From Bacteroidota bacterium (GTDB lineage Bacteria > Bacteroidota > Bacteroidia > Cytophagales > Cyclobacteriaceae): a stretch of DNA of 43,709 nt. The translations under genes were made by a program, and so were the position numbers. Position 1 is the first letter of the stretch. Each line of letters opens with the position of its first letter. This document shows, in pieces, positions 1 to 43,709 of this stretch. The stretch covers positions 1-43,709 of the forward strand of contig JABDGP010000022.1 of the NCBI GenBank assembly GCA_013285945.1, in the 5' to 3' direction. Under the pieces are notes generated by a model. It did not search any database, was not told the DNA's origin, and saw nothing but the letters and a program-made list of their open reading frames with translations.

Positions 1-2
1 CG

Positions 3-1043
3 GCAGAAAAGATACAGGTTCTCTACAACAAAAAATCGTACGATGCCGAATTGATCGGTACTGACCCCTCCACAGACTTGGCCGTGCTGAGAATAAAAGA
101 AACTAATCTGCCTGCGATTACTTTAGGAAACTCAAAAACTCTGGCTGTTGGCGAATGGGTAGTTGCAGTCGGTAATCCTTTTTCACTTTCATCAACGGTC
201 ACTGCGGGAATTGTAAGTGCCAAAGGCCGGAGAATTAATATTGTTGAAGACAAATTCCCAATCGAATCATTCATCCAAACCGATGCAGCTATCAATCCGG
301 GCAATAGCGGTGGTGCCTTGGTAAATAAAAATGGCGACCTTGTTGGTATCAATACTGCTATTTTATCACGTACGGGATCCTATACCGGATATGCGTTTGC
401 GGTGCCAGTAGACATTGCTAAAAAAGTAGTCGAAGATTTGGTAAAGTATGGCGCTCCGCAAAAAGCGATTTTCGGTGGCAATGTGATAGAGTATGATTTC
501 CAGAATGCCAAAAAGTATGACCTTGATGTAAACGTCAAAGAATTTAAAGGCGTATTGCTTGGCAGTACTGAACGCGATGGAGCCGCAGCAAAAGCTGGCT
601 TACAAGAAGGTGATATCATCACAAAATTCAATACCATAGAAATTAATAACGAAAGCGCTTTTGAAGAAGAATTAAGCTATCGTTATCCCGGAGATAAAGT
701 TGCGATCACTTATGTACGCGATGGCAAGACGTCTTCAACTACAGTTACATTGCTGAATAAAAAAGGAGATACTGGCTTTGTAAGACGAAAAATAATCAGC
801 GATGTGAGTACCGGAGCCAATTTGGAAGAAGTTGACTATGGGGTTAAAATATTCAGACTTCGCGACGGGCTTTTCAAAAGAATAGGCTTGCCTGAAAATT
901 ATACGATCACACATATCAACCGCCAGCACGTAAAAGACCCACAAGATGTAATCGATTTCTTTAGTAAATACAAAGGCAGGGTTATGCTGTACGGATTTAC
1001 GAGTTCGAGGCAGGAATTACCACTCTCCTTCGTACTTCAGTGA
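3..1043 (+). CDS. htrA: HtrA/DegP-family serine protease, 5' truncated by window edge
   Basis: This is a trypsin-fold envelope protease/chaperone of the HtrA (Deg) family, which degrades or refolds damaged periplasmic proteins. The reading frame is already open at position 3, so the true start, signal peptide and catalytic His lie upstream of the window. The visible part (346 residues) contains the catalytic-Asp region STDLAVLRI near residue 25. The active-site serine is in GNSGGALV (Ser codon 306-308). A PDZ domain follows at about residues 175-245 (KAGLQEGDIITKFN), then a poorly conserved C-terminal segment that may be a second PDZ. The TTG at 51 is an in-frame internal codon and not a start. 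The gene is convergent with the downstream helicase. The family call is firm. Whether it is DegP-, DegQ- or DegS-like cannot be told from this part. Confidence 0.93.
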   Translation, partial: AEKIQVLYNKKSYDAELIGTDPSTDLAVLRIKETNLPAITLGNSKTLAVGEWVVAVGNPFSLSSTVTAGIVSAKGRRINIVEDKFPIESFIQTDAAINPGNSGGALVNKNGDLVGINTAILSRTGSYTGYAFAVPVDIAKKVVEDLVKYGAPQKAIFGGNVIEYDFQNAKKYDLDVNVKEFKGVLLGSTERDGAAAKAGLQEGDIITKFNTIEINNESAFEEELSYRYPGDKVAITYVRDGKTSSTTVTLLNKKGDTGFVRRKIISDVSTGANLEEVDYGVKIFRLRDGLFKRIGLPENYTITHINRQHVKDPQDVIDFFSKYKGRVMLYGFTSSRQELPLSFVLQ

Positions 1044-1127
1044 TGACGCCTCAGCGCTTAAGGCATGTGCATGTCGCTTAATGGTAAATGACTTCTGGAT
1101 TAAGGCGAGCTAACCAAAATTAGCACT

Positions 1128-2453
1128 TCAACTTGCTACTTCGATCTTCACTTTTGTGTTCTTAAGCTTTTCATTTTTGATCTTCGCCAGCGCCTGGTCG
1201 ACTAAGCTTCGCTTCACTGATACGTACGATGAGAAATCAAGCGTTACAATTAACCCAATGTCATCGCTTTGCAATCCGCCTTTTTTGGTGAGCAACCCTA
1301 CAATGTCGCCTTTGCTGATCTTATCCTTTTTACCTGCACTGATGTATAAGCAAGAATATGTGGGAGGAATTGGTCGCTTCAATTTCTTGTCAACAAAAAT
1401 TTCTTCCACTGATTTGTCGATGTAGCCAGGCAACGTTTCATCATTGGCCAAAACGAGATACGCTTGTCCTTCGGATTGCATTCGAGCCGTTCGCCCATTG
1501 CGATGAATAAAAGCTTCCTGCTGTGGTGGCAATTGATAGTGCACCACATGTTTGATTTCAGGAATATCCAATCCGCGCGAAGCCAAATCGGTAGCAATTA
1601 GAATATTGTGCGCACCGCCCCTGAATTTTATAAGGTTTTTTTCACGATCAATCTGCTCCATTGCTCCATGTAAAATACCGTGTTCAATTTTATGTTGAGC
1701 GAGTAGCGCACTGATACGCTCAACCGCCTCTCGATGATTACAGAATACGAGGCATACTTCCTGATTAAATCCTGCCACGAGTCGCATAAGTGTTTCCACT
1801 TTTTCTATGCTTGAAGTATGAATCAACTTCAATTTCAGCTTAGAATCGGCTTCATCTTTCAGATAGTTAATGGTCTCTGGTTTTGTAAATGGCAAGAAGT
1901 CAGGCCACACCTCCAACCGTGTTGCCGAAGTAAGTAGGTGTTGTTGTTTTCCCGTAAGGGCTTTGAAGATAACGATCAGTTGCTCATGAAATCCCATTTG
2001 CAACGATTTGTCAAATTCGTCCAGCACTACCATTTTCACCGTGCGACTATCAAACGACTTTCTAAAAATATGATCAGCCAGTCGACCTGGTGTTCCAATA
2101 ATCACCGCAGGAGCATCACTCAAACTATTCTGCTCAATCTTTACTGAATGCCCACCATAACAGCAACTCACTTTGTAAGAAGTCTTCATCAATCTGAAAA
2201 CTTGCTCGATCTGTAATGCCAGTTCACGCGAAGGAACCACAATCAGTGCCTGCACTCCTACCGCATCAGGGCGGAGTTTATCCACCATAGGTACTAAAAA
2301 CGCAAGAGTCTTTCCTGAACCTGTGGGAGCCAGCAGCATCAGATTATTTGCTGCGGCAGCCTTTTCAATAGTTGTGACCTGCATTTCGTTGAAAGCAGGA
2401 ATGGAAAGATTTTTTAAAAACCCTTCGTGAGCAACGTTTAGGTTTTTTTGCAT
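1128..2453 (-). CDS. DEAD-box ATP-dependent RNA helicase, DbpA-like
   Basis: This is an RNA helicase of superfamily 2, probably acting in ribosome assembly. Motifs in order (441 aa): Q-motif region with Gln25, motif I APTGSGKT (42-49), Ia PSRELALQ, Ib TPGRL, motif II DEFD (145-148) in place of DEAD, SAT (176-178), motif V ATDLASRGLDIPE, and motif VI HRNGRTAR. Residues 375-440 (KKDKISKGDIVGLL and following) resemble the DbpA/CsdA-type RNA-binding domain that in Escherichia coli DbpA recognises 23S rRNA hairpin 92. The start ATG is only four bases past a TACCTTTG -7 element, so the mRNA may be leaderless. The helicase assignment is certain. The DbpA-like specificity is inferred from the C-terminal domain. 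Confidence 0.95.
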   Translation of the reverse strand: MQKNLNVAHEGFLKNLSIPAFNEMQVTTIEKAAAANNLMLLAPTGSGKTLAFLVPMVDKLRPDAVGVQALIVVPSRELALQIEQVFRLMKTSYKVSCCYGGHSVKIEQNSLSDAPAVIIGTPGRLADHIFRKSFDSRTVKMVVLDEFDKSLQMGFHEQLIVIFKALTGKQQHLLTSATRLEVWPDFLPFTKPETINYLKDEADSKLKLKLIHTSSIEKVETLMRLVAGFNQEVCLVFCNHREAVERISALLAQHKIEHGILHGAMEQIDREKNLIKFRGGAHNILIATDLASRGLDIPEIKHVVHYQLPPQQEAFIHRNGRTARMQSEGQAYLVLANDETLPGYIDKSVEEIFVDKKLKRPIPPTYSCLYISAGKKDKISKGDIVGLLTKKGGLQSDDIGLIVTLDFSSYVSVKRSLVDQALAKIKNEKLKNTKVKIEVAS

Positions 2454-2457
2454 GCGG

Positions 2458-2465
2458 CAAAGGTA
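2458..2465 (-). promoter_or_regulatory. Bacteroidota -7 element of the helicase gene
   Basis: On the minus strand this reads TACCTTTG, an exact match to the Bacteroidota -7 consensus TAnnTTTG. The -33 position 19 bases upstream is CTG rather than TTG. The helicase ATG starts four bases downstream, so initiation would fall at or next to the start codon. Confidence 0.5.
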
Positions 2466-2513
2466 ACATTACGCTGAACGCTTTCAGTTACCAATTAATT
2501 TTAATGATTAGAG

Positions 2514-2538
2514 AAGGGCCAAATAACTGACCCTTTTT
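2514..2538. terminator. Hairpin between helicase and SET-protein genes
   Basis: AAGGGCCA (2514-2521) pairs with TGACCCTT (2528-2535), with one G-T wobble and a 6-base loop. The T run follows on the plus strand (TTTT to 2538). It lies just past the stop of the minus-strand SET gene, so it may act as a bidirectional terminator, but on the minus strand the tail is weak. Confidence 0.35.
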
Positions 2539-2541
2539 GAT

Positions 2542-3045
2542 TTAATGATGGAGCTTGGTCCTCTTGGCGGCTTTATGGTGCGGCAATTCTATAGGAGAAT
2601 TTTTTTTACCCTCTTTCTCTCTGTTTTTTTGTTCTAACCTTACATTGTACCTGATCACTTGCCAGTACTCAGCTCCATAGCCTACAAAAATTTCTGAGCC
2701 AGCCGGTATAGCTTTTACTGATTCGATATAACACCTTTTTTTCTCGGTAACATATTCGCAGTTGTTCTTCACTTCCGGGAGACGGGTGATTCCCTTGGCG
2801 TCATTTGCATACTGAGCAATAGATTTATCTGTCTTCCAGGCGTCTAAACAATACTTGCTATTGAAATAAAAGACATAACCGTTGCGGTCATCGGCCATTT
2901 TCTCCACTTCCTTCCACGTTACAACCTCTCCTTTGTATTCAATTATACGGGTTCCTTTAGGTATAAGAACTTTCGTAAACAGTCCTTTACCGGCTCCCGG
3001 CAAAGTTGATTTTTTAACAAATAAATTTTTCTCAAGTAAAGCCAT
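2542..3045 (-). CDS. SET-domain protein (putative protein-lysine methyltransferase)
   Basis: This small 167-residue protein is almost entirely a SET domain, the fold of S-adenosylmethionine-dependent protein-lysine methyltransferases. Visible hallmarks are GAGKGLF (17-23), the degenerate AdoMet-binding segment around YANDAKG and NNCEY (79-98), and the C-terminal signature EIFVGYGAEYW (118-128). A lysine-rich tail follows. An upstream extension of ten codons is open, but the ATG at 3045 aligns best with the domain start. The gene lies directly downstream of the str-operon terminator and may be expressed by read-through. The fold is confident. Substrate is unknown: a ribosomal protein is possible given the neighbours, but nothing in the sequence shows it. 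Confidence 0.8.
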   Translation of the reverse strand: MALLEKNLFVKKSTLPGAGKGLFTKVLIPKGTRIIEYKGEVVTWKEVEKMADDRNGYVFYFNSKYCLDAWKTDKSIAQYANDAKGITRLPEVKNNCEYVTEKKRCYIESVKAIPAGSEIFVGYGAEYWQVIRYNVRLEQKNREKEGKKNSPIELPHHKAAKRTKLHH

Positions 3046-3060
3046 GATCGTTTTTTGAAG

Positions 3061-3096
3061 ACAAAAGAAAAGCATCCTGGCGAAACCGGGATGCTT
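3061..3096 (-). terminator. Rho-independent terminator after rpsJ
   Basis: Read on the minus strand, AAGCATCC (3096-3089) and GGATGCTT (3077-3070) form a perfect 8-bp stem with an 11-base loop. It is followed by TTCTTTTGT. It starts 21 bases after the rpsJ stop and ends the str operon. Confidence 0.75.
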
Positions 3097-3117
3097 CGAA
3101 TATCGGGAAAAGTAAAA

Positions 3118-3423
3118 CTACACTTTGATTTCTACATCAACTCCACTGGGAAGCTCAAGTTTCATCAGGGCATCCACTGTCTTAGGGCTGCTTGAGTAGA
3201 TATCTACCAGACGCTTGTATGTGCACAATTGAAATTGCTCACGAGATTTTTTGTTAACGTGTGGGGAACGTAACACTGTAAATTTTTCTTTTTCGGTAGG
3301 CAACGGAATCGGTCCGCTTACCACAGCACCTGTAGCTTTTACAGCCCGTACAATTTTCTCAGAAGACTTGTCTACGAGATTGTGATCGTACGATTTAAGT
3401 TTAATCCTGATTTTTTGGTTCAT
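3118..3423 (-). CDS. rpsJ: 30S ribosomal protein S10
   Basis: This is S10 of the small ribosomal subunit head, which in other bacteria also pairs with NusB in antitermination. The 101 residues match the family length and sequence: [14 protein letters not shown] at the N-terminus, then SGPIPLPT, and [13 protein letters not shown]. It is the last gene of the rpsL-rpsG-fusA-rpsJ operon, 53 bases after fusA. A terminator follows and rplC does not, although rplC normally comes next in Bacteroidota and many other bacteria. The S10 operon therefore seems to be separated from str here. Confidence 0.98.
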
Positions 3424-3476
3424 CTTTTTTTGATTTTACTCCCCGCCTGGGAATGTTCAAATAATTTATTTCAAAT

Positions 3477-5591
3477 CTATTTTGCTACTGCAGCACCTTT
3501 TACTTCTTCTATTACTTTTTCGGCCAAGTTACGAGGAACCGGTGAATAATGAGAGAACGTGAGTGATGCCGATGCACGTCCGGAAGTAATAGTACGTAAG
3601 TCAGTTACGTAACCAAACAATTCCGAAAGAGGAACATCAGCCTTAATTACCTGCGCTCCGCCACGTGTATCCATTCCTTTCATCACACCGCGTCTTCGGT
3701 TAAGATCTCCGGTCACTGAACCTGTGTATTCATCAGGTGAAATCACTTCCACGCCCATGATTGGCTCAAGCAATTGAGGGCCACATTTTCTGGCTGCTTC
3801 TTTAAATCCAATACGAGCTGCCAATTCAAATGATAATGAGTCAGAGTCAACATCATGATATGAACCATGGAACAAGCGCACTTTCATTGAGTCGATCGGG
3901 TAGCCGGCCAACGGACCATTTACCATTGATTGCTCAAATCCTTTCTGCACTGCAGGAATAAATTCGCGAGGGATAACACCACCTACGATGTCATTCTCAA
4001 ACTCCAATCCTGGCTTGTCTTCAGGTCCCAATTCGCGAGGCCCGATTTCAAATACGATATCAGCAAATTTACCACGACCACCGGTCTGCTTCTTGTAAAC
4101 TTCTTTATGCTCAATAGACTTGGTAAGTGCTTCTTTGTAAGCAACCTGAGGAGCGCCCTGGTTGATTTCCACTTTGAATTCGCGCTTTAAACGGTCGATG
4201 ATAATTTCAAGGTGCAATTCACCCATTCCTCGAAGAATAACTTGACCAGTTTCGTGGTCGGTATTCACACGCAACGTAGGATCTTCTTCAACCAATTTTG
4301 AGATAGCCATACCCAGCTTATCTGCATCGGCTTGCTTCTTAGGTTCAATAGCGTATCCAATAACAGGCTCAGGGAATACCATTGATTCCAATATCACTTT
4401 GCGTTTTTCATCACAAAGTGTATCACCGGTCTTGATATCTTTAAATCCAACAACGGCTCCGATATCACCTACCGGAAGTCTGTCAATTTGGTTTTGCTTG
4501 TTAGCATGCATTTGAAACACACGCGAAATTCTTTCTTTCGATTCAGTACGCGTGTTATAAACGTAAGAACCCGATTCCAACACGCCTGAATAAGCGCGGA
4601 TAAAGCACAAACGCCCTACGAATGGATCGGTTGCAATTTTGAAAGCCAGCGCTACAAAAGGCTCGTTCTCATCTGGCTTAATGGTAACAGGCAAATCAGT
4701 ATCAGGATCAGTTCCAATGATTACATCTTTGTCCATCGGTGATGGCAACAATTCCATCACATAGTCCAGCATTGTCTGAACACCTTTGTTCTTGAATGAA
4801 GAACCGCAAACCATCGGCACAATCTTCATATCGATTGTCGCTTTACGGAGAGCAGTCAATATTTCAGCTTCAGTGATTGAATTCGGATCTTCAAAGAATT
4901 TCTCGATCAAGGTCTCATCATATTCGGCAACTGCCTCAAGAAGTTTCTCACGATATTCTTTAGCTTCTTCAACCATATCGGCAGGCACAGGTATAACTTC
5001 GTAAGTCATACCTTTATCGGTTTCATTCCAGATGATTCCGCGATTGTTAACCAAGTCAACAACACCTTTGAATTGATCTTCTGCACCGATAGGTAATTGA
5101 AGCGCTACCGCTTTGCTACCTAGTTTTTCTTTTACTTGTTTGCAAACACCAAGGAAATCAGCGCCTGAGCGGTCCATTTTATTTACGAAACCGATACGGG
5201 CTACTTTATAATTATCAGCTAAACGCCAGTTGGTTTCCGACTGTGGCTCAACACCATCTACTGCGCTAAACAAAAACACGAGACCATCCAATACACGAAG
5301 AGACCGGTTCACTTCAACCGTAAAATCTACGTGGCCAGGGGTATCGATAATGTTTACGTGGTAGTCGTTCTTTCTATATTTCCAATAAACTGTAGTGGCA
5401 GCGGAAGTGATTGTAATACCACGCTCCTGCTCCTGCGCCATCCAGTCCATCGTGGCTGCACCATCGTGCACTTCCCCGATTTTGTGGTTCACCCCTGCAT
5501 AATAAAGGATGCGTTCGGTGGTAGTTGTTTTACCTGCATCGATGTGAGCAGCAATACCAATGTTTCTGGTGTATCTTAAGTCCCTTGCCAT
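3477..5591 (-). CDS. fusA: Elongation factor G
   Basis: This is the translational GTPase that drives tRNA-mRNA translocation and, with RRF, ribosome recycling. At 704 aa it has the usual length. G-domain motifs are AHIDAGKTT (15-23), RGITI for switch I, DTPGH (83-87, His87 being the catalytic histidine of the family) and NKMD (137-140). Domains II-V follow, including the domain IV segment with GGRGKFADI and the C-terminal [19 protein letters not shown]. The start is six bases after the rpsG stop. Its place in the str operon argues that this is the main EF-G and not the FusA2 paralogue found in some Bacteroidota. Confidence 0.98.
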
Positions 5592-5597
5592 GTACTA

Positions 5598-6068
5598 TTA
5601 GAATCTGAAATGAGAGAATGCTTTGTTCGCCTCGGCCATGCGGTGTGTATCATCTTTTTTCTTGATAGCTGCACCTTCACCCTTGGATGCTGCCAAAATC
5701 TCAGCCGCCAATTTATCCATCATGGTTTTTTCACCACGCGCACGTGAATAGTCGATCAACCATTTGATGCTCAGGTTAACCTTACGTTCGGGCCTGATTT
5801 CTACTGGCACTTGAAAAGTAGCTCCACCTACACGGCGGCTTTTCACTTCCACGCCAGGCATTACATTATTCATGGCGCGTTTCCATACCTCCAATCCAGG
5901 CTCACCACCTGCCTTTTTTTCTACTTGCTCGATGGCATCATAGAAGATAGTGTAGGCTGTACTTTTCTTGCCTTGTTCCATCATATAGTTCACAAACTTT
6001 GTTACCAAAGTATCATTGAACTTAGGGTCAGGAAGAAGATATCTCTTTTTAGGTTTTGCTTTTCTCAT
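5598..6068 (-). CDS. rpsG: 30S ribosomal protein S7
   Basis: S7 nucleates assembly of the 30S head and contacts the E-site tRNA. The 156 residues include the family signature near the N-terminus ([17 protein letters not shown]) and the [16 protein letters not shown] loop. It sits 12 bases after rpsL and 6 before fusA, in the standard str operon order. Nothing is unusual. Confidence 0.98.
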
Positions 6069-6080
6069 GATCAGTTCTCT

Positions 6081-6506
6081 TTATTTTTTTCCTTTGGCTG
6101 CTGGCGCGCCTTTAGCAGCTGCGGCCGCTGCACCAGCTTTTGGACGCTTTGCTCCATACTTAGATCTTGCCTGAAGCCTTCCGTTCACACCCGCGGTATC
6201 CAATGCACCCCGAATAATGTGGTAACGCACACCTGGTAAGTCCTTTACCCGGCCTCCACGAATAAGCACAATTGAGTGCTCTTGCAGGTTATGGCCTTCG
6301 CCAGGAATATAGGCGTTTACCTCTTTTCCATTGGTAAGGCGCACACGGGCTACTTTACGCATGGCTGAATTAGGCTTTTTTGGCGTGGTTGTGTACACAC
6401 GAGTGCATACGCCCCTGCGCTGAGGGGATGAATCGAGGGCAGGGGATTTTGACTTGAATGTCAATTTGACCCGTCCTTTTCTTACAAGTTGCTGAATGGT
6501 AGGCAT
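6081..6506 (-). CDS. rpsL: 30S ribosomal protein S12
   Basis: S12 lies at the decoding centre and controls fidelity. The sequence has [16 protein letters not shown] and [13 protein letters not shown], both with the lysines found in streptomycin-sensitive proteins. The conserved core ends near residue 122 ([11 protein letters not shown]). A 20-residue tail rich in Ala, Lys and Gly follows, making the 141-aa protein longer than the 124-aa E. coli form. It is the first gene of the str operon and has a well-formed promoter 39 bases upstream. Confidence 0.98.
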
Positions 6507-6544
6507 TTATAATTTATTTTAATACCCTTCAAAAATAAGGACTG

Positions 6545-6574
6545 CAAAGGTATTCAAATTAAGTAATCATGCAA
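6545..6574 (-). promoter_or_regulatory. str operon promoter (Bacteroidota type)
   Basis: On the minus strand there is TTG (6574-6572), a 19-base spacer and TACCTTTG (6552-6545). This is an exact fit to the Bacteroidota housekeeping-sigma consensus TTG-N(17-23)-TAnnTTTG. Initiation should fall about six bases downstream, leaving a leader of about 30 bases before rpsL. Confidence 0.8.
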
Positions 6575-6717
6575 TAAGCAGGCGTAGGGATTTTTTGACA
6601 ATCCGAAGGCACGAATTGGAATGTAATGTAAAAGTAGCCTTTCCAAAAAACATTGAGTCAATTAAAAGGTGCGGAAAAAGTGGCAACTTGCATAGGTCAA
6701 TCACAACAAAAAGCGTT

Positions 6718-7161
6718 ATGAAAACTCCATTTAAGACCTTAATTCTGTGTTCTGTATTGTTGGCGGCCTGTGGAAAATCCAGTCATCATGATCAGCCTGA
6801 AGAAGTCTCAACTGATAATCCTAATCAGGCTTTGTACGAGCAGGTAATGGAAGTGCATGATGAAGTAATGCCAAAAACGGATGAAATCTATAAACTGAAA
6901 AAGGGACTTCAGGATAAAATTGCCAGCACCCCCAATATTGTAGCCGATAAAAAAAAACAACTCGACCAAATTATAGCGGAACTTGATTCGGCCGATCATT
7001 CGATGATGGACTGGATGCACCACTTTAATCCACTGCCCGACTCTGCAAATCAGGAAACTGCCCGGGAATATCTTGAGAATGAAATGGAAAAAATCAAGAA
7101 GGTGCGCGAACTGATTAATGCTTCCATTCAAAAAGCAAAAGAAGAGGTAGAGAAAAAGTAA
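6718..7161 (+). CDS. Small helical lipoprotein of unknown function
   Basis: This 147-residue predicted lipoprotein starts at the ATG at 6718. The frame is open further upstream, but only this start places a signal peptide at the N-terminus, with lipobox LAAC and Cys18. The mature part is highly charged and predicted helical (several EK-rich stretches, for example EKIKKVRELINASIQKAKEE) and may form a coiled coil. It has a His-containing segment (HSMMDWMHHFNPLP) in the middle. I do not recognise a family beyond small Bacteroidota viral-A-type-inclusion-like or helical lipoproteins. It is 15 bases ahead of nnr, so the two are probably co-transcribed. Confidence 0.7.
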   Translation: MKTPFKTLILCSVLLAACGKSSHHDQPEEVSTDNPNQALYEQVMEVHDEVMPKTDEIYKLKKGLQDKIASTPNIVADKKKQLDQIIAELDSADHSMMDWMHHFNPLPDSANQETAREYLENEMEKIKKVRELINASIQKAKEEVEKK

Positions 7162-7176
7162 GCTTGAGCGTAACGT

Positions 7177-8676
7177 ATGCTCAAAATCCTTTCGTCACAA
7201 CAAATCAGGGAGCTTGATAAGTTCACCATCGAGAATGAGCCTGTTGCTGCCATCGACTTGATGGAACGCGCATGCCACTCATTTACCGAATGGTTCGTTC
7301 AACAAATCAGGCCTGACAAAAAAATTGGAATTGTCTGTGGCACCGGTAATAATGGTGGCGATGGGCTTGGCATAGCTCGGATGCTGAAGGAGCGCGGTTA
7401 TTTAGTGAGAACCTGGATTGTACGAGGTGAGATGAGCGAAACAGAAAGTCTCAAAAAAAACCTTGGCAGATTACAAGGCAACAACATCTTAGAAATTTCT
7501 AAATCATCAGATCGGGGATTGTTTACCGAGTGCACTGTATTGATTGATGCCGTTTTAGGTTCGGGGCTTTCGCGGCCTGCCGAAGGAATCTATGCCCAAG
7601 TTATCTCGTGCATTAATCAAACGGAAGCGATCCGAATAGCCGTTGACACTCCGTCTGGCTTATTTGCCGACTCACCATCTTCAGGCGAAATCGTGCGAGC
7701 ACATCATACAGTTTCATTTCAATTACCAAAACTTGCTTTTCTTTTTCCGGAAAATTCCATATGGGTTGGGCAATGGCACGTAGTGGATATTGGCTTGAGT
7801 TATGAATTTTTGAAAACAGCGCCTGTTCAAAATTTTTTCGCTCAGGAAATAGATATTAAACAAATCATCAGGCCGCGTGAAATTTTTTCGCACAAGGGAA
7901 ATTATGGTCATGCATTGCTTATTGCAGGATCGTTTGGGAAAATGGGCGCTTGCATTTTAGCCGCTAAGGCTGCACTGCGATCGGGTTTGGGTTTACTGAC
8001 AACACATGTACCTCGCTGTGGTTATACAATCATTCAGACCGCAGTGGCGGAAGCAATGGCTTTGGTGGATTTCAACGAAAATTATTTCTCGTCTCCTCCC
8101 GAAAACCTGAGTTATTCTTCCATAGGAATCGGCCCCGGCTTGGGGACTGACTCTGAAACAATAAAGGCTTTCGCTAAAACCATGAAGCAATTCAAAAAGC
8201 CCATGGTTATTGATGCAGATGGACTAAATATTCTATCATTAAACCCCGAGCTTCTTCAACTCATTCCCGAAAACAGCATTCTCACTCCTCATCCAAAAGA
8301 ATTTGAACGACTGGCAGGAAGTTGGGCAAATGACTTTGAGAGGCTTGAACTTCTAAGGAATCTTTCAACAAAGCTTCGATCGGTTATCGTTTTGAAAGGT
8401 GCTTATACTTCAATCGCTTGTCCGGATGGAAATGTCTATTTCAACTCAACCGGAAACCCGGGCATGGCCAAGGGCGGCAGTGGCGATGTGCTTACCGGAA
8501 TTCTTACCGCTCTGCTAGCGCAAGGGTATTCTTGCAAAGACGCTTCGTTGCTTGGAGTCTATCTTCATGGACTGGCTGGTGACTTGGCAGCAAATGAATT
8601 AGGAATGGATTCAATCACCGCAAACGATTTAGTTGACTGGATTCCGTATTCCTTCAAAAAGATACGGTCGGCCTAA
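7177..8676 (+). CDS. nnr: Bifunctional NAD(P)H-hydrate repair enzyme (epimerase/dehydratase)
   Basis: This metabolite-repair enzyme epimerises damaged S/R-NAD(P)HX and dehydrates it back to NAD(P)H using ADP. The 499-residue protein fuses two domains. The N-terminal YjeF_N epimerase domain (about 1-215) has GTGNNGGDG at 55-63 and DAVLGSGLSRP. The C-terminal ribokinase-like YjeF_C dehydratase (about 230-495) has IGPGLGTD, DADGLN and the nucleotide-binding GNPGMAKGGSGDVLTG near 426-441. Length and order match the bacterial fusion. It is cytoplasmic. Confidence 0.95.
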   Translation: MLKILSSQQIRELDKFTIENEPVAAIDLMERACHSFTEWFVQQIRPDKKIGIVCGTGNNGGDGLGIARMLKERGYLVRTWIVRGEMSETESLKKNLGRLQGNNILEISKSSDRGLFTECTVLIDAVLGSGLSRPAEGIYAQVISCINQTEAIRIAVDTPSGLFADSPSSGEIVRAHHTVSFQLPKLAFLFPENSIWVGQWHVVDIGLSYEFLKTAPVQNFFAQEIDIKQIIRPREIFSHKGNYGHALLIAGSFGKMGACILAAKAALRSGLGLLTTHVPRCGYTIIQTAVAEAMALVDFNENYFSSPPENLSYSSIGIGPGLGTDSETIKAFAKTMKQFKKPMVIDADGLNILSLNPELLQLIPENSILTPHPKEFERLAGSWANDFERLELLRNLSTKLRSVIVLKGAYTSIACPDGNVYFNSTGNPGMAKGGSGDVLTGILTALLAQGYSCKDASLLGVYLHGLAGDLAANELGMDSITANDLVDWIPYSFKKIRSA

Positions 8677-8774
8677 CGAGGGCTTCCCCAAAAAATTGCG
8701 GAAGAATTAAACTTTTGGCTTACTGTTTGCATCCAAATGGTAATTAATTGCGTAAACACTCATTAATAACCTAA

Positions 8775-9119
8775 ATGAAAGCCACTTTACTCCTTATTAT
8801 TGTCATGATTACCGGCCAAGCGTGCTTTGGTCAGATTCATGATGAAGGCTTTCGTCCGGGCGACCCGGCTAAAATAGCTCAGGTTTATCCTAACCCCGCT
8901 GTTGACTATCTCACAATAAAATTTGAATCACCGGTTGCCAAAACATCACGCCTGGCTTTTCATTCCATCATTGGTAGTTCAATAGAACTGGAAACAGAAG
9001 TATTGGATGAATATGAAATCCGCGTGAAAGTGAAAGACCTCCCTGTAGGATACTACGTTGTTGCAGTTCATGACCCGATGAACAATGCAAGAGGCATTTA
9101 CAAATTCCTGAAAAGGTAG
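8775..9119 (+). CDS. Secreted mini-protein: signal peptide plus T9SS type A sorting domain only
   Basis: This 114-residue protein has a signal peptide (about 1-19, cleavage after CFGQ). An acidic linker of about ten residues follows, and then a domain that looks like the Por/type IX secretion C-terminal sorting domain. That domain begins with VYPNPAVDYLTIKFE and ends with the typical YYVVAVHD strand and a short basic terminus (YKFLKR). In known T9SS cargo this domain of about 80 residues sits at the end of a large passenger. Here there is no passenger. The domain call is by pattern only. It is convergent with the next gene, five bases apart. Confidence 0.7.
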   Translation: MKATLLLIIVMITGQACFGQIHDEGFRPGDPAKIAQVYPNPAVDYLTIKFESPVAKTSRLAFHSIIGSSIELETEVLDEYEIRVKVKDLPVGYYVVAVHDPMNNARGIYKFLKR

Positions 9120-9124
9120 TTCAG

Positions 9125-10231
9125 CTATTCGTTTTCGAGTTGTGCCTGTATTGCTCTGACTAGTTCTGCAAATTTCTCGTGGGCATTGTTGCAAAGAATG
9201 ATGACTGTTTTATCGGTTTCAATGTAGCGGACGATTTCTGTTTTGTAGCCGGGATTGTCACCTGTATGATAAACAACCTTGCCAAGTTTAGGATTGTTGC
9301 TCAGCATCCAGCCGAATCCATAGTTTGAAAGTTCTCCATTGCTGAGTTTTGCCGGTGCGTAAATTTCGTTCAAAGTCTCTTTGCTGATCAATTTGTTGGT
9401 GTAAAGTGCGCGATCCCATTTCAATAAATCGGAAGCTGAAGAACTGACACGCCCAGGGCCAACCCGCTTGCCAAGCCAAATAGTATAATTTGAAGAAGGG
9501 AAAGAATCTGCCCTTGTGAATTTCTTTTTCTCCGTCTCGTAAATGTATCCAAGTGCAAGGTTTTTAATTGAATCTTTTTGGGCTTTGGTTCGAATACCAG
9601 TGGCTGACATTTTTAATGGATGGAAAATCTGATCTCGGCAAAACTCAACAAACTCTTTTCCTGAAATTTTTTCGACAATGCTGCCCAGCAGGATATAACC
9701 TGTGTTGCTGTACTCGTATTTTTCCCCGGGTTTGAATAATGAAGAAGGGTGAAATTTTTTAAGACTGGCTATTACATCTCCGTTGCCAGCCACTTTGGAT
9801 TTATCCCAGTGCTCGTCCATTAGCTTTTGGTAATCGGGTAGGCCCGAAGTATGATTGAGTAAATGGCGGATAGTAATTCCGTTGTATGGAAGGCCAGGCA
9901 GATACTTCTCGATTGGTTCATCATAATCCAGTTTCCCGTTTTCACGGAGCATCGCAATCATTGTGGCTGTAAATTGCTTTGACAACGAGGCCAGTTCAAA
10001 AACAGATGACGTATCCATTTTAAGGTTTGCTTCAACATTGGCAAACCCAAATGCTTTATAATAGACAGGCCTGCCTTTTTCTGCAACTAAAACGACACCG
10101 CTAAAATCAGGTGTAGCAGCAAATACAGAATCGATTCTTTCGGGTAGTGTTTTATTTTCCGGCCTTTGATCTTTTCGGCTGCAGCCAATTAGAAAAACAG
10201 CAGCTATCATACACTTTATTACTGCTTTCAT
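9125..10231 (-). CDS. Beta-lactamase-family serine hydrolase, lipoprotein
   Basis: This is a class C beta-lactamase/esterase/D-aminopeptidase-type serine hydrolase of 368 aa. The N-terminus is a lipoprotein signal with lipobox LIGC (Cys17), so it is membrane-anchored outside the cytoplasm. Active-site motifs are Ser82-x-x-Lys85 (SLSK), Tyr174-Ser-Asn (YSN) and HTG (322-324) in place of KTG. The family includes peptidases and esterases acting on peptidoglycan peptides, D-amino-acid amides or esters, and most members are not resistance enzymes. Substrate cannot be told. It is divergent from rsmG with only 46 bases between the start codons. Confidence 0.9.
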   Translation of the reverse strand: MKAVIKCMIAAVFLIGCSRKDQRPENKTLPERIDSVFAATPDFSGVVLVAEKGRPVYYKAFGFANVEANLKMDTSSVFELASLSKQFTATMIAMLRENGKLDYDEPIEKYLPGLPYNGITIRHLLNHTSGLPDYQKLMDEHWDKSKVAGNGDVIASLKKFHPSSLFKPGEKYEYSNTGYILLGSIVEKISGKEFVEFCRDQIFHPLKMSATGIRTKAQKDSIKNLALGYIYETEKKKFTRADSFPSSNYTIWLGKRVGPGRVSSSASDLLKWDRALYTNKLISKETLNEIYAPAKLSNGELSNYGFGWMLSNNPKLGKVVYHTGDNPGYKTEIVRYIETDKTVIILCNNAHEKFAELVRAIQAQLENE

Positions 10232-10232
10232 T

Positions 10233-10240
10233 TACTTTTG
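10233..10240 (+). promoter_or_regulatory. Candidate -7 element for rsmG
   Basis: TACTTTTG fits the -7 consensus TAnnTTTG. No clear TTG lies 17-23 bases upstream. Initiation near 10246 would give rsmG a leader of about 30 bases. Confidence 0.35.
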
Positions 10241-10277
10241 ATTTGACAACAAGTTAACAACTCCAAATCTTTTCCAA

Positions 10278-10910
10278 TTGCAAGACGCCTCCATCATAGA
10301 ACACTACTTTAATGCCCTTTCTGAAAAGCAACGCAATCAATTTGGACAATTGGGCGGCCTTTATCAAGAATGGAATGAAAAGATCAACGTGATCTCGCGC
10401 AAGGATATTGACAACATCTATACGAACCATGTGCTACACTCACTTGGCATTGCCAAAGTGATGTCATTCAATACAGGTGCGAAGGTGATGGATGTGGGAA
10501 CTGGCGGAGGGTTTCCTGGAATTCCTTTGGCTATTCTATTCCCGGAAACGGAATTTCACTTAGTAGACTCTATTGGCAAGAAAATTACGGTAGTGAAAGA
10601 AGTAGCGCTGTCGCTGGGACTGAAAAATGTAACGGCTGAACAAATCCGGGCTGAGCAAGTGAAGGCAAAATATGATTTTGTGGTAAGCCGTGCGGTCACG
10701 CGTATGAAAGAATTCTATGGCTGGGTTCAAAACCGTATCAAAACCGAATCAAAGCATTCATTGGACAACGGCATTCTTTACTTAAAAGGCGGTGACTTGG
10801 ATGAAGAGCTAAATGAATTGAAAAGACCTTACAGTCTCTACGAACTGCCGGATTATTTCAAAGAGGAATTTTTTGAAACCAAGAAGGTGGTTTATATGCC
10901 GGTGCACTAA
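10278..10910 (+). CDS. rsmG: 16S rRNA (guanine-527-N7)-methyltransferase
   Basis: RsmG (GidB) methylates G527 of 16S rRNA using S-adenosylmethionine. The 210-residue sequence has the family's N-terminal helix region with INVISRKDIDNIYTNHVLHSL, the AdoMet-binding loop MDVGTGGGFPGIPLAI (near 71-86), HLVDSIGKK and VVSRAVTRM. The start appears to be TTG at 10278. The frame closes at a TGA at 10239, and no ATG or GTG precedes the conserved N-terminal region. The stop overlaps the convergent crcB stop by two or three bases. Confidence 0.95.
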   Translation: MQDASIIEHYFNALSEKQRNQFGQLGGLYQEWNEKINVISRKDIDNIYTNHVLHSLGIAKVMSFNTGAKVMDVGTGGGFPGIPLAILFPETEFHLVDSIGKKITVVKEVALSLGLKNVTAEQIRAEQVKAKYDFVVSRAVTRMKEFYGWVQNRIKTESKHSLDNGILYLKGGDLDEELNELKRPYSLYELPDYFKEEFFETKKVVYMPVH

Positions 10911-11290
10911 CTGTGCTCCCCGAAGTAGATTCCGCCATAAGTAGCGGCAAGGCAGAGTACCAGACTTAATATAATATAGAGAACAGTGGAGAAGTGGAAT
11001 CCGCTTTGAATTAAAGTAAGTGTTTCGGCGCTGAATGTGGAGAAAGTACTGAAGCCTCCACAAAAACCAACTGCCCAAAACAAACGGGCCGCGGGAGAAA
11101 TTACTTGTCTATGATCTGCAATACCAACAACAAATCCCAACACAAGGCAGGCTACGATATTCACCGACAAGGTGCCGAATGGAAAATGATGATTGTGTAA
11201 GTTGTTGACTGAGCGGCCTAATAAAAAACGCACTATGCTTCCGAAGCCGCCGCCTACAAACACTAATACAATGTCCTGCACGCCTTTCAT
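10907..11290 (-). CDS. crcB: Fluoride ion channel CrcB/Fluc
   Basis: This small (127 aa) four-helix inner-membrane channel forms dual-topology dimers and exports fluoride. Typical features are GGGFGSIVRFLLGR near the N-terminus, the pore Asn region FGTLSVNIVAC, and GFCGGFSTFSTFSAETL with the phenylalanine ladder. The gene starts two bases before the acyltransferase stop, so the two form an operon. I saw no fluoride riboswitch in the 121 bases ahead of that operon, though I could not fold it. The gene's 3' end overlaps rsmG. Confidence 0.95.
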   Translation of the reverse strand: MKGVQDIVLVFVGGGFGSIVRFLLGRSVNNLHNHHFPFGTLSVNIVACLVLGFVVGIADHRQVISPAARLFWAVGFCGGFSTFSTFSAETLTLIQSGFHFSTVLYIILSLVLCLAATYGGIYFGEHS

Positions 11291-11292
11291 GC

Positions 11293-12030
11293 TTATGAGT
11301 TTTGAACGATCATATTCCTCATCACATCAAAAGTATGATTCTTTAGCTCAATTGTCTCCGTCATTCCCGTAACAGAAATCTCGGGCCCGACAATAATTTT
11401 GATCAAACCCGGTCTAAGATTGATGGTTCCGGGAGGCATCAGCGGGCCGGCGCCAATAACAACCATTGGTAACACCGGCATTTGTGTATCGATGGCGAGG
11501 CGAAATGCACCATCTTTGAAGGGTTGTAATATCTCTTTGCTGCGGTTCTGGGTGCCTTCGGCAAAAAGCAAAATAGAGATGCCTTCGGCTAATGCCATTT
11601 TCAATCGATCCAGACTTTTCTTGCGGCTCTCTCCGCTCGATCGATCAACAATCACCGTAGCACCTCGTGCTATTAATCCGAAGACAGGAATCTTCAGCAA
11701 TTCTTTTTTAGCCAACGGTCGAAATTCACCAGGAATTAATAAACGTAAGCCAGGCAAATCGAGGAAGGACGTGTGATTGCTTACAAAAATATAGGATTGG
11801 CCCTTGCGGAAATTTTCCCGGCCGTGAAACTCATAGCGAATAAACGTGAGCTTGCTAAAAATCCATGACCATATCCACAGAAAACTATAGCCGATCCAGC
11901 TGATTCTATTCCCAAATAAAAAAGGGAGAGTAAGCCCAGGCAAAAACAAAAGCATAAAAGACGTAAAGACCAGGAAAACCCAGAAAGTATAGAGAGTGCG
12001 AGCGACTTTTTGAAGGAGCTTCAAAGGCAA
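11293..12030 (-). CDS. plsC: 1-acyl-sn-glycerol-3-phosphate acyltransferase family protein
   Basis: This is a PlsC-type acyltransferase making phosphatidic acid in phospholipid synthesis, or a related lyso-lipid acyltransferase. It has 245 residues with an N-terminal hydrophobic segment (about 12-55). The catalytic HX4D motif is NHTSFLD (His86, Asp91). The glycerol-phosphate-binding motif is FAEGT (156-160), a variant of FPEGT. VIVDR (127-131) precedes the second motif. It is followed two bases later by crcB. The precise acceptor lipid is not shown, so the gene name is by family. Confidence 0.88.
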   Translation of the reverse strand: MPLKLLQKVARTLYTFWVFLVFTSFMLLFLPGLTLPFLFGNRISWIGYSFLWIWSWIFSKLTFIRYEFHGRENFRKGQSYIFVSNHTSFLDLPGLRLLIPGEFRPLAKKELLKIPVFGLIARGATVIVDRSSGESRKKSLDRLKMALAEGISILLFAEGTQNRSKEILQPFKDGAFRLAIDTQMPVLPMVVIGAGPLMPPGTINLRPGLIKIIVGPEISVTGMTETIELKNHTFDVMRNMIVQNS

Positions 12031-12151
12031 ATTTTAGCCCGCAATATCTGAAATCCTGTTCACCTGCAAAAACCTTAAAAGGGTTCCATAATTTACACCA
12101 ATGGAGCTTGAGTCAATAGCTTCGTAATGTAGATTTAGAAAAAAATCGATT

Positions 12152-13045
12152 ATGAAAAAGCTTGCCTTTGCACTGGTTTTGATTTCGGGAGCCGCCGCCG
12201 GTCAACAGAATTTTGACACCGTACGGATCAGACCGATCAAAATCAAGGAGAACATTTACATGCTTAAAGGATCGGGCGGCAATATCGGGTTGCTTACCGG
12301 CAAAGAAGGGAATCTGGTGATTGATGATCAGTACGCTCCTCTTAGCGATAAGATTAAGGCAAGTATTAATTCCTTAGATACAAACCCGATTCGATTTTTG
12401 ATAAATACGCACATTCATGGAGACCACACCGGAGGAAACGAAAATTTTCAGAAAAGCGGAGTTACCATCCTGGCGCAAGAACATGTGCGCGAAAGGATGA
12501 TGAAAGAGCAGATCAATCCCAGGCTTAACCGCACTACACCACCCAGAGATCCGGCAGCCTGGCCTGTAATTACTTTCGAAAATGGAATTCGGATGCACTT
12601 GAATGATGAAGACATTGATGTATTCCATTATAAAGAAACCAGCCACACCGACGGAGATGCAATTATTCATTTTATAAAAGCAGATGTATTTCACACCGGC
12701 GATGTATTTGTTCGCTATGGATATCCATTCATCGATTATTCGAGTGGAGGTTCTGTGAACGGATTTATTATTGTACTCGACAAGTTGTTGCCTTTGCTTA
12801 ACGATAAATCTGTTATTATTCCCGGCCACGGGGAACTGGCAACGAAATCAGATGTAAAAGTTTTCAGGGACAAACTGGCCGACATTCGCGATCAAGTAGT
12901 TGCTGCCCTTAAAAAAGGAAAAAAACCTGATGAAATTCCTGCGCTCGGAATCACTGACAAGTATGATGCCGAGTGGGGCAAAGGATTTTTGAAAGGGAAA
13001 GATTTTGTGCTAATGATTGCTGAAGAACTCAAGGGAGCCAAATAA
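12152..13045 (+). CDS. Secreted metallo-beta-lactamase-fold hydrolase
   Basis: This 297-residue zinc hydrolase of the metallo-beta-lactamase superfamily has a cleavable signal peptide (about 1-17). Metal ligands are in NTHIHGDHTGG (His87, His89, Asp91, His92), His165 in SHTDGD, Asp184 in HTGDVF, and His226 in IPGHGE. The arrangement resembles class-B-like periplasmic MBL-fold hydrolases and quinoprotein-relay-type MBL proteins common in Bacteroidota. A resistance role is not implied. Substrate is unknown. It is convergent with the di-heme oxidoreductase gene, 16 bases away. Confidence 0.9.
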   Translation: MKKLAFALVLISGAAAGQQNFDTVRIRPIKIKENIYMLKGSGGNIGLLTGKEGNLVIDDQYAPLSDKIKASINSLDTNPIRFLINTHIHGDHTGGNENFQKSGVTILAQEHVRERMMKEQINPRLNRTTPPRDPAAWPVITFENGIRMHLNDEDIDVFHYKETSHTDGDAIIHFIKADVFHTGDVFVRYGYPFIDYSSGGSVNGFIIVLDKLLPLLNDKSVIIPGHGELATKSDVKVFRDKLADIRDQVVAALKKGKKPDEIPALGITDKYDAEWGKGFLKGKDFVLMIAEELKGAK

Positions 13046-13061
13046 ATTGTCGCTTCAGTTA

Positions 13062-14444
13062 CTAGAGCGATTCTAAAAATTTTATTAGCGCATTCCGGTC
13101 GTCAGAGTTCATCTTTTTTACATTTTGTTTTGCCTGTTCGGCTTCACCACTATGCCAAAGCACAGCTTCCATCAGGCTTCGTGCCCGACCATCATGAAGA
13201 AAGTTGGTGTGACCATTTACGATTTGTACGAGACCAATTCCCCAAAGTGGAGCAGTTCGCCATTCACTACCTGAAGCTTTGAAATCCGGCCGGCCATCGG
13301 CCAAGCCGTCACCCATATCATGAAGTAATAAATCGGTATAGGGCCGAATAGTTTGATTGGAAAGTTCGGAAAGCTCATCAGAGCCAGTCTGCATTTTGGG
13401 AATATGACAAGCCGAGCATTGAGCTTGAATGAACAGAGCCTTCCCTCTTAGCACTGTTTCGTCAGTGACATTGCGCCTTGCCGGAGGCGCCAGAGTTTGA
13501 AGGTAAACTTTTATAGCATCCAGCTGATCAGAACTTATTTCAGGATCATGTGCGGGTACATCCTGTAGTTGCCCTTTGCTCGATTCATCTGGAAAGTAGG
13601 GTGACGTAATACCCATATCTCCATTTGCGGCTGCGGCGGCTTGCTGTATCAGCGTAGGTTGTGATGCTTTCCATCCAAAGCGACCCAACACAACTTTATC
13701 CTGAGACTGATCATAAACATAATTCGCTTTTCCCGAGATGCCATCACCGTTAACATCGTTTTCGTCTGCATAACCAAGTATCGTTTGCTCAGGCACTGCT
13801 TCTAATAAACCAAGTCCAAAATTTGCATTCGCTATCCGTGGTGAAATCATTGCGCCTGCAGGAACAGGAATGTACGGATTAACCATCGTGTAAGTTGGCT
13901 TCTGCAAACTATACACTTGTCCATCGGCAAAGGCATCTGGTATTTCTACATAAGAAATGGAAATGCTCATTTCGGGTACTGTACTTACAACGGCATGCGT
14001 TTGTATTTGAAGTCCGAAGCCGGTTAGCGGTATCGGTCCGCCATTAACATCACTCCCCGACGCACTGACTCTGAAAAGTAGTCCGCCAAATTGTTCGGTG
14101 GCCAGTGGAGGTCTTGCCCTTCCATCATTGTTATGCCATGATTTGCATGAGGTATTATTATAGATAGGGCCAAGTCCTCCATTGACAAGTGCCGGCGGTG
14201 TCACAAATGTCCCTTCAAAAACAGCATCGCCAGCCCTGTGAGCTGCCAGCGATGTTGCGGTAATATTCGCCAGAGGAAAAGTAAACGCCCGGCTGGTAGC
14301 ATCAAATGAAGTGGTACTTCCGCCTGAGTAGGCTTCGTCCGGATCGATGCTCGCATTTGTGGGAGGGCTGCTTTCTTTACATGCGAGTAGCAGAAAAGCA
14401 ACGACAAGAAGTTTACAATCCCAACACTTCACGTACGTCTTCAT
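13062..14444 (-). CDS. Di-heme oxidoreductase-family lipoprotein with altered first heme motif
   Basis: This is a cytochrome-c-peroxidase-related di-heme oxidoreductase of the type often encoded beside imelysin and TonB receptors in iron-uptake loci. It has 460 aa, a lipobox LLAC (Cys22), and the C-terminal signature HTNFLHDGRARSLMEAVLWH. The second heme motif is intact (CSACH, Cys343, Cys346, His347). The first reads CKSWH (Cys100, Trp103, His104) in the otherwise typical context before NNDGRARPP, where CxxCH is expected. The Trp codon is TGG at 14138-14136, one base from a Cys codon. The gene overlaps the end of the imelysin gene by 32 bases, so the two are translationally linked. Confidence 0.85.
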   Translation of the reverse strand: MKTYVKCWDCKLLVVAFLLLACKESSPPTNASIDPDEAYSGGSTTSFDATSRAFTFPLANITATSLAAHRAGDAVFEGTFVTPPALVNGGLGPIYNNTSCKSWHNNDGRARPPLATEQFGGLLFRVSASGSDVNGGPIPLTGFGLQIQTHAVVSTVPEMSISISYVEIPDAFADGQVYSLQKPTYTMVNPYIPVPAGAMISPRIANANFGLGLLEAVPEQTILGYADENDVNGDGISGKANYVYDQSQDKVVLGRFGWKASQPTLIQQAAAAANGDMGITSPYFPDESSKGQLQDVPAHDPEISSDQLDAIKVYLQTLAPPARRNVTDETVLRGKALFIQAQCSACHIPKMQTGSDELSELSNQTIRPYTDLLLHDMGDGLADGRPDFKASGSEWRTAPLWGIGLVQIVNGHTNFLHDGRARSLMEAVLWHSGEAEQAKQNVKKMNSDDRNALIKFLESL

Positions 14445-15498
14445 CTAAAATTTTATTAAGCTTCTGTAATTCCGTCACGATTTCCTTAAGTTGATCTTGT
14501 TTTATAATTATTGCCTGATTCATAGACGCTGGCTGGATCAGTTCCATCAGCGCTATGCACAGTTTGAATTGCGTTATAGCTTTATCATTCACCGACGGAT
14601 TGGCTGCGACAACGAGACTACTGAAATTCTTTTGTGTAGTAATGTCTCCATATTGACCTGTATAAGCGGCATACACTCCATTGAGATTATTCAGATAGTC
14701 GTAATAAGAATAATCGGAAAACCTCGATTCTAAATACGCGCTGCTTTGCAAGGTGAGTGGAATCTGAATTTTACTGTTGGGCAATTCATCAGTTATATCA
14801 ACCATTGATCCCAGTACGTCACCCAATGCTGCTTGAGTGGTCGGATATAAATCAGAGCCCGCTCCTGCCGATACATAAGCATCATAAAAACTGTTGGTAG
14901 TTCCGGTAGTCCAGCTCGAGTTGAGCTTGTTGGCTTGTGTATTTAGATCGGATGTAAGCAGATCCAGCATTAGCAATTCACGGGCTGTGAAATCAGTTGC
15001 TGTCTTAGCTCCATCCAATCCAAAAAGCAGATATTCTATGGCATGAAAACCTTTGGTAGTGGTAGTCATTTGTGTAACATACGCCTGATCGAGAACCTGA
15101 CTGGAATTAAGTATCGATGCGAATGCGGTGATATCAAAAGGCCAATCATCTGAGTTGCCATCTATGCCTTCATTTTCCACAGGCCCGAAGGCAAAGCTTT
15201 CATTACTTTCCCATGGATTGCGTGCCAGTTTCCAAAGATTTTGCACCTGACCGAGGTTGGTATCAGAAGTAACGGATTCAAATGTAGTTACGCCATTATA
15301 TAAATTGGCTGTTGCCGTTACAAAATTTGAAACAATTGATTTTTCAATTTGCGCCAGGCCTTGAATGGCAACTTGCTGATCATTGCTTATCGGGAGACTT
15401 TCCGTTTTTATATTGTCGAAATCATTCTGGCAGCCCATTATTGCTAAGGCCGCAACAAAACCAACTGCAACTGTACTTTTGGTAAATGTGTTTTTCAT
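14413..15498 (-). CDS. Imelysin-family (M75) lipoprotein
   Basis: This is an imelysin/EfeO-M75-like protein, a two-bundle helical fold of the cell envelope linked to iron handling. It has 361 aa and a lipoprotein signal with Cys23 after AIMG. The signature GxHxxE is GFHAIEYLLFG (Gly150, His152, Glu155). In this family that motif is thought to bind metal or ligand, and peptidase activity is disputed. It lies between the TonB receptor (35-base gap) and the di-heme oxidoreductase (overlapping), in the order typical of IrpA-like iron loci. Confidence 0.9.
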   Translation of the reverse strand: MKNTFTKSTVAVGFVAALAIMGCQNDFDNIKTESLPISNDQQVAIQGLAQIEKSIVSNFVTATANLYNGVTTFESVTSDTNLGQVQNLWKLARNPWESNESFAFGPVENEGIDGNSDDWPFDITAFASILNSSQVLDQAYVTQMTTTTKGFHAIEYLLFGLDGAKTATDFTARELLMLDLLTSDLNTQANKLNSSWTTGTTNSFYDAYVSAGAGSDLYPTTQAALGDVLGSMVDITDELPNSKIQIPLTLQSSAYLESRFSDYSYYDYLNNLNGVYAAYTGQYGDITTQKNFSSLVVAANPSVNDKAITQFKLCIALMELIQPASMNQAIIIKQDQLKEIVTELQKLNKILDEDVREVLGL

Positions 15499-15533
15499 AA
15501 TTTTTTTGTCTTAATCGAATCCGGTCAACCTGT

Positions 15534-17933
15534 TTAAAATTTTGCGCCAATACCTATGTACAAACTCCTTCCGATGGAAGGAATGATTCCCGGGCCGGGG
15601 TATTCGCCGGTGCGCAAAGTGAAGTAGCGTTTATCCGCAAGGTTGTTAATTCCGAATTTGAGGTTGTAGTTTTTGATATGAATTGTACCAGACCAATCCA
15701 ACACGGTATACGCCGGGATTATGCCTGCCACTGCATCAGCCGATGGAGTTTGTGAATTACCTGCATCACCATACGATTTTGCCGTGCTGCTGACCAAGAA
15801 CGTGGTCGAGAATTTTCCTACCACCAGATTGGTGCCAAAACGCTCAATGCTTGTAGGTGCGTACTCAACGTAGTTTCCATTGTATTCTCCTGAAGTGTAT
15901 TTGGCGTTGATTAGCGCCAAAGAGTTAAAGAAACTTATGCTCCACCTTGAATACCCCAGAAATGCTTTAACAGGATTGAATTCAACGTAAGTTTCAAATC
16001 CTTTGTGTACGCTGTTGGCTACATTAGTGCGGTAGGGATATTGATTTCCATTGGCATCGGTTTTCTCAATCATCCCGACACGATTGTTGTATTGCAGATA
16101 AAACGCGCCAATATCAAAATTTAGAAAATCTTTCACGGAGCCCCGAAATCCTAAGTCACTGTTATATCCGTTGGAATCTTTCATTTTAGGGTCAACTGTT
16201 ACAATTGTTCCAAACGGTGTAAGGCTTGAGTAATCCATCGGCCTGTAGGCTTGCGACCAGTTGGCATAAATATTTGTAGACGAAGTAGTTCTTAACTGAA
16301 GTCCAATGCCTGTGAGAAAAATGTAACGATTCTTAGATCGGTCTGAATAAACGACACTGTTTTCATCATCACTAAGGCTATATCCTTTTACTGTCGAATT
16401 GATGTATTCGTAGCGCATCCCCGGTGTGACGGATAGTTTCTCTCCAAAACGAAAAGTGTTTTCGATAAATGGAGCTAGGTTGGTCGTAGTGAAGTTGAGG
16501 TCATTTTCATAAGGCCCTACCAGGTTCAAATCAAAATCGGAACCTGTTGTACCAACCCCGCCCTCCTGACGTTTCATTTTTCCATAAAAAAATCTTCCTC
16601 CTGCTGCAAGCGTATTATTCATCCTGCCCAATTTGTAATGAGAAAGTAAACGGACCTCGGTTGTGTTGCTATTAAAACCCTCGTGCTCTACTTCGCGATT
16701 GCTATACGTGTTGGTAATAGGATCAATTGCGTCTACTGCTTGAGGCCCTCCGTCTTCATTACGCCACACCAAATCACGGGCGCTGGAATTAAATGTAGAT
16801 TTTACATTCAAGAACGTACCCTGTGAAATCTTCCAATCGAATGTAGCCGCAAAAATATTCCATGGACTTCTCAGCCAATTTCGGGCACGGTAGGATGCGC
16901 GACTGTTCGCATTAAACAAACTGTCTGTAAAACCACCGGGCATGTGAATACGGTTTCGCAGTATCGAATACTCAGCGCCTACCTTGATTTTTTCTGAAGC
17001 TTGATATTCAATCCGTCCATAGCCGGTAATTTTTTTATAATCTGAATTGGGTCTCCAGCCTTGTGATCCCTGATATTGCAAGTAAGAATAGTAATTGAAC
17101 CTTCCCACCTGTCCTCCGGCAGATGTAAATGAGTTGTACATTCCAAAACTTCCGCCCGTTTGTTGTGTAGTTATCTCGATCGGCTTACTGGTGCTTCCTT
17201 TTTTCATGATATAGTTGATGACTCCACCAAACTGCGGACCGAACTGCAACGAGGAAGCGCCGCGAGTCACCTCAATTCTTTCTACTGCTTCAAGAGTTGG
17301 CAGGTAATACGACTCAGGATAACCATAGAGATCACCCGTGATATTGTAACCATTTTGCCGAGTGTTGGTCTCGATAGATTGCGTTGGGTTAAGTCCGCGA
17401 AAGCCAATTCCGTTGGATGGGAAACCGCTGGATTCTGTTTCAGAATAATTTGCACCAGGCACGCGCCCGAGAACTTGTCGGGGGTTGTTTTGTGCTGTAT
17501 TGGCATCAAGGCTGTCTAAAAGCAACACCTCAGTTTTTTTGCCAGAATAGATTACTCCTCCATGGTCGTCCATGTAACCCATCCCGGTAATCGACTTGAC
17601 GCCCGAAATCTCCACCTCGTGCAGCATCTCAACTTTCTCCTCGGTTTCAAAATCGACCTCGGCTATTTCATCTGTTTTTACCTCAATGGTTTTTGTAATG
17701 GATTTGTATCCAATTGCTGAAAACCGGATTGAGTAGTTTCCTGCAGGTGCTTTTATATGATACTCTCCAAAGTTGTCGCTTTCGGTGCCATACTTAGTTT
17801 TTTCCAGAATAACATGGCCATTCACCACCACTTTTCCAGAAGTATCTTTTATTCTCCCTTCAATTGTTCCTGTCTGCGCATTTGCAAAGCCGAAAGCAAA
17901 AAGGCAGAAAACTGGAGTAAATAGTAGTTTCAT
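15534..17933 (-). CDS. TonB-dependent outer-membrane receptor, iron-chelate type
   Basis: This outer-membrane active transporter is powered by TonB-ExbBD. It has 799 residues. A signal peptide (1-19, ending ANAQ) is followed by a CarboxypepD_reg-like beta-sandwich domain (about 23-105), a plug domain (about 125-250, with QVLGRVPGANY and ERIEVTRGASSLQFGPQFGGVINYIMKKG) and a 22-stranded-type barrel ending in an aromatic residue (IGIGAKF). It is similar in build to FecA-like siderophore or citrate receptors. Co-transcription with imelysin and di-heme oxidoreductase genes, and two palindromes at its promoter, argue for an iron substrate. The ligand itself is not shown. Confidence 0.92.
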   Translation of the reverse strand: MKLLFTPVFCLFAFGFANAQTGTIEGRIKDTSGKVVVNGHVILEKTKYGTESDNFGEYHIKAPAGNYSIRFSAIGYKSITKTIEVKTDEIAEVDFETEEKVEMLHEVEISGVKSITGMGYMDDHGGVIYSGKKTEVLLLDSLDANTAQNNPRQVLGRVPGANYSETESSGFPSNGIGFRGLNPTQSIETNTRQNGYNITGDLYGYPESYYLPTLEAVERIEVTRGASSLQFGPQFGGVINYIMKKGSTSKPIEITTQQTGGSFGMYNSFTSAGGQVGRFNYYSYLQYQGSQGWRPNSDYKKITGYGRIEYQASEKIKVGAEYSILRNRIHMPGGFTDSLFNANSRASYRARNWLRSPWNIFAATFDWKISQGTFLNVKSTFNSSARDLVWRNEDGGPQAVDAIDPITNTYSNREVEHEGFNSNTTEVRLLSHYKLGRMNNTLAAGGRFFYGKMKRQEGGVGTTGSDFDLNLVGPYENDLNFTTTNLAPFIENTFRFGEKLSVTPGMRYEYINSTVKGYSLSDDENSVVYSDRSKNRYIFLTGIGLQLRTTSSTNIYANWSQAYRPMDYSSLTPFGTIVTVDPKMKDSNGYNSDLGFRGSVKDFLNFDIGAFYLQYNNRVGMIEKTDANGNQYPYRTNVANSVHKGFETYVEFNPVKAFLGYSRWSISFFNSLALINAKYTSGEYNGNYVEYAPTSIERFGTNLVVGKFSTTFLVSSTAKSYGDAGNSQTPSADAVAGIIPAYTVLDWSGTIHIKNYNLKFGINNLADKRYFTLRTGEYPGPGIIPSIGRSLYIGIGAKF

Positions 17934-17944
17934 ATCTGATTTTA

Positions 17945-17961
17945 TTTAGAATTATTCTAAA
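17945..17961. promoter_or_regulatory. Palindromic operator 1 of the iron operon
   Basis: TTTAGAAT-T-ATTCTAAA is a perfect 8-1-8 inverted repeat. It covers the expected transcription start just downstream of the -7 element, 11 bases ahead of the TonB receptor ATG. Binding here would block initiation. Confidence 0.65.
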
Positions 17962-17967
17962 GAGTGG

Positions 17968-17998
17968 CAAATATGTGTTGTTGATTGATATAAGTCAA
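17968..17998 (-). promoter_or_regulatory. Promoter of TonB receptor-imelysin-oxidoreductase operon
   Basis: On the minus strand there is TTG (17998-17996), a 20-base spacer and CATATTTG (17975-17968). The -7 element has one mismatch to TAnnTTTG. The promoter sits between two near-identical palindromes. Confidence 0.55.
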
Positions 17999-18001
17999 TC
18001 T

Positions 18002-18024
18002 TTATTTAGAATATTTCTAAATAA
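18002..18024. promoter_or_regulatory. Palindromic operator 2 of the iron operon
   Basis: TTATTTAGAA-TAT-TTCTAAATAA has perfect 10-base arms. Its core aligns with operator 1 over 17 bases with two differences. It begins three bases upstream of the -33 TTG. The two cores start exactly 60 bases apart. Confidence 0.6.
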
Positions 18025-18141
18025 TTAAAATAGAGGAGATCTGCCTAGTCTGCAAAACCAAGCTTATGAGGCTTTTTCCAGGCCATTGAATTCTGCTCGC
18101 GCCTTAAGAATGGAAACTGAGATTCAAAATAGAAGCTCTAG

Positions 18142-18603
18142 TCAGAGAATTTTAATAATTGTCTGCTGCTGTTTATTGAAGGTGATCACATCATCGACTT
18201 GATGGTTTAGCAGCAACTTTCCGATAGGCGACTGTGGCGAGATTGCCATGTATTCTATTCCATCCATTTCAAATTTACCCGCACTGACGGAAATGTAAAA
18301 ACGACTTTGATCGGTAATCACCAAACCCCCTAATCCAGTTTTGGCAAGAGATGCACCAGGATTGATCTGATCTAACACCGACTTCAATTTAAGTGCTTCG
18401 TCCAATTGTTGGGCTGCTTGATCGCGCGCTAGCTGTGCCATTGCGCGGCCGGTTTCATATTTATCACCTGCGCTGCTCTTCTCCTCCTGGTTGGCCGACT
18501 CCTGAGCCGAGTCCATGACTTGCTTTGCAGCCTCAATCCGTTGTCTCACAAAATCAACACAGTAGCTGTGAAGTTTCTTTTTTAAATCAATGGATGAGCT
18601 CAC
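18142..18603 (-). CDS. GreA/GreB-like protein (coiled coil plus C-terminal domain)
   Basis: This 153-residue protein is built like a transcript-cleavage factor. An N-terminal helical hairpin (about 10-85) has an acidic loop region (NQEEKSSAGDKYETGR). An FKBP-like GreA/GreB C-terminal domain follows (about 95-153) with AISPQSPIGKLLLNH and DDVITFN. Homologues in Cytophagales are often mislabelled 3-oxoacyl-ACP synthase. The start is GTG at 18603, forming a GTGA overlap with the cupin stop, so translation is coupled. It may bind the RNA polymerase secondary channel, but cleavage activity is not shown because the canonical acidic tip differs. Confidence 0.75.
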   Translation of the reverse strand: MSSSIDLKKKLHSYCVDFVRQRIEAAKQVMDSAQESANQEEKSSAGDKYETGRAMAQLARDQAAQQLDEALKLKSVLDQINPGASLAKTGLGGLVITDQSRFYISVSAGKFEMDGIEYMAISPQSPIGKLLLNHQVDDVITFNKQQQTIIKIL

Positions 18604-18950
18604 TTACTCGTTGGTTTCAAAAAATTCCCATCAATGATTAACAACTTCACGCCATTGGTTGATATCGATCGATGCGAACTGAGGTCATCCGATACAACAT
18701 AAGTCATTCCTTTTGCGAGTGTAAACCTTTCTCCGTTTTCCATCTCGCTTACAAATTCGCCTTCGAGGCAATGGACAACATGACCTTTCTGACACCAATG
18801 ATCGGCCAGATAACCATGTGAGTATTCTACAATGCGCATCCGCAATCCGTCCAATTTCAAAGTCTGCCAAAACGCGATGCCCGTTTCGCCTTTGTGTTCA
18901 GTCTTTTCAATGGATTCCCAGTCAATTGACTGAAATGGTATTGTGTACAT
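18600..18950 (-). CDS. Small cupin-fold protein (DHWC motif)
   Basis: This 116-residue single-domain cupin has the barrel strands MRIVEYSHGYLADHWCQKGHVV and FTLAKGMTYVVSDD. The conserved ADHWC segment (about residues 49-53) and a later His (SSHRS) could form a metal or ligand site. It resembles the small Bacteroidota and Proteobacteria cupins named for a D-H-C-W-type motif. Function is unknown. It is the third gene of a tight four-gene operon (YitT, VOC, cupin, Gre-like), 14 bases after the VOC gene. Confidence 0.8.
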   Translation of the reverse strand: MYTIPFQSIDWESIEKTEHKGETGIAFWQTLKLDGLRMRIVEYSHGYLADHWCQKGHVVHCLEGEFVSEMENGERFTLAKGMTYVVSDDLSSHRSISTNGVKLLIIDGNFLKPTSK

Positions 18951-18964
18951 AAAGTGGTGTTATT

Positions 18965-19339
18965 TTATCGACTGATAAATCTAATAGTATTGCCGTTAGG
19001 ATCATCTACATAAAACTCTCTTGTGCCCCAAGTTTGGTCCAACGGGCCCTGATTGACAGGCGATTCCCTTTTGTGAGCCGTATTCAACCCTCGGTTACTA
19101 TATTTTTTAAACAGTGTATCAATATCCCCAACGATGATCGACATCACGTTTCCAAAAGTGCCGTCACCACTGTGAGTGGAAAGATGAATCTCTGCTCCAT
19201 CCCTTTTCAAAATACTAAACGAAGGGGAGCCTGTTTCGGGCCAAGTGCCAACAAATTCAAAATCAAGAATGGAAGTATAAAAGGAAATGGATTCTTCCAT
19301 GTTCTTACATTTGACCATGGGGATGATATTCATATCCAT
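18965..19339 (-). CDS. VOC-family protein (glyoxalase/bleomycin-resistance fold)
   Basis: This 124-residue vicinal-oxygen-chelate protein has two beta-alpha-beta-beta-beta modules. It starts MNIIPMVKCKNMEESISFYTS and ends with FYVDDPNGNTIRFI, the usual terminal strand with a Glu/Asn-type ligand position. Members include glyoxalases, dioxygenases and antibiotic-binding proteins, and many are uncharacterised. Substrate cannot be inferred. It lies between yitT-like (10-base gap) and cupin genes in one operon. Confidence 0.85.
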   Translation of the reverse strand: MDMNIIPMVKCKNMEESISFYTSILDFEFVGTWPETGSPSFSILKRDGAEIHLSTHSGDGTFGNVMSIIVGDIDTLFKKYSNRGLNTAHKRESPVNQGPLDQTWGTREFYVDDPNGNTIRFISR

Positions 19340-19349
19340 AAAATTAAGT

Positions 19350-20261
19350 CTATTCCTCCAAAGGCCGCTTCTTTATCATCCCGCCTTTGATATTGTTAAC
19401 ACTATTCTCGACGACAAAAGCATCGAGATCGATTTTTGCAATTTCAGTTTTTAATTTTTGTAACTCAAGCCGCGTAATAACCGAGAAAATGATATCCACA
19501 TCAAACGTGCGATGTCCTTTCTTACCAAAGCCGCTCTTGCCTTTGAGAACAGTTACACCACGGCCCATTTTATGGATAATAGCATCTTTGATTTCGTTAC
19601 TCTTCTCTGATACAATCATCACACTGATATACTCCTCAATACCATGCACAACAAAATCGACTGTTTTACTGGCTACGAGATACGTAAGTATGGCATACAA
19701 TGCCGTCTCAATATTCATCAGATAGGCTGCCACAGAAAATATAATGATGTTAAAAACAAGAATAATGTCACCCACAGTGAGCGTAGTTTTGCGACTGGAG
19801 TAAATTGCCAGTATTTCAGTTCCGTCAAGCACGCTTCCACCACGAATAGACAGTCCTATGCCGGCACCTAGAAAGAATCCGCCAAAGAAAGCGATAAGAA
19901 GTTTATCGCTGGTGATCGTTGGGAATTCTATAAACGCAAGAGATAAGGCTAGCAGAATAATACCGATCAAAGTTTTTATAGCAAACAACTTCGAGACTTG
20001 AGTGTAACCGATAATGATAAAGGGCAGATTTATCAGCAGCACCAAAATAGAAAGATCAACACCTGACAACAAATTTGCCAACAATGAAATACCCATCACA
20101 CCTCCATCCAGAAAATGGTTTGGCAGCAAAAAACCTTTCAGGCCAAAGCCAGCAGCAGCCACACCCAAGAGAATAAAAAACGAATCTTTAAAAGCGCGTT
20201 CAATATTAATTTTTCTGGCGCGGAGAGACTTGAGCTGGTGAAATCGTTGGAGTGTACTCAT
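19350..20261 (-). CDS. YitT-family membrane protein (DUF2179)
   Basis: This 303-residue inner-membrane protein has five or six hydrophobic helices (about residues 28-215). A cytoplasmic DUF2179 domain (about 220-290) contains HGIEEYISVMIVSEK and GRGVTVLKGKSGFGKK. Members of the YitT/DUF161 family are widespread and mostly uncharacterised, with transport suspected. It is the first gene of the YitT-VOC-cupin-Gre operon. A long hairpin (20262-20294) abuts its start codon directly. Confidence 0.88.
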   Translation of the reverse strand: MSTLQRFHQLKSLRARKINIERAFKDSFFILLGVAAAGFGLKGFLLPNHFLDGGVMGISLLANLLSGVDLSILVLLINLPFIIIGYTQVSKLFAIKTLIGIILLALSLAFIEFPTITSDKLLIAFFGGFFLGAGIGLSIRGGSVLDGTEILAIYSSRKTTLTVGDIILVFNIIIFSVAAYLMNIETALYAILTYLVASKTVDFVVHGIEEYISVMIVSEKSNEIKDAIIHKMGRGVTVLKGKSGFGKKGHRTFDVDIIFSVITRLELQKLKTEIAKIDLDAFVVENSVNNIKGGMIKKRPLEE

Positions 20262-20294
20262 GCCTTCAAGTTAAAACTTTTAAAAATTGAAGGC
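20262..20294 (-). promoter_or_regulatory. Hairpin abutting the yitT-like start codon
   Basis: GCCTTCAA and TTGAAGGC form a perfect 8-bp stem. Inside it TTAAA and TTTAA can pair further. On the minus strand the hairpin's last base immediately precedes the ATG, and the tail is not U-rich. It therefore looks more like a leader structure affecting translation than a terminator. Confidence 0.4.
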
Positions 20295-20323
20295 TAATTT
20301 TTTCCTGAACCAAACACTGAGTC

Positions 20324-20575
20324 TTACTTTCTCAACTTGCGCATCCACCGATTTGCTTCTTGCTGATTTTTCATTTTTCCATTAGATATCTGCGAAGCCA
20401 GTTTTTCATTCATCATCCCTTTTGATGTGAAATGATAGTAACCACACTCTTCACATCGATAAATATTAACGGGGCCCGATCCTGAATAGTCATTACGACT
20501 GTGAGCATCAATCAGCGCATCCTCAGCAAGGCTTTCAGTTAAATAAACTCTTTTGCCTGTGGAGCATTTGATCAT
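20324..20575 (-). CDS. Small zinc-ribbon-like protein
   Basis: This is an 83-residue basic cytoplasmic protein. It opens with IKCSTGKRVYLTESLAEDAL, then has YRCEECGYYHFTSK (CxxC and a following His near 42-49) and ends in a basic helix (ANRWMRKLRK). The arrangement looks like half a zinc ribbon with a helical tail, as in small nucleic-acid-associated proteins seen in Bacteroidota. I know no defined function. It is 14 bases after the glutamine-synthetase-like gene and likely the last gene of that operon. Confidence 0.65.
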   Translation of the reverse strand: MIKCSTGKRVYLTESLAEDALIDAHSRNDYSGSGPVNIYRCEECGYYHFTSKGMMNEKLASQISNGKMKNQQEANRWMRKLRK

Positions 20576-20589
20576 AATTAATAAGTGTA

Positions 20590-21945
20590 TTAAATAATCT
20601 CAAAATACCTTTTCATCTCCCAATCCGTAACGGGTTTCAAATGCTGGCGCCACTCCCATTCGCGGGTTTGCACAAAATGCTCAGTAAACTTCTCTCCGAA
20701 AATCTCTTTCGCTATTGTTGAACGCTTCATCGTTTCTGTAGCATCATTTAATGTGGTTGGCAAAGTGCCGTGTGAGTAATCACGATAACCATTTCCTGAA
20801 GTAGCTGGTTGAAGTTTCATTTTCTTTTTGATTCCATAAAGTCCCGAAGCCAGTGCCGCAGCCATCGCCAAGTATGGATTTACATCCGATCCGATGACAC
20901 GAGTCTCTAACCGACAGGACTTTGCGCCGCCACTTAATACTCGTAGTGCAACAGTACGGTTATCAATTCCCCACGTAAGTGTTGTAGGCGCCCACGCCCC
21001 TTCCACAAGTCGTTTGTAGCTGTTCACCGTTGGCGCATACATTGGTAAAATATGCGGGAGACAATACAACTGCCCCGCTATATAACTCTTCATGATGGCA
21101 CTCATGTTGTGCTTGTCCGTTGCATCGTGAAAAAGGTTTTTCTTTCCGGCCTTGTCCCACAAACTTTGATGCACATGACCGCCGCAACCCGGAAGGCTCT
21201 CGCTGATCTTTGCCATAAACGTAGCCATGATGCCGTGTTGGTAAGCGATTTCTTTTACAGCAGTCTTAAAGAGTAAAGCACGATCGGCTGCTTCTAAGAT
21301 TTCCGAATGAGTTATAGCGGCTTCGAGTACACCCGGTCCGGTTTCTGTATGCAGGCCTTCAATAGGCACATTAAATCTATTCAGCAATTCGAAAAGATCA
21401 TGAAAAAATGGATTTTGCAAAGTGGTTCTTAAAATAGAATAACCAAACATACCGGGCGTGAGCGGAGTTAAGTCTTTGTAATTTTTCGCGCGCGCGCTTT
21501 GCGGAGTCTCGGCAAAATTGAACCACTCAAACTCCTGCGCAAAAAAAGGAGTGAACCCTTCTTTGTTAGAATCAGCCAAGACTTTTCTCAGCAACTGGCG
21601 CGGGCATACGTGTGAGGGCTTATTTTTTTTGTCCATCAATTCGCCAAGGAAAAAAGATAAATCGTTTTCCCACGGAATTTTTCTGAACGTGCTCAGATCT
21701 AGTCGAGCTGGCGCATCGGGGTAGCCAGAGTGCCAGCCGGTATAACTTGCATTATCATAAGCGACATCACTACTATCCCAACCAAAGATTACATCGCAAA
21801 AGGTTGTGCCTTTATCAATGAGCGAGAGAAATTTGTCCGTGGAAATATATTTTCCTCTCAGAATCCCATCGATGTCGGAGTATGCAATTTTTACTTTTCC
21901 GGCAGAATGTGATTTTACATATTGAATGATGGCGCGCGTTGTCAT
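20590..21945 (-). CDS. Glutamine-synthetase-family gamma-glutamyl ligase
   Basis: This ATP-dependent ligase has the glutamine synthetase fold (451 aa), with an N-terminal beta-grasp (about 1-100) and a C-terminal catalytic domain. Visible motifs are the metal-binding GCGGHVHQSLWD (about 250-262), the ATP-site NSYKRLVEGAWAPTTLTWG, and NRTVALRV. The N-terminus (FCDVIFGWDSSD) is like the PuuA/GlnA3/GlnA4 group that gamma-glutamylates amines rather than ammonia. An ethanolamine-type permease two genes upstream makes gamma-glutamylethanolamide or another gamma-glutamylamine a plausible product. True ammonia-assimilating activity is not excluded. Confidence 0.85.
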   Translation of the reverse strand: MTTRAIIQYVKSHSAGKVKIAYSDIDGILRGKYISTDKFLSLIDKGTTFCDVIFGWDSSDVAYDNASYTGWHSGYPDAPARLDLSTFRKIPWENDLSFFLGELMDKKNKPSHVCPRQLLRKVLADSNKEGFTPFFAQEFEWFNFAETPQSARAKNYKDLTPLTPGMFGYSILRTTLQNPFFHDLFELLNRFNVPIEGLHTETGPGVLEAAITHSEILEAADRALLFKTAVKEIAYQHGIMATFMAKISESLPGCGGHVHQSLWDKAGKKNLFHDATDKHNMSAIMKSYIAGQLYCLPHILPMYAPTVNSYKRLVEGAWAPTTLTWGIDNRTVALRVLSGGAKSCRLETRVIGSDVNPYLAMAAALASGLYGIKKKMKLQPATSGNGYRDYSHGTLPTTLNDATETMKRSTIAKEIFGEKFTEHFVQTREWEWRQHLKPVTDWEMKRYFEII

Positions 21946-21994
21946 ATATGCGTTTTAAGAATACAAGGCTAAGTTTTAAACTTTCAATAACTCT

Positions 21995-23299
21995 TTACTC
22001 CTGCACGCTGTCAAACTGCACAAAAAAAGATGCGCCCTTTCCTTCTTCACTTTCGCACCATATTTTACCGTTCATGTCTTCAACGAATTTCTTCACAATA
22101 GAAAGTCCAAGCCCGGTGGAAGATTCATTTGCCGTAGGGCGCGCACTCAGCTTTTGATATTTATTGAAAAGTTTCTTCTTATCGTCATTGGTCATGCCCG
22201 GCCCTTCGTCTTTCACCATCAGAATAACTTTCCCTTCTTTTGCAGTAACCGCGATATAAATGTTTTTGCCTGCTGGAGAAAATTTGATTGCATTGGAAAG
22301 CAGATTCTCAAATATCTGATTGATATAGTCAGCATCGGCATCAATTTGTAAAGGTTGAGAGTTCTGATAATGAAGCACAATTTGTTTTTGGTTGGCATCC
22401 ATTGTGAACCGGCCGACGATACCCTCAATAGTTTCTGAAATATTAATTTTTCGAATTGCAAGATTCAGTTGCTTCGATTCAATCGCCTCAATGTCGAGGA
22501 TTTTTGAAATCATATCGCTCAGCCGGTTCGAACTATTTTCAATAAGTCCAAGGTAATTGACTGTGTCAGGGTCGGGATTTTTTGTGGTCATCTTTATGAG
22601 AGTTGTCAGCCCCTTGATTTGGTTAAGCGGGCTTTTCAAATCATGGGCAACAATCCCGATCAGGTTATTTTTTTCAAGATTAAGATTCAGCAGCTCTTCA
22701 TTTTTACTTAATATCTCATCCTTCTGTTTCTCCAGTTCGTGATGCATGTTGGTAATTACCTTATTTGCCTCCTCCAGGTAATCGGCCTGGTCGAGCAGTG
22801 CATCTGACTTTTCTTCCAGTTCATCTTTCTTTTCCAGAATTTCCTCGTGAGTCTTTCTCAATATTTCAATCTCGTTGGCAATCTGCTGCTTCTGAGCTAA
22901 GAGCTCCTCATTTTTAGTTTGAATTTCTTCATTAGCGCTTTTCAATTCTTCAGACTGCACCAATAAATCTTTGCGTTTGTATTCAAGAAGATAACTATTT
23001 GCTGCAGCAGTATCTTTGAGCTGTTCAAGTTTCTTAACTTTTTCAAGCAAAGTTGTGTTGCTCTTTTTTAATTCCCGATCAAATTCAGTCTTAAGGTGGT
23101 CCGCCTTTTTCAAAAGCACCTCAAACTGCTTTTTGTATTGCTTTTCATTTTGCTGCCAAAGCCTGAGCACAACTTTGTCTCCGCTTTTTCTTATGGCCAC
23201 CCCCATTTTATTCAAGGTAGATTGCACAGTACTACGAAAAGCTTTTAGGTCCTTTTTGATTTCATTTAAAACTCGCGGGCTTTTTCCTTTCGCTGGCAT
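21995..23299 (-). CDS. Soluble sensor histidine kinase with long coiled coil
   Basis: This 434-residue histidine kinase has no membrane segment and no recognisable sensor domain. Residues 1-205 are almost all charged coiled coil. HisKA contains IVAHDLKSPLNQIKG with phospho-acceptor His219. HATPase_c has N box NQIFENLLSNAIKFSP, G1 KDEGPGMT and G2 TGLGLSIVKKF. No response regulator gene is adjacent. It ends 49 bases before the glutamine-synthetase-like gene and starts two bases before the ethanolamine-type permease stop, so it is embedded in that transport operon. The coiled coil itself may act as the signal-transducing input. Confidence 0.92.
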   Translation of the reverse strand: MPAKGKSPRVLNEIKKDLKAFRSTVQSTLNKMGVAIRKSGDKVVLRLWQQNEKQYKKQFEVLLKKADHLKTEFDRELKKSNTTLLEKVKKLEQLKDTAAANSYLLEYKRKDLLVQSEELKSANEEIQTKNEELLAQKQQIANEIEILRKTHEEILEKKDELEEKSDALLDQADYLEEANKVITNMHHELEKQKDEILSKNEELLNLNLEKNNLIGIVAHDLKSPLNQIKGLTTLIKMTTKNPDPDTVNYLGLIENSSNRLSDMISKILDIEAIESKQLNLAIRKINISETIEGIVGRFTMDANQKQIVLHYQNSQPLQIDADADYINQIFENLLSNAIKFSPAGKNIYIAVTAKEGKVILMVKDEGPGMTNDDKKKLFNKYQKLSARPTANESSTGLGLSIVKKFVEDMNGKIWCESEEGKGASFFVQFDSVQE

Positions 23300-23300
23300 A

Positions 23301-24638
23301 TCAATTATCTACTGAGGGCAAGATACCCTGCTTTTTCTTCCAAAATTTATAAACTCCATAACTCAATCCCAAAGCCAAAAAATAAATCAGCGCAAGCCAC
23401 CCATTAAAAAAAGCCATTGCACCAAATGAAACCGAAGCAATTACTAATGCCACCAAGGGAAATACCGGATAAAGCGGGACACGAAAAGGCCGATGTAGTT
23501 CAGGCTCCGCTTTTCTTAGTTTGAGCATCGTCACCATTGATATAATATAAAGTGTAAGCGCACCAAAAACCGATATGGTGATGATCTCGCCGGTTTTGCC
23601 TGTGAGCAAAGCCACAATACCAAGCAGCATATTCACGAAAAGCGCGTTAGCCGGAGTTTGAAATCGCGGATGTATTTTTCCTAAAAATGCTGGTGCATAA
23701 TTCATTCGTCCAAATTCAAAAGTCGATCGGCCGGCCGCAAGCATTAAGCCATGAAAGGATGCAACCAGTCCAAATAATCCAACGATAATTATCAATTGAT
23801 ATTGCCAGCTGTGGCTATCAACTATGTGCGCCATCGCCAATGGCAAAGGCGAATCGGAGGTGGCACCGTCAGATTTATAAACAATGGCTTCCCATCCTGC
23901 AATGCCTATGGAACTCGTAAACGTTACCAGGCACAAAATCACCAACGTGAAAATGGCAGAACCAAAACCAAGCATAATGGTACGTTTGGGATTTATCGTT
24001 TCTTCGGCCAGGTTAGCTACACCTTCGATGCCAAGAAAAAACCAGATGGCAAAAGGAATTGCGGCAAACACTCCGTTCCATCCCAGCGGAAAAGCATTTT
24101 GCTTTAAATGATCAAAATCAAAATGCTGAAAGGTTAAGCTGCTGAAAAAAATTACAGCCGCTACGGCCAACACAGTAACAATCAATTCAAAAGTTGCCGC
24201 CACTTTTACGCCAGCCACATTTATTGAAAAGAAAATGAAATAGACAATGATAGCAATAGTAATAACCGATGCGCCGGGAAAAAAAATATTGAAATAGGAA
24301 CCGATAGCAAAAGCAATAGCCGGAGGAGCAAAAATAAACTCTATGTTTTGAGCCATACCAGTGATAAAGCCAACGTCATCGCCAAGCGCGCGCCTTGCAT
24401 AGTCAAATGCTCCACCAGATTTTGGAATAGCGCATGCCAACTCCGTGTAACTAAAAGTGAAGGTGATGTAGAGAATGATAATAAAGAAAAGCGCTATGGC
24501 CATGCCAAGTGTGCCACCCTTTTCAAGACCGAGGTTCCAGCCAAAATAATTTCCGGAGATCACATAGCCTACACCCAGTCCCCATACCATCAAAGGCGAA
24601 AGTGTGCGTTTCAGATCAGTGTTTGGCAAAGATGACAT
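23301..24638 (-). CDS. eat: APC-family permease, ethanolamine permease type
   Basis: This is an amino acid-polyamine-organocation transporter of 445 aa with about 12 membrane helices. The N-terminus (LSPLMVWGLGVGYVISGNYFGWNLGL), FSYTELACAIPKSGGAFDYA and GMAQNIEFIFAPPAIAFAIGSYF are typical of the ethanolamine permease subgroup. Its neighbour in the operon is a gamma-glutamyl-ligase-type glutamine synthetase. No eutBC ammonia-lyase genes are in the window, so a gamma-glutamylation route is the likelier fate if ethanolamine is the substrate. Confidence 0.75.
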   Translation of the reverse strand: MSSLPNTDLKRTLSPLMVWGLGVGYVISGNYFGWNLGLEKGGTLGMAIALFFIIILYITFTFSYTELACAIPKSGGAFDYARRALGDDVGFITGMAQNIEFIFAPPAIAFAIGSYFNIFFPGASVITIAIIVYFIFFSINVAGVKVAATFELIVTVLAVAAVIFFSSLTFQHFDFDHLKQNAFPLGWNGVFAAIPFAIWFFLGIEGVANLAEETINPKRTIMLGFGSAIFTLVILCLVTFTSSIGIAGWEAIVYKSDGATSDSPLPLAMAHIVDSHSWQYQLIIIVGLFGLVASFHGLMLAAGRSTFEFGRMNYAPAFLGKIHPRFQTPANALFVNMLLGIVALLTGKTGEIITISVFGALTLYIISMVTMLKLRKAEPELHRPFRVPLYPVFPLVALVIASVSFGAMAFFNGWLALIYFLALGLSYGVYKFWKKKQGILPSVDN

Positions 24639-24682
24639 TGATTACCTATCTCAATTTGCGTGGTCTATTTTCTTTTAAGCTA

Positions 24683-26098
24683 CTAACGATTAGCCCTATT
24701 CCAGTAAAAATAAAACGGAACACCTGTGAACATTAGTACCAAGCCCATGGTAGCCTCACGCGGTTTGCTCGCAAACGTAATTACCAACAAAGCCACACAG
24801 AAAATAATAAAGACAGCGGGTACTACCGGATAACCCCAAGCTTTATAAGGTCGCGGAGCATCGGGCATTTTTACCCGCAAAATAAAAACACCAAGCGCAG
24901 TTGCTCCATAAAATATAAACGAAGCGAAGATGAGCATGTCGGTGAGCTGATCGAAGCTGCCGCTGATTACGAGTATGCACACAGCCACAGCCTGATACAA
25001 AAATGCTTTCGAAGGTGTGTTGTATTTGGGGTGAACATCGGCAGCGCCTTTGAAGAATAAACCTTCTTTCGCCATAGCAAAATATAAACGTGGTGCTGCA
25101 AGTACGGTGGTGTTGGTAGTACCAAGTGTGGTGACTAAAATCAACAGTGACATAAACAAGGCACCGCCACTTCCCAAAAGATGTTTAATAACCGTAACTG
25201 CGGCAATTGTATTTTGTGAATGCGACTCTTTCAGCAACTCATCGATAGGCATCACATAGAGATAGGTGAAGTTGATACACAAATACACACCCATAACGAA
25301 TAGCATCCCGAATATCAATCCCAGCGGAAGGTTGCGTTGCGGATTTTTTATTTCGCCGCCAAGGTAGCCGATTGTACTCCAGCCTTCATACGCCCAAAAG
25401 GCAGCCAGCAACGCCGCGAAAATACTTTTGATGAATGTCGAATCTGTCCACGAGTGTGAAACATATCCCGATGCATTGGTTTGTATGTTGTCCCAGCTGC
25501 CATCGCCTGTAACAAACCCAAGAACTATAATGCCAAATATGCTGACGATGACGAGATACAAAACATACTTGCTGAAACTTCCGCCGGCTTTTAATCCTAT
25601 GTAATTGATGTATGTAAGGCCGATAATCAGTGTAACTGTCAGCGCCTTCACTCCAAAATTATCGAAGGGTGTTAAAAACCCAAACACACTTATCGATGCC
25701 CATTGCTCCGGCAATGTTGGCAATGGGACTAACGAATTAAACGACTGTGAAAAAACATAAGCGATGGATGCAATGGATGCCGAACGGATGGCAGTGAAAT
25801 TTGACCAGCCATAAAGAAATGCAAAAAAGCGGTTGTAGATTTTCCGGTAGTAAACAAACTCGCCGCCAGAGTCGGCCAGCATACTGGCAACCTCGGCATT
25901 GCTCAACGTACCAAACAAAGTAAGCACTCCTGCCAGCGCCCACGCCATCAGCACCAGCGATGGTGACTGCAGAACTTCCGACATGGGCGCTACTTTCTTG
26001 TAGACACCCGAGCCGATCACAGAACTGGCCACCAGAAAAAAAACGGAAAGAAGACCAAGCGAACGAATTAGCTGGCCCTGGTTAGAGTTCTGATTCAA
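24683..26098 (-). CDS. APC-family amino acid permease
   Basis: This second APC transporter has 471 aa and about 12 helices. It starts with SLGLLSVFFLVASSVIGSGVYKKVAP, the unwound TM1 GSG motif of the LAT/APC group. Other features are SMLADSGGEFVYYRKIYN and AFWAYEGWSTIGYLGGEIKNPQRNLP, both typical of amino acid exchangers. Substrate cannot be read from sequence. It lies 44 bases upstream of the ethanolamine-type permease and 18 bases after the isomerase-like gene. Confidence 0.9.
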   Translation of the reverse strand: MNQNSNQGQLIRSLGLLSVFFLVASSVIGSGVYKKVAPMSEVLQSPSLVLMAWALAGVLTLFGTLSNAEVASMLADSGGEFVYYRKIYNRFFAFLYGWSNFTAIRSASIASIAYVFSQSFNSLVPLPTLPEQWASISVFGFLTPFDNFGVKALTVTLIIGLTYINYIGLKAGGSFSKYVLYLVIVSIFGIIVLGFVTGDGSWDNIQTNASGYVSHSWTDSTFIKSIFAALLAAFWAYEGWSTIGYLGGEIKNPQRNLPLGLIFGMLFVMGVYLCINFTYLYVMPIDELLKESHSQNTIAAVTVIKHLLGSGGALFMSLLILVTTLGTTNTTVLAAPRLYFAMAKEGLFFKGAADVHPKYNTPSKAFLYQAVAVCILVISGSFDQLTDMLIFASFIFYGATALGVFILRVKMPDAPRPYKAWGYPVVPAVFIIFCVALLVITFASKPREATMGLVLMFTGVPFYFYWNRANR

Positions 26099-26116
26099 AA
26101 TCTGAAATTCAAAAAA

Positions 26117-27016
26117 TTAATATCCCCATTTCTTCATTGCCTCGAAATCTTCTTTAGAACATGCAACAGGATCTTTGCCCTGATAGGCCTCTTGCTCTAT
26201 AATAAAGAGTTTTGTCCCCGAAGCCTTACCAATGTCAATCACTTCCTTTACCTGGGCTATCCCCTTACCTAAAATGGTGCTATCATATTTTTCAGTTCCT
26301 CCCTGACTTTCTATTTCATCCTTCACATGCATAAGCTCAAACCGGCCAGGGTATTTTTTTATAATGTCGATGGCTTTCACTCCACCATTAAACAAGTTGC
26401 CGGTATCCAACTGATGAGCCACAAGATTCTTATCTGTCTTTTCAAGAATGATTTCGTGAATTGTCTTGCCATTAAATTTCCGTTCGAATTCAAAAGCATG
26501 GTTGTGGTAGCCAAACTTCATTCCCGATTTTTTGCAGAGCTCTCCGGATTTATTAAAAATTTCGAGCAAATGCATTAGTGAGTCTTCAGTCGGATATTGG
26601 TTGGGGTCAAATGAAGGACTGATCACATAGTTCTGTCCCGCGGTAGCAGCATCCTCGACTGTGTATTTCCATGCGTCGGTAAAATCCTTTTTAGCATCGT
26701 CCCAATGCTGCTTGCCCAGCACGGTGTGACCGCTTGGCATTTTCATACCCAAATCGGCCAAGACCTTCTTGAATTCACTAGCAGTGTGTCCATAAAATCT
26801 CCTGTCAACATAGTTGGCATGTTCTACATTTTTATAACCAATGTCAGCAACTTGTTTAAGCGTTGCCAGCGGGTCTTTCTTCATGGCTTCGCGCATGGTA
26901 TAAAGCTGGATGCCCAAAACTGTGTCTGCCTTTGCAAATGAAAATAACGGATAGCTTGCCAGTGAAGCGCTCAGCGCAGTAAGGCCGCTTTTTATAAAGG
27001 TTCTTCTTGATTCCAT
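26117..27016 (-). CDS. Tat-exported sugar phosphate isomerase/epimerase-like TIM barrel
   Basis: This AP-endonuclease-2/xylose-isomerase-type TIM barrel protein has 299 aa. The N-terminus has a twin-arginine signal (SRRTFIKSG, then a hydrophobic stretch ending SFAKA), so it is exported folded. Likely metal ligands are in YKNVEHANY, FGYHNHAFEFE, HQLDTGN, LMHVKDE and the late Glu of FIIEQEAY. Periplasmic homologues are common in Bacteroidota and are often called sugar phosphate isomerases without proof. It is probably the first gene of the permease/ligase operon. Confidence 0.85.
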   Translation of the reverse strand: MESRRTFIKSGLTALSASLASYPLFSFAKADTVLGIQLYTMREAMKKDPLATLKQVADIGYKNVEHANYVDRRFYGHTASEFKKVLADLGMKMPSGHTVLGKQHWDDAKKDFTDAWKYTVEDAATAGQNYVISPSFDPNQYPTEDSLMHLLEIFNKSGELCKKSGMKFGYHNHAFEFERKFNGKTIHEIILEKTDKNLVAHQLDTGNLFNGGVKAIDIIKKYPGRFELMHVKDEIESQGGTEKYDSTILGKGIAQVKEVIDIGKASGTKLFIIEQEAYQGKDPVACSKEDFEAMKKWGY

Positions 27017-27051
27017 AGTCTGGTTTTCTTGTTGTTAATGCTTTTAGTTTT

Positions 27052-27083
27052 GAAAGTTACTTTTTTTAGGGGGCTGGAGCCAA
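27052..27083 (-). promoter_or_regulatory. Candidate promoter of the isomerase-permease-ligase operon
   Basis: On the minus strand there is TTG (27083-27081), a 21-base spacer and TAACTTTC (27059-27052), one mismatch from TAnnTTTG. It lies 36 bases ahead of the isomerase-like ATG. Confidence 0.35.
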
Positions 27084-27119
27084 TAGTTCATCAAATTTTT
27101 GACGCCAATACGTCAGGCT

Positions 27120-28799
27120 CTACTTATCCTCTGTTTTTTCGATCTCGAGAGTTACCCGAATTTCTCTCACGATATTATTCAGCTCCGACGCACAGTTTTT
27201 TATCATACTTACTATTTCATCTCGCTCGCTATTATCAACTTTCTTATTGTCGAAAAGCATTACCAGCCCTAAAATCGTGGCTACGGGTGCTCTTAGTTTA
27301 TGTGCGTTGATAAATGCGTAATTGGCCAATTTGATGTTCTTATTCTCAAGCTCGATATTCTTATCATTCAGTTCCCGTGTTCGGTCAGCTATTTTTAATT
27401 CCAGATCGCTATTCAATTCATTAAGGGACTTATTTAACTGTTGCAATTGTTTGGCCTGAGAGATCAAGACTTTTTGCTGTTTTTTGATTTCCTTGTTTAA
27501 TAACCGCAGCCGGTGGTTGGAGATCTTTTTTCGTTGAAAATTTCTGTAGACCAGAAGAGCAACAAAAATCATCACTACAAATCCCGCGATGAAGGTGTTC
27601 CTGATCCATTTCTCTTTTGACAGTATCCGTTCTTTCTCCAGATTTTCCAAGCGTTGTTCCTTCTTAGCCGATTCATATTCATATTGTGCTTCGAGTTTGC
27701 CAATGGCTTTTGCATTCTCATTGTTGTAGATCGAGTCCTGAATAGCATGATATGTTTTAAAGACGGAAAAGGCTTCACTGGTATGTCCCAGTTCTTCATG
27801 AAGTTCGGAGAGTGATTTGGCCGCAATTCCTGTCTCGCGGTTTAGCCCTGATTTGAGACCGATTCTCATGGCCTTTTCAAAATGAAACAATGCCTTCTCA
27901 TATTGATGAGTAGCTTTATAAAGTGTAGCAAGGCCCGTGTTTATACCAATACCTATTATAGGATCATTGCACAACTCTACTCCCAGCAGCGCTTCTTTGT
28001 AATAGAATTCAGCACTATCAAGTTTTTTTATTTTAAAATATATATTTCCAATATTCTCCAGCGGATATTTTCTGGCGCAAGCTCCCTCAGATCCATACAT
28101 CTGCAGCGAACGAAAATAATAGGCCAGCGACATTTTATATTCACCCTTATCGGCATAAACCATTCCCAGATTATTCATGCAAGAGCCGGCTGATGCCTGG
28201 TCGCCGAGCTGCTGCTGCAGATCAAGTGTTTGTTTCCAATAATCCAGGGCACGGTCGTAGTCTTTGAGGTTGTAATACATGCCACCCACGTTAATGAGAA
28301 TTGCGGCAGTCACTGTCTTATTTTTCAAAGATTCGGCTATAGAAAGTGCTTTCTGATAATATTCAAATGCAGTAGGATAGTTGCCTTGATAATTATGGAT
28401 TATACCAATGTTGTTTAAAGCGTCTGCCTCGGTCTTTTTTAAGCCATAAGAGACAGAAATGTCAAGTGCAGCTTGACATAAGTCCATTCCGGCCAGTAGA
28501 TCACCTTCTTTCCATTTGCTTATTCCCATCAATAAATTTGCCTGTGCCTCTCCTTTTTTATAACCCCGTTTTGCAGATAATTTGAGCGCCCGGTTAGCAA
28601 ATTGGAACATACTATCAAGATTCCCTCTTCTATATAGAGTGGCGATTTCCAGATATATATTTATCCGGGTAGTATCACTGGCCTTTGCAGCAGCAAATTG
28701 CAGGCTATCAATTTTATTTACCTGAGAGATTGCGGAATTACATCCTGGCAAAACAAGCAAGATCAATAGCCACCTCATTAAGCTAAAATACGAAAACAT
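27120..28799 (-). CDS. TPR signalling protein with HisKA-like end but no ATPase domain
   Basis: This 559-residue protein has an N-terminal signal region (MRWLLILLVLPGC). At least six tetratricopeptide repeats follow (about 30-360). There is one membrane helix (about 400-418, TFIAGFVVMIFVALLVY), a coiled coil, and a final 62 residues with NAHKLRAPVATILGL (His500) resembling a HisKA dimerisation helix. The HATPase_c domain expected next is absent: the stop comes about 60 residues after the His, and only 103 bases separate it from the next gene. I chose the ATG at 28799. The frame extends 15 codons upstream from a weaker start. It could be a phospho-acceptor partner or a structural remnant. Confidence 0.8.
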   Translation of the reverse strand: MFSYFSLMRWLLILLVLPGCNSAISQVNKIDSLQFAAAKASDTTRINIYLEIATLYRRGNLDSMFQFANRALKLSAKRGYKKGEAQANLLMGISKWKEGDLLAGMDLCQAALDISVSYGLKKTEADALNNIGIIHNYQGNYPTAFEYYQKALSIAESLKNKTVTAAILINVGGMYYNLKDYDRALDYWKQTLDLQQQLGDQASAGSCMNNLGMVYADKGEYKMSLAYYFRSLQMYGSEGACARKYPLENIGNIYFKIKKLDSAEFYYKEALLGVELCNDPIIGIGINTGLATLYKATHQYEKALFHFEKAMRIGLKSGLNRETGIAAKSLSELHEELGHTSEAFSVFKTYHAIQDSIYNNENAKAIGKLEAQYEYESAKKEQRLENLEKERILSKEKWIRNTFIAGFVVMIFVALLVYRNFQRKKISNHRLRLLNKEIKKQQKVLISQAKQLQQLNKSLNELNSDLELKIADRTRELNDKNIELENKNIKLANYAFINAHKLRAPVATILGLVMLFDNKKVDNSERDEIVSMIKNCASELNNIVREIRVTLEIEKTEDK

Positions 28800-28920
28800 T
28801 TTAGGGGAGCCTCGATTCAGCAAGGGCTGGCAGACTATAAACAACCTTGAATGTGATGGAAAGCCAGAACATCTGAAGAATTGCCTCGCCGCTGTTACAG
28901 GCCATTTGGAACAAAAATTG

Positions 28921-28928
28921 TACCTTTG
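28921..28928 (+). promoter_or_regulatory. Candidate -7 element for the 78-aa basic protein
   Basis: TACCTTTG is an exact TAnnTTTG match, about 50 bases ahead of the ATG at 28979. The -33 region is weak: TTA lies 23 bases upstream and TTG only 12. Confidence 0.45.
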
Positions 28929-28978
28929 CGGTTGCTTATCAAAAACAGGCCTTGCAAGCCGCTAAAATCAACAAAAAT

Positions 28979-29215
28979 ATGGGAAGACCTCCGATTTTGC
29001 CGAAGAAGAAAAAAGACGGCTGGTACATTGAAGTGCGCAACAAAGGCGCCAAATCCGGCCTCATCCTTATCCGCGACAGCTATGAAGCAATGATGCAAGC
29101 TGCCCGCCAGTACGAAACTACTAAAGACGTGATCGTGTTGGGTGAGCACAAAAGTGGAAAAAGAGTAGAAGATAGTTTGAAGAAAGAGGCTAAAAAGAAG
29201 AAAGAAAAAGTTTAA
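28979..29215 (+). CDS. Small basic conserved-looking protein of unknown function
   Basis: This is a 78-residue, very basic cytoplasmic protein. It opens GRPPILPKKKKDGWYIEVRN, has a likely beta-beta-alpha centre (GLILIRDSYEAMMQAARQY) and ends in a lysine-rich helix (LKKEAKKKKEKV). No family is recognised, and binding to nucleic acid or ribosomes would fit its charge. The ATG at 28979 is preferred over an in-frame TTG at 28952 because it leaves a normal leader after the -7 element. It is convergent with tadA, eight bases apart. Confidence 0.65.
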   Translation: MGRPPILPKKKKDGWYIEVRNKGAKSGLILIRDSYEAMMQAARQYETTKDVIVLGEHKSGKRVEDSLKKEAKKKKEKV

Positions 29216-29223
29216 GCCGGTAT

Positions 29224-29667
29224 TTATTCACGGATCCTTCTGAAGAATGCTTCGATCAGCTCTTTGGAAGGATCTTTTTTTATACCCTTTATTATTTCCG
29301 TTTTGGGGTGAAGCAACGGAGTACTTACCAAAGAGAAGCCGCGCTGAGTATCGTCGGCACCGTAAACCAGTTTTTGAAGTTGCACCCATTGCAGTGCGCC
29401 CGCACACATCACACAAGGTTCAAGTGTAACATACAACGTACAATCGTCGAGGTATTTTGAGCCTAGACCGTTGGCCGCCGCAGTAACAGCAAGCATCTCG
29501 GCATGAGCAGTGGCATCGGTAAGTTGCTCTGTTTGATTATGTGCCCGGGCAATTATTTTATTCTGACAAACTACTACTGCGCCAACAGGAACTTCTCCGT
29601 TGACAAAAGCTTTGCGTGCCTCTTTCAACGCTTCACCCATAAAATAATCATGCGAGGAGAAATCCAT
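29224..29667 (-). CDS. tadA: tRNA-specific adenosine deaminase
   Basis: This zinc cytidine-deaminase-fold enzyme converts A34 to inosine in the tRNA-Arg(ACG) anticodon. The 147-residue sequence has the zinc site His55-Ala-Glu57 (HAE, with Glu57 the proton shuttle) and PCVMC (Cys85, Cys88). The N-terminus DYFMGEALKEARKAFVNGEVPVGAV is typical of TadA. Related nucleoside or guanine deaminases are the alternative, but the length and PCVMCAGAL favour TadA. Confidence 0.92.
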   Translation of the reverse strand: MDFSSHDYFMGEALKEARKAFVNGEVPVGAVVVCQNKIIARAHNQTEQLTDATAHAEMLAVTAAANGLGSKYLDDCTLYVTLEPCVMCAGALQWVQLQKLVYGADDTQRGFSLVSTPLLHPKTEIIKGIKKDPSKELIEAFFRRIRE

Positions 29668-29684
29668 GGCCTTGTAATTATTTA

Positions 29685-29753
29685 GTTAATCGTTATTTGT
29701 TAATGGTAACAGTAAATTGAAAATTCATCTTCTATTAACTTTTAACGACTAAC
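29685..29753. repeat. Short dyad of a TTAATCGTTA intergenic motif
   Basis: GTTAATCGTTA (29685-29695) and TAACGACTAAC (29743-29753) are inverted copies with one mismatch, 47 bases apart, between tadA and the AraC gene. The reverse complement of the first recurs exactly at 42889-42899 between kdpA and kdpB. Confidence 0.35.
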
Positions 29754-29759
29754 GAATTG

Positions 29760-30656
29760 TCAATTCTTCCCCATCAGGTATTTCTTTGGCGTGATACCAA
29801 ACTTCTTTTTGAAAGCCGCGATGAAATGACTTGGATTAGCATAGCCCACCTGATATGCTACTTCGTTTACCTGAAGCTGACGGGTATCGAGCAATGTGCG
29901 GGCATGATCCAGCTTGTGGTCAAGCAGATAACCAAAAACCGTGTTGCCGTAGATCTCCTTAAACCCAACCTTCAATTGATACTCGTTGAGTCCGGCAATT
30001 TTTGCTAACTCTTTAAGACTTGGCGGAGCATCGGCACTTTTAAGTAGATGCTCTTTGGCATGTTTGATTTTTCTTACGGTCTCCTGATCGTTGAGGAACG
30101 GGCAACTTTCGGTATCGGGTTTTTGATCGGAGAAGTACAGGCTCAATAACTCTAACGCCTTTCCATGATAATAAAGCTTGCGCGAATTTTCACTTAACGT
30201 GACCGAAAACAATTGATTGAGCACTACAACAAGCGATGAGGGAATCTCGCGCTCATCATAAAATTTGACTTTAACATTTTCTGGTTTTAAAAACGGGAGT
30301 GCATCAGGAATGAAAAGCTTGTGCAGTCCTTCGAGAGAAATTGATAAGCTCACCATTCGTGTTGACGGCGAAATCGTAAGTCCAAAAGGGAGGTCCTTTT
30401 CAGGATTATAAAAGAAATAGTTTTTATGCTTAGATATCTCGCGGCTGTAGTGTGGCCCGAAAGAGAATACCGCACTGCCATCTACACAAAAATAAAAATG
30501 AACGATACTCTGGCGAAGGATACTTTGCACGGTCACATCGGCCACAGAAACATTGCTACACGACGACAAAACAAAGTCTTCGTTTTCGAAAAGAACATCG
30601 ATTGTTTTCTCCGAACCAGTTTTAGTTACAAAGGCTGATAACGCTTGTATTTCCAC
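29760..30656 (-). CDS. AraC-family transcriptional regulator
   Basis: This 298-residue regulator has a divergent N-terminal sensor part (about 1-190). The C-terminal double helix-turn-helix runs from about 200 to 296, with LKELAKIAGLNEYQLKVGFKE as the first HTH. The second contains VNEVAYQVGYANPSHFIAAFKKKFGITPKKYL, shown here only to place it, and is typical of the AraC/XylS signature. It is divergent from the NagX-like acyltransferase gene with 85 bases between starts, so it may control that gene and itself. Effector unknown. Confidence 0.92.
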   Translation of the reverse strand: MEIQALSAFVTKTGSEKTIDVLFENEDFVLSSCSNVSVADVTVQSILRQSIVHFYFCVDGSAVFSFGPHYSREISKHKNYFFYNPEKDLPFGLTISPSTRMVSLSISLEGLHKLFIPDALPFLKPENVKVKFYDEREIPSSLVVVLNQLFSVTLSENSRKLYYHGKALELLSLYFSDQKPDTESCPFLNDQETVRKIKHAKEHLLKSADAPPSLKELAKIAGLNEYQLKVGFKEIYGNTVFGYLLDHKLDHARTLLDTRQLQVNEVAYQVGYANPSHFIAAFKKKFGITPKKYLMGKN

Positions 30657-30669
30657 GGCTTTTAAAACA

Positions 30670-30677
30670 CAAAAATA
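30670..30677 (-). promoter_or_regulatory. Candidate -7 element of the AraC regulator gene
   Basis: On the minus strand this reads TATTTTTG, an exact TAnnTTTG, 13 bases ahead of the AraC ATG. No TTG is found at the usual -33 spacing, which would suit an activator- or repressor-dependent promoter. Confidence 0.4.
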
Positions 30678-30720
30678 ACACTTAAATAAACAATCGAGTT
30701 CACTCGTCTGCCTTTCAGGT

Positions 30721-30728
30721 TATTTTTG
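30721..30728 (+). promoter_or_regulatory. Candidate -7 element of the NagX-like gene
   Basis: TATTTTTG fits TAnnTTTG, 13 bases ahead of the ATG at 30742, the mirror image of the divergent AraC promoter. The -33 element is missing here too. Confidence 0.4.
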
Positions 30729-30741
30729 CTATTTTTCATCA

Positions 30742-31845
30742 ATGGAAAAAAACCGCTACCTCGCCCTTGATGTGCTCCGCGGCATCACCGTCACCTTAAT
30801 GATCATAGTGAATACGCCCGGGAACCATGCTACCACTTTTGCACCGCTGCTACACGCCAAGTGGCACGGCTTTACTCCTACCGACTGGGTGTTTCCCACA
30901 TTCATGTTTGTAGTGGGCAACGCTATGAGTTTCAGTCTGACAAAATACGGAGCCAACGGGGACGGAGAATTTTTCAAAAAAGTATTCAAGCGCTCGGTCA
31001 TCATCTTTCTGTTAGGCTTCCTGATGTACTGGTTTCCATTCGTTCATGAACAAGACGGCCAGATCGTTTTCAGCTCGATTAGCGAAACAAGAATATTTGG
31101 AGTGCTGCAGCGCATCGCGTTGGGTTATCTTTTTGCCTCGCTGATTTTGCATTTTTGGAAAGAGCGCGGCGCCATCATTTTCAGTATTGTTGCTCTGCTT
31201 GGTTACTGGCTATTGATGTATGTTTTGGGCGACTACACACTCACTGGCAATGCTGTATTGAAACTTGACCTTGCCTTGCTTGGCGATAAGCATTTGTATC
31301 ATGGTGAAGGACTTGCATTTGACCCTGAAGGTTTTTTAAGTACACTTCCGGCGATTGTAAATGTGATTGCCGGCTATCTGGCCGGCCGACTCATTCAGCA
31401 AAAGGGGAATTCGTATGAGACGATTTCAAAATTGATGATTGCCGGGGCACTGCTTTTGTTTGTGGCGCTGAGCTGGAACATGGCCTTTCCTATCAACAAG
31501 AAACTCTGGACAAGTTCTTTCGTGCTTTATACTATTGGGCTTGACTTATTGATCTTGCCTATTCTTATTTTCATAATTGACATCAAAAACGAAAAGCGAT
31601 GGACATATTTCTTTGAAGTGCTGGGCAGGAATACATTATTCGTTTACCTCCTATCCGAAATCGGAATTATATTCTTTTACATTTTTAAAATAGGCGACGA
31701 AACATTGTACACCTGGTTATATCAAAATGTTTTCCGATTAGCTGGTGATTATGCTGGGTCATTGTTGTTTGCCATTTCGTGGATGATGGTATGCTGGAGT
31801 GTTGGCTATTGGATGGATAAGAAAAAGATTTACGTGAAAGTTTAG
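30742..31845 (+). CDS. NagX-like membrane acyltransferase (DUF5009/HGSNAT family)
   Basis: This multi-pass membrane protein has 367 aa and about ten helices. It is related to heparan-alpha-glucosaminide N-acetyltransferase and bacterial NagX. The signature N-terminus is RYLALDVLRGITVTLMIIVN. HGFTPTDWVFPTFMFVVGNAMSF follows, shown here to place the conserved Asp and aromatic loop, and later LQRIALGYLF. Family members are linked to amino-sugar or cell-surface-glycan acetylation. It is controlled perhaps by the divergent AraC regulator. The exact acceptor is unknown. Confidence 0.88.
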   Translation: MEKNRYLALDVLRGITVTLMIIVNTPGNHATTFAPLLHAKWHGFTPTDWVFPTFMFVVGNAMSFSLTKYGANGDGEFFKKVFKRSVIIFLLGFLMYWFPFVHEQDGQIVFSSISETRIFGVLQRIALGYLFASLILHFWKERGAIIFSIVALLGYWLLMYVLGDYTLTGNAVLKLDLALLGDKHLYHGEGLAFDPEGFLSTLPAIVNVIAGYLAGRLIQQKGNSYETISKLMIAGALLLFVALSWNMAFPINKKLWTSSFVLYTIGLDLLILPILIFIIDIKNEKRWTYFFEVLGRNTLFVYLLSEIGIIFFYIFKIGDETLYTWLYQNVFRLAGDYAGSLLFAISWMMVCWSVGYWMDKKKIYVKV

Positions 31846-31984
31846 CAGCCGTAATCTGATCGTCACTACAATAAGCTTTAGAAAACAAGTCAAACAATTC
31901 ACGATCTTACTTGCTACAACGAGATGCAACTTTCGGAAACCTAATGCGTCTCTCTTTTCAATCTTAAAAAAATAAACACACTAT

Positions 31985-32953
31985 ATGAATAACGTAACTC
32001 GCCTGAGCATGAGATTGTCTTGTGCAACGATCTTTCTGTTAACTGTATTCAGTTCTCAGAGTCAGGACAATGCAAAAAAGAATCAGAACAAAGACCCCGA
32101 GGCAACCGAGATTGTCACTTCCGATTTAGATCATTTCTGGGTTGCCCTGAAAAAGGCGGGGCCCGATGTCAATCCTGAAACTCTTACAACACTTTATCTC
32201 GTGCCAGGCTCCGACGGCATCAAAGGATTTATGAAAGGTCGGATTAAAAGCGCAGAGAACCTGGCGAAGGTCATCAAGTCGCACCAAAAGTATTATAACT
32301 ATATCCGTGTTTGCACAGACAGCATCGCAGGCATGAAAAATCAAATAAGAAATAGTTTAGTAAAACTAAAGGACCTATATCCCGAGGCCGTTTTCCCTCC
32401 GGTATATTTTGTGATCGGGGCACTCAACTCCGGCGGAACCTCCTCCGACGATGGCTTGATCATTGGCGCAGAGATGTATGCTCTCACACCAAACACACCT
32501 CAGGATGAACTTCAACCGTGGCTTAAGGCTGTAATTAAACCGGTTAGTCAGGTGCCTCACATTGTAGCTCACGAACTGATCCATTTCCAACAACAATATT
32601 CCGATGATGCATCTTTGTTGGCGGCTTCTGTCAAAGAGGGCTCGGCCGATTTCATTGCAGAATTAATTTCGGGCAAGCACATCAATCCCCATGTACATGA
32701 TTTTGCAAATCCAAAGGAGAAGGAACTATGGCTGGAGTTTAAGGCACGGATGAATAAGGCGGACTACACCGAATGGTTATACGGGCCATCGCCGGGAAGA
32801 CCCAATGATCTGGGTTATTGGATGGGCTATAAAATAACGAAGGCATACTATGATCAGGCTCAGGATAAAAAAACAGCAATACATGATATTTTGAACATCA
32901 AGGATTTCAATAAATTTCTTGATAAGAGCGGTTACGCTTCGAAGTTCAATTGA
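31985..32953 (+). CDS. Predicted secreted Zn metalloprotease, DUF2268-like
   Basis: This 322-residue exported protein has a signal peptide (about 1-27, SSQSQ). The HExxH zinc motif is in VAHELIHFQQ (His196, Glu197, His200), with a downstream Glu in KEGSADFIAEL as the likely third ligand. The layout resembles DUF2268 predicted zinc proteases. The centre (SSDDGLIIGAEMYAL) and end (GRPNDLGYWMGYKITKAYYD) are conserved-looking. Substrate unknown. A strong hairpin terminator follows. Confidence 0.8.
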   Translation: MNNVTRLSMRLSCATIFLLTVFSSQSQDNAKKNQNKDPEATEIVTSDLDHFWVALKKAGPDVNPETLTTLYLVPGSDGIKGFMKGRIKSAENLAKVIKSHQKYYNYIRVCTDSIAGMKNQIRNSLVKLKDLYPEAVFPPVYFVIGALNSGGTSSDDGLIIGAEMYALTPNTPQDELQPWLKAVIKPVSQVPHIVAHELIHFQQQYSDDASLLAASVKEGSADFIAELISGKHINPHVHDFANPKEKELWLEFKARMNKADYTEWLYGPSPGRPNDLGYWMGYKITKAYYDQAQDKKTAIHDILNIKDFNKFLDKSGYASKFN

Positions 32954-32970
32954 AACTCCTTAACCTCGCT

Positions 32971-33016
32971 AGCCGCCCGACTGCTATAAGTTTAGCACAG
33001 CAGTCAGGCGGCTTTC
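32971..33016 (+). terminator. Terminator after the DUF2268-like gene
   Basis: AGCCGCCCGACTGCT (32971-32985) pairs with AGCAGTCAGGCGGCT (32999-33013) with one C-A mismatch and a 13-base loop. A short T run follows. Confidence 0.65.
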
Positions 33017-33037
33017 ATCTCTCAACAACTATTGAAT

Positions 33038-33066
33038 TTGTAATCCGCTTCATATCCCTACCTTTA
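33038..33066 (+). promoter_or_regulatory. Promoter of the 105-aa helical protein gene
   Basis: TTG (33038-33040), an 18-base spacer and TACCTTTA (33059-33066), one mismatch from TAnnTTTG. The ATG follows 21 bases later. Confidence 0.55.
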
Positions 33067-33087
33067 GGTTATAGAAACGAATTATAA

Positions 33088-33405
33088 ATGGAAACTAACA
33101 AAGCTCTTACGGCAGATCAACTCAATAAGTTAAAAGAGACAGTGCGCCAGCGATTTGATGATCTGTATCACAGAATCGGAACCAACCGCCAAAAGCTAGC
33201 CAATACTGTTTTGCTCGTAGACCAGTCTATTAATAAAGAGCTCACCAAAGAAAAGATCGATACTGTACGCGAAAAAGCAATTCTTCGTAACGTGCGCGAA
33301 GTTGAAAGAGAAGCAAGCAACCAGTTGCCGCACCTTCATAAAGTCGCAGCGCCCACACCCACACCTCCTGCCGCCAAGGCAAAACCCAAGGCTACGAAAA
33401 AGTAA
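33088..33405 (+). CDS. Small helical protein with Pro/Ala/Lys tail
   Basis: This 105-residue cytoplasmic protein has residues 1-85 strongly helical and charged (LNKLKETVRQRFDDLYHRIG and on). The tail (VAAPTPTPPAAKAKPKATKK) resembles the basic PxxK tails of histone-H1-like bacterial proteins. No family is recognised. DNA or RNA binding is a guess from the tail alone. It has its own promoter and stands alone between terminator-bounded genes. Confidence 0.65.
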   Translation: METNKALTADQLNKLKETVRQRFDDLYHRIGTNRQKLANTVLLVDQSINKELTKEKIDTVREKAILRNVREVEREASNQLPHLHKVAAPTPTPPAAKAKPKATKK

Positions 33406-33640
33406 AGGCTAGTCTCCTTTCCTTCCCACGATAAGTGGAAGCATTTCCTTACTGGATAAATTATGCACCATAAATAAGTAGGGCAAAATAATGCTTTGCT
33501 TTAAGCATCACTTTTGCGAGGATTTAACAACTTTATCTCCCAAAACGAAGTCCCGGTAAAGGATGCTTAGAAAAATTTGCACACCGGTGGGCAGCGAAAC
33601 GCCGGTGAGAATTGTCTTAGAGCTATAAACCAGGCAAATC

Positions 33641-34354
33641 ATGAAACACGCCCTTCCATTCATTCTCGTGCTAATCACTTTCAGCTGCGACATAGTGTCA
33701 AAAGATGGTGATCTAAAATTTCAAAGACCTTTACAAATGGCTATCGTAGCCAATAAATCTACTGTTATTGATGTTCAAAAATTATTTCCAAGTTACACTA
33801 AAGTTGACTTGGCAAACAATAGTAACATCACCTACTTCAGTGATCGTTACATTAAGTATAGCTCGGGCACTACTGCTGCAATTCCGTTTTCTTTTGTGGT
33901 CACCACAGCAGATAACACCAAAACTCAGGTGAACGTGACTGCCATGGGGCAATTGCAAAGTTGTTCAGATAACGCTCCCTTTACACAGGCAACAATTTCA
34001 AATACAACTACATTGGTAGTAAATCTTTTGAACAATCCCGAGTTTTGCAACTACGACAATCATTCAGGAATTGAGGTTGGGTTAGCAATTACAAGGCCGG
34101 GGATTGATACTCCCGATCAAAATATCGATGGAGTTAGTATACTGTTGTGTTCCTGTGGACCAATTGAAGGAATTCATGCTGTTTTCACTTATATACCTCC
34201 CAAAGGCTTTGTTGGTCAGGTTAAAATCAAATATTATCTCCATGCCGGAGCTGCTTCAGATGCCTATAGCACCTACGGCGATGCGATCTATTACGACCCT
34301 CAATATTCCCAATATTTTTCAGCACATGATGTTGTGATTACTGTTACGAACTAA
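33641..34354 (+). CDS. Predicted lipoprotein with beta-rich domain, unknown function
   Basis: This 237-residue predicted lipoprotein has lipobox TFSC (Cys16). The body is beta-rich and Ser/Thr-rich, looks like one or two Ig/cadherin-type sandwiches, and holds an unusual cysteine cluster (QLQSC, NPEFC, ILLCSC). A terminator-like hairpin separates it from the ECF sigma gene 56 bases downstream. It may belong to the same envelope module, but only proximity supports that. No family is recognised. Confidence 0.65.
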   Translation: MKHALPFILVLITFSCDIVSKDGDLKFQRPLQMAIVANKSTVIDVQKLFPSYTKVDLANNSNITYFSDRYIKYSSGTTAAIPFSFVVTTADNTKTQVNVTAMGQLQSCSDNAPFTQATISNTTTLVVNLLNNPEFCNYDNHSGIEVGLAITRPGIDTPDQNIDGVSILLCSCGPIEGIHAVFTYIPPKGFVGQVKIKYYLHAGAASDAYSTYGDAIYYDPQYSQYFSAHDVVITVTN

Positions 34355-34374
34355 AGATTGAGATAAATCTGTGT

Positions 34375-34408
34375 AGAATCCTCTAAGATAAAATTGGAGG
34401 ATTCTTTT
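34375..34408 (+). terminator. Hairpin with T tail directly before the ECF sigma gene
   Basis: AGAATCCTC (34375-34383) and GAGGATTCT (34397-34405) form a perfect 9-bp stem with TTTT after it. The right arm also contains the Shine-Dalgarno-like GGAGG (34396-34400), ten bases ahead of the sigma ATG at 34411. The structure could therefore end the lipoprotein transcript and hide the sigma ribosome site. Confidence 0.6.
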
Positions 34409-34410
34409 AT

Positions 34411-34980
34411 ATGAAAGAACTGAAGAGAATTCTTGAGCAATGCAAAAAAGGCGATGAATTGGCCCAACGAGTTCTCTTTGCCCAAATGAAATCTACCTGG
34501 ATGGGTGTTGCTGTGCGCTACATGAAAGACACAGACGAAGCTAAAGATATTTTTCAGGAGGCTACATTAAAAATATTTACAGACCTGCGCTCGCTAAAAG
34601 ATACCAGTGCCTTTCATGGATGGGCGCGAAGAATAGTAATCAACACGGCGCTGAATCACCTGAAGCAACGGCAGAGTTACTTGTTTGCATTGCAAGAACA
34701 TCATTCAAACGAGCAGGCATCGCTTGAAGCCGGTGATGAAGAAATAATCCTTAAAATGGATCATGCAAAACTTCTTGATATTATCGGCAACATGCCCGAA
34801 GGATATCGAATGGTATTTAATCTCTTTCTCATTGAAGGTTTTACGCATCAGGAGATCGGAAAGATGATGAATATTTCAGAGAGCACTTCACGCTCTCAAC
34901 TGGTAAAAGCAAAGCAATATTTGAAGAGAGTATTGGAGAAACTTAAAAAAAACGGCTATGAAAAAGTTGTCGGATTCTGA
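34411..34980 (+). CDS. ECF-type RNA polymerase sigma factor
   Basis: This 189-residue sigma-70 family factor is of the extracytoplasmic function group. Region 2 (about 20-90) has YMKDTDEAKDIFQEATLKIF and AFHGWARRIVINTALNHLK. Region 4 (about 120-175) has MPEGYRMVFNLFLIEGFTH and EIGKMMNISESTSRSQLVKA. The gene's last 23 bases overlap the downstream gene, whose N-terminus looks anti-sigma-like, the usual arrangement for a sigma/anti-sigma pair. An unusual GGAGG lies ten bases before the start, inside a hairpin. Confidence 0.95.
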   Translation: MKELKRILEQCKKGDELAQRVLFAQMKSTWMGVAVRYMKDTDEAKDIFQEATLKIFTDLRSLKDTSAFHGWARRIVINTALNHLKQRQSYLFALQEHHSNEQASLEAGDEEIILKMDHAKLLDIIGNMPEGYRMVFNLFLIEGFTHQEIGKMMNISESTSRSQLVKAKQYLKRVLEKLKKNGYEKVVGF

Positions 34981-36091
34981 CCTTAAAAAAATCCTGCAGG
35001 AAAAATTAGCTGGCTTTGAAGCCGAAGTTCCAGCCGATATCGAACCGCTGGTCTTTGATACCCTAAAGGCTATGCCCCACACCAAGTCAGCCAAGCGCAA
35101 AAGTATAATCTATGTATTGATCAGCAGCTTGGTAATAGGTTCGTTTTCCTACTATTCTTTTACTGAAATCAGCCAGAAGGCAAGTTTTGAAACCAGTGAA
35201 AGTAAGGTAAGTGCTCCCAATAAATCTGTAGCGCTTGCCAAAAATCCGATTGCCATTGAACAGCAAGGCAGCGAAAGTCCTATTGTGAAAACTGGTCATT
35301 CAATAAATAAGGAGCCTATTACAATTACCTCAACCCCTTCAGAAAGTGTTTCTAATGAAAACGAAGGTAAAAGAGAACAAACAAGTTTAATTGTTGCTAC
35401 CAAGCAAGAAGACCTTACAAACCCGGAAACAGAAACTAAAATTGATCAGCCGGAAACAAAGAAAAAAGATGTAAGGCTGGATTCACTACGCGACTCGACT
35501 ACTACCAAGATCGTTGTGGTTGAAAAAATGTTTTTGACGTTTTCTGTTCAGCCGTTTCTTAACTATAAAGATATCAGGCCGATCACCGACGGAATTTATC
35601 TTAGCAATTTTGGTCTACCCCCTTCATTAAGTTCACAACGGCTTGGTATCAAGTTCAAGACCTCCGTTGACTATGAGTTCGCCCACAACAAGTTTATAAG
35701 TATGGGCTTTTCCTATTTTAGTTATAGAACAGCCTTTACCTATCAGGGTAGTGAAAACTCAAACGGAATTCATACCTATAACGTGATCAATGACAAAGTA
35801 CAAGGGGCTTCAATTTCACTTGGTGCACTTTATCCGTTGAAGCTCCTGTCAAGCAGAAAGCAATACGCAAGCTTGGGAATCGATCTGCAGAAAGTATATG
35901 GAACTCTTTTGCCCCAAAAGACACAGATTATGGTATCTCTGGGTTATTTGAATCGATTGTCCCTGGGTAAAAACGAATTCAGGATAACCCCAACGATCAA
36001 CTACACCGTCACGCAGTGGAATTACCCCGGAGCTGTTGTTCATCCTTACTGGGCAGGATTAGATCTCGCATACGCTATTCCAATAAAATAA
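34958..36091 (+). CDS. Putative anti-sigma factor fused to outer-membrane-barrel-like domain
   Basis: This 377-residue protein overlaps the ECF sigma gene by 23 bases. Four parts are visible. Residues 1-49 are a short cytoplasmic acidic/helical segment (SDSDLKKILQEKLAGFEAEV) with a basic stop (KSAKRK). A single membrane helix follows (about 50-66, IIYVLISSLVIGSFSYY). Residues 70-185 are a low-complexity linker rich in Ser, Thr, Glu and Lys. Residues 188-377 are beta-rich with alternating hydrophobic strands, aromatic girdles and Gly turns, like a small outer-membrane barrel or porin-like domain. No classical ZAS zinc motif is seen. The domain calls are by pattern. Confidence 0.65.
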   Translation: MKKLSDSDLKKILQEKLAGFEAEVPADIEPLVFDTLKAMPHTKSAKRKSIIYVLISSLVIGSFSYYSFTEISQKASFETSESKVSAPNKSVALAKNPIAIEQQGSESPIVKTGHSINKEPITITSTPSESVSNENEGKREQTSLIVATKQEDLTNPETETKIDQPETKKKDVRLDSLRDSTTTKIVVVEKMFLTFSVQPFLNYKDIRPITDGIYLSNFGLPPSLSSQRLGIKFKTSVDYEFAHNKFISMGFSYFSYRTAFTYQGSENSNGIHTYNVINDKVQGASISLGALYPLKLLSSRKQYASLGIDLQKVYGTLLPQKTQIMVSLGYLNRLSLGKNEFRITPTINYTVTQWNYPGAVVHPYWAGLDLAYAIPIK

Positions 36092-36226
36092 AGTGCTTTG
36101 CTACCAATACATCGGGTTAAGGCACGTAGTAGTACAATTTATGGACAGCTTCTCGTTCAATTGTGAACAATTCAAATTGATGTAATTCGATTCACGCAGC
36201 CCTGGGCCAATTTTCCTCTCCGGCAT

Positions 36227-36234
36227 TATGTTTG
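36227..36234 (+). promoter_or_regulatory. Candidate -7 element for the M50-like gene
   Basis: TATGTTTG fits TAnnTTTG exactly, 29 bases ahead of the ATG. There is no clear TTG at -33. Confidence 0.4.
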
Positions 36235-36263
36235 ACAATGGTGCGTGAATTATTCTACGCCCC

Positions 36264-36812
36264 ATGAACCGATCTCAAAATCAAGTTAACCTCGACTATG
36301 TGTTGATTACGCTGGCCGCTGTCTTGTTTTCATGGACACTCCACGAGTTTGCCCATTGGGTAACCGGTGAGGTGCTTGGCAACAAAATGGTGATGACATT
36401 AAACACATGCTATCCCGAAAGTGGCAGCTACACTAAAGAATGGCACGAAATGGTTATCAGCGCGGCCGGGCCAGTATTAACGATTATTCAAGCTTTAGTT
36501 TTTTACTTTCTGCTAAGCGCTGGATCGGTTAAATTATTTCCATTTCTACTTACATGCTTGTACATGCGGGCGCTTGCCGGCGCCATGAACTTTATCAATC
36601 TCAATGACGAAGGAAGGATAAGCTCAGATTTGGGACTTGGTACATTTACTCTTTCGATCGGTGTAGTTAGCCTTCTGTTCTATCTGACGTATAGAATATC
36701 TAAATCGTATAAGCTTACCGCCAAGCTAATTGTGGCTACAATCTTGTTGATAATGCTGTTTAGCTCAGTGGTAATTTTGAGCGATCAGGCGCTGAAGATC
36801 AGAATACTTTGA
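36264..36812 (+). CDS. Small M50-like membrane metalloprotease homologue
   Basis: This 182-residue multi-pass membrane protein has about five helices. The first helix ends in HEFAH (His27, Glu28, His31), the HExxH zinc motif embedded in a membrane helix as in site-2-type M50 proteases. AAGPVLTI then resembles their second conserved loop. The late motif NxxDEGRIS (INLNDEGRISSDLG) could supply the Asp ligand. It is only half the size of RseP, has no PDZ domain and could be inactive. It follows the sigma/anti-sigma pair after 172 bases. Confidence 0.65.
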   Translation: MNRSQNQVNLDYVLITLAAVLFSWTLHEFAHWVTGEVLGNKMVMTLNTCYPESGSYTKEWHEMVISAAGPVLTIIQALVFYFLLSAGSVKLFPFLLTCLYMRALAGAMNFINLNDEGRISSDLGLGTFTLSIGVVSLLFYLTYRISKSYKLTAKLIVATILLIMLFSSVVILSDQALKIRIL

Positions 36813-36898
36813 AATTGAAAAGATCAAGTTATTCAGAGGCTTAGCGGGTTCTTCAGTCATCGAATAGCATAAAACACTGTAAATCTCCTCCTTTTGAC

Positions 36899-38649
36899 TC
36901 AAAAATCAGGATCAAGCCCCAGCCTGTCTTTTAATTCTTTCAACATCGGGTTCTTTTCCACCAGCAGATCAAATTTCTCTTTGTTGGTATAGGCTATTTT
37001 TTTTCCGTCTGCCTCTTTCAGCACGCTTTCTACCTTTATGGTCGGATTGCTCAGCCTGTTTCTAAGGTAAGAAACCAGCTCGGTCATAATCGATTGAAGT
37101 AAAGGCTCCTCCACTGTGTTGGCAAGCGCAACCGTAACTACGGGGCCGTTAACATCCACCGGCCTGCTGAGCAGATGAAACTCCGCCACCTGATTTTTTC
37201 GCTGATGCGCATATTCGGTCCACGCTTCACGCAGTTGCACATCCGTAAGTGGTTTCACATCCACAGGTTCTTCAATCTGCGGCAGGGCTACCTGCGGCTG
37301 CTCCTTTGTTTTTAAAAGAGAATTAAGGTTGAATGTTGACTTTGCCCGAGTCGAAGAAGTACTGGGAGAAGAAGATGGAACGACCGGTGAAATTGTTTCG
37401 GCTTGCACCGGTACTGATGGTGATACCGATTCGGCAGAAACTACTTCAGTTTCTTTTTTCAAAGAAGGCTTGGGAATACTTTCGGCAACAGCCGAAACAA
37501 TAAGAGTTTGTTTTTGAGCCGCCGGAGCTTCGGCAGGTTCAGGTTCTAATTCACTTTTTTTTTTAAGCCAGCCTCCGCTGGTACTCCTATCTGAAACGCA
37601 GAATTGACATACGCCATTTTCATCAACGCCAACTCTACCAACAATCGCTGATTTTTGCTGGCTCTGTAATTAATGTCGCAAGTGCTGGCAATATTAAGCC
37701 ACGACAACAGAAGCGAAGGCGGAGCGGCTTGTGCCTGTGACAGGTATTTTTGTTTGATGTTGTCGGGTACTTCCATCAGGTTCACTGTGCGTGCATCCTG
37801 CGATACCAACAGATTACGCAAGTGTTCGCCCAGACCGCCAATAAAATTCTGGCCGTCAAATCCCTTTTTCAAAATTTCATCCAATAATAATAAAGGAGTA
37901 GTGGCATTTTCGGCTAGCAAGCCATCTACCATTTTGAAATAATAATCGTAATCGAGAATGTGCAGGTTGTTGAGCACATCGCTGAACGTGACTTTATGAT
38001 TGGACGAGAACGTCACCATCAAATCGAAGATGGAAAGGCCATCGCGCAAAGCACCATCCGCCTTTTGAGCAATGAGGTGCAATGCTTCGTCTTCAACCTG
38101 AATATTCTCACGATCGGCAATTTTCTTTAGCTGTCTTGCGATGTCAGAAACCTGAATACGGTTAAAGTCAAACATCTGGCAGCGAGATAAAATCGTAGGA
38201 ATGACTTTGTGCTTCTCGGTAGTAGCCAAAATAAAAATGGCATACGAGGGCGGCTCTTCCAGCGTCTTCAAAAAAGCATTGAAGGCGGCATTGGAGAGCA
38301 TGTGAACCTCATCGATAATATAGACTTTGAATCTGCCAAACTGCGGTGGGTAGCGCACTTGATCTATCAGGCTGCGAATGTCTTCCACCGAATTGTTGGA
38401 GGCAGCATCAAGTTCAAAAATATTCAGCGAATTGACTTCGGCTTTTTCTTCAAAACCATTGATCAACCTTGCTACGATACGGGCGCAGGTAGTTTTGCCC
38501 ACACCACGCGGTCCACAAAACAGAAGTGCCTGAGCAAGTTTGTTATTATCGATGGCATTTTTGAGGGTGGTCGTAATGTGTTCCTGCCCCACAACTTCAT
38601 CAAACCCGAGAGGCCGGTATTTACGCGCCGAAACAACAAAATTATCCAT
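36899..38649 (-). CDS. dnaX: DNA polymerase III tau subunit (needs -1 frameshift at A10)
   Basis: DnaX is the clamp-loader ATPase of the replicase, and tau also tethers polymerase and DnaB. The gene is in two frames. The first carries the AAA+ core from the ATG at 38649. At the A10 tract (minus strand 37564-37555) a shift of -1, or transcripts with one extra A, joins an open frame to 36899, giving about 583 residues. Motifs are GPRGVGKTT (46-54), IIDEVHML (111-118), ATTE and ILSRC. The usual four-cysteine zinc module between Walker A and DELDAAS is missing. The tau C-part has an acidic/proline linker and a basic-helical end. Without slippage the 367-aa gamma form results. Confidence 0.88.
37546..37576 (-). 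promoter_or_regulatory. dnaX frameshift/slippage signal
   Basis: On the minus strand there is GGAGG (37576-37572), seven bases, then ten A residues (37564-37555) read as TTA AAA AAA AAA, then GTG AAT TAG. A short GCCG/CGGC stem with a 6-base loop lies about 20 bases downstream. Internal Shine-Dalgarno, A-run and close stop are the parts of the E. coli dnaX frameshift cassette. The long A run also suits Thermus-type transcriptional slippage. Confidence 0.75.
37546..38649 (-). CDS. dnaX: DNA polymerase III gamma form (zero-frame product of dnaX)
   Basis: The zero-frame reading runs through the A10 tract and ends three codons later (GLKKKVN, stop TAG at 37548-37546). It gives a 367-residue protein with the AAA+ domains I-III only, enough for clamp loading. 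The frame opens three codons further up from a TTG, but the ATG at 38649 starts MDNFVVSARKYRP, the normal DnaX N-terminus. In E. coli the roles are reversed in detail: the zero frame makes tau and the -1 frame makes gamma. Confidence 0.8.
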   Translation of the reverse strand: MDNFVVSARKYRPLGFDEVVGQEHITTTLKNAIDNNKLAQALLFCGPRGVGKTTCARIVARLINGFEEKAEVNSLNIFELDAASNNSVEDIRSLIDQVRYPPQFGRFKVYIIDEVHMLSNAAFNAFLKTLEEPPSYAIFILATTEKHKVIPTILSRCQMFDFNRIQVSDIARQLKKIADRENIQVEDEALHLIAQKADGALRDGLSIFDLMVTFSSNHKVTFSDVLNNLHILDYDYYFKMVDGLLAENATTPLLLLDEILKKGFDGQNFIGGLGEHLRNLLVSQDARTVNLMEVPDNIKQKYLSQAQAAPPSLLLSWLNIASTCDINYRASKNQRLLVELALMKMAYVNSAFQIGVPAEAGLKKKVN

Positions 38650-38820
38650 CGGGTGCAAGATATGTTTTGAGTGCGGAAGAAGAAAATGAATTAATTAATG
38701 CGGATATAAATATTTAGAGGGAGATTTTAGCTGTAATCAGGCGGCTTTTACAACCCTTGCTAAGCCGAATTAAAGGTTGGGGAGCCTTAGAAATTGGCGC
38801 CCAGCAGGCGATAAGGGAGG

Positions 38821-38855
38821 TTTGTCCAAGCATTTTCTTTGCAAAATTGGACAAA
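38821..38855. promoter_or_regulatory. Inverted repeat spanning the rpsT -33 region
   Basis: TTTGTCCAA (38821-38829) and TTGGACAAA (38847-38855) are perfect 9-base inverted copies with 17 bases between, which include TTTT...AAAA pairing and the -33 TTG. The repeat is upstream of the start of transcription, so it would act as DNA. Confidence 0.45.
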
Positions 38856-38868
38856 GATTCTACCTTTG
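38839..38868 (+). promoter_or_regulatory. rpsT promoter (Bacteroidota type)
   Basis: TTG (38839-38841), a 19-base spacer and TACCTTTG (38861-38868), the same layout as the str promoter. The rpsT ATG follows 22 bases later. Confidence 0.75.
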
Positions 38869-38890
38869 CAGTCCTTTTTATAAAAAGTAT

Positions 38891-39145
38891 ATGGCAAATC
38901 ACAAATCAGCAGAAAAACGTATCAGGGCGAATGAAACCAAGCGTGTGCGTAACCGCTACCAGCACAAAACCACCCGCACTCAGGTGAAAAAATTGCTGGA
39001 AACGACCAAAAAGGCAGAAGCACAGGTTTTATTGAACGCGGTAACCGCCATGATTGATAAACTTGCCAAGAAGAACATTATTCACTGGAAAAAAGCAGCT
39101 AACCAAAAAAGCCGCCTTACCAAGCGTGTAAACGCTCTGGCTTAA
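38891..39145 (+). CDS. rpsT: 30S ribosomal protein S20
   Basis: S20 is a primary binder of 16S rRNA in the 30S body. The 84 residues from the ATG at 38891 begin MANHKSAEKRIRANETKRV and end in a basic helix, SRLTKRVNALA, as expected. The frame is open 38 codons further up, but that part covers the promoter and is not coding. It is monocistronic, with its own promoter and terminator, and divergent from dnaX. Confidence 0.97.
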   Translation: MANHKSAEKRIRANETKRVRNRYQHKTTRTQVKKLLETTKKAEAQVLLNAVTAMIDKLAKKNIIHWKKAANQKSRLTKRVNALA

Positions 39146-39170
39146 TCTGGTGCCCAACGATATTATTTTT

Positions 39171-39204
39171 CCCTTCCTTGCCTTGTGCGGGGGAGGGTTT
39201 TTTT
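39171..39204 (+). terminator. Terminator after rpsT
   Basis: CCCTTCC (39171-39177) pairs with GGGAGGG (39191-39197) with one G-T wobble. Seven T residues follow (39198-39204). Confidence 0.75.
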
Positions 39205-39319
39205 ATTCTAATCAGGTTTTAAAGTGGGTTTAGTTGCCAGGCAGCTTTTTTCTAGGCGCAAACAGTGGCCAGGCGATTTTTCAGGTATGATTTATTTTCA
39301 AGAAGTCTATTCTTAAAAT

Positions 39320-40483
39320 GTGAAGAAAGAAAGAGTTTATAGTTCGCAATTCTGGCTTTTGTGCTTCAGCGCCCTGTTGTTTTTCGCCAGTTTCAACATG
39401 ATCATTCCAGAGCTGCCCGAATATCTCACCAAACTGGGCGGCGCAGATTACAAAGGATTGGTAATCTCCTTGTTTACAATTACTGCCATGATCTCGCGGC
39501 CATTCAGCGGTAAGCTTGCCGACCGGCTGGGTCGCAAACCGGTAATCATTTTTGGCGGAGCCGTCTGTTTGATTTGCAGTCTGTTCTACCCATGGCTCTC
39601 TACTATTTACGGTTTCTTTATACTGCGTCTGTTTCATGGTTTCTCCACGGGGTTCTCTCCTACCGGTGTATCTGCTTATGTTTCGGATGTCATCCCTGCT
39701 GAGAGGCGTGGGGAGGCTATGGGATTTATCGGGACTGCTGGCGCAATTGGTATGGCCTCAGGACCGGCTATCGGCGGATTTGTAGCCAATCAATTTGGTC
39801 TTCATTGGATGTTTTATCTCTCTTCTTTCTTTGCGTTTGCCGCAATTGCTACTGTATTAAGTGTAAAAGAAACCTTGCGCGAGCGCCACGAAATCTCATG
39901 GGCAATAATCAAAATAAATAAAGAAGATCTGTTTGAGCCCTTAGTTATCGCTCCTTGTGTGGTGATGATACTAGCCGCCTACGCTTATGGCGCCATGTAC
40001 ACACTTCTCCCCGACTTGGGCAAACATTTCGGCATTCAAAACAAAGGTGTGCTTTTTAGTTTTCTTACCGTGGCTTCGCTAATGGTGCGATTAATAGCAG
40101 GGAAAGCTTCGGACGTTTATGGTCGTGTACCTGTATTGAAAGTCACGATCGCATTAATAATGGTGTCGATGGTTGTTATTGGTCTTGCCGATCAGCGGTG
40201 GATATTAATAACCGGAATCTGTCTGTATGGATTGGCTCAGGGCTCTACCTCGCCAACTCTTTTGGCCTGGGCTACCGATTTGAGTAGTGCCGAGCATCGT
40301 GGCCGAGGTATTGCCTCTCTATACATATCAATGGAAATGGGCATCGGCTTGGGTGCCTTTATTTCAGGGCTGGTGTATGCCAACGCCCATGAAAATTTCA
40401 TAATCTGTTTTGGTATTTGCAGTGCCTTGTCGCTGGTTGCTGTGATTTATCTTTTATCGAAAAGAAGGTTAATCTCGAATTAA
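39320..40483 (+). CDS. Major facilitator superfamily transporter
   Basis: This 12-helix secondary transporter has 387 aa. The family loop 2-3 motif is present as GKLADRLGRKPVIIFGG, with FHGFSTGFSPTGVSAYVSD in helix 4-5 and GKASDVYGRVPVLK repeating the motif in the second half. It is drug-efflux-like (DHA1) in general shape. Substrate unknown. The start is GTG at 39320: an in-frame TAA lies six bases upstream and the first helix begins by residue 10. An out-of-frame ATG overlaps it as ATGTGA. Confidence 0.9.
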   Translation: MKKERVYSSQFWLLCFSALLFFASFNMIIPELPEYLTKLGGADYKGLVISLFTITAMISRPFSGKLADRLGRKPVIIFGGAVCLICSLFYPWLSTIYGFFILRLFHGFSTGFSPTGVSAYVSDVIPAERRGEAMGFIGTAGAIGMASGPAIGGFVANQFGLHWMFYLSSFFAFAAIATVLSVKETLRERHEISWAIIKINKEDLFEPLVIAPCVVMILAAYAYGAMYTLLPDLGKHFGIQNKGVLFSFLTVASLMVRLIAGKASDVYGRVPVLKVTIALIMVSMVVIGLADQRWILITGICLYGLAQGSTSPTLLAWATDLSSAEHRGRGIASLYISMEMGIGLGAFISGLVYANAHENFIICFGICSALSLVAVIYLLSKRRLISN

Positions 40484-40602
40484 TCAAGCCGTTTCTTTCA
40501 CCGAACCATTTCATTTTGAAAAGCACCTTTCCATTTCGGTAGGGTACGTACCTCATTCCATTTTAAGTTCCTGTTGATAATCTGATTGTTACATAGGCTG
40601 GC

Positions 40603-40628
40603 TTGATTGTGGGTTAACCGCCAATCAA
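40603..40628. promoter_or_regulatory. 26-base palindrome ahead of the kdp-linked genes
   Basis: TTGATTG-TG-GGTTAACC-GC-CAATCAA has 11 of 13 symmetric pairs, 12 bases ahead of the ATG at 40641. It could be an operator or an mRNA hairpin. No TAnnTTTG promoter is evident nearby. Confidence 0.5.
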
Positions 40629-40640
40629 ACCTTAAAAGCC

Positions 40641-40991
40641 ATGATTAACGAAAGGATTGCTTTATTACTACTGAACGGAGAGGCTGGTCGTCTGTCAAAC
40701 AACTCTCATTACACACGTGAGTTTTATCAGTGTATGGAAGGATTTGCAAACGCATCTGTTGCAACCTGCCAGTCGGGAAACCTGAAAAAATTTGAAGCTC
40801 ATCTCAGGATCGCCAATAAACTATACGCTGATGGAAATGAAACCGTAAAAAACGGAATCATCAACGTCTTTCTTTTCAAAGCATTGGATATGCTTGATCA
40901 AATTCCTGCCGCGAAACGCCTTGCTGAAAATTGTTTGCCTCAGGAACTTCTTCGCGAGATCAGCCGCCAGCATTATTCAACCGGATTATAA
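40641..40991 (+). CDS. Unknown soluble protein at the head of the kdp operon
   Basis: This 116-residue cytoplasmic protein has no signal or membrane segment and is predicted mainly helical. It has the features FYQCMEGFANASVATCQSG, with two cysteines ten residues apart, and INVFLFKALDMLDQIPAAKR. I recognise no defined family. It ends nine bases before the first of two tiny membrane peptides, then kdpF and kdpA, so co-transcription with the potassium pump is very likely. A regulatory or assembly role is only inferred from position. Confidence 0.65.
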   Translation: MINERIALLLLNGEAGRLSNNSHYTREFYQCMEGFANASVATCQSGNLKKFEAHLRIANKLYADGNETVKNGIINVFLFKALDMLDQIPAAKRLAENCLPQELLREISRQHYSTGL

Positions 40992-41000
40992 CAACAACCT

Positions 41001-41084
41001 ATGATGAGCCTACTCATGATCCTTCTTGGCATTGCCTGCTTCGCTACGCTTTTTAAGTCAATCGATTTCTTTGAAAAAATATAA
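41001..41084 (+). CDS. 27-residue single-helix membrane peptide
   Basis: This very short ORF encodes one hydrophobic helix followed by a charged end (MMSLLMILLGIACFATLF, then KSIDFFEKI). It lies nine bases after the preceding gene and three bases before kdpF. Position and size suggest an extra small subunit or a duplicated KdpF-like peptide. Similar peptides seem to recur ahead of kdpF in related Bacteroidota, but that is from memory. Confidence 0.55.
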   Translation: MMSLLMILLGIACFATLFKSIDFFEKI

Positions 41085-41087
41085 CAG

Positions 41088-41165
41088 ATGATCGCACTCT
41101 TCATTCTCTCACTATTGGTCTTTGCTTACATGACGTACGTGTTGCTCAAGCCCGAAAAATTTTAG
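41088..41165 (+). CDS. kdpF: KdpF, small subunit of the K+-transporting ATPase
   Basis: This 25-residue single-helix peptide ends MTYVLLKPEKF, the typical KdpF terminus (LLxPEKF). KdpF stabilises the KdpABC pump. It lies three bases after the 27-residue peptide and nine bases before kdpA. Confidence 0.8.
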   Translation: MIALFILSLLVFAYMTYVLLKPEKF

Positions 41166-41174
41166 TCACAACGT

Positions 41175-42872
41175 ATGAATACAGAACTACTCGGAATCAT
41201 TGCCACATTTGTCATCACCTTAGTCTTAGCGATTCCTTTTGGGAGATACATTGGGAAAGTATATGCCGGTGAGCACACACTCCTCGATCCGCTCTTTAAT
41301 CCAATTGAAAAATTATTCTTTAAAGTCAGTGGTATAAAAGTTGAACAGGAGATGGATTGGAAGCAAAACCTTGTGGCGCTGCTTACAATCAATTTTTTCT
41401 GGTTTCTGTTGGCCATGTTTATTCTAATGAACCAAGGCTGGCTGCCGTGGAATCCCGACGACAACCCGAGCATGACAGCAGACCTTGCTTTTAACACGGC
41501 GATAAGTTTTTTAGTGAACTGCAATTTGCAGCACTATTCGGGCGAAACCGGTGCAACCTATTTTTCGCAGATCTTCTGTTTCATGTTTTTGCATTTTGTG
41601 TCTGCAGCTACAGGCATGGCCGCACTGGCTGTGGTATTCAATGCCATGAAGGCGCAAACAACAAGTACGCTTGGCAACTTCTACGTCTACTTCATAAAAT
41701 CAAATACGCGAATACTTCTGCCACTGGCCGCTGTCGTTGCCATACTCCTTGCATTGAACGGAACACCAATGAACATTGAGGGCAAAGAGACACTTATAAC
41801 ACTGCAAGGTGACTCAGTACAAATTTCCCGTGGGCCGGCGGCTGCATTAATTGCTATCAAACATGTAGGTACTAACGGTGGCGGGTACTTCGGAGCCAAT
41901 TCTGCACATCCGCTGGAGAACGCCAATTACGTTACCAATATGGTTGAGATGATCGCACAAACAATCATTCCGGTGGCAATGATTTTTGCACTTGGCTATT
42001 ACCTGAAAAGAAGAAAGCTGGCATGGATGATTTTCGGAGTTATGACGGTTGGATTTCTAATCCTCGTCATACCTACAGTGTATTATGAGGTGCAAGGCAA
42101 TCCGGCGATATCAAAACTCGACGTTGACATAAGTGCTGGAGCGATGGAAGGCAAGGAAGTCCGGTTTGGAAGTGCTGCGTCAGCTTATTGGAGTATTGTG
42201 ACTACGGTTATTTCAACCGGATCGGTAAACGCTATGCACGACAGTTCAATGCCACTGTCTGGCCTCAATCAAATGCTGGCTATGATGGTGAATTCATTTT
42301 ATGGAGGATGTGGTGTCGGCATTTTGAATTTCTACATCTTCATTATCGTTGCGGTCTTCATTTCGGGTTTAATGGTTGGAAGGACACCTGAGTTTCTTGG
42401 CAAGAAAATAGAGGCCAAGGAAATGAAAATCGCGATGGTGATTGCATTGCTTCATCCATTCCTGATTTTAGCAGGCACTGCGCTTTCTTCATTCGTCATT
42501 ACAAAAGATCCAACGGCAGGCTGGCTGAACAATCCGGGGTTTCACGGATTTTCTGAGATGCTGTATGAATACACTTCGTCATCGGCCAACAACGGTTCAG
42601 GCTTTGAAGGTCTTGGTGATAATAATCCGTTCTGGAATATCACTACAGGTCTGGTTTTAATCTTCAGCAGATTCCTGCCCATCATTGGTCCAGTGGCTAT
42701 TGCAGGAATACTTGCTAACAAAAAATACATTCCTGAGAGCGCAGGAACATTGAAAACAGACACAGCAACATTTGGAGTGATGGTGTTTGCTGTGATTATT
42801 ATTCTGGCATTGCTAAGCTTCTTTCCGGCGCTTACGCTCGGGCCGATAGCAGAATATTTTTCCGTGAGATGA
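41175..42872 (+). CDS. kdpA: K+-transporting ATPase subunit A
   Basis: KdpA is the channel-like subunit of the high-affinity KdpFABC pump, in the inner membrane, and selects K+ through four pore loops. The 565 residues show typical segments: FAIPFGRYIGKVYAGE-like N-terminus, NCNLQHYSGETG, the filter HVGTNGGGYFGANSAHP, GSVNAMHDSSMPL, and GFSEMLYEYTSSSANNGSGF. It follows kdpF directly and is followed by kdpB after 63 bases. Confidence 0.97.
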   Translation: MNTELLGIIATFVITLVLAIPFGRYIGKVYAGEHTLLDPLFNPIEKLFFKVSGIKVEQEMDWKQNLVALLTINFFWFLLAMFILMNQGWLPWNPDDNPSMTADLAFNTAISFLVNCNLQHYSGETGATYFSQIFCFMFLHFVSAATGMAALAVVFNAMKAQTTSTLGNFYVYFIKSNTRILLPLAAVVAILLALNGTPMNIEGKETLITLQGDSVQISRGPAAALIAIKHVGTNGGGYFGANSAHPLENANYVTNMVEMIAQTIIPVAMIFALGYYLKRRKLAWMIFGVMTVGFLILVIPTVYYEVQGNPAISKLDVDISAGAMEGKEVRFGSAASAYWSIVTTVISTGSVNAMHDSSMPLSGLNQMLAMMVNSFYGGCGVGILNFYIFIIVAVFISGLMVGRTPEFLGKKIEAKEMKIAMVIALLHPFLILAGTALSSFVITKDPTAGWLNNPGFHGFSEMLYEYTSSSANNGSGFEGLGDNNPFWNITTGLVLIFSRFLPIIGPVAIAGILANKKYIPESAGTLKTDTATFGVMVFAVIIILALLSFFPALTLGPIAEYFSVR

Positions 42873-42888
42873 TGTGCTTCACTCCATT

Positions 42889-42899
42889 TAACGATTAAC
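42889..42899. repeat. Copy of the intergenic TTAATCGTTA motif
   Basis: TAACGATTAAC is the exact reverse complement of 29685-29695. It lies in the 63-base kdpA-kdpB gap, which also repeats TTAACG nearby. Confidence 0.3.
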
Positions 42900-42935
42900 A
42901 ATTAACGAATGGCTATCAACGATTCGACGAAATAA

Positions 42936-43709
42936 ATGAAAACTAAAAACACAACCCTGTTTCAAAGACAACTTGTTAATGAGGCGCTGAGTCAGTCATT
43001 CGCTAAGCTGAATCCGAAAATTCTGTTCCGTAATCCTGTAATGTTTGTGGTGGAGGTTTGTACAATCGTGATGCTGATCGTAACAATTTATTCACTGACA
43101 AATTCTTCACAAGGGTCCTTCGGTTATAACCTTTCTGTCTTTGTCATTTTGCTGTTGACATTGCTCTTTGCAAATTTCGCCGAAGCAATAGCAGAAGCGC
43201 GCGGCAAAGCTCAGGCCGATTCATTGCGAAAGACACGTGAAGAAACACCTGCCAAAGTTTATGTAGACGGTCATATTATTTCGAAGAGCTCTTCTTCATT
43301 AAAAAAGGGCGATATCTTTTTATGCGAAACCGGCGATATTATTCCTACCGATGGAGAAATCATCGAAGGTATTGCAACGATAGACGAAAGCGCTATCACG
43401 GGAGAAAGCGCTCCCGTAATCCGGGAATCGGGTGGAGACAAATCCAGTGTAACAGGTGGGACAAAAGTATTGTCGGATAAAATCAAGGTGATCGTAACAA
43501 CTCAACCTGGCGAAAGTTTTCTTGATAAAATGATTGCCCTTGTAGAAGGCGCCAACCGCCAGAAGACACCTAATGAAATTGCACTCACCATTTTGCTCGC
43601 AGGCTTTACGTTGGTATTTATTATTGTCTGCATCACACTGAAACCATTTGCTGACTACACTCATGCCACTATTTCTATTGCGGCGCTGATCTCACTTTTT
43701 GTTTGTCTT
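42936..43709 (+). CDS. kdpB: K+-transporting P-type ATPase subunit B, 3' truncated by window
   Basis: KdpB is the ATP-hydrolysing subunit of KdpFABC. 258 codons are visible from the ATG at 42936. The N-terminal helices, LFANFAEAIAEARGKAQADSL, the actuator-domain segment GDIIPTDGEIIEG and the TGES motif (ITGESAPVIRE) are all present. The phosphorylation motif DKTGT would come just after the window end. Confidence 0.95.
   Translation, partial: MKTKNTTLFQRQLVNEALSQSFAKLNPKILFRNPVMFVVEVCTIVMLIVTIYSLTNSSQGSFGYNLSVFVILLLTLLFANFAEAIAEARGKAQADSLRKTREETPAKVYVDGHIISKSSSSLKKGDIFLCETGDIIPTDGEIIEGIATIDESAITGESAPVIRESGGDKSSVTGGTKVLSDKIKVIVTTQPGESFLDKMIALVEGANRQKTPNEIALTILLAGFTLVFIIVCITLKPFADYTHATISIAALISLFVCL

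Follow-up and report, generated by a model that had tools for sequence, protein, structure and literature searches.

A conserved A-run at the gamma/tau junction of dnaX in Bacteroidia is a probable site of transcriptional slippage

Introduction

How can a dnaX gene that changes reading frame in the middle of its coding sequence supply both gamma and tau? This question is raised by the stretch of DNA analysed here (the window, 43,709 nt; contig C22 of a 2.93-Mb, 78%-complete assembly in 130 contigs). A sequence-only reading of the window had placed the AAA+ part and the tau-specific part of dnaX in different frames that meet at ten A residues, and had proposed programmed frameshifting or slippage, with a homopolymer sequencing error as the main alternative.

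Two-ORF dnaX genes with ten A's are already known. In the extracts of their 2013 paper used here, Antonov et al. listed 17 such genes from 12 genera, nine of them with ten A's, and proposed slippage (PMC3711429). According to excerpts of two further papers, Thermus thermophilus makes gamma and tau from one dnaX gene by transcriptional slippage on an A9 run (PMC1088944, PMC5009743). Excerpts on insertion sequences describe a stem-loop ahead of the run: in IS1447 (IS3 family) an A9 run follows a stem-loop and slippage goes both ways at about 16% each (PMC6211511), and in Roseiflexus IS630 the stem-loop lies directly before the slippery run (PMC5009743). Among the literature matches listed, which covered few subscription journals, none described class-wide conservation, DNA-frame drift or a stem-loop at the dnaX run.

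Here we propose, with a probability of roughly 0.7, that the A10 run serves as a programmed site of slippage for RNA polymerase, so that gamma and tau would both come from one gene.

Results

Anatomy of the dnaX junction in the window

All features of the junction lie on the minus strand. The zero frame of dnaX starts with ATG at 38649 and encodes 367 aa (37546..38649) containing the AAA+ ATPase and lid domains, as identified with Pfam and NCBIfam profiles. The Pfam matches were DNA_pol3_delta2, DNAX_ATPase_lid and DNA_pol3_gamma3, and TIGR02397 scored 372.7 bits against a cut-off of 250. The product of this frame would be gamma if the A-run is copied and read faithfully. The A10 run (37555..37564) is the proposed slippage site; the zero frame crosses it with the codons TTA AAA AAA AAA GTG, followed by AAT TAG, and the TAG (37546..37548) ends gamma. 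Right behind the run, the +1 frame is closed by TGA (37553-37551), a feature absent from the earlier reading. The -1 frame holds the tau-specific part, which extends for 217 codons past the run (36899..37554) to a TGA at 36901-36899. Past the A10, the tau frame alone thus stays open, the zero and +1 frames both stopping within three codons. The tau part had no match in Pfam, and by tblastn it aligned with the tau C-terminal parts of most relatives. These data bear out the earlier description of the junction, namely an AAA+ frame and a -1 tau frame separated by A10, with the zero-frame stop three codons on and 217 codons open in the other frame.

The GGAGG that had been noted seven bases before the run, as a possible Shine-Dalgarno-like stimulator, was also confirmed (37572..37576, followed by 7 nt). 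It overlaps a predicted stem-loop, CCAGC-GGAG-GCTGG (37568..37581; -8.8 kcal/mol), occupying its loop and the first base of the 3' stem arm. The stem-loop ends 3 nt before the run and is suggestive when tested by codon shuffling (p 0.07).

A run of this length is not improbable in itself: A9 matches occur three times on the two strands of the window, compared with a shuffle mean of 6.7. Runs of A10 or longer occupy five places in the whole 2.93-Mb assembly. A second A10 of this genome (G000:C11:36741-36750, L123) lies inside an open frame of 591 codons.

The A-run is conserved whichever frame holds tau

Relatives were collected as 326 loci. After leaving out L002-L004 (weaker matches elsewhere in the window's own genome) and L122-L127 (pattern hits), 317 were used, giving 311 distinct junctions; the whole set is not a random sample. 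The family sample (93) consists of the window, the 29 best other loci, 60 further places and three more members. The 60 places comprise 20 of the 23 listed rows with frames of at least 560 aa (counted by eye) and 40 short-frame places, and the proportions of frame states in the family are not random, as single-frame genes were deliberately sought. The other sets combine best-matching loci, places hand-picked to cover families, and 80 named loci that were put in the rest of the class by name alone.

When relatives were checked for the run, as had been suggested, A9-A11 was found at the same place, DnaX residues 345-400, in 269 of the 311 distinct junctions. By group, these are 90/93 in the family, 160/185 in the rest of the class and 19/33 outside the class, with 250/278 for the class as a whole. 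Over the 311 junctions, 210 have A10, 41 A9, 19 A11 and 7 A7-A8, and 34 have no run of at least A7. The A10 of L268 lies at about residue 442 and is therefore included in the counts of 270 A9-A11 runs and 268 tau-frame genes used below, and excluded from the 269. It is the conservation of the run, not the run itself, that is improbable; only 70% of the Lys codons outside the run in these dnaX genes are AAA.

Within the family, a dnaX match was obtained in 187 of the 196 genomes. In each of the 30 best family loci, window included, the run is A10 and the zero frame stops shortly after it. The combination of A10 with tau in the -1 frame occurs in 66 other family genes (67 with the window). Whichever of the zero, -1 and +1 frames carries tau, the run is retained. 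The earlier reading had held that homologues with a single uninterrupted frame and no run would refute it. Within the family none was found, as all 20 single-frame relatives read there keep A9, A10 or A11 at the same position; beyond the family, some Bacteroidales and members of other classes have such genes. Judged from this comparison of genomes, the dnaX A-run is a real, conserved recoding site.

The relatives without a run took several forms. Nine dnaX genes are in a single frame without an A-run (L234, L243, L272, L285, L295, L309, L310, L324 and L325; the named ones are Bacteroidales). Judged by eye, a GGGC-loop-GCCC inverted repeat is present at the junction in eight of them and, with a wobble, in the ninth, L325; the residues encoded there vary. 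In L239 and L286, dnaX is split at a junction without an A-run of at least 7. L298 and L321, both from uncultured Bacteroidales, have no A-run and instead carry an in-frame TAG at the gamma/tau junction in the shared context CCATAGATTGCWAGGTCGCC; the same frame continues for 201 and 254 codons, respectively, to a tau-like end. This junction is possibly one of stop-codon readthrough. Some other long frames at these two loci also end in TAG, and the amber motif was found in 0 of 395 class genomes.

The DNA-level frame of tau differs between close relatives

L089 and L175, which have a run but to which no tau frame could be assigned, were dropped, leaving 268 genes in which tau lies in the zero frame (149), the -1 frame (113) or the +1 frame (6). 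The +1 state comprises six genes, L320 being a draft contig, among which run-length errors may hide.

Five pairs of closely related genes (at least 85% identity across the segment compared) are in different frame states, and in four of these the runs differ by one A. L060 (A9, +1) and L150 (A10, -1) are 99% identical over the compared DnaX segment; the other three are L316 (A10, -1) and L320 (A9, +1), L033 (A10, -1) and L034 (A11, zero), and L169 (A9, -1) and L255 (A10, zero). In each of these four pairs the tau reading frame behind the run is unchanged. In the fifth pair, L164 and L165, the states differ although both genes have A10. The DNA frame in these pairs thus appears to be set mostly by the length of the run, and its change seems to be tolerated by the lineage, as a resetting of the frame in the mRNA would predict. 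On a FastTree phylogeny of ~170 residues, we counted at least 40 frame changes, a rough figure and no proof.

Stops close both non-tau frames behind the run

Slippage into all three frames would predict that both non-tau frames are closed quickly, and this was observed. Both are closed within 10 codons in 252 of the 268 genes, compared with a codon-shuffle mean of 65.7 (maximum 87 in 300 shuffles). After thinning for similar sequences, which lessens shared ancestry but leaves some of it, the count was 143/155 (null 36.4, maximum 53, 1000 shuffles). A -1 shift by the ribosome, which acts in one direction, needs one stop only and does not predict an early stop in the third frame, yet this second stop is also enriched. 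The frame foreign to such a shift is closed within six codons in 65 of 100 genes with tau in the zero frame (null 25.8, maximum 39), and within three codons in 36 of 52 genes with tau in the -1 frame (null 16.4, maximum 28).

A predicted stem-loop abuts the run in the class as a whole

We then compared the folding of the 28 nt before the run with that of shuffled sequences. The mean z was -1.42 for the class (160 genes) and -0.84 for the family (89 genes), compared with -0.37 to 0.12 in seven control windows further upstream in the same two groups. In a thinned set of 90 genes z was -0.79 (SE 0.14), with -0.47 in the family (20), -0.93 in the class (62) and -0.52 outside it (8). Against synonymous recoding, z was -1.09 in the class (SE 0.11), a sign of synonymous constraint there, and -0.33 in the family (SE 0.13), and the signal was absent in 19 genes outside the class (z 0.03). 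By the same measure, two more distant upstream stretches of 30 nt also deviate in the class set, though less (-0.58 and -0.36). Before 433 other A7-A8 runs in the 80 named loci z was -0.22, versus -1.30 before 62 dnaX runs there. Among the 191 genes with a fold of at most -4 kcal/mol, 78% have their last stem ending 0-3 nt ahead of the run, versus 55% of shuffles.

Covariation in the predicted stem-loop is modest. Counted over overlapping gene pairs, pairing survives double changes in 215 of 445 cells (0.48, versus 0.30-0.40 in slid controls) and single changes at 0.35, within the slid controls (0.25-0.47). A stem-loop directly 5' of the run is enriched in the class as a whole and weak in the window's family; two of four congeners of the window have a strong stem-loop and two a weak one (L005 and L007).

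No fixed upstream sequence was seen by eye throughout the class. The bases preceding the run are purine-rich in the family, and 23 flavobacteria-like sequences partly share one type of stem-loop. The idea that stem-loop strength offsets short runs was also rejected, as the stem-loops of A9 genes are no stronger than those of A10 genes.

Ribosomal alternatives and sequence error

An unlikely, though not negligible, explanation is -1 programmed ribosomal frameshifting on the terminal A_AAA_AAA of the run, stimulated by pairing of GGAGG with 16S rRNA and with product roles swapped. The spacing of GGAGG in the window speaks for it: the motif ends 10 nt before the last A_AAA_AAA heptamer, a distance close to the E. 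coli spacing. Also in its favour, Shine-Dalgarno-like motifs are enriched in both family and class. In the ten codons before the run, looser 4-mers were found in 55/89 family genes (null 31.6, maximum 44) and 79/160 class genes (null 39.8, maximum 58), and strict 5-mers in 22/89 family genes (codon-shuffle mean 8.1, maximum 16) and 13/160 class genes (null mean 8.9, maximum 17). The strict motifs lie mostly 1-7 nt before the run (18/22 in the family, 11/13 in the class), and this clustering near the run, rather than scatter, counts toward ribosomal frameshifting. Family genes with a strict motif have weaker stem-loops (-4.28 vs -6.41 kcal/mol), which suggests a possible ribosomal contribution. 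Part of the enrichment could stem from G-rich 3' stem arms. The strict motif is missing from 67 of 89 family genes and 147 of 160 class genes. As a conserved E. coli-like Shine-Dalgarno element GGAGG was set aside, and such a role of the motif in the window is kept as a possible part of the ribosomal explanation.

In genus g15 of the window's family (L093, L148 and L149) the run is A7G, giving A_AAA_AAG directly before a stop, and each of the three members read has a GGAGG nine nt upstream. This genus has likely switched to an E. coli-type signal, that is, to ribosomal frameshifting. A role-swapped dnaX, that of Chlorobium, is mentioned in the excerpt of PMC5009743.

Several observations weigh against a ribosomal -1 shift as the general mechanism. 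It requires A7 only, yet 270 of the 277 runs of at least A7 are A9-A11, and it would be unable to serve the six +1-state genes. A stem-loop downstream of the run, which was considered as a stimulator, is weak at most. Folding of the 55 nt that follow the run is slightly better than that of a control stretch (mean z -0.55 vs -0.29, 150 genes; window z -0.88), a point in favour of the shift, but mean z in 28-nt windows after the run is only 0.00 to -0.60 (family and class). Moreover, the available text of a study on Flavobacterium johnsoniae reports low prfB frameshifting and seldom use of Shine-Dalgarno sequences for initiation (PMC12421855).

Bidirectional sliding of the ribosome over consecutive AAA codons, with exit in any frame, would account for early stops in both other frames and for tolerance of frame drift, and the excerpt of PMC4363877 documents that E. 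coli ribosomes can slide on poly(A). According to the same excerpt, however, these ribosomes in vitro gave robust truncated product from A11 and little from the two shorter lengths, A9 and A10, which make up 251 of the 270 runs here; in addition, a stem-loop abutting the run would presumably be inside the ribosome. We regard this explanation as improbable.

Homopolymers are error-prone and the assembly is fragmented, but an error or pseudogene in the window is hardly credible given 66 other family genes with A10 and tau in -1 and a tau part that aligns with relatives; the run recurs in many independent assemblies, single-contig genomes included, so the sequencing error once offered as the main alternative is rejected, and for the class as a whole the genome comparison refutes this reading.

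Discussion

Our analysis supports the proposal of programmed recoding at the dnaX junction and, at the level of DNA, of a swap in product roles compared with E. coli. Between the two mechanisms left side by side by the sequence-only reading, transcriptional slippage is favoured and a ribosomal shift less so. We prefer slippage by RNA polymerase because it would explain the length of the run, the occurrence of tau in any of three frames and the early closure of the other two.

According to this model, polymerase slipping on the run would produce mRNAs with 9, 10, 11 or 12 A's. In the window, translation would end at TAG on transcripts with 10 A's and at TGA on those with 9 or 12, gamma being the product each time, and transcripts with 11 (or 8) A's would bring the tau part into frame. 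One template would thus feed three frames, and the frame at the DNA level would matter little and could drift among A9, A10 and A11, and the run would be retained meanwhile, together with the stops that close both non-tau frames. In much of the class, a stem-loop in the nascent RNA right before the run probably assists the slip. Together they would have the geometry of an intrinsic terminator, but with an A tract, and the abutting stem-loop would sit relative to the RNA-DNA hybrid as a terminator hairpin does.

The E. coli dnaX -1 cassette resembles the window in its A-rich shift site, its upstream Shine-Dalgarno-like motif and its tau and gamma products, which for the window are predicted. 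The window differs from it in having no in-frame A_AAA_AAG, a longer run, swapped roles and a downstream fold that is weak at most. The two-ORF genes of Antonov et al., as far as the extracts go, are of the same kind, with the zero frame ending in gamma and a frame transition, often at ten A's, needed for tau; adjacent ORFs, a -1 shift for tau and a poly-A junction are all found in the window. That cluster consists of split genes, whereas here single-frame genes with the run join one set, to which the three frame states, the stops in both other frames and the stem-loop are added. Thermus dnaX, known here by description from excerpts, shares an A-run of at least nine and stops in both other frames, but has tau in the zero frame, whereas the window has it in -1 (zero in 149 of the 268 relatives). 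IS1447 and IS630, again from excerpts, share the layout of a stem-loop before the run with the class as a whole, the stem-loop of the window being suggestive; theirs are transposase genes and here the gene is one of replication, with stimulation by the stem-loop only putative.

A broader proposal, which we rate at about even odds, is that Bacteroidia share a dedicated dnaX slippage cassette of a stem-loop and A9-A11, arranged like a terminator, which mixes the frames so fully that the DNA frame is nearly neutral and drifts through all three states, with selection acting on the run, its stem-loop and the stops outside the tau frame.

Annotation can easily mistake dnaX genes of this kind for broken genes or for two separate ones. 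The natural variants, namely A9, A10 and A11 runs, three frame states, strong and weak stem-loops, and A7G, could separate slippage from frameshifting within one gene, and they occur in a group with reportedly weak use of Shine-Dalgarno sequences. If the slippage model is true, one bacterial class would make two forms of its clamp loader by means of copying errors at a fixed site, while the DNA frame drifts.
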